Positions 1-49,926 of a stretch of 49,926 nucleotides of DNA are shown in pieces (the stretch's first letter is position 1; the number at the start of each line of letters is the position of its first letter). The DNA lies in contig CACXFV010000032.1 in NCBI GenBank assembly GCA_902767015.1, positions 1 through 49,926 of the forward strand. Direction: 5' to 3'. Under the pieces are notes generated by a model. It had not been told where the DNA came from. It saw nothing but the letters and a program-made list of their open reading frames with translations, and ran no database searches. The translations under genes and the position numbers were made by a program. Source of the stretch: an uncultured Lachnospiraceae bacterium. Its GTDB lineage: Bacteria > Bacillota > Clostridia > Lachnospirales > Lachnospiraceae.

Positions 1-129
1 TTATATTTCTCTAACCAAATTTTGTCAAGTATTTTTCAGGTTCTTTCCAAAGCAGTCAGTTTAGGAAATTGCGAATGCACACAGAGATTATTTCCTGACA
101 AAAATACAAGAGGATATCGTTTAGTCCAC

Positions 130-158
130 TTGTCGTAAACGGAGAAGAATGGTATGAT
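130..158 (+). promoter_or_regulatory. Predicted sigma-A promoter of recQ
   Basis: A -35 TTGTCG (130-135) and a -10 TATGAT (153-158) are separated by exactly 17 bases. The -10 is preceded by TGG, giving an extended -10. It lies about 80 bases before the recQ start. A Shine-Dalgarno AAGGAGG sits at 218-224. The call rests on consensus match only. Confidence 0.55.
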
Positions 159-236
159 TAAGGCAGAAGGTAATGGAGGATTTAATGCACAATAACAAAA
201 TGCTAAAGAATAATTAGAAGGAGGCAAGTAATCAGC

Positions 237-2243
237 ATGGATACAAAAGAAGTATTAAAAGTCTATTTTGGATATGATTCCTTTAAGCCGGGACAGGAGG
301 CAATCATAGACGCTATCCTTGGTGGGAAAGATGTGTTGGCGATCATGCCCACCGGTTCCGGCAAGTCGATCTGCTATCAGGTACCGGCTATGCTCCTGCC
401 GGGGATAACGATTGTTATATCACCACTCATATCTCTTATGCAGGATCAGGTAAAAGCCTTGAATGAAGCGGGAATTCATGCAGGGTACATCAATTCGTCT
501 TTGACGGAGGCGCAGATATCCAAAGTATATCATAAGGCGTCAGAAGGAACATTTAAGATTTTGTATGTTGCGCCGGAGCGACTGGAAAGCAAAGCGTTTA
601 TGAATTTTTCAGACAGAATGGAAATCTCTATGGTAACAGTGGATGAAGCACATTGTATCTCGCAGTGGGGGCAGGATTTCAGACCAAGCTATCTCAAAAT
701 CATCGGGTTTATCGGCAGTTTGAAAAAAAGACCTGTCGTAAGTGCATTTACTGCAACGGCAACCAATGAAGTGAAAAATGATATTTCCTGTGTACTCAAA
801 TTGCAGGAGCCGGAGATTATCGCCACCGGCTTTGATCGTGAGAATCTGTATTTTGAGGTAGAGACTATAAAAAAGAAGGAGGATTATGTGCTTTCATATA
901 TCAGGAAGCATCCGGAGGATAGCGGGATCATCTATTGCGCCACGAGAAAAAATGTGGATGAATTGTACGAACTGCTATTAAATGCCGGATTTTCCGTGGC
1001 CAGATATCACGCCGGAATGAACACGGAAGACAGGAAAGAAAGTCAGAATGATTTCATATATGACAGAACACCGGTAATCGTAGCGACGAATGCCTTCGGA
1101 ATGGGTATTGATAAATCCAATGTCAGATTTGTCATTCATTACAATATGCCACAGAGCATGGAAAATTATTATCAGGAAGCGGGGCGCGCAGGAAGGGACG
1201 GAGAGTCCTCGCAGTGTATTCTGCTCTTTTCGGCGCAGGATATCATGATCAACAAGTTTTTGCTTGATCACAAGGATTTTTCTGATGTTTCTGATGAAAA
1301 CATCAATCTGATCAGGCAGCGTGACGTAAAAAGGCTCCAGATAATGGAAAGGTACTGCAGGACAGCGGGATGTCTTAGAAATTATATTCTCGAATATTTT
1401 GGTGAGAAACGGCATGCGTCCTGTGATAACTGCGGCAATTGTCACCGAAGTGTCACAGAGCTTGACCGGACGGAGGATGCTAAAAAGATCATTAACTGTG
1501 TTTACGAGGCTAAGGGAAGGTACGGTCTGAATATCATTCTGGGAACATTGCTGGGAATGAACAGAGCAAGACTGAAGGAGGTCGGTGCGACAGAATATAG
1601 AATGTATGGTGCTCTTAAGGATCGTTCGGAAGCAGAGCTTCGGCAACTGATCAGTCAGATGATCTTAGAAGGGTATCTTTATCAGACGGCGGATCAATAC
1701 AGCGTCCTACGCATGGGTGACATAGAACCGCTTAAGAATCCGGACACACATGTAATGCTCCGTATACATGAGGATAGCGCCCGGGAAGACAGGACGAAAA
1801 AGAGCAGCAAAAGAAGCACAGATACGCTTACAAAAGCAGGTTATGAACTCTTTGAGGTTCTTCGGCAACTGAGGTTTCAAATTGCCAGAGAAGCAGGTAT
1901 GCCGCCTTATATCATATTTAGTGATAAGACGCTGATCGATATGTGTGTCAAGACTCCGGGGGACAAGACAGCTATGCTGAATGTTTCCGGTGTCGGTGAG
2001 GCGAAGTATGAAAAATATGGAGAAAGATTCATTAAGGCAATCGCGACCTACTTGGAGGAGAATCCTGCGGCCGTTACGAGTATTGAAGAGAAAGCCGGAG
2101 AAACAAAGGATTTAGAGGAAACTTCAAAAAGGGTGGAATATAATCGCAGTATGAACCGACCGGATGGTGCAGGGGCTTCGTGGACAGAAGAAGAGGATAG
2201 GCAGCTTGAAAAGGAAGTGGTAAGTGATTTAGATCTGTTATGA
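237..2243 (+). CDS. recQ: ATP-dependent DNA helicase RecQ
   Basis: A 668-residue 3'-5' superfamily 2 DNA helicase that unwinds forks and recombination intermediates. The Walker A MPTGSGKS is at about residues 37-44 and the DEAH box (VDEAHCISQWGQDFRP) at about 135-150. The GMGIDK and YQEAGRAGRDG helicase motifs follow. The RQC zinc site appears as CRTAGCLRNY followed by CDNCGNC. An HRDC domain lies near 540-610, with the sequence VSGVGEAKYEKYGERF. A charged tail of about 55 residues follows the HRDC domain. The domain order is that of full-length bacterial RecQ. The ATG follows AAGGAGG at a 12-base spacing. The gene is alone on the plus strand and converges on the ATP synthase operon, with a shared terminator after the stop. 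Confidence 0.97.
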   Translation: MDTKEVLKVYFGYDSFKPGQEAIIDAILGGKDVLAIMPTGSGKSICYQVPAMLLPGITIVISPLISLMQDQVKALNEAGIHAGYINSSLTEAQISKVYHKASEGTFKILYVAPERLESKAFMNFSDRMEISMVTVDEAHCISQWGQDFRPSYLKIIGFIGSLKKRPVVSAFTATATNEVKNDISCVLKLQEPEIIATGFDRENLYFEVETIKKKEDYVLSYIRKHPEDSGIIYCATRKNVDELYELLLNAGFSVARYHAGMNTEDRKESQNDFIYDRTPVIVATNAFGMGIDKSNVRFVIHYNMPQSMENYYQEAGRAGRDGESSQCILLFSAQDIMINKFLLDHKDFSDVSDENINLIRQRDVKRLQIMERYCRTAGCLRNYILEYFGEKRHASCDNCGNCHRSVTELDRTEDAKKIINCVYEAKGRYGLNIILGTLLGMNRARLKEVGATEYRMYGALKDRSEAELRQLISQMILEGYLYQTADQYSVLRMGDIEPLKNPDTHVMLRIHEDSAREDRTKKSSKRSTDTLTKAGYELFEVLRQLRFQIAREAGMPPYIIFSDKTLIDMCVKTPGDKTAMLNVSGVGEAKYEKYGERFIKAIATYLEENPAAVTSIEEKAGETKDLEETSKRVEYNRSMNRPDGAGASWTEEEDRQLEKEVVSDLDLL

Positions 2244-2269
2244 TTGGATTTTGAGCAGAATTTATCAAA

Positions 2270-2305
2270 AAAACAGGACTTTCTGTTCCCAGATTGTCCT
2301 GTTTT
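2270..2305. terminator. Bidirectional terminator between recQ and the atp operon
   Basis: A 10-bp perfect stem (AAAACAGGAC, 2270-2279, with GTCCTGTTTT, 2296-2305) encloses a 16-base loop. On the minus strand the stem is followed by a run of seven T, a classic intrinsic terminator for atpC. On the plus strand the T-run is shorter but adequate for recQ. It sits in the short gap between two convergent genes. Confidence 0.8.
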
Positions 2306-2342
2306 ACTGTTTATCTCTTTATTGCTGGCTGTTACCGCCTGA

Positions 2343-2756
2343 TTATTTCAATGACTCGATTCTGGCAAGGGAACGCCTGAGAGCTGCTTCCGCTCTGTCC
2401 ATATCAATTCCTTCGCCGCCTGTATTGATTCTTCTCTCAGCTCTTATTCTTGCCTCCTCAGCTCTGTTGATATCAATCTCATCAGGCCACTCGGCAATTT
2501 CCGCCATAATGGTCACGCTTTCAGGAAGAATCGTCACAAAACCCGCATGTACAATCGCCTTTTTAGGCTCCACACTCTGGGTCGCATCTTCATACATTTT
2601 TACCATCCCCGGCGCCAATATGCATGTCATGGGAATATGCTTTTTATAGACACCGATGTTTCCCTCTGTGGTCGTCAGCTCCACAAACGAAACCTTTCCC
2701 ACATAAAACTGTCTGTCCGGAGATATAATCTCTAAATCAAATAAATTTTCCTCCAT
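2343..2756 (-). CDS. atpC: F1 ATP synthase epsilon subunit
   Basis: A 137-residue central-stalk subunit of F1 that couples rotation and can inhibit ATP hydrolysis. The N-terminal beta-sandwich begins with LFDLEIISPDRQFYVGKV and contains the family motif TTEGNIGVYKKHIPMT. The C-terminal helical hairpin is rich in Arg, Glu and Ala (RAEEARIRAERRI and MDRAEAALRRSLARIE). Length is normal for the family. It is the last gene of the atp operon, 22 bases after atpD, and is followed by the terminator at 2270-2305. Confidence 0.96.
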   Translation of the reverse strand: MEENLFDLEIISPDRQFYVGKVSFVELTTTEGNIGVYKKHIPMTCILAPGMVKMYEDATQSVEPKKAIVHAGFVTILPESVTIMAEIAEWPDEIDINRAEEARIRAERRINTGGEGIDMDRAEAALRRSLARIESLK

Positions 2757-2778
2757 AAGCCGATTTCCTTTCGTCGCT

Positions 2779-4182
<1,404 letters not shown>

Positions 4183-4257
4183 CTATTTTCCTTTCTCTCA
4201 CAATTTATCTAACCGGTGCCAACCGGCATATCCGCATCCTATTTATCATCATAAATA

Positions 4258-5121
4258 CTAGCTGATTGCCTCCGCACCTGCTATAATTTCTGTCAATTCC
4301 TGTGTAATGGAACTCTGTCTTGCCCTGTTATACATAAGTGACAGTTTAGAAATCATTTCATCGGCATTGCTGGTAGCAGAATCCATCGCTGCCATTCTGG
4401 CACCATTTTCACTTGCCACTGCCTCAATTAAAGCGCCATAGATAATACTGCTCACATATTTCGGAATAATAAGCTCTAATGCTTCTTCCTCGCCCGGCTC
4501 ATAATTCATCAGCGTCAGCTTCTCCTCTTTTGACAATTCCTTTTCCTCATCCTTAGATACAGGAAGGATTTTTAACATCGTAGGATTATGACTCACAGTA
4601 TTTTTAAATTCAGTATAGGCAATATATACCTCACCAAATTCACCCGCTTCAAGGTCTTTCAAAACCTGTTCACTTATCTCCATGGCATCACGATAAATTG
4701 GCTCATTTACAGCCTCCGAATAATCCGCTTTTACTTCATATCCATATCTTGACAGCGTCTCTTTACCCTTCTTACCGACAATATAAGTAACTGTTCCGTC
4801 AGCAGAAAAATCCGCATCCTTCGTCAGCAGCTTGGTAATATTATTGTTATAGCCGCCTGCAAGTCCCCTGTTCGCGGTAATTACAATCACTGCCTTTTTA
4901 CTACTCTCTCCCGGTTTGAGATATTTGTGGTCAATATTCCCCGAGCGCGAAAGCATTACCTGAACGGTTTCATACATATTGTTGAAATATGGCTTCGCCT
5001 TCTCCGCCCTTGCTCTCGCCTTCTGCAGCTTTACAGTGGCAACCAGTTTCATGGCTTTTGTAATCTGTTCCGTACTTTGGACACTTACCTTACGTCTCTG
5101 TATGTCTCTCATTGACGCCAT
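4258..5121 (-). CDS. atpG: F1 ATP synthase gamma subunit
   Basis: A 287-residue rotor shaft of F1. The N terminus (MASMRDIQRRKVSVQSTEQI) and the C terminus (MYNRARQSSITQELTEIIAG) form the antiparallel coiled coil that turns inside the alpha-beta ring, and both are strongly conserved here. The middle is the Rossmann-like domain, with ITANRGLAGGYNNNI. Length is typical. It sits 31 bases after atpA and before atpD, as in other bacteria. Confidence 0.97.
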   Translation of the reverse strand: MASMRDIQRRKVSVQSTEQITKAMKLVATVKLQKARARAEKAKPYFNNMYETVQVMLSRSGNIDHKYLKPGESSKKAVIVITANRGLAGGYNNNITKLLTKDADFSADGTVTYIVGKKGKETLSRYGYEVKADYSEAVNEPIYRDAMEISEQVLKDLEAGEFGEVYIAYTEFKNTVSHNPTMLKILPVSKDEEKELSKEEKLTLMNYEPGEEEALELIIPKYVSSIIYGALIEAVASENGARMAAMDSATSNADEMISKLSLMYNRARQSSITQELTEIIAGAEAIS

Positions 5122-5152
5122 GACTATACCCTATCCTTTCTTTAAGAAATTT

Positions 5153-6652
5153 TTATCCTGCCTTATACTCATCAATGGCAGCCTTAAGTTTTTCTTCTGT
5201 TTCTTCATTAAGTTCCTTTGTCTTTCTGATACTTTCCGGTATCTCCGGATACTTGGTATCGATAAACTCAAAGAGTTCCTTCTCAAATGTAAGAATATCC
5301 TCCACAGGAACATCTAAAAGATACTTTCTTGTAGCAGCATAAATGATAATAACCTGATACTCAACCGGCATCGGCTGATACTGATCCTGCTTAAGCATCT
5401 CCTTAATTCTTTCACCCTGTGCAAGCTTCTCCTTTGTATCAGCATCAAGCTCTGAACCAAACTGTGAGAAAGCCGCCAGTTCTCTGTACTGTGCCAGTTC
5501 CACACGGATAGGCGCTGCCAGCTTCTTAATCGCCTTAATCTGCGCCGCACCACCTACACGGGATACGGAAAGACCTGCATTTACAGCCGGTCTAAAACCT
5601 GCATTAAACATCTCTGTCTCAAGATAAATCTGTCCATCGGTAATAGAAATGACATTGGTCGGTATATAAGCCGAAACATCACCCGCCTGCGTCTCAATGA
5701 TAGGAAGTGCCGTAAGAGAACCGCCTCCCAATTCATCAGAGAGTCGCGCTGCACGCTCTAACAGTCTTGAATGCAGATAAAATACATCACCCGGATAAGC
5801 TTCTCGTCCCGGTGGTCTTCTAAGTAACAGCGACAGGGTTCTGTATGCCGTTGCATGCTTACTCAAATCGTCATAGATTACTAATACATCATCACCATTC
5901 TCCATCCATTCCTCACCAATCGCACAGCCGGAATAAGGGGCAATGTACTGGAGCGGTGCCAAATCACTTGCCGTAGACACCACAATCGTCGTATACGACA
6001 TCGCATTGTGTTCTTCTAATGTTTTAACAATATTGGCAACTGTAGATGCCTTCTGGCCAATTGCCACATAGATACATTTCACACCCTGACCTTTTTGATT
6101 GATAATCGTATCAATCGCAATCGCCGTCTTACCGGTCTGACGGTCACCAATTATCAGCTCACGCTGTCCTCTTCCAATCGGCACCATGGCATCAATCGCC
6201 TTAATACCGGTCTGCAATGGCGTATCAACTGATTTTCTTGAGATAACACCGGATGCTACTCTCTCTATCTTTCTGCGTTTATCCGTATGTATAGGTCCTT
6301 TACCATCAACCGGCTGTCCCAGCGCATTTACAACACGTCCGAGCATTGCATCACCCACCGGCACCTCAACCACTCTTCCGGTTGACTTGACAGTATCACC
6401 TTCATTTATATTCTTCTGATTGCCGAGAAGTACGGCACCTACATTATCCTCCTCCAGATTGAGGACCATTCCGTATACTTCTCCCGGAAATTCAAGAAGC
6501 TCACCCTGCATAGCCTTCTCGAGACCATGTATACGGGCGATTCCGTCAGCTACCTGGATTACAGTTCCGATGTTAGTCACATCTAGCGTAACGGAATATT
6601 TTTGTATCTGTTCCTTAATTACAGAACTTATCTCTTCCGGTTTCAAATTCAT
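5153..6652 (-). CDS. atpA: F1 ATP synthase alpha subunit
   Basis: A 499-residue non-catalytic nucleotide-binding subunit of F1. The P-loop GDRQTGKT is at residues 169-176. The segment [17 protein letters not shown] holds the conserved Ser-Arg whose Arg reaches the catalytic site on beta. The N-terminal helix ([16 protein letters not shown]) that binds the delta subunit is intact. Length is family-normal. It is 21 bases downstream of atpH and 31 bases upstream of atpG. Confidence 0.98.
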
Positions 6653-6673
6653 GGAGCTAACCCACCTTCTTTC

Positions 6674-7222
6674 TTATGAAATCTGCACACTGTGCAGTTC
6701 TCTTGACAGCTTGTTGATTTTAGTACGGATACTGCTATCCACAACCCTGTCACCTATTCTGATAATCATACCGCCGATAATATTCTGGTCAACGATATAA
6801 TTCATTTCAACCTTTTCATATTTTGTTGTCTCAACCAGTCTGTCTGCTATCTGCTTTTTCTTCTCCTCATCAAGAAGAAATGCGGTTGTCACATAGGCAA
6901 CACCGATTTTCTTATATTCCTTAACAATAGCAATAAAATAGTCAAGAATATTGATAATTTCTTTTTGTCTTTCTTTTTTGACAACAACATTCAAAAAGCC
7001 AATCATATCCTTTGATGCCCTGTCGTTAAAAATATCTTCTATCACCTTAATCTTTTCTTCTTTATCTATCTTGGGGTGATTCAATAGTTTTATCAGTTCA
7101 CTGTTATACAGAAACAGATTCTTGATAACCTTGGCCTCCTCAAACAGAGTATCCAGATTACCCTCTTCAAGAGCAAGTTCAAACAATGCATCACCGTATG
7201 TCTTAGATACTAGCTTAGCCAT
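6674..7222 (-). CDS. atpH: F1 ATP synthase delta subunit
   Basis: A 182-residue peripheral-stalk protein that joins the top of F1 to the b subunits. It begins MAKLVSKTYGDALFELALEE, typical of the family's N-terminal helical bundle. It ends with the conserved DQNIIGGMIIRIGDRVVDSS and a short C-terminal helix. Its first 13 bases overlap the end of atpF, which suggests translational coupling between the two stalk subunits. Confidence 0.96.
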   Translation of the reverse strand: MAKLVSKTYGDALFELALEEGNLDTLFEEAKVIKNLFLYNSELIKLLNHPKIDKEEKIKVIEDIFNDRASKDMIGFLNVVVKKERQKEIINILDYFIAIVKEYKKIGVAYVTTAFLLDEEKKKQIADRLVETTKYEKVEMNYIVDQNIIGGMIIRIGDRVVDSSIRTKINKLSRELHSVQIS

Positions 7223-7785
7223 GTCTCCTCACCTATCTCCTTTAATGCTTCGTCAATGAGTGCAGCCTGCTTCTTCTCATCGATAGATGCCGCTGCCACC
7301 TTGCCTGCCATAAGTGTTGCCACTTCTATCATCTGCTTCTTGATATCGTCTGCCGCCTTTTTCTTTTCCAGTAAAGCCTCGGTTTTCGCATGCTCAATGA
7401 TTCTGTCAGCCTCCGCTTTCGCCTCATCAATGATTTTACTCTCATTCTTAGCAGCCTTCCTCTTTGCTTCACTTAAAATAGTCTCAGCCTCTTTATTAAT
7501 ATCCTTCAGCTTAGCCTCGTATTCTTCCTTAAGTTGAGATGCTGCCGCCTTATCATCTTCTGCCTGCTTCTTTTCATTGTCAATCCTCTCCTTACGCTTC
7601 TCAAGCACCTGTCTTACAGGATTAAACAGTAAATAGGATAAAATGATATACAAGACGAGCATTGTGACTAATAATATTGCTGCATCAAACAGTAATTGTG
7701 CATCCAAACCAAACAATCTCGTTTTTTCTTCTGTTGCTTCTAATAATGCAGGGGCATCTAAACCAAATAATCTTAAACCAAACAA
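7210..7785 (-). CDS. atpF: F0 ATP synthase b subunit, TTG start
   Basis: A 191-residue peripheral-stalk subunit. One membrane segment (about residues 31-55, around AAILLVTMLVLYIILSYLLF) is followed by a long charged coiled coil rich in Lys, Glu and Ala, the dimeric stator arm. The start codon read here is TTG, placed seven bases after a strong AGGAGG. No ATG occurs before the membrane segment, so TTG is well supported. The region before the membrane segment carries a near-repeat: RLFGLDA occurs at residues 5-11 and again at 23-29, with matching DNA. This lengthens the N terminus compared with usual b subunits. Confidence 0.95.
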   Translation of the reverse strand: MFGLRLFGLDAPALLEATEEKTRLFGLDAQLLFDAAILLVTMLVLYIILSYLLFNPVRQVLEKRKERIDNEKKQAEDDKAAASQLKEEYEAKLKDINKEAETILSEAKRKAAKNESKIIDEAKAEADRIIEHAKTEALLEKKKAADDIKKQMIEVATLMAGKVAAASIDEKKQAALIDEALKEIGEETWLS

Positions 7786-7834
7786 GGGTTTGCCTCCTTT
7801 CTAAGAATTCTATATTTCTCCAATTCGGCTCTCC

Positions 7835-8107
<273 letters not shown>

Positions 8108-8150
8108 TTACATTTTCCGGGAATGTGCTCCCTTTTAATTAATTTTAGTT

Positions 8151-8930
8151 TTAGTCGCCTATTTTATCGGTAATATAAACCATTGTAAGCATACAGATGA
8201 CATATGCCTGTATACAGCCTGAGAAAATATCAAAATACATATGGAGTATCGCAGGCCATCCTACTGCAAAAGGCCTTAGAAGTCCATAGATCAGCCCCAT
8301 CAAAACTGTACCTGACATGACATTACCAAAAAGACGAAGTGAAAGCGACAACGGCACTGCAAATTCACCGATTATGTTAATCGGAAACAGAAACCAGATT
8401 GGCTGGAACAAACTGGTAAAATGACCAATCTTGTTCTTCTTAATACCGTTGTACTGTATTAAACCAAACGTGATTAAACCTAATGGCAATGTAATGCCAT
8501 AATCCGCTGTCGGCGGTCTAAGTCCAAATAAGCCCGAGATATTACTCAGCAATACAAACATGAAAAGCGTTCCGATATAATTCACAAACCGCTTCGCATT
8601 AGTACCCATAATGCCTTTTACCATATTATCCACAGTCTCAACAATCAGCTCTACAATATTGAGCAATCCACCCGGCGTCGCATTCTCATCAGCTTTTTTG
8701 AGTTTTATATTAACGATGATGGCAAATATAACGAGTACCAATACTACAATGGCAAGACTCACATGAGTCGTCGTAATATGAAGCGTTGTATTGCCAATCT
8801 TAAACTCCTTAAGAAGCTGAATCATGAAACTGCCTTCGTCATCACCACTTTCAGCCGAAGCCTCCAGTAACGGAGAATAGACTCCCGACCCGGTAAAAGC
8901 CGAAACAGCACTAACAATCCCGTTTCCCAC
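8151..8930 (-). CDS. atpB: F0 ATP synthase a subunit
   Basis: A 259-residue membrane stator subunit with the ion half-channels facing the c ring. The conserved helix contains the essential Arg in SLSLRLFGNVMSGT. About five to six hydrophobic segments are visible. An extracytoplasmic N-terminal region of some 50 residues, with an acidic patch (ESGDDEGS), precedes the first helix. It is the first structural F0 gene, 58 bases upstream of atpE, and starts 4 bases after the atpI-like gene. Confidence 0.96.
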   Translation of the reverse strand: MGNGIVSAVSAFTGSGVYSPLLEASAESGDDEGSFMIQLLKEFKIGNTTLHITTTHVSLAIVVLVLVIFAIIVNIKLKKADENATPGGLLNIVELIVETVDNMVKGIMGTNAKRFVNYIGTLFMFVLLSNISGLFGLRPPTADYGITLPLGLITFGLIQYNGIKKNKIGHFTSLFQPIWFLFPINIIGEFAVPLSLSLRLFGNVMSGTVLMGLIYGLLRPFAVGWPAILHMYFDIFSGCIQAYVICMLTMVYITDKIGD

Positions 8931-8934
8931 ATTC

Positions 8935-9351
8935 TCACCTTCCTTTTTCTGTAAATTTTTTTGCTAAAACTTTATGAGTAAGCGGCTGTATATAAGCCGA
9001 TACTTTCAACGCCATAACTCCCACTAAAGCAGCAATAATGTTGCCTATATCCGTTATCCCCACTATCACCAGCAGTAAAAATACCACAAGCATTCTGACC
9101 GCTGTTGTCTTCCGGATGTGCTTATCCGCACCCTTTGCCTTGAGGCTCATTGCCTCCTCCATCGCAATTGCCATATTAACAATCATAAAAATCGAAATCA
9201 TCACTCCGCACAGATACCCTATGGATACATATAATCTTCTTTGTGCAAAAACAAGGATGAGTATCTGTCCTGCTACATAATACAAAATATCACCAACAAT
9301 CAGTTCCATGACCGTATTATTGATTCTTATTCCACTTTTCAACAGCTTCAT
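8935..9351 (-). CDS. atpI: ATP synthase I-like membrane protein
   Basis: A 138-residue protein with about four membrane segments, in the position of AtpI. AtpI-family proteins help assemble the c ring, and sequence conservation in the family is low. The call rests on position immediately before atpB, length and the hydrophobic pattern. The reading frame overlaps the atpZ-like gene by 35 bases. An internal ATG at 9309 would remove that overlap and leave 124 residues, so the exact start is open. Confidence 0.75.
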   Translation of the reverse strand: MKLLKSGIRINNTVMELIVGDILYYVAGQILILVFAQRRLYVSIGYLCGVMISIFMIVNMAIAMEEAMSLKAKGADKHIRKTTAVRMLVVFLLLVIVGITDIGNIIAALVGVMALKVSAYIQPLTHKVLAKKFTEKGR

Positions 9352-9616
9352 CTACCAGCTTATTCTCCTCCAAAATCTTCTTCTGATGTTCTGATTTTCT
9401 GTTCGCCTTCATTGCTAAAACATAGATATTCCGAAACCCTGCCATAATACCCACCGCCAAAAAGGGAACCGTAAGGAATAAACCTGTCTTCTTTTCAAGA
9501 TAAAGTCCCAACGCAAGCAATAGAAATGTCGGCACAAGCATACTGATTCCCAATTGGGAGATTAATGCCAGATTCATAAAAACTTCTTTACTATACTTTT
9601 TACTGATAACTGTCAC
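9317..9616 (-). CDS. AtpZ-like small membrane protein
   Basis: A 99-residue protein with two membrane helices: ISQLGISMLVPTFLLLALGL and a second around LTVPFLAVGIMAGFRNIYVL. This matches the AtpZ/AtpI-like family often found at the start of clostridial and other atp operons, with suggested roles in assembly or Mg2+/Ca2+ movement. The frame opens with GTG at 9616, very close to GAGGAG. An ATG at 9577 is the alternative. It follows the dCMP deaminase gene by only 32 bases with no terminator between, so the atp genes may be read from the rpiB promoter. Confidence 0.75.
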   Translation of the reverse strand: MTVISKKYSKEVFMNLALISQLGISMLVPTFLLLALGLYLEKKTGLFLTVPFLAVGIMAGFRNIYVLAMKANRKSEHQKKILEENKLVDEAVEKWNKNQ

Positions 9617-9648
9617 CTCTCCTCACCCGGCAAGAACACTTTTTCTTT

Positions 9649-10134
9649 TTATAATATCATGCTCACATTTCTTCCCGTATGCTCATATTTTGTGACCCTG
9701 ACACCGGCCGAGCGAAACATTCTCTTTGACGCAATTACCGACGGTGTGTCTGCATATTTGTCACAATCATACACAATCTCCCGTATCCCCGATTGTATGA
9801 TAGCTTTAGCACACTCATTGCACGGAAACAATGTGACATACATCTTCGCACCCTCCAAACTGCCACCCCGATAATTCAAAATGGCATTCAACTCTCCATG
9901 TGTGGAATAGAGATACTTACTCTCAACTTCATCCTCACACTTTCCCCAAGGAAATTCATCGTCAGAGCAGCCGTTGGGAAAACCATTATATCCCATGGAC
10001 ATAATTTTATTCTCCGCGCTGACAATGCATGCCCCCACCTGCGTGTTCGGATCCTTAGACCGCATTGCCGCCAGATATGCTATTCCCATAAAATATTCAT
10101 TCCAGCTTATGTAGTCATCTCGTTTATCGCTCAT
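9649..10134 (-). CDS. comEB: dCMP deaminase
   Basis: A 161-residue zinc deaminase that converts dCMP to dUMP for thymidylate synthesis. The zinc and catalytic residues are visible as HGELNAI and PCNECAKAI, and the partner segment NTQVGACIVS is at the N terminus. Length matches ComEB/dCMP deaminases. A GGAGG lies nine bases before the ATG. It follows rpiB by 38 bases and precedes the atp genes. Linkage of rpiB, a dCMP deaminase and atp genes recurs in Clostridia (family knowledge, not tested here). Confidence 0.92.
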   Translation of the reverse strand: MSDKRDDYISWNEYFMGIAYLAAMRSKDPNTQVGACIVSAENKIMSMGYNGFPNGCSDDEFPWGKCEDEVESKYLYSTHGELNAILNYRGGSLEGAKMYVTLFPCNECAKAIIQSGIREIVYDCDKYADTPSVIASKRMFRSAGVRVTKYEHTGRNVSMIL

Positions 10135-10172
10135 ATAACATAACCTCCATCCGGTCAGATGGCTGATAATCG

Positions 10173-10598
10173 CTATTCCATCATCAATATTCTTCTCACA
10201 TGTCTCTCTTCATTAGAAAATTTGGTATCCAGAAAGGTATCCACAATCTTAACGGCAAGTCCCTGACCTATGACTCTTCCTCCCAGTGCAAGTACATTGG
10301 CGTCATTGTGCTCTCTGGTAGCTTCTGCCATAAAACAGTCGGTACAAAGTGCTGCCCGTATCCCTTTTACCTTATTGGCTACGATAGAGACACCAATTCC
10401 CGTACCACAAATCAGGATTCCTCTGTCACATTCACCATCTGCCACAGCATGCGCAACCTTCTTTGCATATTCCGGATAATCTACAGACTCCGTACTAAAA
10501 CTGCCAAAATCTTTATACACAAGTCCTCTCTCTGTAAGATGCTTCATGATTACCTGCTTCAACTCATATCCGCCCTGATCACATCCTATTGCTATCAT
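10173..10598 (-). CDS. rpiB: Ribose-5-phosphate isomerase B
   Basis: A 141-residue RpiB/LacAB-family isomerase that interconverts ribose 5-phosphate and ribulose 5-phosphate in the pentose phosphate pathway. The N terminus MIAIGCDQGGYELK, the motif DRGILICGTGIGVSI with the catalytic Cys, and REHNDANVLALGGRVIG are all present. The start at 10598 is chosen because GGAGGG lies seven bases upstream. An ATG six codons earlier (10616) lacks a Shine-Dalgarno. First gene of the run that leads into the atp operon. Confidence 0.95.
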   Translation of the reverse strand: MIAIGCDQGGYELKQVIMKHLTERGLVYKDFGSFSTESVDYPEYAKKVAHAVADGECDRGILICGTGIGVSIVANKVKGIRAALCTDCFMAEATREHNDANVLALGGRVIGQGLAVKIVDTFLDTKFSNEERHVRRILMME

Positions 10599-10648
10599 CG
10601 CACTGCCCTCCAACATACTTTCATAAATCAGCTTTTATCATTCACAAC

Positions 10649-10682
10649 AAAAAAGTGTGAAAATAAAAACAAATTTCCACAC
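10649..10682 (-). terminator. Stem-loop with T-run in the murA-rpiB gap
   Basis: On the minus strand, GTGTGGAAA pairs with TTTTCACAC (hairpin at 10655-10682) and is followed directly by TTTTTT. It looks like an intrinsic terminator for murA, whose stop is 58 bases upstream. It also falls immediately after the -10 box at 10684-10692, so transcripts from that promoter would begin within it. Confidence 0.55.
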
Positions 10683-10683
10683 C

Positions 10684-10692
10684 ATTATACCA
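10684..10692 (-). promoter_or_regulatory. Predicted extended -10 promoter of rpiB and possibly the atp operon
   Basis: On the minus strand the sequence reads TGGTATAAT, a perfect extended -10 box. I see no good -35, which extended -10 promoters tolerate. The rpiB start is about 85 bases downstream. Confidence 0.45.
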
Positions 10693-10740
10693 TTATCATC
10701 CATAAAAATAAACAGAATATTTCAAAAAAAGTTACTCTTC

Positions 10741-12033
10741 TTACCCAACTTTCATTTTAAATTTCATGGCTTCCTTATCCGATGCAATCTTTTCAATGTG
10801 AGCACCAAGACTTCTTAACTTCACTTCAAAATTCTCATAACCTCTCTGTATATAGACAATATCATCAATCACCGTAAAACCCTTTGCTGCCAATCCGGCA
10901 ATTACCAGTGCAGCGCCTGCTCTCAAGTCCGGTGCATTAATCTCAGCACCCGTGAGTTCACCCACTCCGTCTATAATCGCAGTATTACCCTCTACCTTAA
11001 TATTCGCACCCATCCTGTTAAGCTCTGCCACATACTTGAATCTGTTCTCAAAGATACTCTCCGTAACAATACTTGTGCCGCAGGAAATCGCTAATGCCAC
11101 CACAATCTGTGGCTGCATATCAGTAGGATATCCCGGATACGGCAATGTCTTAACCTGTGTATTATTAAGCTGCTGTGCTCCAATCACTCTTACCGCATCA
11201 TCATATTCCTCAATGGTACAGCCAATCTCCAAAAGCTTCGCTGTAATCGCCTCCAAATGCTTCGGAATGACATTCTTAACTAAAACATCTCCTTTGGTTG
11301 CTGCCGCTGCAAACATAAAAGTTCCCGCCTCTATCTGGTCAGGAATAACGGAATACTCTGTCTTATGTAACTTTTCCACACCGCGTATTCTTATAACATC
11401 AGTACCGGCTCCTTTAATATTGGCACCCATGCTGTTAAGCATATTGGCAACATCTACCACATGGGGCTCCTTCGCTGCGTTTTCAATAATCGTATTACCG
11501 GAGGCAAGTGCCGCTGCCAGCATAATATTAATGGTCGCCCCAACAGAAACCACATCCATATAAATATGACTTCCCACCAAATGCTCTGCATTCGTCTTAA
11601 TCATACCATGCTCAATAACAACCTTTGCACCCAGTGCCTTAAAGCCCTTGATATGCTGGTCGATAGGTCTGGTTCCTATATCACAGCCTCCCGGAAGTGC
11701 CACTTCTGCTTCATGGAATCTGCCAAGGAGGGCTCCTAACAGATAATAGGAAGCTCTAATCTTTCTTATATATTCATAGTCAACTGTAACTGAACGGATA
11801 GTTCCACCGTTTATCTTAACACAATTCCTGCTCCCACGGACGACAACGGCTCCAATACCTTCTATCGCCTGTAATAACACATTTATATCCCGTACATCCG
11901 GTAAATTCTCTACTGTCACTGTCTCATCTGTCATAATAGCTGCTGCAAGAATGGCAAGCGCAGCATTTTTGGCACCACTAATCTCTACCTCACCTTTAAG
12001 AGGGTCTCCGCCCTTAATGATATATTGTTCCAT
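10741..12033 (-). CDS. murA: UDP-N-acetylglucosamine 1-carboxyvinyltransferase
   Basis: A 430-residue enzyme that transfers enolpyruvate from PEP to UDP-GlcNAc, the first committed step of peptidoglycan synthesis. The conserved Lys-Asn is in ISGAKNAAL (residues 21-22 region). The catalytic and fosfomycin-target Cys117 lies in the loop LPGGCDIGTRPIDQH. Family motifs GYPTDMQPQ and APDLRAGAALVIAGLAA are present, and length is normal. AAGGAG lies seven bases before the ATG. It is transcribed from its own promoter through a leader of about 170 bases. Confidence 0.97.
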   Translation of the reverse strand: MEQYIIKGGDPLKGEVEISGAKNAALAILAAAIMTDETVTVENLPDVRDINVLLQAIEGIGAVVVRGSRNCVKINGGTIRSVTVDYEYIRKIRASYYLLGALLGRFHEAEVALPGGCDIGTRPIDQHIKGFKALGAKVVIEHGMIKTNAEHLVGSHIYMDVVSVGATINIMLAAALASGNTIIENAAKEPHVVDVANMLNSMGANIKGAGTDVIRIRGVEKLHKTEYSVIPDQIEAGTFMFAAAATKGDVLVKNVIPKHLEAITAKLLEIGCTIEEYDDAVRVIGAQQLNNTQVKTLPYPGYPTDMQPQIVVALAISCGTSIVTESIFENRFKYVAELNRMGANIKVEGNTAIIDGVGELTGAEINAPDLRAGAALVIAGLAAKGFTVIDDIVYIQRGYENFEVKLRSLGAHIEKIASDKEAMKFKMKVG

Positions 12034-12150
12034 ACATATGCTCCTTAATTTTCAAAATGATATAGCACATTAACACCAATAAAAGATAACTTAAACCTAT
12101 TTCACATTAAAATATATAATAAAACTAAAGAGTTACTGTCGTTGTTGTCA

Positions 12151-12184
12151 ATCAGCCTCCGCAGGCAAAACTTCGCAGGCTGAT
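12151..12184 (-). other. Stem-loop in the murA leader
   Basis: Perfect 8-bp stem, ATCAGCCT (12151-12158) with AGGCTGAT (12177-12184), and an 18-base GC-rich loop. It lies inside the predicted 5' untranslated leader of murA, about 120 bases before the start. No T-run follows, so it is not a simple terminator. Function unknown. Confidence 0.4.
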
Positions 12185-12207
12185 AATCTGAATTGTCAGT
12201 ATATTCG

Positions 12208-12235
12208 ATTATAGCACAAAGTTATCTTTTGTAAA
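12208..12235 (-). promoter_or_regulatory. Predicted sigma-A promoter of murA
   Basis: On the minus strand, TTTACA (12235-12230) and TATAAT (12213-12208) are spaced by 16 bases. The -10 is preceded by TGTGC, giving an extended -10. Transcription would start near 12201, leaving about 168 bases of leader before the murA ATG. Confidence 0.65.
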
Positions 12236-12289
12236 TAGTTTTTTATTCCTTATTATTCAATGAAATCTTTCGTATTTTTTGTGATAAAT

Positions 12290-12380
12290 TACCAAAACAG
12301 TAACTGTTCAGCCACGCCATTCACAAAATGCTTTCCACTAAGCCGGCTGCAGGACTGCACTTCGTGGAAACCGGTGTTAC
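12290..12380 (-). repeat. Imperfect palindromic repeat after the OLD-like gene
   Basis: On the plus strand CTTTCCAC (12331-12338) pairs with GTGGAAA (12364-12370). Between them are the palindromic words GCCGGC and GCAGTCCTGC (read on the minus strand). CACAAAATG directly precedes the outer stem. The same outer words in the same order occur at 43381-43425, where the inner part is missing. On the minus strand it lies about 70 bases after the OLD-like stop and may also act as a terminator. Confidence 0.4.
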
Positions 12381-12447
12381 ACAGCGGATTTTGCTCAATA
12401 TTATTATATTATGTGGCTTCTGATTGGTTACATGAGACAGGCAAAAA

Positions 12448-14352
12448 TCAATCTGTATTTTTTCTGGATTTCATATCATATCTGATATCATCCTCACTCT
12501 TTTTTCTATTTTCAAAATATACAAAACTGTCTATCGCATCAAGGATATTTGCAAAATTCTCTCGCGGCGCCGCATCTATATAATCTCTTAAAATCTCCGT
12601 CTCCGCTTCATTCCTGTATCTTCCATAAAAAATATCATACAGATTATGTCCTCTGACATAAATTCGTATATTCTCCATATTATTTTTCAAATCCTGCTTA
12701 CTGTTAATCCTGACATTCGCCGCCCTGCACATCCTCTTCATACTCGGCAGCTTATACAGATAATCCCTGTATTTCTGCCATAATATATTGTAAAAGTCTT
12801 CTTCACTCTTTACTACTCCGATTTTCGCCATCACCTTTGGATCTAAAAAATAGTTTTCAAAAGAATAATATTGAAGTACAAGAACATTCTTTGGTGTCAC
12901 CCTCGGCAGCCTGTCGATATCCTCCTTGTCTCTCTGGGCATAATATCCGCATAACTGCTTCACAAGATATTTCGGATTTTTGCCATCACTATCCCTGATC
13001 ATAAGGAACTGATCCTTGATATATAACTTATTGATATATTTGAGATTGGCATATGTCTTTATGTTCGTGCAACTATTGGTGGTAATAATCGAAATCCTCT
13101 GAAGCATTCCTTTTTCATCGTATATCTCAGAATAATACTTTTCAAGCAGCAACGGTAATCTCGTACTGTCCTGCTTTCCTTCCACAATAAACACAAAGCT
13201 GACATTCATCAGATCATTCGCCGTGTAACCTAAATCATCCAGAATATTATCAATATCCGCATTGGCATTTACTGTTGTATGGTATTCATCATCCAATACC
13301 ACCTGATTAATCTGGCGGCTCGAGAAGTTAAATATCATATTCGGTGAATGTGTCGAGAAAATGACCTGATTCTTTTTAGAAAGTCTGTACAATATCTCAC
13401 TCGCCGATTTCTGCAGTGACGGATGCAGATAACTCTCCGGATCTTCTATCATGATAATACTCGGAACACTGCTCTGCTCCTCAATATATGCCTCTAAAAG
13501 TGATAAAAGATAAATACTCTTTGTTCCTGCACTCATGGTTCTGATATCATTGGCTGTTCCCCGGTCTCTGTTGCCAAGCAATGTCTTAATATTAAAAAAT
13601 TTATCATAATCACATTCTGTCACAAACTTCACATACTGTGAACCCGAACCATTCTTGGCAAAATATTTATTAACCTGTTCAGCAAATTTATCAAGATTCT
13701 GATTAAAAAGCTTAAACTCCAGCAGCTTTGCCGTCTCAAATATGGTAAGCGCATCTACGGATTTTTGCTTTATGACGCCAATGCAGTCAAAACACCTTGT
13801 ACACTTTTTTCCTTTATTAAACATGCACCTGTCTTCTGACAGCCTGATGAGTTCCCTGTCCCCCTGCTGCATCAGCAGATCATCCTGATATTCACTGATA
13901 TCCCTCTGATTATCTATAAAATAAACCTTCGGAAATATCTGCCGGATACATTGGTTATTTTTTTTAATACCATCAGTATATCTGGCACCTTTTTCCTTAT
14001 TGACAATATATGTAAAATCAAGAAGCCCGTTGTGGTACGAAGGCAGCCTCCCTACAAATTCCTTATACCACGCCTCATAATTTCTATATTTAGAAACCAG
14101 GCCCTGCTCATTCAACAGCTTTAAGTCATCCTTGCTAATCTCCAGCGTTATCTTTATCTCAATATTCTTTCCATTTTCACTAAAATTTTCAGGACGTATC
14201 TCATACATTCCGGCAACAGCCCTGATAGCATCTAACACCGCCGTCTTACCGGTACTGTTCTTTCCCACAAGAATAAGAGCATTATCAATATTGTTAATTT
14301 CCAGATGCCTGATGGATTTAAAACTATCAATACAAAGTGAACTAATCTTCAT
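12448..14352 (-). CDS. OLD-like AAA ATPase with TOPRIM/DUF4435-type C terminus
   Basis: A 634-residue protein of the SMC-like AAA/OLD type. The Walker A GKNSTGKT is at residues 30-37, Walker B IEDPESYLHP near 302-311, and the His switch STHSPNM near 333-339. The C-terminal part starts with a TOPRIM-like acid at Glu391 (FIVEGKQDS) and a DxD at 454-456 (IRDSDG). A YYSFENYFLDP segment follows that resembles DUF4435 proteins. Four cysteines (176, 184, 187, 190) inside the ATPase form a probable metal site. Such proteins are nucleases or overcoming-lysogenization/defence factors; activity here is inference. GGGAGG lies six bases before the ATG, inside the end of the flavin reductase gene, so translation may be coupled. 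No UvrD-like Gabija partner is adjacent. Confidence 0.8.
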   Translation of the reverse strand: MKISSLCIDSFKSIRHLEINNIDNALILVGKNSTGKTAVLDAIRAVAGMYEIRPENFSENGKNIEIKITLEISKDDLKLLNEQGLVSKYRNYEAWYKEFVGRLPSYHNGLLDFTYIVNKEKGARYTDGIKKNNQCIRQIFPKVYFIDNQRDISEYQDDLLMQQGDRELIRLSEDRCMFNKGKKCTRCFDCIGVIKQKSVDALTIFETAKLLEFKLFNQNLDKFAEQVNKYFAKNGSGSQYVKFVTECDYDKFFNIKTLLGNRDRGTANDIRTMSAGTKSIYLLSLLEAYIEEQSSVPSIIMIEDPESYLHPSLQKSASEILYRLSKKNQVIFSTHSPNMIFNFSSRQINQVVLDDEYHTTVNANADIDNILDDLGYTANDLMNVSFVFIVEGKQDSTRLPLLLEKYYSEIYDEKGMLQRISIITTNSCTNIKTYANLKYINKLYIKDQFLMIRDSDGKNPKYLVKQLCGYYAQRDKEDIDRLPRVTPKNVLVLQYYSFENYFLDPKVMAKIGVVKSEEDFYNILWQKYRDYLYKLPSMKRMCRAANVRINSKQDLKNNMENIRIYVRGHNLYDIFYGRYRNEAETEILRDYIDAAPRENFANILDAIDSFVYFENRKKSEDDIRYDMKSRKNTD

Positions 14353-14355
14353 ACG

Positions 14356-14952
14356 CTACCTCCCAGCCTTCGAGGTCTTTCTCCCCTTAGATGTTTTTTT
14401 GACAGAATAGCCAAAACTTCCGAGTTTACTTCCCAGAGAAAAATACTCTCCGTGGGAGTAGACAGAAAGTCCGGCACGATTAAGGTCAAACCGCCCCGTT
14501 TCGTCAAGGTATCTGTCATCGACATTCACCGATACTACCTCCGCCATAAACAGATGATGACTGCCAAGCTCCTTGAGGTCCACCACCTTACACTCTATAT
14601 TTACCGGGCTTTCTTCTATTCCCGGAGCCTTTACGATTCTGGTTTTGCACCTATGCAGTCCCATCTGCGAGAATTTATCCACATCTCTTCCTGATTTCAC
14701 CCCACAGTAATCTGCCGCTCTTACTAACTTCTCTGTCACAAGATTCACTACAAATTCCCCGCTGTCCCTGATGATATCGTATGAATATCTCTCCGGCCTT
14801 ACGGATATGGAAATCATAGGAGGGGCTGTGCATATTGTTCCCGCCCATGCCACCGTAATGATATTGGCTTTTTCCTGCTCCCTCTGACAGCTCACCATCA
14901 CCGCCGGCAGAGGATATAACATATTTCCTGCTTTCCAAAACTGTCGTCCCAA
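14356..14952 (-). CDS. Flavin reductase family protein (flavoredoxin-like)
   Basis: A 198-residue FMN-binding split-barrel protein. The opening FWKAGNMLYPLPAVMVSC and the segments ITVAWAGTICTAPPMISISV and GEFVVNLVTEKLV are typical of flavoredoxin-like flavin reductases in anaerobes. These bind FMN and act as electron carriers or ferric/flavin reductases. The start read here is TTG at 14952, preceded by AGGA at a short spacing; the next ATG would remove ten family-typical residues. The basic tail (KKTSKGRKTSKAGR) overlaps the ribosome site of the OLD-like gene. Confidence 0.88.
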   Translation of the reverse strand: MGRQFWKAGNMLYPLPAVMVSCQREQEKANIITVAWAGTICTAPPMISISVRPERYSYDIIRDSGEFVVNLVTEKLVRAADYCGVKSGRDVDKFSQMGLHRCKTRIVKAPGIEESPVNIECKVVDLKELGSHHLFMAEVVSVNVDDRYLDETGRFDLNRAGLSVYSHGEYFSLGSKLGSFGYSVKKTSKGRKTSKAGR

Positions 14953-15019
14953 AACTTCCTACTCGCTTTCTATTAAATAATATCACCTTATATCCGCCGC
15001 CAAATGCCATGTGCCCAGC

Positions 15020-16669
15020 CTAACGGTCGCTTATACTCTCAAAGATAGGTGGAATAAACTGCTTTTTTCTTGATACTACCCCCGGAAGTATGACAGAGCC
15101 TCCCTCCACGTCCGCATCAAATGCCTCCGCAAGCAACTCCTCTGCCCCATTCCCCAGGAACAATACCTCCGTTGATTCATTGATAATGTTCGTGAGCATA
15201 AAGAAAATCATATCCACGCCGTGCTCTTTATATGCTTTATCAAGATAGGATTCCAATTTTCCCTTGATTTCTTCCAATTCATCTGCATCAAGGGAATTAA
15301 TCTGTCCCACTCCCAGATTAATGCTGTCCTGAGAAAACTTTTTGAAATCCTGATAGAATATTTCCTCTGCGGACTTACTCTTTAAATTGCTTCCTGCCCT
15401 AAACATCTGCGTTGCAAATTCCTTCACATCAATCTCCGCAATCGCCGCCAGCTTTGTTGCGGCATCCCTGTCCACCTGCGTACAGGTCGGCGAGCGAAAC
15501 ATCAGGGTATCCGACAAAATCGCCGCACACAAAAGTCCTGCGATATGCTTCGGAATCTCCTTTCCATTCTCCGCAAACATCTGAAATATAATGGTGGCAG
15601 TACAGCCAAGAGGCTGATTTCTAAAATATACCGGTGCCATCGTCTCCAGGGAGCCTATTCTGTGATGGTCGATAATCTCCAGTATCTCTGCGTTCTCCAA
15701 CCCGTCTACCGCCTGACTTTTTTCATTATGGTCAACCAATATGATTCTGTTCTTATCTGCATTGAGAAGATTACGTCTCGAAATCATTCCCGCATAGTGT
15801 CCCTTGATATCTTCTACCGGAAAATCCCTGTAACGTTTTTTTGCCATAATTCCTTTGATATCCTCAGTAAAATCATCTGTTCTGAATTTCACAAGATTCT
15901 CTCTGCTCATAAAATAACTGATAGGCATACTCTGGTTAATCAGCCTTGCCACCGTATAAGTATCATGAGGAGAGCTTATAATGGTACAGTCATGTTCCTG
16001 CGCCATTTTGCGTATGGTCAGTGAGACATTCGCTCCGTCACATACCACAATACAGCCGGCATTCATCTCTATCGCACAAAGCTGTGACTCGTACCGGTTC
16101 CCCAGTATGACCAAATCGCCCTCTTCTATGTAATTCTCCATCAAATCCGGATTCGCTGCTGCTATCAACACCTTTCCCTCTGTGTAATATGCCTCTTCAT
16201 TACCACATACCAATTCTCCGTCAAGTGTATCGATAATATTCTTGTAAGCAGTATGCGCTGTTGACAAAATCTTACTGTCATGCACATCCATATAAGCTTC
16301 TGCAATATCTTCTGTTGTAATGAGACCCTCCAGTCTGTCATGCTTCGTCACCGGCAGTGTGACAACATTCAACTCTTTCATGAGATTCCATGCCCTCTTG
16401 AGAGATATTTCACGACTTACCCCTTTCGTCTCCCTGATTTCAATATCTTTTACCCTTGTTCCGATATCATTGATATAAGTCGGAACCGGCACATTAAAAT
16501 ATCGCAGCACAAACTGTGTTTCTTCATTTAATTGTCCTGCCCGCTTCGGCACATATTCCTTATCATCAATCTCATTTTTCAGATATGCGTAGGATATCGC
16601 CGAACAGATAGAATCTGTATCAGGATTCTTGTGCCCTACGACATATATTTTTTTATTTCTCATTGCCAT
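15020..16669 (-). CDS. ppaC: Manganese-dependent inorganic pyrophosphatase with CBS and DRTGG domains
   Basis: A family II (DHH) pyrophosphatase of about 549 residues that hydrolyses pyrophosphate to phosphate. The N-terminal catalytic motif is VVGHKNPDTDSICSAISY. Insertion of two CBS segments (for example TTEDIAEAYMDV and a second near 290) around a DRTGG domain makes it the long, nucleotide-regulated form. The DHH motif IIDHHRIGSLE and the C-terminal DHHA2 domain with RKKQFIPP follow. CBS-PPases are generally inhibited by AMP/ADP and activated by ATP or diadenosine polyphosphates (family knowledge). An in-frame ATG lies two codons upstream, at 16675, but GGAGG is placed better for 16669. 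Confidence 0.95.
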   Translation of the reverse strand: MAMRNKKIYVVGHKNPDTDSICSAISYAYLKNEIDDKEYVPKRAGQLNEETQFVLRYFNVPVPTYINDIGTRVKDIEIRETKGVSREISLKRAWNLMKELNVVTLPVTKHDRLEGLITTEDIAEAYMDVHDSKILSTAHTAYKNIIDTLDGELVCGNEEAYYTEGKVLIAAANPDLMENYIEEGDLVILGNRYESQLCAIEMNAGCIVVCDGANVSLTIRKMAQEHDCTIISSPHDTYTVARLINQSMPISYFMSRENLVKFRTDDFTEDIKGIMAKKRYRDFPVEDIKGHYAGMISRRNLLNADKNRIILVDHNEKSQAVDGLENAEILEIIDHHRIGSLETMAPVYFRNQPLGCTATIIFQMFAENGKEIPKHIAGLLCAAILSDTLMFRSPTCTQVDRDAATKLAAIAEIDVKEFATQMFRAGSNLKSKSAEEIFYQDFKKFSQDSINLGVGQINSLDADELEEIKGKLESYLDKAYKEHGVDMIFFMLTNIINESTEVLFLGNGAEELLAEAFDADVEGGSVILPGVVSRKKQFIPPIFESISDR

Positions 16670-16693
16670 AACCATTTCCTCCTCATTGATATT

Positions 16694-16891
16694 CTAAGGT
16701 CTGTGCATGGTTGTCTCGATTTCTGTATAGGTAGTTTCCACCTCAGTGACAGAACCCGATGAACATTTTCCTACATTAAACCCCAGTCCAAATATAATCC
16801 CTACCATAATCAGCGAATATACTAGTACAACAATAAGGCTGACTGTTAACGCCTTATTGTACTGAATCCATTTTTTAATTCTTCTGCCCAT
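16694..16891 (-). CDS. Small single-pass membrane protein, unknown function
   Basis: A 65-residue protein with a basic N terminus (MGRRIKKW), one membrane segment around residues 16-39, and a short Thr/Glu-rich tail (TEVETTYTEIETT). AGGT lies four bases before the ATG. It is separated from its neighbours by about 20 bases on each side and is in the same orientation, so it is probably cotranscribed with the envelope genes upstream and ppaC downstream. I do not recognise the family. Confidence 0.65.
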   Translation of the reverse strand: MGRRIKKWIQYNKALTVSLIVVLVYSLIMVGIIFGLGFNVGKCSSGSVTEVETTYTEIETTMHRP

Positions 16892-16912
16892 TTCTACCTC
16901 ATTTCCAAACCA

Positions 16913-17398
16913 TCATTTTTTCTTTTTGCTGCTCTTATCCGTCTTACCTCTTTTATTTGGTTTTCCATTCACAAGACCATTCAGTCCTACCGGCTGCCGC
17001 TTATTTTTCTTTCTCTTTTCCCACAGATAGCCTGTCAATTCTCCAAACATTCCTATCACAAAAAACACCAGTGACAACGCCGCGAACCGTAAGTCGCCAT
17101 AAAAAATCAAAACCGATGGCAGATAGAAAATACCAATCCCCAAGGGTATCAGCACACTAAAGCCATATTTTTTAGAATTGAGAAGTCCTGCAATAAAGCA
17201 AAATACTGTATACACATTGGCAATGGTAAGATACATCAGTACTTTGCCCAGACCTCCAACAAACCAAAAAAGATAAGGCAGCACATAAAATAGAAGTGTG
17301 GCGACACCTAACAGTGTATAGGTCTGCTTCAGCATCCCCTCATACTGCTTCTTTTCTTTATCATTAAGCTTACTGTAATCGGTAAATAATTTCGTCAT
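16913..17398 (-). CDS. Four-helix membrane protein, unknown function
   Basis: A 161-residue protein. A cytoplasmic-looking start (MTKLFTDYSKLNDKEKKQYEG) is followed by four hydrophobic segments, roughly residues 30-52, 55-75, 80-100 and 104-125. A strongly basic tail ends in KSSKKKK. It lies 62 bases after the DUF4129-like gene and 21 bases before the 65-residue membrane protein, in the same direction. The product may belong to the MoxR/DUF58 envelope cluster; that is inference from position. Confidence 0.75.
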   Translation of the reverse strand: MTKLFTDYSKLNDKEKKQYEGMLKQTYTLLGVATLLFYVLPYLFWFVGGLGKVLMYLTIANVYTVFCFIAGLLNSKKYGFSVLIPLGIGIFYLPSVLIFYGDLRFAALSLVFFVIGMFGELTGYLWEKRKKNKRQPVGLNGLVNGKPNKRGKTDKSSKKKK

Positions 17399-17460
17399 AT
17401 TTCTTCAGCCTTTCACGCTTTTCTTTGTGCAAAGCACACACTATCTGCTCCACACTAAAC

Positions 17461-18735
17461 TCAATGCAGCTTCACATTCTTCGCAAGCTCTACATCTGCC
17501 TTTGTAATTTCTTTATCAGAATATCTCGCCCGCTTATATATTTGCGTGAGCGTCTCAACATCAAACTTATCCCCCTGCTGGTATTTTACCACCGTTCCTT
17601 TAATCTCATCCGTGGTAAAACTGTCCCTCATCACCGCTTTTTCATTATACTTCATAAAGTTCTTGATCTTATCCCTGTATATCCTTCTCACCTTATCACT
17701 GTTTGTGCCAAAGAGTGATCTTACCCTTTTTTTCTTTTCCGGCTCAACCTTATCTTTCTTTTCGCCTGCCTCAACCTTTTTGACAATATCATCCGTCTTA
17801 TTATGTCTGTGCATATAAACCTTGATGAATCGATATACGGCATATACGACAAAACACAGTGCGATAATGAACAATGCCAGTAATATTCCCTCCAGAACAG
17901 CCTCCCCTACGTTAGAGCCGCCGCCTCCCCGGGAGAATACCGGTGCTGCCTCTTCTGTTTCGTGCTGTCCTATCACTCTTGTCTCATACTGGTCAACCTG
18001 CTGCTGCGGCTCTTCTTCACTGTGAAAGCCTTCCAGAAATCCAAACAGCTTTCTGGCAATCCACCTTAGAAATCTCCCTATAAAATTAAACGAACTATCC
18101 GAAAATATGGTATTGGCAACAATAATAGCAAACACAATCACAATATTAAACAGCATAATCAATGAGAAATTAGTAGAGAATATTCTATCCATTTCCTTTG
18201 AAAAGTTGCCACTGCTCAGGGAATATGACAACATTTTATTAAGATATTCTCTCATAAAATACAGCATCAGATATATGACACCTGCCAGATATGCATACGC
18301 CGCCACTGCATCAGACATGGACTTGGATATGGAAGCATGCATATAAGCAATCAAAAAAAACATCAGAAGTCCAAGGGGCACATCTATCACATACATGCTT
18401 CTCTCGTTGGAATCCTTCCGCCAGAATCCAATGGCCAGAAAAAGGAAGGCGACAGATATCACTGTAAGAATCACCTTATCCGCAATCGCCGGCGGTACTG
18501 CTAATGTAAGACCAATCAGGGCAATATGAATAAAAAAGAACACAAAAAGATTCGTCACATGTCTTCTGGCCAGATAATCCGCTACCACCACCACGGTAAG
18601 CAGGATTCCTCCCACTATCCAGAAGGATGTTGACCTTTTAAAAACATAATCAAAATATATGTATACCAATATTGAAAACAGTACACACATAGCAATATAT
18701 ATAATTGTTCTTGTACTCTCAACCAATCGCTTCAT
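17461..18735 (-). CDS. Multi-pass membrane protein with DUF4129-like C terminus
   Basis: A 424-residue protein with about seven to eight membrane segments. It has an extracytoplasmic, Glu/Gln-rich stretch near residues 240-275 (EEEPQQQVDQYETRV). The cytoplasmic C terminus contains KVRRIYRDKIKNFMKYNEKA and ETLTQIYKRARYSDKEI. This layout matches the DUF4129 part found beside MoxR and DUF58 genes, often fused to a transglutaminase, which is absent here. It lies 13 bases after the DUF58 gene. The function is unknown; a membrane platform for the MoxR/DUF58 pair is inferred. Confidence 0.8.
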   Translation of the reverse strand: MKRLVESTRTIIYIAMCVLFSILVYIYFDYVFKRSTSFWIVGGILLTVVVVADYLARRHVTNLFVFFFIHIALIGLTLAVPPAIADKVILTVISVAFLFLAIGFWRKDSNERSMYVIDVPLGLLMFFLIAYMHASISKSMSDAVAAYAYLAGVIYLMLYFMREYLNKMLSYSLSSGNFSKEMDRIFSTNFSLIMLFNIVIVFAIIVANTIFSDSSFNFIGRFLRWIARKLFGFLEGFHSEEEPQQQVDQYETRVIGQHETEEAAPVFSRGGGGSNVGEAVLEGILLALFIIALCFVVYAVYRFIKVYMHRHNKTDDIVKKVEAGEKKDKVEPEKKKRVRSLFGTNSDKVRRIYRDKIKNFMKYNEKAVMRDSFTTDEIKGTVVKYQQGDKFDVETLTQIYKRARYSDKEITKADVELAKNVKLH

Positions 18736-18748
18736 AGAACCCTTCCTT

Positions 18749-19903
18749 TTACAATTCTATATTCCAGTGAATCGCATCCGGAATATCCTCCTCTTCCTGA
18801 TACTGACGGTATTCGGGAATAATAAAATATGCCTGTGCGCCTCTCTGCTTTGCAGCTTTATAGACATTAACGACCTCTTTACTCCGATTATTGGAGATAA
18901 TAATATAACACATACCGGCACCTGCTAATCCTGCCTCTGTGTCCATACTATCGCTGAGAATATCTGCAAAATTAAAATTATCCGCATGGGCATCAAGCCT
19001 TGCAAGGGCAGTATCAATCGCTACCATATGCTTCACACCACTACCCACACTTGTGATTACATACTCTTCTGTATAAATATCTTTTCCGTTCGTCGTCAAT
19101 CCCGTCGGTATCCCCTCATTAATCAGCTTCTCACATATAGAACTTGCCAGACTTATGATATACTCTATCATCCTGTCACTCCTCGAATAAGTCTGCGTAT
19201 CCATATTCAATATCACATTAATGGTTTGTGAGGATGTCATAAAATAAGTATTTACCTTCAACTCACCATTTCTCGCAGAGCTTTTCCAATTGATGTGACG
19301 TATTCCGTCATAAGGCTGGTACTCTCGTATTCCCCTAAATTCAAACGGATCCTCTATCAATGTTTTGTTGGTAACAAAATTACCCGTAATCGTATTAAAC
19401 AGCGCCTCCAAAAATTCCAGACCTATCTTCTTCGGAAAAACATGAATCACTTTTTCATTTTTTCTCCTTGCAGTAAAAGTTGTCCTCTGAAACAAATCCC
19501 CACAGGTTATGTTAGTGTCATGCATATAGAAGCAGCCCCGTCCCATGCAACGGAACTTAAGGATTCTCGTCACCGATTGATTTCCCATAATGGAAAATAC
19601 ATCATCCCTGTAATAATAATCGGAAACAGAAGAATTATTTTCATTTTCAAACACAAAACTTTTGGGCATATCAAACTTCACATGCATCATCGGAAGGGGG
19701 AGCCACTTATGATTCACAATGACCTCTACTAACTCATTCTCCTCTTCCGCTACACAGTATACATTCTTATAACTGATTTCCACATCGAGTCTGTCATCCC
19801 AAAATTTTTTGTAGACATACATCTGACCAAATATCAGTACAGCCACGCAAATAAAGGCTACAATTAAAACCATACGACTCCTCATTTCTGAGCAATTTCT
19901 CAA
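18749..19903 (-). CDS. DUF58 domain protein
   Basis: A 384-residue protein. An N-terminal membrane anchor (MVLIVAFICVAVLIFGQMYV) is followed by a beta-rich region. The DUF58 signature is FEFRGIREYQPYDGIRHINW near residues 190-210. A von Willebrand A-like fold continues with VILNMDTQTYSRSD, though the metal-site motif is not a clean MIDAS. DUF58 proteins are regularly encoded directly after MoxR ATPases and are presumed substrates or partners. It is 21 bases after the moxR gene. Confidence 0.9.
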   Translation of the reverse strand: MRNCSEMRSRMVLIVAFICVAVLIFGQMYVYKKFWDDRLDVEISYKNVYCVAEEENELVEVIVNHKWLPLPMMHVKFDMPKSFVFENENNSSVSDYYYRDDVFSIMGNQSVTRILKFRCMGRGCFYMHDTNITCGDLFQRTTFTARRKNEKVIHVFPKKIGLEFLEALFNTITGNFVTNKTLIEDPFEFRGIREYQPYDGIRHINWKSSARNGELKVNTYFMTSSQTINVILNMDTQTYSRSDRMIEYIISLASSICEKLINEGIPTGLTTNGKDIYTEEYVITSVGSGVKHMVAIDTALARLDAHADNFNFADILSDSMDTEAGLAGAGMCYIIISNNRSKEVVNVYKAAKQRGAQAYFIIPEYRQYQEEEDIPDAIHWNIEL

Positions 19904-19924
19904 AGCTGCTTTTTCTCACGCACA

Positions 19925-20908
19925 TTATCTGTCCTGTCCGGAAATTGATTTTCCTGCAAAATCCTCTGTAGGTACCGCAACACTTCCTATAATTCCTCTG
20001 ATAATTGACTCTTTGTTTGAATTTTTTGCCATATTAGTGTAGGAAACAATTCTGTGAGATAATACCAGAGTCGCCAATTCTTTCACATCCTCCGGCGTCA
20101 CGTAATCGCGCCCGTGTATTGCAGCATAAATCTGTACCGTTTTCAACAATGCAAGCGTTCCTCTCGGACTTACACCTGATGAAATGGACGCATGATTTCT
20201 TGTTGCCGAAACAATATCTACGATATATTTTCTTACGGCATTATGTACGAAGACATGTCTGCATCTCTCACCCATAATGATAATTTCATCCTTAGAACAT
20301 ACCGGCATCAGACTGTCAATAGGATTATCCAAAATAAACCTTTCCATGATAGCCAACTCCTCCTGTTCCGAAGGAAATCCCATAGATAACTGCATGATAA
20401 ATCTGTCAAGCTGTGCCTCAGGAAGCGTATATGTTCCTGCTGTCTCTATAGGGTTCTGGGTAGCTATAACAAGAAAAGGCTTATCCAAAATACGTGTCTG
20501 TCCGTCTATCGTTACCTGTTTTTCTTCCATACATTCCAAAAGACTTGACTGTGTACGCGGTGTGGCACGGTTAATCTCATCTGCCAGAAGAATATTAGAA
20601 AATACAGGTCCCTCTACAAATTCAAACGTATGTAAATCCTGATTGAAGATATTGAGTCCGGTAATATCCGACGGAAGCAAATCCGGTGTAAACTGAATAC
20701 GGTTAAATCTACCGTCAATCGATTTCGCCATTGACTTTGCTAACATCGTTTTGCCTGTTCCCGGCGTATCCTCCAAAAGTACATGTCCTCCCGCAATCAT
20801 GGAGGTAATAAGCATATCAATAATGTTTGATTTACCTATGATTACTCTTTCCACATTTTTTTTAATTCTGTCACTGATTACTTGTATTTCGCTAAATTCC
20901 ATACACAA
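19925..20908 (-). CDS. MoxR family AAA+ ATPase
   Basis: A 327-residue AAA+ chaperone-like ATPase. Walker A is in LEDTPGTGKTMLAKSMA, Walker B is in ILLADEINRATPRTQSSLLE, and the sensor-1 strand is VIATQNPIETAGTYTLPEAQ. The C-terminal lid contains SPRGTLALLKTVQIYAAIHG. MoxR enzymes act on partner proteins with vWA-like folds, here probably the adjacent DUF58 protein. It follows the repeat-helix membrane protein by 60 bases and precedes DUF58 by 21. Confidence 0.95.
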   Translation of the reverse strand: MCMEFSEIQVISDRIKKNVERVIIGKSNIIDMLITSMIAGGHVLLEDTPGTGKTMLAKSMAKSIDGRFNRIQFTPDLLPSDITGLNIFNQDLHTFEFVEGPVFSNILLADEINRATPRTQSSLLECMEEKQVTIDGQTRILDKPFLVIATQNPIETAGTYTLPEAQLDRFIMQLSMGFPSEQEELAIMERFILDNPIDSLMPVCSKDEIIIMGERCRHVFVHNAVRKYIVDIVSATRNHASISSGVSPRGTLALLKTVQIYAAIHGRDYVTPEDVKELATLVLSHRIVSYTNMAKNSNKESIIRGIIGSVAVPTEDFAGKSISGQDR

Positions 20909-20968
20909 TTTTCTTCCCTTTTAAATTTTAACTGTATATCCTTTTAACGGACTATTGACAGCAATGTT

Positions 20969-22135
20969 CTATATAATCTGCAGAAGCTTTGCTATCACTA
21001 TCGCCAGCGTGAGAATTGATACCCACATATTCACACTTATCCTCGTCTTTATGGTGTCAGTCCCCTTTCTCTGACGACCGTTGACATCTGCAATCAGCTC
21101 CTCCATTCTGCTCATATTCTCGCCATTCGTCTTATCCAGAATGGACTTTACCATAGTCGGCATCGTCGCTACACGATCCAGCTTCTTTCCTATCTCATCA
21201 TTCTTTTCCTCTATCGCCTTTAACATCTGCTTTAATTCAAAGAAATTATCCGAATAATCCTTCGGACTGAGCCGTTTTATCTTTTCATCAAAGGTATTGA
21301 CAATCTCGGTACTATTCTTTTCATTTATCAGAAGCTTTATCCGCTGCAGTTCTGACAATACCGTCCTATCACTAATCTCCGCAACCAGTTCTTCCACTCT
21401 GTGTATCTCTTTCAACACATCTGCCGACCGCAGTTCATCCAGCTTCTGATTCGTCTTTGCAATCTCTTCCACAATAATATCTGCGGCACTGATTTTCTCA
21501 ATCGCCTTATTTATCTTGTCAAGCTCGATAAAGATTACCTCAGTATTAACATTACATACAGCGGCATCTAGCTTTGCAAGCTCTGACATGATTCTTTCAT
21601 AATCAAACTTCTGCACTTCCTGTTGGAGCTTTCTCACATTCTCCTGGATTCTTAAGAGCTCCTCTGTATTAATTTTGCTTAATGATGCCTGTACATTCTC
21701 TATCGCATTCAACACTACGGCGGTATTATCCATTCCTTTGATGGAAGTGTTGACTTTCTCTATCGCATCCATTACCTCAATGGAATTATCCATCCCTTTA
21801 ATAGAGGTATTAATTTTCTCAATCGCATCAAGGACTTCATCATTGTTGATGTCATTTAAAGATTTCTCAACACGCTCTATACTTTCAAGAATATTCGAGT
21901 CATCATAAATCTCTATCGACCTGTTCTCTTCAAGCTCATGCATCTGATTCAGTTCATCTTCAATTTTTCTGCTGATGCCCCTCAGAAACTTGGCATTCTC
22001 AAGATTCTGGAGCTTTAAATCCTCCACCCTTGAGTTGATATTCATGAGCAATTTTCGCTCGTCCGATGCTGCCGGTGCATTGCTCACATTATTCTGCGCG
22101 TCCTGCCTTTTTATAACCGTATTCAGTAAACCCAT
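20969..22135 (-). CDS. Repeat-helix protein with C-terminal membrane anchor
   Basis: A 388-residue protein, unrecognised. Residues about 82-290 consist of roughly ten consecutive helical repeats of 19-20 residues. Two neighbours are nearly identical (EVLDAIEKINTSIKGMDNS and EVMDAIEKVNTSIKGMDNT). Others keep only the pattern of a short helix with two Ile/Leu positions followed by an Asn/Asp-rich link. A single membrane segment sits at the very C terminus (VSILTLAIVIAKLLQII). There is no signal peptide, so the repeat rod should be cytoplasmic and tail-anchored. It lies between the TcaA-like protein and moxR. A role as scaffold or ruler for the cluster is inference. Confidence 0.8.
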   Translation of the reverse strand: MGLLNTVIKRQDAQNNVSNAPAASDERKLLMNINSRVEDLKLQNLENAKFLRGISRKIEDELNQMHELEENRSIEIYDDSNILESIERVEKSLNDINNDEVLDAIEKINTSIKGMDNSIEVMDAIEKVNTSIKGMDNTAVVLNAIENVQASLSKINTEELLRIQENVRKLQQEVQKFDYERIMSELAKLDAAVCNVNTEVIFIELDKINKAIEKISAADIIVEEIAKTNQKLDELRSADVLKEIHRVEELVAEISDRTVLSELQRIKLLINEKNSTEIVNTFDEKIKRLSPKDYSDNFFELKQMLKAIEEKNDEIGKKLDRVATMPTMVKSILDKTNGENMSRMEELIADVNGRQRKGTDTIKTRISVNMWVSILTLAIVIAKLLQII

Positions 22136-22162
22136 CCTTATACCTCCATAAAATATATCCTT

Positions 22163-23305
22163 CTATTGCTGACTATAATCAAAGCACTCCATATCTACCT
22201 TTACAATCTTCCAGTCCCCATCCACAAGGTTAAAATATACATCTGCATAATCGCTTCCCTCACCCGAATATTCAGAAACAATACCTGTCAGTGCCGTTGT
22301 TCCGGTAACTGCCGTGAAGCTATAATCGTAATTCACCCGCACAGTTACCCTGTCCGGATAAGTGAAGGCATTAATCTGTGGTTTGACAGACTTCAACTCA
22401 AGCTGGCGCACTGCCGCACCATTCTCCTGCACTACCCCACTGCTAATCTTCTCAAAAGTGGCTTTCGCCGAAGCCTGCGCTTCCTCTGTATTGTTATATA
22501 ATACACTGATATTATCAAAATTCTTTGTTCTGTCCATTGCATACTGGTACATGGCGTTCACAACAAATACCGAGTACTCATTCAACTTTCGCTGTACATC
22601 AGGTTTCATGGCAAAATCGCTTGTCGTAATGGTCATCGACGCCATATCCTGCGTTACGTACTGTGTTTTGGTAATCTCGCCTGTGGCATCCAGATTAACC
22701 GCAACCGTATGATCTCCCGAAAATATCTTATCAATTACATATCGATCCTGCGTGTCATCCTCAGATGTCTCCTTCTTATAAGAAGTTATATCAATTCCAT
22801 CCAGTGTCACAGCCGTACCCACCGGAACATTAATCTCGTAATCCTTAATGACAAATCTGTCAACGGAAACCTTCCACGTATCAAAGAACTTGTACACCTT
22901 TTCCTTTTGTCGTCGAAGTGTAATCGTATAGGTGTGACTTGTACTGTCGTCCCCGATTTTATAAGTTGCCACGAACGTAACTGTTCCTCCCTGTCTGACC
23001 GGCTTGCTCAAATGGTAATCTTTAATCGAGCCATAGATTTTTTCACCCTCGCACTTACTCTTATAATTCTCAAAATTGATAAATTCAGACTCCTGAATAT
23101 CAATCATCTTATACATCTCTTCGTAATTATTAGTGATATAATTAGAGAAAAACTTCTTCGCAAACCTCGACGGCGAACTTGCCCTGTTTCCCACGGCAAG
23201 AAAAATGCCGATTCCCGCACAGATAGACAACATCACAGCAATCTTAACCAGTTCTATCATAAACCTTAATAATTTTCTTCCATAACTCTTTTTTTTCTTT
23301 TCCAT
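22163..23305 (-). CDS. TcaA-like membrane-anchored extracytoplasmic protein
   Basis: A 380-residue protein with a basic start (MEKKKKSYGRKLLRF) and one N-terminal membrane segment at about residues 16-38. The extracytoplasmic part begins with FAKKFFSNYITNNYEEMYKM, an NTF2-like opening. A beta-sandwich region follows (INVPVGTAVTLDGIDITSY). A second NTF2-like domain ends with FNLVDGDWKIVKVDMECF. This order resembles TcaA/YvbJ-type envelope proteins without the zinc ribbon. It is the first gene after the promoter at 23339-23367 and precedes the repeat-helix protein by 27 bases. The family assignment is by pattern, not by search. Confidence 0.75.
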   Translation of the reverse strand: MEKKKKSYGRKLLRFMIELVKIAVMLSICAGIGIFLAVGNRASSPSRFAKKFFSNYITNNYEEMYKMIDIQESEFINFENYKSKCEGEKIYGSIKDYHLSKPVRQGGTVTFVATYKIGDDSTSHTYTITLRRQKEKVYKFFDTWKVSVDRFVIKDYEINVPVGTAVTLDGIDITSYKKETSEDDTQDRYVIDKIFSGDHTVAVNLDATGEITKTQYVTQDMASMTITTSDFAMKPDVQRKLNEYSVFVVNAMYQYAMDRTKNFDNISVLYNNTEEAQASAKATFEKISSGVVQENGAAVRQLELKSVKPQINAFTYPDRVTVRVNYDYSFTAVTGTTALTGIVSEYSGEGSDYADVYFNLVDGDWKIVKVDMECFDYSQQ

Positions 23306-23338
23306 ACACTAAATACCTTCTGCTATTTTGTTGTTATA

Positions 23339-23367
23339 ATGATAGCACAAATATAAAATAATATCAA
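23339..23367 (-). promoter_or_regulatory. Predicted promoter of the envelope (TcaA-like to ppaC) operon
   Basis: On the minus strand, TTGATA (23367-23362) and TATCAT (23344-23339) are spaced by 17 bases, with TGTGC before the -10. It abuts the stop codon of the 810-residue protein gene and lies 34 bases before the TcaA-like start. Confidence 0.6.
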
Positions 23368-25800
23368 TTACTTAAGCAGTGCAAAATCATTCCCCGCTGC
23401 CTCAAACATTGCCGCCGTCTCCTCCTGTCCCTGCTTATATTTTTCACCGGAAGCAGGGTTCACAAGTACCGCATTGTAAAAATCATATCCCACAATAATG
23501 ACATAACCCGCCTCATTGGTTCTGCCCGCCACATATACGCCATTGCATATATAATATAGCATCTGTTCCAAAGACGTCCCTTTCAGATTCTTAGAAATAT
23601 GACTCTCAATATCCTGCACGGACAGATTTGGCACCGCAAGTTCATAGGAAACCGGCCGGCTGATTCTCGCCCATGCATACTGCCCTCTGCTGTCAATGAC
23701 AACTCCGGCAAGGTCATATGCCTGCCGAATCGCATCAGACAGGTTTCCCACAATTCCTTTTACCTGCCCCCTGCCATAGATATAATACTGTTCATCATCA
23801 GAAATAAGTTGATAAATATCAAGTGCATTGGTATCACTAAACACGATTTCTTTTGGGTATATATTTTTAAAGTTTGCAGAGGTCGTAACTTTCTTCACAA
23901 ACTCAATGACAACCTCCTTTTTCTTCCTCTCTGTCTTTATGACATCAGCGGTAACCACATTCAGCTCCTGCTCCTCATTACCAAATATCTGATAGTCATC
24001 CGCTTTCACAAAGCCGCTTCCCTCTGCATTTCTGGTCACCCTCGTCACACTAATCATATTAGCGGAGATATGTGTATCAGTAAAATAATACCCTTCCTTT
24101 GAGTATTCCTTGAGTACCTTCCCCTGCATATCCACTATGACCAGCTTCTTCATTGCTACGGTAGCCTTCCCTGTGGCATCAACAGATATATCACCTGTTT
24201 CCGCCACACCATACACAAAGTCATCATCAATAAATCCTGACACCTTAAGGCTCTTGCCTTCCTCTGCCTGTATCTGCTTTTCCTCTCCGGTATCAAGATT
24301 CAATATGCTGATAATGTCAACTCTGCCACCTTCTCCCTTTTCTTCCCATGCAATAATATTTCCACTTTTATTAGTGGCAAAACTATTATCCTCCAAACCG
24401 GAAATAATCTGAACATACTCGCTTCCGGTGATATCCACACTATACACACTGTCACTTAGGGTGATATACATCACATCATTCTCATTCACATAGAACATTC
24501 TGCCCATCATTTCTCTGAGAATCCCCGCCTGTCTTGCAAATGGGATAAAAATCTTCTCTTTTACAACATTCGCTTTCGTATCATAGTTGTAAAGACTAAT
24601 GCCCACCATGCCTTCATGCTCGCCTCTGCTCATATATCCATACACGATAAATTCCGTGTCACCGCTATCATCCACAGAAATAATTTTCACATAACTGTCA
24701 GTATTGGTATTTCGTACCTCCTCATCTTCAGGCATCTGAAAAGCAAAAATGGAGGCAGCCTGATTATGCCTGATATCCATCAGCCAGAGCCCGCCGTTTT
24801 TGGCAAATGCAATATAGGAATTGTTGTCACTCGACATAAATTCGCAATCCTCGTCCTTCGATATGCCAAGATTGATTCTCATTGTAGAAATATTCTGATT
24901 ATTGGCATCAAATATCTGCTCCATTGTCCTGTCATAGTCCAGAAGATAGATTTCGGTGCCTGTCCATTTTACCCTGAAATATTCTGTAACCTTGTAATAC
25001 TGATAAGTATCATAATCATTCAATGCCTTAATCTTATATATGAGCTGATAGCAGCCTACATCCCCCAAAATCTCCTTAATACTTACAATCGGTGTCGTCA
25101 CCTTTTCCGGTGAAAGCTCTCCCCATGTAATCTGTTTATAATTAGACTTTATGGTGACATGCCCGTAATTGGTATTATCCTCTGAAGGGTCCGGCTCTAT
25201 ATAGCTAATAATCTTATCTGCCTCCTTTGTATAGGTGGCATCTGAGAAATTTTTCACAAATTCAAGCTGTTCTCTACAGTGATTATCACTTTGCTGTACC
25301 ACTCTTGTATAATAATATACATTCTCCACTCTGTCGGTATTTACCCACAATACAAAAAAGTATTCTTCTCCTGCCTCAATCATATTGTCTAAGGTGATAT
25401 GAATATCCGTAAACTCATCACCTCTTATAATATCACTGTCCGCAACATCAGTTCTCTCTATCAGTCGTTCACAGTCAAGTGTTCTAAGTTCAAAGCCGGC
25501 ACTCATAATATAATTATCACAATTTCTCACATGAGCTGTAAGCTGTCTGTTCTCTCCGATTGGTGTAATGGAGTCACGCATATAGCGGGTATCCATCTGC
25601 ATCTTATATCCAAATAATTCATTTATCTCTATATCCATATCACCACCCGATGAACCAAGCATACTGACAACAGGAAGTACAGGCTCTCCCATAATAACAC
25701 GGACCTTTTCCTCCCTATCTCTGTTTACAAATACCACAGCGCCGATAATCGCTGCAAATATCAGAATTAAAATCATTATTTTGTATATAATATTCTTCAC
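23368..25800 (-). CDS. Large single-pass extracytoplasmic protein, unknown function
   Basis: An 810-residue protein. One N-terminal membrane segment (IYKIMILILIFAAIIGAVVF) anchors a long outside part. The middle (about residues 290-560) is rich in short beta-blades with repeated patterns such as NNSYIAFAKNGGLWLMDIR and NKSGNIIAWEEKGEGGR, suggesting a beta-propeller. The last 70 residues contain GYVIIVGYDFYNAVLVNPAS. That looks like the C-terminal half of a C39-like papain-fold domain, but with Tyr where the catalytic His is usually found. It lies 12 bases after the methyltransferase gene and 62 bases before the TcaA-like gene. I do not recognise a named family. Confidence 0.8.
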   Translation of the reverse strand: MKNIIYKIMILILIFAAIIGAVVFVNRDREEKVRVIMGEPVLPVVSMLGSSGGDMDIEINELFGYKMQMDTRYMRDSITPIGENRQLTAHVRNCDNYIMSAGFELRTLDCERLIERTDVADSDIIRGDEFTDIHITLDNMIEAGEEYFFVLWVNTDRVENVYYYTRVVQQSDNHCREQLEFVKNFSDATYTKEADKIISYIEPDPSEDNTNYGHVTIKSNYKQITWGELSPEKVTTPIVSIKEILGDVGCYQLIYKIKALNDYDTYQYYKVTEYFRVKWTGTEIYLLDYDRTMEQIFDANNQNISTMRINLGISKDEDCEFMSSDNNSYIAFAKNGGLWLMDIRHNQAASIFAFQMPEDEEVRNTNTDSYVKIISVDDSGDTEFIVYGYMSRGEHEGMVGISLYNYDTKANVVKEKIFIPFARQAGILREMMGRMFYVNENDVMYITLSDSVYSVDITGSEYVQIISGLEDNSFATNKSGNIIAWEEKGEGGRVDIISILNLDTGEEKQIQAEEGKSLKVSGFIDDDFVYGVAETGDISVDATGKATVAMKKLVIVDMQGKVLKEYSKEGYYFTDTHISANMISVTRVTRNAEGSGFVKADDYQIFGNEEQELNVVTADVIKTERKKKEVVIEFVKKVTTSANFKNIYPKEIVFSDTNALDIYQLISDDEQYYIYGRGQVKGIVGNLSDAIRQAYDLAGVVIDSRGQYAWARISRPVSYELAVPNLSVQDIESHISKNLKGTSLEQMLYYICNGVYVAGRTNEAGYVIIVGYDFYNAVLVNPASGEKYKQGQEETAAMFEAAGNDFALLK

Positions 25801-25811
25801 TTTTACACCAT

Positions 25812-27023
25812 CTACATTCTTTCTTCATCATCCAATAATAGTTCTGCTATCTTCGGTCTCAAATGAAATTCCTCTATCAGTCTGTATAATTGCTCTGCAT
25901 TCCCATTTTTCTTTGCCTTTACCGCCCGAATCAACAGATTCTTAGGGGTGTGCTCAATATCAATAAACTCCAGAATCTCCGTATCATATCCTTTTAGCTT
26001 CAACACCTCTGCTCTTATAGCATCGGTCATCATGGCAGAAAATCTTTCTTTCAGAATACCATACGACAGCACCGGCATCATCAGTTCATTGCTGATTTGT
26101 CTGTTGAGTTCATGCTGACAACATGGTACGGAAAGTATCACCGATGCACTCCACACAACCGCTTTGTACAATGCGAAATCCGTAGCTGTATCGCATGCAT
26201 GAAGTGTTACCACCATATCAACCTGACTGCATTCCGCATAATCTGCTATATCTCCCAATTGAAACAAAAGCTTATCATAGCCATACTGACTGCTCAACCT
26301 GTTACATTTTTCTATCACATCTTTTTTTAGATCAAGCCCCGTAATTCTCACATCAAGCCCATTCAATTCATGCAGGTAATAATACATCGCAAACGTCAGA
26401 TAACTCTTACCACAGCCAAAATCAATAACAGATATCTCTCTGTCTCTCGGAAGCTTGTCCTTTATATCTCTGATAAATTCAAGGAATCTGTTAATCTGTC
26501 TGAATTTATCATACATCTTTCCCACTATCTTTCCTTCCCCGTTCATTACGCCCAAATCTATCAGAAACGGAACCGGAACCCCCTCTTTTATAATATAATT
26601 CTTCGACCTGTTATGTTCAAGGGGATTTTTCATTGAGGCAGGATTTATTTTCCTGATATCAGTATTCTTCTTATTGATAGTTATTTTCCCGCGCTTACTG
26701 ACAAGAATGGTAATTCGGTTATCATTCGTAAGTATTTCACACTGCCTGAAGCTGTTCGTAATCATATTCTCCATATATACTGCTGCTTCACGGTCTGTAT
26801 AATTGTGATGAAACACCTTACTTTCCTGCTGCTCGGTGGCCTGGTACATGACTTCTCCTCCAAGCATAACCTGTCTTATGTTGATTTTGACCGGTCCATC
26901 CTTTATCCGGGGATTGCTGATAATGCATCGGAGAATCCCCGATTGCAGGCTTAACCGGATGGTCTCCGACAATCTTGTCTCTTCACTATGTTCAACCTTA
27001 ATATGATTGCTGTTATCAGACAT
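25812..27023 (-). CDS. Class I SAM-dependent methyltransferase
   Basis: A 403-residue protein. Residues about 185-330 form a Rossmann methyltransferase with motif I VIDFGCGKSYLTFAMYYY, motif II ITGLDLKKDV and a later VVTLHACDTATDFAL. The PCCQHELN motif follows, as in the Methyltransf_32/GSTCD-like group. The N-terminal 180 residues are a separate, unrecognised part (IRQVMLGGEVMYQATEQQ). The substrate is unknown; related proteins are thought to act on RNA. GAGGG lies eight bases before the ATG. It follows the debranching enzyme gene by 4 bases. Confidence 0.88.
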   Translation of the reverse strand: MSDNSNHIKVEHSEETRLSETIRLSLQSGILRCIISNPRIKDGPVKINIRQVMLGGEVMYQATEQQESKVFHHNYTDREAAVYMENMITNSFRQCEILTNDNRITILVSKRGKITINKKNTDIRKINPASMKNPLEHNRSKNYIIKEGVPVPFLIDLGVMNGEGKIVGKMYDKFRQINRFLEFIRDIKDKLPRDREISVIDFGCGKSYLTFAMYYYLHELNGLDVRITGLDLKKDVIEKCNRLSSQYGYDKLLFQLGDIADYAECSQVDMVVTLHACDTATDFALYKAVVWSASVILSVPCCQHELNRQISNELMMPVLSYGILKERFSAMMTDAIRAEVLKLKGYDTEILEFIDIEHTPKNLLIRAVKAKKNGNAEQLYRLIEEFHLRPKIAELLLDDEERM

Positions 27024-27027
27024 TGTA

Positions 27028-29121
27028 TTAACCCTCTTTCAATATATCTTCATAGTATGCTCTTAATATCTCACCTACACTCCATGCCTGTGCATACGTT
27101 CCTCTGGAAATATTCGGCTCATTTCCGTCAAATATCTCCGCAATCTGTCCCACACATCCGTCTCTTAAGTGATCCTTAACCGGTTCCATCAGAAGTCTGG
27201 CATATCTGAGAACATCGTCATTATCATACCCCTGCATATCGCAGGTTTTACCTGCGATACTGCCACCAATCGGCAGGTTTGAAAGTTTACTTTCAAACTT
27301 ATACCCCTGCATATCGCAGGTTTTTACATAAGCAGTAACCAGTGCTCCCAGAGGGAATGCCCATGCTGTTCCCTGATGATATGCTGCGTCCCTGTCATGA
27401 AGTTTGCCCTTATAATACGGCTGATATTCATCATTTTCCTTATCTAATGTTCTAAGACCATATGTCGCATATAATTCACTTATAACCGTATCAACAACCG
27501 CTTTTGCCTTCTTGTCGTCTAACAAGTCAAAGGGCAGTGACACAGCATAAATCTGATTCGGTCGTATCTTATCATCCTTATCCTGACCATCCACCACGTC
27601 ATACAGACAATTCTTGTCTTCATTCCAAAATTCTCTCACAAATGACTGCTTTACTTTGTCTGCCATAGCGCCATACTCTTCTGATGTCTTTGCGTAACTG
27701 CTCACTTGACCAAGCCTGCTGCCAAGGTTCTCCATAATCCTGAGCGCATTATACCATAACGCATTAATTTCCACCGGCTTTCCATGTCTCGGGGTAACCA
27801 CCCATGTTCCCACTCTCACATCCATCCATGTTACCTGATCATAACCGCCTCCCGCATGAATCAGTCCGTCCTTATCCATATATATTGAAAAATCCGTGCC
27901 AGCGGAATAGAAATGTATAATCTCCTCTAACTTTGGGTATATCTCCTTCTTAATAAAAGCATAATCCTCCTCCCCGCCTGTATATTCAAGATACTTATAT
28001 ACCGCATAAAAATACCACATAGAGGCATCTGCGGTATTATACAGAGGCTCTAATCCCTCGTCAGGAAACATATTAGGAACCATACCATTCTTAACGTACA
28101 TGGCAAAGGATTTTAAGATTCCCCTGGCATCTTCCCACCTTTTTGTCACCAGAGCAAGTCCCGTAAAGGCAATCATGGTGTCCCTGCCCCAGTCCGTAAA
28201 CCACGGATATCCTGCCATAATCGTCTTATTCTTTGTTGACTGTCTCTGTACAATAAACTGGTCAGCCGCCTGCACCAATGACAGTGCAAAATCGTCTCTG
28301 ATACCACTGTTTGCCTTAAGAGTTCTGATTCGCTCACGATTTTTTTCGATAATCTCGAAGGCATCTTTATTGAATTTTTTCTCCACAGAACAGATAAGGG
28401 AAAGTCTCTTATGCTCATACGGCTTCAGCTTTATCCTGATACGGTAAGGCGTGTAGCTGTTCACCACTGCTTCTCCCCCCGTAGCTATCTCAGTCTGAAG
28501 AATTTCATCACTGTCATATTTTTCTTCATTTTTTTCAAACTTTCCACTGCTTGTATATAATTTAATCGTTAAATCTTTATTCTTTTTAGGAACGAGCTTT
28601 AACAGTTTTTTTGTCTCAAATTCTTCCTTAAATTTCAGTTCATTTCTCTCCACCCTCTGATTGTGATCCCTGTAGGTGAGAAATGGTGTGATAAAAAACT
28701 CTGCCTCCTTTGAACCGTTCATGATATCATATCCGATGGCAAGTGTATTCTTCTCCCATTCAAAACTGAGTGTCTTTGTGATAAACGTTCCTTCTGCCTG
28801 ATAGACAAACTGTGGCAGTTCATCATAAATAAATCTTTGCAGATAAATCTGCCCCTCATCATTGATATTTCCGGGTCTTTGGTTTGTGGCAAAAGAGTAA
28901 TTCCTCTCTCCGATTCTGATGCTTTCATCCGTTTTATTCAATATCGCATATCTCTCAACCGGCGCATGCAGACTTGCCACAAGATATGCGTGATGCTTTC
29001 TGGCTCTTGCATTGATAATGCTTCCTCCGCCATATCCCCCTATCCCATTTGTGATAACCCATTCTCTCTCTATTCCCTCATTGAAAGTTTTCCAATATCC
29101 TTTTCCAAATTCTAATTTCAT
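27028..29121 (-). CDS. Glycogen debranching enzyme (amylo-alpha-1,6-glucosidase) with an in-frame repeat insertion
   Basis: A 697-residue two-domain protein. The N-terminal beta-sandwich opens with EREWVITNGIGGYGGGSIIN. The C-terminal (alpha/alpha)6 barrel has WFTDWGRDTMIAFTGLAL, YDQVTWMDVRVGTWVVTPRH and YHQGTAWAFPLGALVTAYVK. It should remove alpha-1,6 branches from glycogen or related glucans in the cytoplasm. After VTAYVK about 25-33 residues are foreign: TCDMQGY occurs twice, 25 residues apart, around a Ser/Gly-rich linker. This corresponds to the palindromic repeat at 27226-27324. The barrel then resumes with NDDVLRYARLLMEPVKDHL, so the frame is kept. Without the insertion the length is normal. 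Confidence 0.93.
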   Translation of the reverse strand: MKLEFGKGYWKTFNEGIEREWVITNGIGGYGGGSIINARARKHHAYLVASLHAPVERYAILNKTDESIRIGERNYSFATNQRPGNINDEGQIYLQRFIYDELPQFVYQAEGTFITKTLSFEWEKNTLAIGYDIMNGSKEAEFFITPFLTYRDHNQRVERNELKFKEEFETKKLLKLVPKKNKDLTIKLYTSSGKFEKNEEKYDSDEILQTEIATGGEAVVNSYTPYRIRIKLKPYEHKRLSLICSVEKKFNKDAFEIIEKNRERIRTLKANSGIRDDFALSLVQAADQFIVQRQSTKNKTIMAGYPWFTDWGRDTMIAFTGLALVTKRWEDARGILKSFAMYVKNGMVPNMFPDEGLEPLYNTADASMWYFYAVYKYLEYTGGEEDYAFIKKEIYPKLEEIIHFYSAGTDFSIYMDKDGLIHAGGGYDQVTWMDVRVGTWVVTPRHGKPVEINALWYNALRIMENLGSRLGQVSSYAKTSEEYGAMADKVKQSFVREFWNEDKNCLYDVVDGQDKDDKIRPNQIYAVSLPFDLLDDKKAKAVVDTVISELYATYGLRTLDKENDEYQPYYKGKLHDRDAAYHQGTAWAFPLGALVTAYVKTCDMQGYKFESKLSNLPIGGSIAGKTCDMQGYDNDDVLRYARLLMEPVKDHLRDGCVGQIAEIFDGNEPNISRGTYAQAWSVGEILRAYYEDILKEG
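27226..27324. repeat. 75-bp palindromic repeat unit inside the debranching enzyme gene
   Basis: A 24-bp word beginning ATACCCCTGCATATCGCAGG occurs at 27226-27249 and again at 27301-27324, exactly 75 bases (25 codons) apart. Between them are nested inverted repeats. ACCTGCGATA (27250-27259) pairs with TATCGCAGGT (27312-27321). CTGCC pairs with GGCAG (27260-27276). GTTTGAAAG pairs with CTTTCAAAC around TTTA (27277-27298). The first arm can also pair with 27237-27246 around a TTT loop. The folded unit would be a three-way, cloverleaf-like structure on DNA or RNA. It stays open in the host gene's frame. Confidence 0.85.
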
Positions 29122-29171
29122 ATACCTGTTTCCTTTCCTGTTCTCATTGATGGTAACTCATACTGCAAGGC

Positions 29172-29675
29172 TTACGGGTTCACAGTGGGATTGTCACATT
29201 TTTTCTGTTGCCTCAACCTGCGAAAAAACGCTGTCAGCATGGAACTGCATTCCTCCTCAAGAATACCGGTCTCCAGTTCCACCTGATGGTTAAATCTCTC
29301 CATCTGCAGCAGATTAAGCACCGAACCCGCACACCCTGCCTTTGGGTTCATGCAGCCTATATACACTTTTTCTATTCTGGATTGCACAATGGCACCTGCA
29401 CACATCTGACAGGGCTCCAGTGTAACATACATCTCACAGTGCTCCAATCGCCAGTCTCCCAGTTTTTTACTCGCCTTTTTTATGGCATTTAATTCTGCAT
29501 GGGACAAGGTATTTTTATCAATATTTCTCCGGTTATATCCTCGCGCAATAATTTTATCTTCATATACGATTACGCATCCTATCGGCACTTCGTACAGCTT
29601 CTCTGCCTTTTTTGCCTGAGCGATAGCTGCGCGCATATATTTTTCTTCACGACTCAATTGTTCTGATGGGCTCAT
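29172..29675 (-). CDS. tadA: tRNA-specific adenosine deaminase
   Basis: A 167-residue zinc deaminase that converts A34 to inosine in tRNA-Arg(ACG). The motifs are HAELNAIKKASKKLGDWRLE and EPCQMCAGAIVQSRIEKVY, followed by NPKAGCAGSVLNLL, all typical of TadA. The frame is open for 42 codons upstream. The start at 29675 is preferred because AAAGGA lies seven bases upstream and the family begins there (EQLSREEKYMRAAIAQAKKA). It precedes the debranching enzyme gene by 50 bases. Confidence 0.95.
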   Translation of the reverse strand: MSPSEQLSREEKYMRAAIAQAKKAEKLYEVPIGCVIVYEDKIIARGYNRRNIDKNTLSHAELNAIKKASKKLGDWRLEHCEMYVTLEPCQMCAGAIVQSRIEKVYIGCMNPKAGCAGSVLNLLQMERFNHQVELETGILEEECSSMLTAFFRRLRQQKKCDNPTVNP

Positions 29676-29760
29676 GGTAAATCCTTTCGCTGCAGTGGTT
29701 ACTATTCCTTTACGCCTCTTGACTATTACCCGCAATATTGGTATTCTATTAAATGAATAT

Positions 29761-29769
29761 ATTATACCA
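29761..29769 (-). promoter_or_regulatory. Predicted extended -10 promoter of tadA
   Basis: On the minus strand the sequence is TGGTATAAT. There is no clear -35. It lies about 85 bases before the tadA start in the divergent gap with the plus-strand acetyltransferase. Confidence 0.45.
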
Positions 29770-29839
29770 TATATATTGATATATGTGGCAGCTTTTATCA
29801 CAAAATGTAAATAGTAATACCAAAACGAGGTCTGATATT

Positions 29840-30400
29840 ATGAATTTCAAATACGAAACAGAGCGGCTGATTCTTAAGATTCTGACAACTGACTATGCAG
29901 CTTTAGTACTTAATTTTTTATACACTAACCGTGACAATTTTTCTCCCTACGAAGCCGCTAAAACGGGTAACTTTTATACCGTCTCTTTTCAGCGTGAAAC
30001 CTTAAGGCTTGAGCTTTCTGCCTTTCAAAAGCTTCAATATATCAGATATTATGTATTTAAGAAAGGAAATGATAACGAGATTATCGGTACCATTTCCTTT
30101 GGCAATATTTTAAACAAACCATATTCAAGTGCATCTATAGGCTATAAATTCGATAAAAATCATCTTCATATGGGATATGCAACAGAGGCGGTATCCGCCG
30201 CAGTTCTTGCTGTCTTAAATAACACCTCCATTCATCGGATTAACGCCTTTGTCATTCCGACCAATACCCCCTCCATACATCTCCTTGAGCGTATCGGCTT
30301 TGAATATGAAGGTATATGCAGAGAATTTGCCCTGATTAATGGCGAATATACTGATCACCTTCATTATGCGTTAATTAATCACAGACATGCACACTTATGA
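29840..30400 (+). CDS. GNAT family N-acetyltransferase (RimJ/RimL type)
   Basis: A 186-residue acetyltransferase using acetyl-CoA. It opens with YETERLILKILTTDYAALVL, characteristic of the RimJ/RimL group. It has IIGTISFGNIL, the GYKFDKNHLHMGYATEAVSA acetyl-CoA loop, and NTPSIHLLERIGFEYEG. The acceptor is unknown (protein N termini or small amines). The start at 29840 follows GAGGT; an upstream ATG at 29783 adds 19 atypical residues. It is the only plus-strand gene in the last 47 kb, which could indicate a later insertion. Its stop overlaps that of the convergent HD-GYP gene by six bases. Confidence 0.88.
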   Translation: MNFKYETERLILKILTTDYAALVLNFLYTNRDNFSPYEAAKTGNFYTVSFQRETLRLELSAFQKLQYIRYYVFKKGNDNEIIGTISFGNILNKPYSSASIGYKFDKNHLHMGYATEAVSAAVLAVLNNTSIHRINAFVIPTNTPSIHLLERIGFEYEGICREFALINGEYTDHLHYALINHRHAHL

Positions 30401-31501
30401 CAGCTTTTTATTATATCTCTCCATATATTCCTGTATCGTTTTCTCATCCATATGAACTCTGACATCCATCGTCTTCATCACGTCAAATAATCTGACCTTC
30501 ATATAAGTATAATCATCACTCAGATCATATACCTCATTATTGTTAAAGCCCAAAACTATCGGTCTTAGTATATTGTCTTCATTTTCCTTAATGACAAGTC
30601 CCTTTTCTTTATTCGTGAGTTCTACACAAACTCCCGGTATAAGTATATTGATGCTCTTAAGCAGTGCCCCCACTGCTCTCTCATCAAACATCTTCTTATT
30701 CTTTATCAGATATCGTACGGCCTCAACATCTGACTTCGGCTCTTCCGATACACTCATGCTTGTCATCGAATCAAATACTGCTGCCACCCGCAGAAGCTTT
30801 GTTCCATCCAACAGCCGCACATCTGGCGGATTCGTTCCGTTGACCTCCTTTAGGTGCTGGGAAACGATAATTCTTGTGAGGGACGGAATTTCGTAATCTT
30901 TCTGTATAATTTCATTCCCCTCAATCTCACATTTATTAATGACATATCTGTCATCATCACTTAACTTCTTACCTTTTTTCAGAATATCTTTCGGAATCAT
31001 CGCTTTTCCCAATTCATGAATCAAAGCCGCCGTAACAATATTAATCTGCTCCATGTATGACATATTCAGTGCAGCGGACATCAGTGTGCATAAAATAGCA
31101 ACACTTAACGAATGTTTATACACATAATCTTCCTGACTTCTAAGTGTCTTGTTAAAATTAATTTTATGCTTTATCACACCGTATTTTTTAATGATAGAGT
31201 CAGCCAGCTTTTGAATCTGTTTATCTTCTTTGCCGGAAATCATCATATCCATCTGCTTTCTGAGTTCAAATAATGCAACTGTCTGGAAGCGCTCAAATTC
31301 CCTTTCCTCTTCTGACATCTGCTGTTCAGGTTCCGTAGGGTCAAGAATATATACTCCAAGAAGGCCAAAGTTCTTTATATTATTAACACCCTGCTTGTTA
31401 AGTCTGGTGTTAATATCATACAGCATTACGCCATCCTTGTTATATACCGGTCTGGCAAGTTTCATGCCTTTTTTTAATTTGTCCATAACTATATATCTCA
31501 T
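30395..31501 (-). CDS. Degenerate HD-GYP domain protein
   Basis: A 368-residue protein. The N-terminal 60 residues (VMDKLKKGMKLARPVYNKDG) are typical of clostridial HD-GYP proteins. The HD-GYP domain is recognisable: first His130 (YKHSLSVA), then HELGKAMIPKDILKKGKKLS. However, His-Asp is His162-Glu163, the usual metal His in the next helix is Cys191 (INKCEIEG), the HHE motif reads SQHLKE, and GYP reads NPP. Active c-di-GMP phosphodiesterases keep these residues. It is therefore probably not a working phosphodiesterase and may be a binding or regulatory protein. It follows the acidic-repeat protein gene by 49 bases. Confidence 0.85.
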   Translation of the reverse strand: MRYIVMDKLKKGMKLARPVYNKDGVMLYDINTRLNKQGVNNIKNFGLLGVYILDPTEPEQQMSEEEREFERFQTVALFELRKQMDMMISGKEDKQIQKLADSIIKKYGVIKHKINFNKTLRSQEDYVYKHSLSVAILCTLMSAALNMSYMEQINIVTAALIHELGKAMIPKDILKKGKKLSDDDRYVINKCEIEGNEIIQKDYEIPSLTRIIVSQHLKEVNGTNPPDVRLLDGTKLLRVAAVFDSMTSMSVSEEPKSDVEAVRYLIKNKKMFDERAVGALLKSINILIPGVCVELTNKEKGLVIKENEDNILRPIVLGFNNNEVYDLSDDYTYMKVRLFDVMKTMDVRVHMDEKTIQEYMERYNKKLS

Positions 31502-31550
31502 GCTGCTTCCACACCTTTCCTGTACTCTTACACAGAGAAGCCTCTACTCA

Positions 31551-32852
31551 CTACAGATACATACACCAGTATCCGAACTCAGCTCTGTCACTCTGCTTTT
31601 TCTCTTTAAATCTATTAAAACCGTACATCTTCGCCATGTTCCGCTCCCGATTTCTCAAAAATCCCGGAACACAAATCATGTACCTTAACTGTGTATTATT
31701 CTGTATACTATTCTGTGTATTATTATTTTCTGTATACTCTTCCTCATGTTCCTCACACAAAAGTATATATCTGAAATTATAGTATCCGTTCAGAAGGAAA
31801 TTATTATTACATAAATGCCAATATTTTCTTGGCAAATACGAAATATCATGAGGCGAGATTTTAATACAATCTCCCAATCCCTCTATCTTAATCTTCGGAT
31901 AACAGTTGCTAAGCATTCTGAAATAGTCACTGTTGTCCGGCACTCTTGGTCTTTCTACTTTATTATCGGATTTTTCGAGCAATTCCTGCAACTCTTTTTC
32001 ATATTTTTTCATATTTTCCGGTATAGGTGCTGCTTCGTCCATATCGTTTTCTTTTGCCGGCATATCCGCTTCTCCGGCTATATTGTTCTCTTTTACCACC
32101 GTATCTGCTTCTCCGGTTACAATGCTCTCTTTTTCTGTAGTATCCATTTCTCCGGTGACATGATTCTCCTCTACCAATATATCCGTTTCTTCCGTCTCTC
32201 TATCGCCGTCTGTAACAGCAGGATACACTTTCGCACTATTTATGCCATTCATTGCATTGGAAAATGTTATCATATCCGCGTTTTCAATCTCTGAAGAGTT
32301 ACGATTATCATTCACCCTATAATTGCGGTTATCTGCCTCCGCCACATATTCAATTTCGGCAGCCGCTATATCTCTCTGTGTCTCCACAACATTGCCTATC
32401 GCAAAATCCTCTTCATCCTCCTGCGAACTATTTTCAAATTCATCCACGTATATTGTCGTATCATCCCACTCTGACGCATATACCTCCCTGATGGTACTGT
32501 TACCATTCAGAAATACTTTGCTACAGATAAAGATTCCCGCTATCTCATCTAATTTCAGTGCGGCATCACCAATCTCATCCGGATGAAACTGTGTTCTAAA
32601 GATACTGTTGCCACTCACAATTCTGATTCTGCCAATTGATGATTTATATACTTTTCCGTTCTTTCTCGTAAACAGAAACACCTCAAGCATATTATCATCT
32701 GTTTCGTTCATCAGAATATCATGTATTCTCAAAGAAATATTAATCTTACATAATTGTCCCCGCGTCTCCACTCTCGCAAATCCTGCGTTTTTAGATTTAA
32801 CGCCTTTTTCGTATGAGTATATGTATGACGTAAGCCTGCTGTAATCACTCAT
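31551..32852 (-). CDS. Unknown cytoplasmic protein with acidic tandem repeats
   Basis: A 433-residue protein with no membrane segment or signal peptide. The N-terminal 130 residues form a beta-rich domain (YSYEKGVKSKNAGFARVETR, LCKINISLRIHD). The middle is low complexity and acidic, with a 13-residue repeat present three times (VTGEMDTTEKESI, VTGEADTVVKENN, IAGEADMPAKEND). The C-terminal 130 residues are a second folded part (ISYLPRKYWHLCNNNFLLNG), resembling DUF6128-type domains of Lachnospiraceae. The start at 32852 is chosen because GAGGAG precedes it; the frame is open 22 codons further. Function unknown. Confidence 0.75.
   Translation of the reverse strand: MSDYSRLTSYIYSYEKGVKSKNAGFARVETRGQLCKINISLRIHDILMNETDDNMLEVFLFTRKNGKVYKSSIGRIRIVSGNSIFRTQFHPDEIGDAALKLDEIAGIFICSKVFLNGNSTIREVYASEWDDTTIYVDEFENSSQEDEEDFAIGNVVETQRDIAAAEIEYVAEADNRNYRVNDNRNSSEIENADMITFSNAMNGINSAKVYPAVTDGDRETEETDILVEENHVTGEMDTTEKESIVTGEADTVVKENNIAGEADMPAKENDMDEAAPIPENMKKYEKELQELLEKSDNKVERPRVPDNSDYFRMLSNCYPKIKIEGLGDCIKISPHDISYLPRKYWHLCNNNFLLNGYYNFRYILLCEEHEEEYTENNNTQNSIQNNTQLRYMICVPGFLRNRERNMAKMYGFNRFKEKKQSDRAEFGYWCMYL
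32062..32178. repeat. 39-bp coding tandem repeat, three copies
   Basis: Three adjacent 39-bp units (32062-32100, 32101-32139, 32140-32178) share the core TCTCCGG and similar flanks, and a fourth, diverged unit starts at 32179. They encode the 13-residue acidic repeats of the unknown protein. The period is a multiple of three, so copy-number change would keep the frame. Confidence 0.75.
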
Positions 32853-32957
32853 GTCATTTGCACTCCTCTCATTAAAATTCGATATTATTCGATGTACTAA
32901 TAAGTCTATGCATGACAATTATGATTTATGACTATGTTACTATCCTGCCCCTTTCAG

Positions 32958-33824
32958 CTAATACATATCCTGCAGCAAATCCGACAGTGCGGCAAATTGT
33001 TCGAGAGTCAGTGTCTCACCTCTTATATTCTCTCCCAATCCCATCTCTTCCAATGCTTTTAAAGCCTGTTCTTTTGTATAATGCAATTCTGCCGAATTTC
33101 CGATTCCGTTAATCAGCGTCTTTCTCCTCTGCGAAAAGGATGCCCTTATCAGCTTAAACAACTGTTCTTCACTTTTCACACTGACAACAGGGGTTTTATG
33201 AAGCTTCATTCTGATAACCGCCGAGCTTACATTCGGTCTTGGCATAAAACAATTCGGTGGAACATTGGCAACGATTTTAGGCTCTGCATAATACTGAACC
33301 GCCAGAGATATCGCACCATATTCCTTCGTTCCCGCCTTCGACTGTATTCGCTGCGCCACTTCCTTTTGCACCATCACTGTAATACTGTCAATATTAACTT
33401 TCTTTTCAAGCAACTCCATGATAATAGGCGTAGTAATGTAATAGGGAAGATTCGCCACAACCTTAATCGGTCTTCCCTCATTTTCTTCCTGAACAAGTCT
33501 GTTGATATCCATCTTCAAAATATCCTGATTGATAACCTTTACATTATCATATTCTGCCAGTGTTTCTGCAAGAATCGGCATCAATGAGCTGTCAATCTCC
33601 ACTGCAATAACTTTTTTTGCATTTTCACACAAATATTGTGTCATCGTGCCAATCCCAGGTCCAATTTCCAATACTACATCTTCCTCAGTAATTTCTGCCT
33701 GTGAAATAATCTTCTCAAGGACATGTGTATCAATCAAAAAATTCTGTCCGAATTTCTTCTGAAAAATAAAGTTATATTTTTTCAGGACTTCAATTGTATT
33801 CTTAGCAACGCCTAAATATGCCAT
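32958..33824 (-). CDS. rsmA: 16S rRNA dimethyladenosine transferase
   Basis: A 288-residue enzyme (KsgA) that dimethylates the two adjacent adenines at the 3' end of 16S rRNA. It has FQKKFGQNFLIDTHVLEKII, SAM motif I VVLEIGPGIGTMTQYL, VIAVEIDSSLM, and the catalytic NLPYYITTPIIMELLE. FMPRPNVSSAVIRM precedes the C-terminal helical domain. Length is normal. It is 51 bases downstream of tatD; the metG-tatD-rsmA order is common in Firmicutes. Confidence 0.97.
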   Translation of the reverse strand: MAYLGVAKNTIEVLKKYNFIFQKKFGQNFLIDTHVLEKIISQAEITEEDVVLEIGPGIGTMTQYLCENAKKVIAVEIDSSLMPILAETLAEYDNVKVINQDILKMDINRLVQEENEGRPIKVVANLPYYITTPIIMELLEKKVNIDSITVMVQKEVAQRIQSKAGTKEYGAISLAVQYYAEPKIVANVPPNCFMPRPNVSSAVIRMKLHKTPVVSVKSEEQLFKLIRASFSQRRKTLINGIGNSAELHYTKEQALKALEEMGLGENIRGETLTLEQFAALSDLLQDMY

Positions 33825-33875
33825 TATTTGCCCTCGCTATTTCCTGCTTCTTCAAAAGCATATCTGATATCTGAC

Positions 33876-34652
33876 TTATTTTTCACTCTCAATTCCATAT
33901 AAGTCAAGTGCATTTCTATAGGTTCTCTCTATTACATCTGCATCAGATATCTCTTTAATTCTGGATATCTCTGATACAACATAAGGAAGCTTTAGGGAAT
34001 TATTTCTCTGTCCCCTTTCCGGCTCCGGTGAAAGATATGGACAATCTGTCTCTAAGACAATCGTATGGAGAGGGCATTCCTTCACTGTCTCCTTTAACTT
34101 TTTAGAATTTTTAAATGTCACCACACCGCCGACACCTATATAATATCCCAACTTGATATATTCCTTTGCAAGCTCGGGACTATACGAATAACAATGTATC
34201 ACACCGCCTTTTACTTTTCCCTGATAACTTTTCAGTATCCGGAATGTATCCTCTGCCGCATCACGACTGTGGATAATGACAGGCAGCTGCAACACCACAG
34301 CCATGTCAAGTTGTCTGATAAACCACTTCTTCTGCGTCTCTCTGTCCGGTTCATCATAATGGTAATCTAGACCTATCTCTCCTATGGCAACCACTTTTTC
34401 ATACTTTGTATAGTCCCGAAGCTTCACCATTTCACTTTCTGTCAAACCAGCCGTATCACTAGGATGTACTCCTACTGCTGCATACATAAAGTCATATTGC
34501 CTCGCCAACATGACCGAAGCCCATGAAGATGGTACATCCGCACCTACATTGACAATATTCTTTATTCCGTTTTCTCTCATAGACCTCAAAAGTTGGTCTC
34601 TGTCGTCCTCAAATGCCACATCATCATAATGTGCATGTGTATCAAATATCAT
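33876..34652 (-). CDS. tatD: TatD family metal-dependent DNase
   Basis: A 258-residue TIM-barrel hydrolase. Metal ligands are visible: FDTHAHYDD at the N terminus, AIGEIGLDYHYDEPDRETQK, PVIIHSRDAAEDTF, GVIHCYSYSPELA and ETDCPYLSPEPERGQRN. TatD proteins act as 3'-5' exonucleases or D-amino-acyl hydrolases in DNA or tRNA quality control. The start at 34652 follows GAGG by six bases; an upstream ATG at 34664 lacks a good ribosome site. Confidence 0.95.
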   Translation of the reverse strand: MIFDTHAHYDDVAFEDDRDQLLRSMRENGIKNIVNVGADVPSSWASVMLARQYDFMYAAVGVHPSDTAGLTESEMVKLRDYTKYEKVVAIGEIGLDYHYDEPDRETQKKWFIRQLDMAVVLQLPVIIHSRDAAEDTFRILKSYQGKVKGGVIHCYSYSPELAKEYIKLGYYIGVGGVVTFKNSKKLKETVKECPLHTIVLETDCPYLSPEPERGQRNNSLKLPYVVSEISRIKEISDADVIERTYRNALDLYGIESEK

Positions 34653-34721
34653 AACAGACCTCATTTCCGGTTACTATTTACCTTAAACCTCCACCAAATG
34701 CTCCTTACCGGTTATTATTCT

Positions 34722-36674
34722 CTAACAAATCTCCGAACCACTTATGATATCTCTGTCAACCGTCATCACCGATAAGTGTTCCTTGTCGTCTGCCGCTGAA
34801 AGTATCATTCCCTCTGACATAAGTCCACATAATTTTGCCGGTTTAAGATTGGTAATGACCGCTATCTTCTTGCCAATCAGCTCCTCAGGCTGATAACTCA
34901 TGGCAATTCCTGAAACAATCTGTCTTATTTCATTGCCTACTCTGACTTTGAATACAAGAAGCTTCTTTGATTTTTTTACCTTCTCACATTCAAGCACCTC
35001 GCCAACCCTGATTTGGATTTTGTCAAAATCCTCTATGGTAATCTCAGGTTTTTTCTCTACTACCGGATATTCCGGCTCTGCCTGACTACTTGCAATCTCC
35101 TCTACCTTTTCCATCACTTCATTGAGGTCAAGTCTTGCAAATAGCATCTGCGGCTTTTCAACCACTTTCGTGCCTGATACATATTTACCAAATTCGGTCA
35201 TATCGGCAAATTCTCTTATCTGTGTGTTGAGCTGTTCCACAATCTTATCTGCTGTCTCCGGCATAAACGGTCTTAAGAGACTCGCTCCTATCGTGATTCC
35301 TTCTACCAGATTGTACAAAACTGTGGCGAGTCTGTCTTTTTGAGTTTCCTCCTTTGCCAGTACCCAAGGCATTGTCTCATCAATATACTTATTGCATCTC
35401 TTAAATAATGCAAATATCTCCGTTATGGCATCAGCCACACGCAGCCTGTCCATCTTCTCGTTCACTTTCGCAGCCGTATCAATGACAGTCCTCATTAAAT
35501 CCTCATCATATTCTTCCGTATTCACATTCTTGTTCTCAACAATTCCGTCAAAATACTTATTGGTCATGGATATTGTTCTGTTGACAAGATTTCCCAAGGT
35601 GTTCGCAAGTTCTGAATTAAATCTTTCTACAACAAGCTCCCATGTAATAACACCATCATTTTCAAAAGGCATCTCATGAAGCACAAAATATCTCACGGCA
35701 TCTACACCAAACAGTGCCACTAAATCATCCGCATATATTACATTTCCTTTAGATTTACTCATCTTGCCATCGTTCTGAAGCAGCCATGGATGTCCAAATA
35801 CCTGCTTTGGCAATGGTAAATCCAATGCCATCAACATAATTGGCCAGTAAATGGTATGGAAACGCAGGATATCCTTTCCTATCAGATGCAAATCTGCCGG
35901 CCAGTACCGTTGAAAAAGTTCATCGTGATTACCATCGATATCACAGCCGAGTCCCGTGATATAGTTCGATAATGCGTCAATCCATACATATATGACATGA
36001 TTGTCATCAAAATCTACCGGTATGCCCCATTTAAAGGAGGTTCTCGAAACACACAAATCCTGAAGTCCCGGCAGCAGGAAGTTGTTCATCATCTCATTCT
36101 TTCTTGACTCCGGCTGTATGAAATCCGGATGCTCATTAATGTAGGCAATCAATCTGTCTGCATATTTTGACAGTTTGAAAAAGTATGCCTCCTCCTTAGC
36201 AGGCTGGCACTCTCTACCACAATCCGGACACTTTCCGTCTACAAGCTGAGAAGCTGTGAAGAAAGACTCACACGGCGTGCAGTACATTCCCTCATAGTAT
36301 CCCTTATAAATGTCACCCTGTTCATAGAGTTTTCTGAAAATCTTCTGTACCTGCTTCTCATGATATTCGTCTGTCGTTCTGATAAATTTATCATATGAGG
36401 TATTCATCAAATCCCAGATTCGCTTAATCTCTGTGGAAACATTATCCACAAATTCCTTCGGTGTGATTCCCGCTTCCTTCGCCTTTAATTCTATCTTTTG
36501 TCCATGCTCATCCGTTCCTGTCTGGAATCTTACATCATATCCCTGGGCTCTCTTAAATCTCGCTATACTGTCTGCCAGAACAATCTCATAGGTATTACCT
36601 ATATGTGGCTTTCCGGAAGTATAGGCTATCGCTGTCGTAATATAATATGACTTATTTTTACAATTTTTACACAT
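34722..36674 (-). CDS. metG: Methionyl-tRNA synthetase
   Basis: A 650-residue class I synthetase. It has the HIGH-type motif SGKPHIGNTYE, a zinc knuckle CTPCESFF...CPDCGREC, WIDALSNYITGLG and KMSKSKGNVIYADDL. An anticodon-binding helical domain follows. The C-terminal tRNA-binding OB fold starts at about residue 545 (EDFDKIQIRVGEVLECEKVK), which is the dimerising form. The frame is open to a GTG at 36710, but the ATG at 36674, after GAGAGGA, matches the family N terminus (YYITTAIAYT). No T-box leader is visible upstream. Confidence 0.97.
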   Translation of the reverse strand: MCKNCKNKSYYITTAIAYTSGKPHIGNTYEIVLADSIARFKRAQGYDVRFQTGTDEHGQKIELKAKEAGITPKEFVDNVSTEIKRIWDLMNTSYDKFIRTTDEYHEKQVQKIFRKLYEQGDIYKGYYEGMYCTPCESFFTASQLVDGKCPDCGRECQPAKEEAYFFKLSKYADRLIAYINEHPDFIQPESRKNEMMNNFLLPGLQDLCVSRTSFKWGIPVDFDDNHVIYVWIDALSNYITGLGCDIDGNHDELFQRYWPADLHLIGKDILRFHTIYWPIMLMALDLPLPKQVFGHPWLLQNDGKMSKSKGNVIYADDLVALFGVDAVRYFVLHEMPFENDGVITWELVVERFNSELANTLGNLVNRTISMTNKYFDGIVENKNVNTEEYDEDLMRTVIDTAAKVNEKMDRLRVADAITEIFALFKRCNKYIDETMPWVLAKEETQKDRLATVLYNLVEGITIGASLLRPFMPETADKIVEQLNTQIREFADMTEFGKYVSGTKVVEKPQMLFARLDLNEVMEKVEEIASSQAEPEYPVVEKKPEITIEDFDKIQIRVGEVLECEKVKKSKKLLVFKVRVGNEIRQIVSGIAMSYQPEELIGKKIAVITNLKPAKLCGLMSEGMILSAADDKEHLSVMTVDRDIISGSEIC

Positions 36675-36718
36675 TTTAATTTCATTCCTCTCTCCATCAG
36701 ATATTATCACTATTCTCT

Positions 36719-36747
36719 ATCATACCTTTATTTACTATTTTTTTCAA
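36719..36747 (-). promoter_or_regulatory. Predicted promoter of the metG-tatD-rsmA operon
   Basis: On the minus strand, TTGAAA (36747-36742) and TATGAT (36724-36719) are spaced by 17 bases. It sits just after the stop of the upstream secreted-protein gene and about 45 bases before the metG start. Confidence 0.6.
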
Positions 36748-36750
36748 GAC

Positions 36751-38772
36751 CTAATGTGTACCTACTACCTCTGCTTTTGGTTCTGTTATCAGCTTTTCCA
36801 CTTTAAATGTATCTACGGATTGCGCTATGTAATGATGAATGTCAAGGTTCGCTGTGTTTTCCACGTAGTTTTCCATATAATCTTTTTCTGATAAGTTGTC
36901 TGACGGAATGTTTCCGGCAAAGACGCGTATGGTCATCTCATACTCACCCTCCTCTGTCTCAAACGGCATCCCAAATACGGTATCGGCATCAAAGTCAATC
37001 CATGTATCTTTCTCGACAATATTATCCCCCAGCAATACCTCACAGTTAAACTTTACTGCCCGGTGTGCAGCCATCCACCGGTAATCCCGTGTTTTGTACC
37101 CCCTGCAATTAATATGCTGCCCATAATGATTCGTTCTGATTCTGAACTCGTGTCCCGCCAAGGCAGTATTTGTCCCATCGCTTTTTGACTTCAAAGCACT
37201 TTTCCCCTCCGAAACACTTTCCTCCTCTGTACTCACAATCTCTCCACCGGCAATATATACCGGCGTATGAATCGTAACACTGTCAATACCCGAAACATTC
37301 TCCCGATATGTCCTGCCAGACTCGTAATCTGTGTAGATATAATATCCTGATGATATATTATTACAACTGTTGCGCTTGTCATTCGGAATAATGTTCCCGC
37401 CATAATATAAGCTTCTTCGCGCCGTAAATGTGGGCTCTACCGGACTCCCTGTGTTATTCTTTACCGGCTTATCGCTCAATATGGTTCTGTTATTAATCAC
37501 AAGCCTGTCACTTTTTACTTCCATCGCACCAATACTGTTGTCTGCAATCCTTTGAAAATCCTCATCCGGTATGACCGGCTTTACACCATATCTCACATTC
37601 TCCTTTAATTCTCCTCCATCAACATACAAGACATCTTCATACTCCGGAAATGTCACATGGTAATAGTATGCCCCATATCTCTGACTGTCTATGGACGGCC
37701 GACAGCCTTGTATATTCTCCCTTATGCCATTGCCTTCAAATGCATAATTACTGACTGCTATCGCCGTAAGATAGCTAAGGTCAAGCTGCTTAAGTGTATA
37801 ATACGACACTGTTCGCTTTACATAATACCATTTTGTGATACTTTTTTTCTCTGCTCTGTCGCCCCCGTCATATCCTTTCCATTCAATGTCATAATTGACT
37901 ATCAGCTTCACCGGGATATAAAAATCAATCTGTACTTTATCAAATACTATCTTATACTTGAATGAATCGGCAAGTCCATTAATGCAAAGAGGCTCTCCCG
38001 TCGGCACTGCCTCAGAAACATCATAATCTGCGCGATATCTCGTTCCTGCACTGATATGGATGGTACCCGCCCTGTCGTTACTTAATTCCCGACCGGCGGT
38101 CACTTTTTCATCATACCGGAATGTCTTCGGTATGACTCTCGCTGTAAAATATACCTGCTTATTAAAATGTGTCTTTAAGCTTTCCTTTGAAGCCCATGGT
38201 CTTGCAGACGCTATTCCCTCATAATCAGAATATACCTCTCCATAAGGCTCCAGATTTTCTGAAAGTCCTCCCAACAACTGTCCCCTCTCTGCAATCGTCA
38301 TAATCTCATCTATATATACATGATCTCCATAAGAATATAACGCACGATACCATTCTTCTGATACTTTTCTCACCGCATCTGCAATTACCGCCTCCTCAAT
38401 GCAGTAACGACAGTACACATAAGAACTGTCAAATATGTCTTCTAATATCTCTCCTCTACTGCCGATAGCTATCACCGCATACTGCTGATAGGCAGCTTCA
38501 CGGGGCATGTCATATCGCTTGATGACAAAGCCTAATGTCTTGTAAGTGATATAAGTGGATGCTTTCTTGTCATGTGTAATCATAATCAGATTCCCCTCAC
38601 CATCAAACCCCAATTGCTCATTATACATACCGACATGTGATTCCCTGATAAAAGCTGACATACCATGTACCGGTACGGCATGCGCGGATACAGCGGATGC
38701 CGTGTACACCGGCATAACATACACTGATATAGTGCATAACAATCCAATCATATATAACATAACATGCAGCAT
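36751..38772 (-). CDS. Large secreted protein, unknown function (probable ATT start at 38820)
   Basis: A protein of 673 residues from the first ATG, apparently exported. The hydrophobic segment MLYMIGLLCTISVYVMPVYT and a small-residue site (TASA) look like a signal peptide. The mature part is rich in Tyr and beta-strands (YYVKRTVSYYTLKQLDLSYL, TFTARRSLYYGGNIIPNDK) with no cell-wall anchor motif. It may correspond to DUF5704-like proteins of Lachnospiraceae, but I am not sure. The ATG at 38772 has no ribosome site. Sixteen codons upstream an ATT (38818-38820) sits eight bases after GGGAGG. It would give a basic signal-peptide start (MKRLGQNNAITKHN). The gene has a strong promoter at 38881-38909. 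Confidence 0.75.
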   Translation of the reverse strand: MLHVMLYMIGLLCTISVYVMPVYTASAVSAHAVPVHGMSAFIRESHVGMYNEQLGFDGEGNLIMITHDKKASTYITYKTLGFVIKRYDMPREAAYQQYAVIAIGSRGEILEDIFDSSYVYCRYCIEEAVIADAVRKVSEEWYRALYSYGDHVYIDEIMTIAERGQLLGGLSENLEPYGEVYSDYEGIASARPWASKESLKTHFNKQVYFTARVIPKTFRYDEKVTAGRELSNDRAGTIHISAGTRYRADYDVSEAVPTGEPLCINGLADSFKYKIVFDKVQIDFYIPVKLIVNYDIEWKGYDGGDRAEKKSITKWYYVKRTVSYYTLKQLDLSYLTAIAVSNYAFEGNGIRENIQGCRPSIDSQRYGAYYYHVTFPEYEDVLYVDGGELKENVRYGVKPVIPDEDFQRIADNSIGAMEVKSDRLVINNRTILSDKPVKNNTGSPVEPTFTARRSLYYGGNIIPNDKRNSCNNISSGYYIYTDYESGRTYRENVSGIDSVTIHTPVYIAGGEIVSTEEESVSEGKSALKSKSDGTNTALAGHEFRIRTNHYGQHINCRGYKTRDYRWMAAHRAVKFNCEVLLGDNIVEKDTWIDFDADTVFGMPFETEEGEYEMTIRVFAGNIPSDNLSEKDYMENYVENTANLDIHHYIAQSVDTFKVEKLITEPKAEVVGTH

Positions 38773-38880
38773 GAAAATGTTATGCTTTGTTATTGCATTG
38801 TTTTGTCCTAATCTCTTAATTGTATTCTCCTCCCTTTCCTATCAGATTGAAATTGAAAAATATTTTTCATTAGTAATCTT

Positions 38881-38909
38881 ATTTTAATATAAACATGTTA
38901 TATTGTCAA
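38881..38909 (-). promoter_or_regulatory. Predicted strong promoter of the secreted-protein gene
   Basis: On the minus strand, a consensus TTGACA (38909-38904) and TAAAAT (38886-38881) are spaced by 17 bases, in A+T-rich surroundings. Confidence 0.7.
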
Positions 38910-39063
38910 TATATTACTTCACATTTATTATTATAGTTTAATTTATTGTTAATAATACATTTTATTTTTGGTGAGCATATTTTACAAATGGCGGTTATCC
39001 GAACTGTTACTTTTTCCATAACATTAAGAGGAAGCAATGTGAGCATTAGCAAGATACCCAAAA

Positions 39064-39097
39064 AGACAAAAAAGACTGGCATTTCACTGCCAGCCCC
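39064..39097 (-). terminator. Intrinsic terminator after the acetyltransferase gene
   Basis: On the minus strand, GGGG is followed by CTGGCA, a six-base loop, TGCCAG (hairpin 39076-39093) and then a T-rich run TCTTTTTTGTC. It lies about 80 bases after the stop at 39176. Confidence 0.75.
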
Positions 39098-39175
39098 TAA
39101 ATGTAATACCACATTTTAAGTAAACTTTTGATATCTGCAAAACAGACAGAGAAGTACACCATGCCTCCTAAAAAA

Positions 39176-39700
39176 TCAATGCGTTACCTTGAGTAATATT
39201 CCCCTCTGTAAACCTCCATATTTCTCTTTGACCTTTATCAATTTATAACCATTTTTTTGAAAAGTTGTATAACTTGCTGCATTATCAAGGGATACCGTTG
39301 CTAAAAAATACTGATACCTGTTCTGATCAATTAATTTCTCTCCATACCTTAACATCTCTGACTGTAATGCATTTCCTCGATATTCAGGCAAAACAGCAAC
39401 TGATTCCATATGAACCACTTTTTTTAATTTTTCATCGTCCAGACCTATATCTCTTCCGAGATTGTCTGCCTGCATATCCGGATATCTAAATAGAAAACTA
39501 CCGACAATTTTGTTCCCTTTGTGACAAGCAATGACAATAAATCCCTCCTTAGCTATGTGTGCCTTTACAAATTCCAGATTGTCACAGACATACAAAGACT
39601 TATTTTCCAATCTGTTATATACCTCCTGCATAAGGCTGTATATTTCCACAGCATTGTCAATTGTTGCTACTTTTAATATTATATTATTGTGGTCAATCAT
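39176..39700 (-). CDS. GNAT family N-acetyltransferase
   Basis: A 174-residue acetyltransferase. It contains the strand HMESVAVLPEYRGNALQSEM, where the acetyl-CoA pyrophosphate loop reads RGNALQ. It also contains FLATVSLDNAASYTTFQKNG, the usual C-terminal alpha/beta element. The closing part (VKEKYGGLQRGILLKVTH) resembles acetyltransferases that act on small amines. The start at 39700 has AAAGG eleven bases upstream. The open frame extends to 39793, but that part reads through the preceding terminator. The substrate is unknown. Confidence 0.85.
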   Translation of the reverse strand: MIDHNNIILKVATIDNAVEIYSLMQEVYNRLENKSLYVCDNLEFVKAHIAKEGFIVIACHKGNKIVGSFLFRYPDMQADNLGRDIGLDDEKLKKVVHMESVAVLPEYRGNALQSEMLRYGEKLIDQNRYQYFLATVSLDNAASYTTFQKNGYKLIKVKEKYGGLQRGILLKVTH

Positions 39701-39782
39701 GATATTTTTTGCCTTTCTCCTATTAATTCTGCATCCTTTGCGGGCCGGCAACTTGCTAAAAAAAAGCCAATATACAAACAAA

Positions 39783-39810
39783 TCAGGTGTCAAAAAACTC
39801 CGACACCTGA
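39783..39810 (-). terminator. Stem-loop after the EF-Tu-D2/SseB gene
   Basis: A perfect 9-bp stem TCAGGTGTC/GACACCTGA around a ten-base loop, then TTTGTTTGT on the minus strand. It follows the stop at 39834 by 24 bases. Confidence 0.6.
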
Positions 39811-39833
39811 CAATAATTCTAAGTTTCAGAAAC

Positions 39834-41255
39834 TCACCCCTGCCTAATCTCCTGCAATTTCTTCATATTTTCAAACATCTCCTTATTAATATAAACACCT
39901 GCCCTCACATACTCTGTCACATTGATTGCACAGTCATAATTGTTAATGATATTCTCCAACATAACAATCATACCATTCCACTCCTCATTATATCTCATTC
40001 TTAACCTCTTCCAGTCAGTATACATTACTGCTGCCGGTTTGCCGTTTTTTCCATTTACCGTAGCAATTGAAAATTTAGTATCCTTTTTCACAACCGCCCT
40101 TCCCTGGGCATCAGGTTCTTCCATATCCTCCGGCTTAATTCCTTTCATGGGAACAATAAACTTTGCTTTTGGTATTTCCATAGAGATAAAATGATAATAC
40201 AATCGAAAAATCGTATTCTGTTCTTCGCTCTGCGGCTCACCAATCTGTGCCATCAGCAGCATCCACTTGACAAGCTTCGGATTCATAACAGGTATGTTCA
40301 TTTCCGGCATCTTAGAAAAATCCGGCTGCGCTACCAATATGCTGTTTGAAATTGACACATTTTTGAAGACAGGTATCACCTCATCAGCGCCATTCATGTA
40401 AAATGTCTGTCCCAGGAAATTACAGATTCCCTGTTTATTCTCTCCATTTGAAATTTCACGAATTTCGATATTTTCCTGCCCCATACGTTCTCTGATGATG
40501 GCTTCATATTGCTTTGGAAACAAAACAATGCCAATCGGAGAACACATATATCCATCATCCTTCTTAACTGTTTTTGAATACATAAATGGTTCGCCCGTAT
40601 TATTGCTGAATACACAACTGATAGCATCTGCCTTCTGAATTTTTTTAGCGATTACTTTTGCCGCCTTATTCATCCTGTCTTTAATCAGTCCCTCTTCATG
40701 TTCATTAGAAGGCTTCATTACATTTCTTGTGTACCATACATACAGATTCCAACACTCTGTAATTTCGGCATAGGAAAGCTTATCAAATTCTTCCTCAGTA
40801 AGCGCGAACTGCTTCTTGGCAACATAGACATCCCCCAGTGTACTGTAATATCTCCTATAAATTTCTCTGAGGGCTGTCTGTCCGGTATGCAACACTGTTC
40901 CTATTCTGACTGCATACTTACTAAGATTTTCAAGTCTCAATGCCGCAACACAGTCAGATGCTCTGTCCGCCGGTTTTTCCGGTCCCAGCTCTATTGACAC
41001 AACCGTCGTTGACTGCATCTCACTTTCAATTCCAAAATTCGTCAGATAAACCGTGTCTCCCACTTTCACGGTTCCTTCCACCTTACCTACAACCACACGG
41101 TCATCTGAATCCTGAAGATTAAATATATCCTCCACTCCATAGGTAAATGCGGTCGTTCTCGTTGCTTCCCGCGCCAGCTGTTCTGCCAACGCCTGAACAG
41201 ATATATCTGCTTCCTTCGTATCCTTTTTCTGTAAATTACGATTTAATAAGCTCAT
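39834..41255 (-). CDS. Unknown protein with EF-Tu domain-2-like and SseB-like parts
   Basis: A 473-residue cytoplasmic protein. Residues about 35-125 look like the beta-barrel domain 2 of EF-Tu, with FNLQDSDDRVVVGKVEGTVK, VGDTVYLTN and VRIGTVLHTG. No GTPase domain precedes it. The rest has two blocks of the SseB type (FSNNTGEPFMYSKTVKKDDG, and SIATVNGKNGKPAAVMYTDW followed by MIVMLENIINNYDCAINVTE). SseB-like domains occur in many bacteria outside secretion systems and their role is unclear. This domain combination is unfamiliar to me. GGAGG precedes the ATG. Confidence 0.75.
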   Translation of the reverse strand: MSLLNRNLQKKDTKEADISVQALAEQLAREATRTTAFTYGVEDIFNLQDSDDRVVVGKVEGTVKVGDTVYLTNFGIESEMQSTTVVSIELGPEKPADRASDCVAALRLENLSKYAVRIGTVLHTGQTALREIYRRYYSTLGDVYVAKKQFALTEEEFDKLSYAEITECWNLYVWYTRNVMKPSNEHEEGLIKDRMNKAAKVIAKKIQKADAISCVFSNNTGEPFMYSKTVKKDDGYMCSPIGIVLFPKQYEAIIRERMGQENIEIREISNGENKQGICNFLGQTFYMNGADEVIPVFKNVSISNSILVAQPDFSKMPEMNIPVMNPKLVKWMLLMAQIGEPQSEEQNTIFRLYYHFISMEIPKAKFIVPMKGIKPEDMEEPDAQGRAVVKKDTKFSIATVNGKNGKPAAVMYTDWKRLRMRYNEEWNGMIVMLENIINNYDCAINVTEYVRAGVYINKEMFENMKKLQEIRQG

Positions 41256-41315
41256 GTGTCTGCCTCCGATATTGTAATTCTTATCATTTAATACTTATTA
41301 TTTAATTTTCTGTAT

Positions 41316-41696
41316 TTATTTTACTTCTTCATATGCTTCCACTGCATTCCTGACACAGTCATCACACGGACATAGTACTATCCCCGTCTCGATTCCTTTT
41401 AGCTCCTTACAGACTGTTGCACCTGATTTTTTCTCAAACGCTGCATATAACTGTTTTGCTCTTGAAAGAATCGGTTTTCCTTCAAACTCCTTCATTCCAA
41501 GCACCATCTGGGCGCCAATCAGAGAACCACAGGTTGCTCCCATGCAGCCCATTCCCACTCCATAAGCGGCTCCCAACTTTTTGATGGTGTCCTCAGAAAA
41601 TCCCAACTCATCTCCATACACCATGAGTACCGCTTGACAACAGTTACAGCCACTATGCTTATATTCTACTGCCTTTTCTTTTTTGTCCACCATCAT
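41316..41696 (-). CDS. C_GCAxxG_C_C family redox-type protein
   Basis: A 126-residue Cys-rich protein. The family pattern is visible: C-NCCQAV near residues 18-23, then GMGCMGATCGSLIGAQMV, and CPCDDCVRNAVEAY at the C terminus. Members are widespread in anaerobes and are assumed to bind a metal or flavin-linked cluster; the reaction is unknown. Two ATGs start the gene (41696, 41693) after GAGAGGA. It is 74 bases downstream of the truncated FIST-GGDEF gene and may share its transcript. Confidence 0.9.
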   Translation of the reverse strand: MMVDKKEKAVEYKHSGCNCCQAVLMVYGDELGFSEDTIKKLGAAYGVGMGCMGATCGSLIGAQMVLGMKEFEGKPILSRAKQLYAAFEKKSGATVCKELKGIETGIVLCPCDDCVRNAVEAYEEVK

Positions 41697-41718
41697 TGTC
41701 CTCTCTCTTTATCTTCAC

Positions 41719-41778
41719 TTACTGTACGACCACTTTATTCTTTCCGGTATTTTTAGCCTCATAAAGTGCATTATCCAC
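41719..41778 (-). pseudogene. Out-of-frame remnant of a GGDEF domain C terminus
   Basis: Directly after the stop-creating junction of the FIST-GGDEF gene, another frame reads VDNALYEAKNTGKNKVVVQ and then TAA at 41719-41721. That is the last helix of a GGDEF domain, in which the ALYxAKxxGKNxV pattern is conserved. About 45 residues normally found between GGEEF and this helix are missing. Confidence 0.85.
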
Positions 41779-43351
41779 TAGGAAGAAGCACCATAAACTC
41801 CTCCCCACCCCATCTGCCAATTACACTGTCCACCGACTCCTGTGACACAACCGTTCTCAACATCTTCGCAAGCATCTGAAGAACAATGTCTCCTTCTTTG
41901 TGACCATAGGTATCATTAATTCTTTTAAAATAATCGATGTCAAGCATGATAAGCGCTGCACCTGCCTTATTGCCCGATAATCCCTCATCCTGCTCTAACT
42001 CATACGCTTTCTCGGATATATACTTCTGAATCTCTCCTCTGTTATACAGACCTGTCAGACTATCCGTTATGGCAGCACGCTTAAGCCTCTCATTTGCCTC
42101 TTCCAGCTCTTCGGTAGCCACCTGAATAAATGTAGCCAGCCGGTTAATCATGGATACCTTTCCCGAAAACTCTTCTATATCTCTCTGAACCACCGGTAGA
42201 TTGTTCTCCTCCGGAATTCCTTCTCTATGCACTCCGATAACAAGTGTGACATTGTGTTGAATCACATCATTACCATTTCTTAAAAACTCTCCCGAAGTAT
42301 AAAATCCTGAGGTAGGTGCCAATGACTGAAACGGAAGAGTCTCCTTTCCCACCTCATCAGAACCCCAAAACGACCGCCTTGCCGCACAGGAAAAAACGGT
42401 TATGATTTTCGGAACAAACTCCCGAAAATCCGTTGCTCCTTCATAAACACTGTCGAGAATCGTTTCCGGATCACCATAGGCAATACGTGCTTTTACGTTT
42501 TCCTCCATATCGGCAGTCATGGTCAGCGAACCATCCTCATTGCTTGCTGTAGGTGCTCTCAGTATATTGATATCTTTATGTTCATAGAAAAACGGAAACT
42601 CCAACGTGTGTAAAAAGAAATTATCATCATTCTTAATATTCAGATACTTGTAATAGGTATCATAGGCAGGTTTTCCATCCAGCTCATAGAGAATATTCCT
42701 ATCTGCCTTTGTCACATGTAGCTCTCTTCCCAAAGGCTTCCACCCTGTGATATAAGTAGTCTTCACATAATAGTCCTCGCCACCAATCAGTGCAAAAACA
42801 ACTGCATGGTCCGATAAACCTCCGCTTGACGAAAATACAAATGCCTCATCTTCAATAATATCTTTCGAAAATGCTCCGCCACCAAAAATCCCTATCCCTT
42901 CCGGTAACTTACTTAAGTCCTCACAAAACTTTGTCATAGACAGGCCTCTTATTGTTGCATTCAACATGATTGCCTTAACCCATTTTCTGTCTTTCACTAC
43001 TTCCAAAAAATTTGTAGTAACCTCTGTTTCACTCTCATCATTAAGCACATACTGAAACAACTCTATCTTTGTAGAAGGATATTCAAAAATTGTACAAATA
43101 ATTGCTATGGGTGCACCATTGTACTCTCCCATCACAATATTTCCGTTAGTAGAACAACCCATATAGATTGCTTCGGGCATTTTCTTCTCAATCATTTGAC
43201 AAATGTCCTGTATCTTTGAATGATTAAGGGTCTCCGTATAAATCTGAAAAAGAACCTTAGAAGTAATCGATGCATTACACCACTGCTTAATTTTCTTAAG
43301 GTCCTTAAGTAATTGCGCATCACTTTCGTAATTAAACTGGATTTGTTTCAT
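41771..43351 (-). CDS. FIST sensor protein with truncated GGDEF diguanylate cyclase domain
   Basis: A 526-residue protein. Residues about 10-380 are FIST_N/FIST_C sensory domains (YMGCSTNGNIVMGEYNGAPI, FVFSSSGGLSDHAVVFALIG, VTLVIGVHREGIPEENN), thought to bind small ligands such as amino acids. A short helical linker leads to a GGDEF domain (DSLTGLYNRGEIQKY, LDIDYFKRINDTYGHKEGD). The signature GGEEF is at residues 515-519. The frame ends seven residues later, although a GGDEF domain should run about 65 residues more. The missing end is partly present in another frame. The cyclase is most likely inactive. AGGGGGG precedes the ATG. Confidence 0.9.
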   Translation of the reverse strand: MKQIQFNYESDAQLLKDLKKIKQWCNASITSKVLFQIYTETLNHSKIQDICQMIEKKMPEAIYMGCSTNGNIVMGEYNGAPIAIICTIFEYPSTKIELFQYVLNDESETEVTTNFLEVVKDRKWVKAIMLNATIRGLSMTKFCEDLSKLPEGIGIFGGGAFSKDIIEDEAFVFSSSGGLSDHAVVFALIGGEDYYVKTTYITGWKPLGRELHVTKADRNILYELDGKPAYDTYYKYLNIKNDDNFFLHTLEFPFFYEHKDINILRAPTASNEDGSLTMTADMEENVKARIAYGDPETILDSVYEGATDFREFVPKIITVFSCAARRSFWGSDEVGKETLPFQSLAPTSGFYTSGEFLRNGNDVIQHNVTLVIGVHREGIPEENNLPVVQRDIEEFSGKVSMINRLATFIQVATEELEEANERLKRAAITDSLTGLYNRGEIQKYISEKAYELEQDEGLSGNKAGAALIMLDIDYFKRINDTYGHKEGDIVLQMLAKMLRTVVSQESVDSVIGRWGGEEFMVLLPSG

Positions 43352-43397
43352 ACAAACCCCCCTATTCGTTAACCATCATTCGTTACTATTTACAAAA

Positions 43398-43420
43398 TGG
43401 CTTCCACTTTGTGGAAGCCA
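43398..43420 (-). terminator. Perfect hairpin terminator after the lipoprotein gene
   Basis: TGGCTTCCAC and GTGGAAGCCA form a perfect 10-bp stem around a three-base loop, followed on the minus strand by TTTTGTAAATAG. It lies 15 bases after the lipoprotein stop. The same outer sequence occurs near 12330-12370, so it may belong to a dispersed repeat family. Confidence 0.65.
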
Positions 43421-43434
43421 CTGTTGCCCTAATC

Positions 43435-44433
43435 CTAGTTCTCCTCCCAGTCATAACTGTCTGTTTCATCATCCGATTCCGGAAAATAATCATCTAAATC
43501 CAAATCGACCTCCTCTGCCTCTTCCTTGACATTGTCCGGAACACCTGACAATTTAACGCCATCATTGGCAAGCATATTCATCTCAAATACCAAAGTTTTA
43601 ATATCAACCTCTGTATCATCAACTTCTCCGTTCATGGTAAAGGAAATCTTAGTCTGCACCGGCAGGAATGTATCCTTGTCATAACATATCTGACCTCTGC
43701 AATCCAGATTTAACTGTTGAAATGCTTCTTCTGCTTCCTGTAATGCATCCTCCATCTCTTCTTCATCCACATAATCTTCGCTGGTTCTGATTAACTCCAT
43801 GATACTGTCATTGTTAATCTCCATGGTAATCACATAGCACTCTTTCTTATTGACTATCTTCGTCATATCTTCCAGCTTCAGAATGCTTTCTACCTTTTTC
43901 CAGTCTTCCTCTGTAATCTCATTAAATGCATCCTTACTTTCCTCTAGTATCTCCTCTAAATCATCAAACACATCTGTGATATAAGAGGCGTCCATCGAAT
44001 CTGTCACCCAGTTGCCCTTCTCATCCCCTTTATTCACATTGACATATACATTCAATTCGCCATCTTCTGTTTCTCCGCAGGCATTGGCAGAATATTTTCC
44101 CGACAAAGTGGTTCCTGATGTTGTGACACTATAATCCACTGCTCCTGATAAGTCAAAAGCCGGCTCCTCCTTCACCGCTTTGCCTGTCAGCGACACGCTT
44201 CCTTTTGCGCTTAGGCTTTGACCATCAACTTTTACCGTAGCATCCGCCTCTCCCTTAATATCTAACTGTAAATCCTCAATATCACTAGTGGCATCCGCTA
44301 CATTTTCAAATAGCTCTGCCAGTTCAATCTCTACCTTAGAGGTCTTCTTTGTTTCACTGCTTTTACTTCCACATCCTGCAAGAAGTGATACCGACAAAGC
44401 TGCTACTAATAGGTATGCAAATTTCTTTTTCAT
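43435..44433 (-). CDS. Lipoprotein, DUF6612-like
   Basis: A 332-residue exported lipoprotein. The signal peptide MKKKFAYLLVAALSVSLLAG ends at a lipobox LLAGC, where Cys21 would be lipidated. The mature part has alternating beta-strands (LDIKGEADATVKVDGQSLSA) like the LolA/LppX-fold proteins grouped as DUF6612 in Clostridia. It ends in a very acidic tail (EEVDLDLDDYFPESDDETDS). The function is unknown; binding of a hydrophobic ligand is a fold-based guess. It is transcribed alone, with a promoter at 44515-44544 and a terminator at 43398. Confidence 0.85.
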   Translation of the reverse strand: MKKKFAYLLVAALSVSLLAGCGSKSSETKKTSKVEIELAELFENVADATSDIEDLQLDIKGEADATVKVDGQSLSAKGSVSLTGKAVKEEPAFDLSGAVDYSVTTSGTTLSGKYSANACGETEDGELNVYVNVNKGDEKGNWVTDSMDASYITDVFDDLEEILEESKDAFNEITEEDWKKVESILKLEDMTKIVNKKECYVITMEINNDSIMELIRTSEDYVDEEEMEDALQEAEEAFQQLNLDCRGQICYDKDTFLPVQTKISFTMNGEVDDTEVDIKTLVFEMNMLANDGVKLSGVPDNVKEEAEEVDLDLDDYFPESDDETDSYDWEEN

Positions 44434-44514
44434 TTTGCATCAATCCTTTCTCGAAAATACTTATTAATTCATTTACTTTTACATAATCCTGTCAAATAAA
44501 ATCAGGCTATCTTT

Positions 44515-44544
44515 TTTATACCCTATTTTATGGTAAGCTGTCAA
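44515..44544 (-). promoter_or_regulatory. Predicted promoter of the lipoprotein gene
   Basis: On the minus strand, consensus TTGACA (44544-44539) and TATAAA (44520-44515) are spaced by 18 bases. The start codon is about 80 bases downstream. Confidence 0.65.
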
Positions 44545-44602
44545 GAAATATTATACGATGTCTTATATCTTAGTGTTGCTATTCAACTGATTCCCTCTAA
44601 GA

Positions 44603-44621
44603 TGCCAAGCTATGCTTAGCA
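44603..44621 (-). terminator. Stem-loop after the EF-G paralogue gene
   Basis: An 8-bp stem (TGCTAAGC/GCTTGGCA on the minus strand, one G-T pair) around ATA, flanked by GATTCC and GGAATC. No clear T-run follows, so termination is uncertain. Confidence 0.35.
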
Positions 44622-44647
44622 GGAATCTCCACCAAAATAAATGTCCC

Positions 44648-46708
44648 TTACTGACCGATTTCTTTCTGTGCCACTTCCTCTGGTGCCTGTTCATATCTGG
44701 CAAACTCATAAGAAAACAATCCACTTCCCCTTGTCATGGAATATAGTCTTGTATCATACTCATAAAGCTCCAGATAAGGGATATCTGCCAGAATCTCCTG
44801 AACTCCATCATCAACCGGATTCATTCCTAATACTCTGGCTCTGCGCTTGTTAAGGTCGCCCATAACATCTCCCGTATACTGTGCCGGCACTACCACCTTC
44901 AGCGTTGCAATCGGCTCAAGCAAGACAGGCTTTGCCTCCATAAACCCTTTCTTGAATGCCTGCTCTGTAGCCACCTTAAATGCCATCTCTGAGGAATCCA
45001 CAGAATGATAGCTTCCATCATAGAGAACTACTTTGACACCCGTTACCGGATATTTTGCCAGAGGACCGCACTTCACGGATTCAGCAATACCTTTTTCCAC
45101 CGCTGGAAAATAATTCTTCGGCACAGTACCTCCTACCACGGTCTGTTCAAAAATATATGGTGTATCCACATCACCCGACGGCTCTAATGTCAGCTTTACA
45201 TGACCATACTGTCCGTGACCTCCGGACTGCTTCTTGTACTTATATTCTGTGTCAACCTTCTTTCTGATAGTCTCCTTGAAGGCAATTCTTGGCGGCATCA
45301 GTTCAATTTCCACTTTATATTTTTCCTGAAGAATGCTTTGTACTACCTCCAAGTGCTGGCCGCTGATACCGTAGAGAAGTGTCTGACCATTCTCACTGTC
45401 ATTGACATGGCGAAGTGTCAGGTCTTCCATTAACAGCTTGGCAAGCGCCTGGGATATCTTATCTTCATCCCCCTTCTTCTTTGCCTGATAGCGTCTGTAT
45501 ACATATGGTTTGGAAATAGCTGCGCGAATATAGGTAACCGGATTCTTTCTGGTGGACAGTGAATCGGTTGTCAGACTGGAAGAAAGTTTCGCCAATGCAC
45601 CGATATCTCCGGCATGAAGCTCCTTTACCTCCTCCACTTTGTTTCCGCAGATTACGTATATCTTACCCAATTTTTCGTCCGTATCCCTATGGTAATTGTA
45701 TAAAATATCCTCCGGTTTCAACACACCGGAATTTACCTTGATGAGCGAATACTTTCCAATATACGGGTCTGCGATTGTCTTAAAGATATAGGCTGATTTC
45801 GGCTTCGCAAAATGATAGTCCGCCTCAAACACTTCATTACTTACTGTATTAATTCCTGCACATTTACACCTGTCAGGACCCGGAAAATACTTTACGATAT
45901 CTGCCATCAGCGTATACATTCCTCTTGCCTGTGTATTCGCTCCCATCAGAACCGGAACAACCGAACCATCAAAGACACCTACCCGCAAAGCCTGTCGAAT
46001 CTCATCTTCCGAAAATTCGTCTCCGTTAAAGAAGCGCTCCATAAATTCCTCACTGGTCTCCGCGATTGCCTCCAACAGTGCCTCTCTGCAGATGGCAAGA
46101 TTATTCTGTGAATAATCCGGAACATCAAACTTATCTACCGAACCTTTATCATTCCAGCGCTTTGCCTTCTGCTGAATGACATTGACATACCCTACAAACT
46201 GCTCATTTTCACGAATCGGCAAATGAAATGGCGCAATTCTCTTTCCATACATATCCTGCAGATTCTGAACCACTTCCCGAAAGCTTGCTTTATCATCATC
46301 CATATCCGTCACAAAAATCATTCTCGGAAGATTTCTCTTCTCACAAAATTCCCACGCACGCTTTGTTCCCACTTCGATTCCTGCTTTTCCGGAAATGACG
46401 ATAACCGCCGCATCTGCTACAGATACAGCCTCCTCTGTCTCTCCTACAAAGTCAAAGGAGCCCGGCGTATCTAAGAGATTAATCTTATATTCTCCCCATG
46501 GAATCGGAATCACGGAAGTCTTCATCGAAATTTTCATCTTGATTTCTTCCTTGTCGCAATCACTCAGAGTGTTACCGCTATCTACAGTTCCCATGCGCTT
46601 TGTCAATCCCGCCAGATATGCCATCGCCTCTGCTAATGAAGTCTTGCCGGCACCTCCATGTCCCAAGAGGACAACATTACGGATTTTATCCGTGGTAAAT
46701 ACATTCAT
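44648..46708 (-). CDS. Elongation factor G-like GTPase (EF-G paralogue)
   Basis: A 686-residue translational GTPase. The G1 motif is GHGGAGKTSLAEA (residues about 16-28), rather than the AHIDAGKTT of housekeeping EF-G. Next come NLLDTPGSFDFVGETEEAVS and the G4 region RMIFVTDMDDDK. Domains II to V follow, with domain IV PGVPKNYF-like (VVGGTVPKNYFPAVEKGI) and the C-terminal MGDLNKRRARVLGMNP. It is the divergent EF-G2/FusA2 type that many Clostridia carry in addition to fusA. Its role, whether recycling, stress or ribosome protection, is not settled. The promoter is at 46778-46806. Confidence 0.93.
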   Translation of the reverse strand: MNVFTTDKIRNVVLLGHGGAGKTSLAEAMAYLAGLTKRMGTVDSGNTLSDCDKEEIKMKISMKTSVIPIPWGEYKINLLDTPGSFDFVGETEEAVSVADAAVIVISGKAGIEVGTKRAWEFCEKRNLPRMIFVTDMDDDKASFREVVQNLQDMYGKRIAPFHLPIRENEQFVGYVNVIQQKAKRWNDKGSVDKFDVPDYSQNNLAICREALLEAIAETSEEFMERFFNGDEFSEDEIRQALRVGVFDGSVVPVLMGANTQARGMYTLMADIVKYFPGPDRCKCAGINTVSNEVFEADYHFAKPKSAYIFKTIADPYIGKYSLIKVNSGVLKPEDILYNYHRDTDEKLGKIYVICGNKVEEVKELHAGDIGALAKLSSSLTTDSLSTRKNPVTYIRAAISKPYVYRRYQAKKKGDEDKISQALAKLLMEDLTLRHVNDSENGQTLLYGISGQHLEVVQSILQEKYKVEIELMPPRIAFKETIRKKVDTEYKYKKQSGGHGQYGHVKLTLEPSGDVDTPYIFEQTVVGGTVPKNYFPAVEKGIAESVKCGPLAKYPVTGVKVVLYDGSYHSVDSSEMAFKVATEQAFKKGFMEAKPVLLEPIATLKVVVPAQYTGDVMGDLNKRRARVLGMNPVDDGVQEILADIPYLELYEYDTRLYSMTRGSGLFSYEFARYEQAPEEVAQKEIGQ

Positions 46709-46777
46709 ACAGCTACCTCCTCATGTAATATTTCATTGTAATTTTAATACCTTCGTCAGAACCATTTACTAACTATC

Positions 46778-46806
46778 ATTATATCGTATTTTATATGCGC
46801 TTACAA
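46778..46806 (-). promoter_or_regulatory. Predicted promoter of the EF-G paralogue
   Basis: On the minus strand, TTGTAA (46806-46801) and TATAAT (46783-46778) are spaced by 17 bases, about 70 bases before the start codon. Confidence 0.6.
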
Positions 46807-46867
46807 TGTTTTTTTACCGTTCAATTTTGTTTCATCAATCAATTGCCGGAGCTGTGTCCAATGTATC

Positions 46868-47656
46868 TTATTCATCTATCTGCACATTCCTATCCTTTAT
46901 AAGCCGGCAGCTCAGTCTGTAGGACAAGTAATATAGAAGCAGTGACACAATCAACATAACCGACTCCACAACGGTAAGTGCTAACAGATGTCGATTGCAC
47001 CATTGATGTATCTTTTCAATATGAATATTCTTTAAGACAGAAAGATTGCCAAAGAAAATATATCCTATAACACCGAAACAAAGACATAACAAAAGAGATG
47101 TTTTAATGACGGAACCCCTCTTAGAACCCAGAATCAGAAAGAAAGGCAATTCTATCGCCATTAAAACCAGTAAAAGACCAAAGCATCCTACTAACATTCC
47201 CCCTAATTTCTTCACAAAATCTGCCGACGAATCATTACCTGCATTACAAAGATAAATAAAAAGCCATATATAGGATACTAATAAAAATATATAATCCAGC
47301 ACCGCCAAAAATACATATTTTGATGCAATATATATATTTCTGCCAAATGGCAGTGCAGAAATAAACTTTGCCGCCTTCCCCCTTTCATCCATTTTGATAA
47401 CATTTATCATGCCATTAGGAATAAACGAAAATAGGGAAAAAATCAGCAAAATCAATGCATACTCTAAAAAAACATCATACGCTGCTCCATAGGTGCTCAT
47501 AAAACTTACTTTATCTCCCTCAAAGATAGTTTCCGTCATATCTGTTCCCGGGAAAATCAGTCTTATGGCAAGGAACAAAACTGTGGCACATAAATAAATC
47601 AATGCTATTTTCTTTCCCTTTATCGCAACAAAATCCTTATACAAAAGTCCTGCCAT
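46868..47656 (-). CDS. ABC-2 type transporter permease (second subunit)
   Basis: A 262-residue integral membrane protein with six hydrophobic segments. It starts MAGLLYKDFVAIKGKKIALI, the usual cytoplasmic lead-in of ABC-2 permeases, and keeps IKMDERGKAAKFISALPFGR between helices two and three. The start at 47656 follows GGAGG and overlaps the stop of the upstream permease gene (TGATG), so translation is coupled. It is the last gene of the GntR-ABC operon. The substrate is unknown; such systems often export peptides or respond to cell-wall antibiotics. Confidence 0.88.
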   Translation of the reverse strand: MAGLLYKDFVAIKGKKIALIYLCATVLFLAIRLIFPGTDMTETIFEGDKVSFMSTYGAAYDVFLEYALILLIFSLFSFIPNGMINVIKMDERGKAAKFISALPFGRNIYIASKYVFLAVLDYIFLLVSYIWLFIYLCNAGNDSSADFVKKLGGMLVGCFGLLLVLMAIELPFFLILGSKRGSVIKTSLLLCLCFGVIGYIFFGNLSVLKNIHIEKIHQWCNRHLLALTVVESVMLIVSLLLYYLSYRLSCRLIKDRNVQIDE

Positions 47657-48423
47657 CAGATGGTACCTCCTTTCCGTTCTGTCACAAACACACTCAGGAT
47701 ATAAGACAAAATAAGACACAAAAGACTTATCACAAATATAGTAACCGACATATGTTGAATTTTTTCGGCAGTCTGAAAAAAAATCAGTAAAATATCTCCA
47801 TTTAAAAACAACATTTTATAAAACGTCTTATATTTTATCAGTATTCCCGTGAGTACCATAATGATAACCGGAAGTGTTCCCACAAGCCCTGTTTTTTCAC
47901 CGCCTATGATATAAGCAAGAACGATTAAAATGGACAGATAGATGAGAATCACTCCTGTAAAACAGATAAGATATCTCATATACTCATCAAAATTGATAAT
48001 TGTGGTGAGTAATGACAGCACCAGTGAGAGAATCAGTGAGATACAAAGACCTGTCAATGTAAAACTAATTCCGGATATATATCTTGCTGCAACCCGTTTT
48101 CTCACGGAAATAGGAAATGCCGACATAAGTTTTTCAAAGGACGCATTGTAATCATCCAAAAAAATCTCTGTTACATTTCCTGTAAAAGCAATCGGTATAA
48201 AAAGACAAAACAACATCACCAATTTTGTCAATCCGATAGTTATTTTCTCACTCACAGCGTTTTCATCTGTCTGTATTTTTTCAAGAAATCTGCCAACATT
48301 TCCAAATTTTACACTTAAAACAAACATAATCGAAATGACAAATACAGAGACGACAACAAAGATAAAAAATCTCATCTGTTTCCGAAGGGAGAACATGTCT
48401 TTTATCATTAATCCTTTCATCAT
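47656..48423 (-). CDS. ABC-2 type transporter permease (first subunit)
   Basis: A 255-residue membrane protein with six hydrophobic segments. It opens MMKGLMIKDMFSLRKQMRFF and has NASFEKLMSAFPISVRKRVA between helices two and three, a pattern shared with its neighbour permease. It probably forms a heterodimer with that protein. Its start overlaps the stop of the ATPase gene by four bases. Confidence 0.88.
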   Translation of the reverse strand: MMKGLMIKDMFSLRKQMRFFIFVVVSVFVISIMFVLSVKFGNVGRFLEKIQTDENAVSEKITIGLTKLVMLFCLFIPIAFTGNVTEIFLDDYNASFEKLMSAFPISVRKRVAARYISGISFTLTGLCISLILSLVLSLLTTIINFDEYMRYLICFTGVILIYLSILIVLAYIIGGEKTGLVGTLPVIIMVLTGILIKYKTFYKMLFLNGDILLIFFQTAEKIQHMSVTIFVISLLCLILSYILSVFVTERKGGTI

Positions 48424-49292
48424 AACCTCCCATTTTTCTTTACATAATAAATCATAATGTCTTCAAGAGAAGGTGCTTCCACCAGCAAATCAGGACATTT
48501 TTTGTGAATTTTGCTTCTGTCTGTTACCAATACCTCCGCACCAAAAGAAGAAATCTCACGATAGACAATATACTCCGAATCTATCGTTTTGACTTCATCC
48601 TTCTTACACTTCACAATCCCATGACTTTGAAGAATTTCATCCTTATATCCTGACAACAGGATTTTTCCGCCGTTAATAAAAACAACCATATCTGCAATTT
48701 TCTCCAAATCAGAGGTGATATGCGAAGACAACAAAATGGTGTGGTCTTCTTCAACCACATACTCCCTGAAAATCTGCAGCATCTCACTTCGCACTATCGG
48801 ATCTAGTCCCGATGTCGGCTCATCCATGATGAGAAGATTTGCGTGATGTGAAAGTGCCGTGGCAATCTGAAGCTTCATTCGCATACCTCTGGAAAAGGAA
48901 CCACATTTCTTTTTAATTGGCAGTGAGAACCTTTTCATATAGTCGAAAAACAATTCTTCATCCCAATCTCTGTAAATATTTTTCATAATAATATTGATGT
49001 CTTTGCCGGTAAGAAAATCGTGAAATCCCATCTCATCAAACACAACACCGATATCCTGCTTTAAAATTTCACTTTTTCCATCAATACTTTCACCAAACAG
49101 AAAGACTTCCCCTTCATCTCTTTTAATGGAATCCAACATAATCTGTATCGTAGTCGTCTTTCCTGCTCCGTTTTGTCCGATAAAGCCACAGACACATCCC
49201 TGTGGTACAGAAAAGCTTACCTTATCAAGTCTGAAATCCCCATAATCTTTTACAATACCCTTTAACTCAATGACGTTCTTCTCTTCGTCCAT
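48420..49292 (-). CDS. ABC transporter ATP-binding protein
   Basis: A 290-residue ATPase subunit. Walker A is GQNGAGKTT (about residues 39-47), the signature region is GSFSRGMRMKLQIATALSHH, Walker B is LLIMDEPTSGLDP, and the H-loop is LLSSHITSDLEKI. The signature reads FSRGM instead of LSGGQ, as in many YtrB-like and bacitracin-type exporters. It is 59 bases downstream of the GntR regulator and coupled to the two permeases. Confidence 0.94.
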   Translation of the reverse strand: MDEEKNVIELKGIVKDYGDFRLDKVSFSVPQGCVCGFIGQNGAGKTTTIQIMLDSIKRDEGEVFLFGESIDGKSEILKQDIGVVFDEMGFHDFLTGKDINIIMKNIYRDWDEELFFDYMKRFSLPIKKKCGSFSRGMRMKLQIATALSHHANLLIMDEPTSGLDPIVRSEMLQIFREYVVEEDHTILLSSHITSDLEKIADMVVFINGGKILLSGYKDEILQSHGIVKCKKDEVKTIDSEYIVYREISSFGAEVLVTDRSKIHKKCPDLLVEAPSLEDIMIYYVKKNGRL

Positions 49293-49351
49293 TTCATCAT
49301 TTCCTCCATATTCTGCTAAATATTCAATTATCTTATAGCGTTGCGTGTATT

Positions 49352-49735
49352 TTATATATCTGATTTATCCTCATAAAGAACCTGCAGCATTTCTGACAGC
49401 TCTCCATATGATATTTTTCCCAGAATTGCATTATCAACGGCATTTTCAAGCAATTCCTGCACAGCAAAACGCATATTCTCCTTCATAAGTTCTTCATTTA
49501 TATTCTTTACAAAAGTTCCCTTTCCGATAACACTTTCGATATAACCGTCTCTCTCCAAATCGCCATAGGCTCGCTTTGTAGTGATGACGCTCATCTTAAG
49601 TTCCTTAGCCAGTACCCTTATAGATGGAAGTACATCTCCCGGGCTAAGCTCTCCTGTCATAATCTGACTTTTTATCTGCTCCTCAATCTGCTCATAAAGT
49701 GGAACCCCTGAGCTATTACTGATAATGATATCCAT
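49352..49735 (-). CDS. GntR family transcriptional regulator (YtrA subfamily)
   Basis: A 127-residue repressor-type regulator. The winged-helix DNA-binding domain is typical GntR (PLYEQIEEQIKSQIMTGELS, then LAKELKMSVITTKRAYGDLE, GYIESVIGKGTFV). The short C-terminal helical part of about 50 residues places it in the YtrA group, which usually controls a linked ABC transporter. The start at 49735 follows AAGGA by seven bases; the frame is open 28 codons further into the promoter. A perfect palindrome overlaps its own -10. Confidence 0.93.
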   Translation of the reverse strand: MDIIISNSSGVPLYEQIEEQIKSQIMTGELSPGDVLPSIRVLAKELKMSVITTKRAYGDLERDGYIESVIGKGTFVKNINEELMKENMRFAVQELLENAVDNAILGKISYGELSEMLQVLYEDKSDI

Positions 49736-49779
49736 GTCTTTTTCCTTTACATAAGATGCAATGTTAAAATGTTTATAGT

Positions 49780-49798
49780 GTATATAATCATTATATAC
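49780..49798. promoter_or_regulatory. Palindromic operator of the GntR-ABC operon
   Basis: A perfect 19-bp palindrome with 9-bp arms, GTATATAAT and ATTATATAC, around one central C. It overlaps the -10 box, so a bound dimer would block RNA polymerase. Binding by the adjacent GntR protein is inference. Confidence 0.7.
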
Positions 49799-49819
49799 TC
49801 TTGTATGAATGTATGTCAA
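49790..49819 (-). promoter_or_regulatory. Predicted promoter of the GntR-ABC operon
   Basis: On the minus strand, consensus TTGACA (49819-49814) and consensus TATAAT (49795-49790) are spaced by 18 bases. Confidence 0.75.
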
Positions 49820-49926
49820 TATTTTTTTTCATAAGACCTCTTTTAACTACATCAGGCACCAAATGACAGATATTATCCTCTCGTATCTTTGTTTGAACAA
49901 CCCTTTGACATAAAAAGTTCCGCAAA

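Follow-up and report, generated by a model that had tools for sequence, protein, structure and literature searches.

A small hairpin repeat of Lachnospiraceae found before start codons and in frame within genes, including a glycogen debranching enzyme gene

How has a gene for a glycogen debranching enzyme come to carry, in frame, a palindromic unit of 75 bp? The question is raised by a stretch of 49,926 nucleotides from an uncultured Lachnospiraceae bacterium (contig CACXFV010000032.1 of assembly GCA_902767015.1), which is referred to here as the window. A preliminary description had proposed that the unit is a mobile coding repeat similar to the Rickettsia palindromic elements. In the present analysis the observation behind this proposal was confirmed and its interpretation was partly supported. 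We consider that the unit is probably a copy of a small, non-autonomous mobile element that targets ATG-like sequence, whose Shine-Dalgarno (SD) tail takes over at the starts of genes and whose copies inside genes are tolerated. The probability of this explanation as a whole is roughly two in three.

The unit in the debranching enzyme gene

The host gene encodes a glycogen debranching enzyme (amylo-alpha-1,6-glucosidase) of 697 amino acids on the minus strand (27028..29121; Pfam GDE_C, E 3e-129, and GDE_N, E 3e-54). As had been described, a 24-bp word occurs identically at 27226-27249 and 27301-27324, at a spacing of 75, and the unit is accommodated in frame with neither a stop codon nor a frameshift, the open reading frame being intact. 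The predicted fold contains all three stems (10, 9 and 5 bp). It does not reproduce the cloverleaf shape attributed to them: the hairpins follow one another in a row, and the sense unit has two. The fold energy of the segment is -39.1 kcal/mol (z = -7.9), and none of 200 shuffled sequences was as stable.

The full element copy, read in frame as KFESKLSNLPIGGSIAGKTCDMQGY, lies at 27223..27299 of the minus strand (covariance model R1, 87.6 bits, E 2e-17). In the order of the sense (minus) strand, the site consists of AAGTTTGAAAGTAAACTTTCAAAC, a linker, GGTGGCAGTATCGCAGGTAAAACCTGCGATATGC and AGGGGTATGAT, followed by AATGAC. Hairpin 1 (GTTTGAAAGT AA ACTTTCAAAC) occupies 27277..27298 and hairpin 2 (GGCAGTATCGCAGGTAAAACCTGCGATATGC) occupies 27234..27264, both on the minus strand and both delimited by the predicted fold and by pair counts. 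The tail GGGG (27229..27232, minus strand) has the position that the SD sequence has in start-adjacent copies; here it is intragenic and is read as codons. The right flank AATGAC (27217..27222, minus strand) is read as native, the corresponding uninserted site being AAT GAC in congener G007 and AAT GAT in congener G004. Upstream of the full copy in the gene is a remnant of 24 nt (27301..27324, minus strand) that corresponds to the 3' end of a second copy, and the array in the window is composed of one full unit with these last 24 nt of another copy ahead of it. The remnant may be the first copy to have been inserted, its 5' part having been lost between GTAAAA words. The window holds a single strong copy; of the next model matches, two overlap this copy (E 0.014 and E 0.02) and one lies at 44367-44436 (E 0.65).

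The pairing of the two hairpins of the sense unit is kept in several copies despite changes on both sides. In an alignment of 20 copies, standard pairs were found in 96.4% of cells, changes on both sides were seen in 26 cells (shuffles, 8.2), and none of 500 shuffles reached the covariation score. Two of the five covariation measures were not above the shuffles, namely the pairs with changes on both sides (5 vs 4.2) and the further pair types (11 vs 12.8), and the structure was borne in mind when the alignment was read. No terminal inverted repeats are formed by the two ends of the consensus, AGTTTG and GGTATAA, neither being an inverted copy of the other.

Homologues of the enzyme had been expected to have a short loop at this place. 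The unit is absent from all eight orthologues of the same genus, and six of these have the expected short loop; the remaining two (L090 in G006 and L091 in G008) carry unrelated long inserts at the same loop. These inserts indicate that the debranching-enzyme loop tolerates changes in length. The best PDB alignments of the enzyme cover profile positions 265-377 or 299-379 and end short of the loop. As part of the best explanation, sequence comparison suggests that the window copy was inserted in a loop of variable length and is tolerated there, beside the remnant of another copy.

Dispersal and copies inside genes

The whole-genome search proposed in the preliminary description was carried out with the 99-nt segment. 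It gave 24 blastn matches in the source genome at E <= 0.001, which shows that the unit is dispersed, and no match in the remaining 39 genomes of a set of 40 relatives, eight of the 39 being congeners. Because it recurs at other loci and is missing from the eight congeneric orthologues, the 75-bp unit is a dispersed element and not native sequence. A native origin had been tied to a loop conserved in homologues and to a DNA unit occurring nowhere else, and this was not found.

A covariance model built from 20 copies gave 43 matches in the source genome at E <= 0.01, some of which are opposite-strand echoes. It was positive in 10 of 200 family genomes and in 6 of 295 genomes of an order-wide draw, four of these six belonging to one genus of another family; G004 is the only congener named in the lists of these two surveys (without a match), the other congeners being excluded by blastn only. 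When genome_contigs, described as containing 84,980 species genomes, was scanned with a pattern, 21 stretches were obtained, all in records titled Lachnospiraceae or Parablautia, the latter being a genus of Lachnospiraceae. The pattern was absent from viral_contigs, and no plasmid match was obtained for the one copy searched. A known RNA family was rejected, as six loci had no Rfam match at E up to 1. The host range that forms part of the best explanation is some Lachnospiraceae and one genus of another family in the same order.

Three loci of genome G066 (L126, L127 and L128) have identical 77-nt copies on different contigs, which may be a sign of recent spread. Two congeners, G396 (L238) and G255 (L247), carry the element at what appears to be a shared locus, with similar flanks and a similar protein start; this suggests that the insertion predates the split of these two genomes. 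Two records from human faecal samples, MT836421.1 (L267) and MT839524.1 (L268), match one copy and have the element directly before an ATG; they are titled 'Bacteriophage sp.', are unverified and unannotated, and could be phage or bacterial contigs alike.

Among the 30 best loci of the source genome, four copies are located inside long open frames and are read in the same way (debranching enzyme, prolyl-tRNA synthetase, LicD and DprA). The three copies in addition to that of the window support the earlier proposal of a repeat that inserts in frame, as does the dispersal. A coding role as the main account was not supported: the element is not chiefly coding, since in-frame copies account for only these 4 of 30 loci and about half of the copies examined are directly before starts and end in an SD sequence. 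The linker between the hairpins is 10 nt long in the three full-length in-gene copies of the source genome and 9 nt long in six of the seven start or intergenic copies compared, the seventh not being read by the pattern. This linker, one base longer, keeps the FESKLSNLPIGGSIAGKTCDMQGY frame open. Another possible in-frame copy was flagged at L126 of G066.

Comparison with relatives was feasible for three of the in-gene sites; the LicD copy, which has no adjacent ATG, gave no clear orthologue for an empty-site comparison. The copy in the prolyl-tRNA synthetase gene (proS), located after seven codons, is absent from all seven orthologues found, one congener having given no match. DprA was compared with eight relatives, of which four were displayed; all four are without a 59-residue segment, which includes the element and tandem repeats containing AATGA. 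These repeats (L069) are about 15 nt long, resemble AATGAATATATATC and lie downstream of the element copy within the segment. The uninserted debranching-enzyme site reads AAA AAT GAC GAA in G007, AAG AAT GAT GAG in G004 and GAA AAT GAA GAA in G002, so that AATGA, matching the AAT GAC that follows the insert in the window, is present in three of the eight relatives and not in the other five. The uninserted proS site reads GCA AAT GAA AAG in two of seven relatives (G006 and G008), matching the AAT GAA AAG that follows the insert; this junction is less sure because the proS gene of the source genome has further extra codons. Since the adjoining AATGA is native at these two in-gene sites in some relatives, the element may target ATG-like sequence. 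Such a preference would explain both the start-adjacent and the in-gene copies, because the ATGs inside genes are not start codons.

Position before start codons and insertion at rplR

The position of the copies relative to start codons was evaluated in 89 stretches from five genomes (29 of the 30 best loci of the source genome, 20 stretches from G131, 17 each from G066 and G203, and 6 from G175). They gave 106 model matches; 97 were left after the removal of nine rows, of which two were duplicates and seven were weak echoes of the palindromes on the opposite strand. This set is a selection of model matches, and tandem neighbours overlapping by 1-2 bases are partly unreported by the program. 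In 52 of 97 copies the 3' end is followed at +1 to +3 by an ATG that opens a frame of 60 codons or more; for positions drawn at random from these stretches, the number was 415 of 17,842. When +0 was included, the numbers were 53 of 97 on the sense strand and 0 of 97 on the antisense strand (about 2% by chance), and 49 of the 53 offsets were +1 or +2. Thirteen of the 97 copies were also in the alignment from which the model was built, and the model ends before the ATG.

A second set comprised nine genomes (G396, G255, G370, G407, G048, G197, G123, G151 and G155) and 42 matches, one of which was dropped as an opposite-strand echo; none of its stretches has sequences from the model alignment. Here the numbers were 21 of 41 sense and 0 of 41 antisense, against a null of 371 of 18,695 (2.0%). 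The element is thus start-adjacent in about half of its copies, with a strong bias in orientation. The other half lack an adjoining start that opens 60 codons; of the 15 copies in G396, just 3 have one. Of the non-start copies, 18 of 41 have an ATG at +0 to +3 compared with 10% of random positions in the same stretches, which were the sole control for composition, and 11 of the remaining 23 are followed by another repeat that opens with a TGAAA-type motif. An SD-like word was present to the left of the element in 16 of 30 start copies without a preceding repeat (null 22%).

The 3' end of the element is typically AGGAGGTRTAA, which is an SD sequence. SD strength was taken as the duplex energy with the anti-SD octamer, and this energy was lower at starts than elsewhere in the source genome (p = 0.009), in G131 (p = 0.017), in G066 (p = 0.005) and in G203 (p = 0.03, with two non-start copies only). 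No difference was seen in G197 (p = 0.65, with one non-start copy), and four genomes had one class only. In a stratified permutation, none of 5,000 rearrangements reached the observed difference. In the genus of the other family, all nine start copies were at -9.7 kcal/mol or lower, with tails such as AAGGAGGG and ATGGGGGT, and all 16 non-start copies were at -6.9 kcal/mol or higher, many with ATGGGTAT. Within single genomes, start copies and non-start copies thus have SD sequences of different strength, which indicates selection or sorting on the tail; the pattern would fit selection after insertion or a sorted subfamily.

Insertion of the element as a unit was observed in Parablautia intestinalis (L037), where it lies between rplF and rplR. 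When this stretch was compared with 200 family genomes, the alignments ended near position 520 and several resumed at 585. In all 22 displayed relatives (25 loci taken), the SD sequence and the ATG are close together without an element between them. Three of these loci (L198, L203 and L205) read AAGGAGAGTGTAAAAATGGTTA at the empty site, and comparison with them defines an exact insert of 75 nt after GTGTAA and before AAATGG. The native SD sequence of rplR is left upstream of the inserted element. No target-site duplication was detected, because the two junctions of 30 copies were no more alike than shuffled pairs (p = 0.31 and 0.11). For the leader of the HI0933-like gene at L055, none of seven congeners has the element, and the leaders are too diverged to fix the junction.

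Origin of the element and its relation to known repeats

The favored explanation, in which a mobile element targets ATG-like sequence, may be outlined as follows. A trans-acting enzyme that recognizes the hairpins and ATG-like targets would move the element, which would enter in a single orientation immediately upstream of ATG-like sequence, in many cases AATGA; this step is supported but not proven. At true starts the element would separate the native SD sequence from the ATG, as its position shows, and its own 3' end would replace that sequence to keep the gene translated, a takeover suggested by the SD strength. Inside genes, an insert of 75 nt, the length found where an exact empty site is available, would add about 25 codons, and the variant with the longer linker would keep one frame open. 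Tolerance would then act as a filter on insertions, and repeated insertion beside the same ATG-like site might produce tandem and mixed arrays, as an alternative to the growth by alternative pairing suggested in the preliminary description.

Mobilization by an enzyme of the RAYT/IS200 type was rejected: Y1_Tnp (PF01797), the family sought, is absent from the copy-rich genomes G000, G131, G066 and G175, although drafts may miss genes. It is present in G203, G048, G197 and three genomes without known copies, and the search for this family yielded no mobilizing enzyme.

A second repeat of the same plan was observed in G131, consisting of a ATTGAAAATTTAAATTTTCAAT hairpin, a linker, a GCCCGC/GCGGGC hairpin and a GATGGGAGCAA tail that is SD-like. 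In 139-nt arrays, seen in G131 and in S29_Bin8-type records, copies of this repeat and of the element alternate; the repeat is located at L106:900-1500 and in the right flanks of L112, L113, L114, L115 and L124. From its occurrence in G131, the design would seem to be shared by several sequence families. A different palindromic repeat, ending in TTTGTGCCGCCTGCGGCGGCATG, is directly upstream of the element at L049, L053 and L056 of the source genome, and a similar one is found at L013.

The loop of the enzyme might have been native, or might have arisen by local duplication within the gene, and the other, unrelated long inserts that two members of the same genus have there are in keeping with this idea. 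It is nevertheless ruled out, to near certainty, by the orthologues and by dispersal, since the element residues occur in none of the eight congeneric orthologues and the DNA unit recurs at other loci. It is more conceivable, and still improbable, that the element is a host regulatory RNA of 5' leaders, that is, a translational regulon spread by recombination with accidental copies inside genes. Two hairpins with covariation and a fixed position before start codons would be expected of such an RNA. However, its distribution is patchy (10 of 200 family genomes, and absent by blastn from all 39 other relatives), it forms tandem and mixed arrays, it has in-frame copies in unrelated enzymes, and six loci gave no Rfam match.

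The strongest of the rivals, which we regard as unlikely, is that insertion is blind to ATG and that selection retains those copies that restore a ribosome-binding site or an open frame. The difference in SD strength between start and non-start copies within genomes is consistent with such selection, and so is the finding that half of the copies are elsewhere. Blind insertion does not readily account for the narrow spacing, because harmless sites exist anywhere upstream of the native SD sequence and yet 49 of 53 offsets are +1 or +2. Nor does it account for the excess of ATG beside non-start copies (18 of 41 vs 10%) or for the native AATGA at two in-gene sites in some relatives.

The Rickettsia palindromic elements, to which the unit had been likened, are small palindromic sequences found between genes and in frame within genes, including those of conserved enzymes, and have lengths of 105-146 bp and 12-bp terminal inverted repeats according to the available parts of PMC2229807 and PMC10969869. 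The likeness holds for in-frame insertion that is absent from orthologues (debranching enzyme 8/8, proS 7/7, DprA 4/4 displayed). It does not hold for length and ends: set against these published descriptions of the Rickettsia elements, the present one is 75 nt long with two internal hairpins and ends that are not inverted repeats, and about half of its copies are directly before starts and SD-ended. The start-associated sequences (SAS and ESAS) of Cluster K mycobacteriophages, as presented in the accessible portions of PMC3203893, contain an SD sequence a few bases before starts in nearly always one orientation; SAS has a 13-bp consensus (GGGATAGGAGCCC) in phage genomes, some copies have inverted repeats upstream, and the authors argue against RNA hairpins. 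The element resembles them in having its SD sequence just before starts in one orientation (53/97 and 21/41 sense, 0/97 and 0/41 antisense). It differs from them in that its consensus lacks GGGATAGGAGCCC and in being a 75-nt bacterial unit whose hairpins covary, with an exact empty site and with copies inside genes. On the features tested, and as far as these sources extend, the element is a member of neither group, and these two are its nearest kinds.

MITEs and other small repeats (ERIC/RU-1, YPAL/RU-2, RU-3, RUP and Correia/NEMIS) are short, non-autonomous and dispersed, some being intragenic with open frames, in the sections available of PMC2229807, PMC2759123 and PMC10969869. Unlike several of them, the element has no detected terminal inverted repeats or target duplications, and those sections describe no start adjacency combined with an own SD sequence. 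REP sequences of the GTAG and CGTC families are short, palindromic and present in many copies, some intragenic and most downstream of genes, and the GTAG type is linked to RAYT transposases (PMC3733652, in part). The element differs from what is given there in having copies at starts and in the absence of Y1_Tnp from four copy-rich genomes. No earlier description of the element was found in the portions of the open-licence literature searched, PMC4351075 included. It is possible, at a little under even odds, that it represents a new class of element that targets the translation start, characterized by recognition of ATG-like sequence, sense insertion between the SD sequence and the start codon, a replacement ribosome-binding site, a frame-neutral length and mistargeting into coding sequence; it would in this way spread while genes stay readable.

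If the proposed explanation is true, a mobile sequence has replaced the initiation regions of many genes of some gut bacteria, including that of ribosomal protein L18 in Parablautia intestinalis. In-frame protein insertions, which are best known from Rickettsia, could then arise as a by-product of targeting to ATG-like sequence. To the question of how a palindromic repeat comes to be translated, this offers a testable answer, in which the target motif, the orientation and a length that is a multiple of three are supplied by the element. For annotation, it means that a stretch of protein like KFESKLSNLPIGGSIAGKTCDMQGY would be recognized as element sequence.
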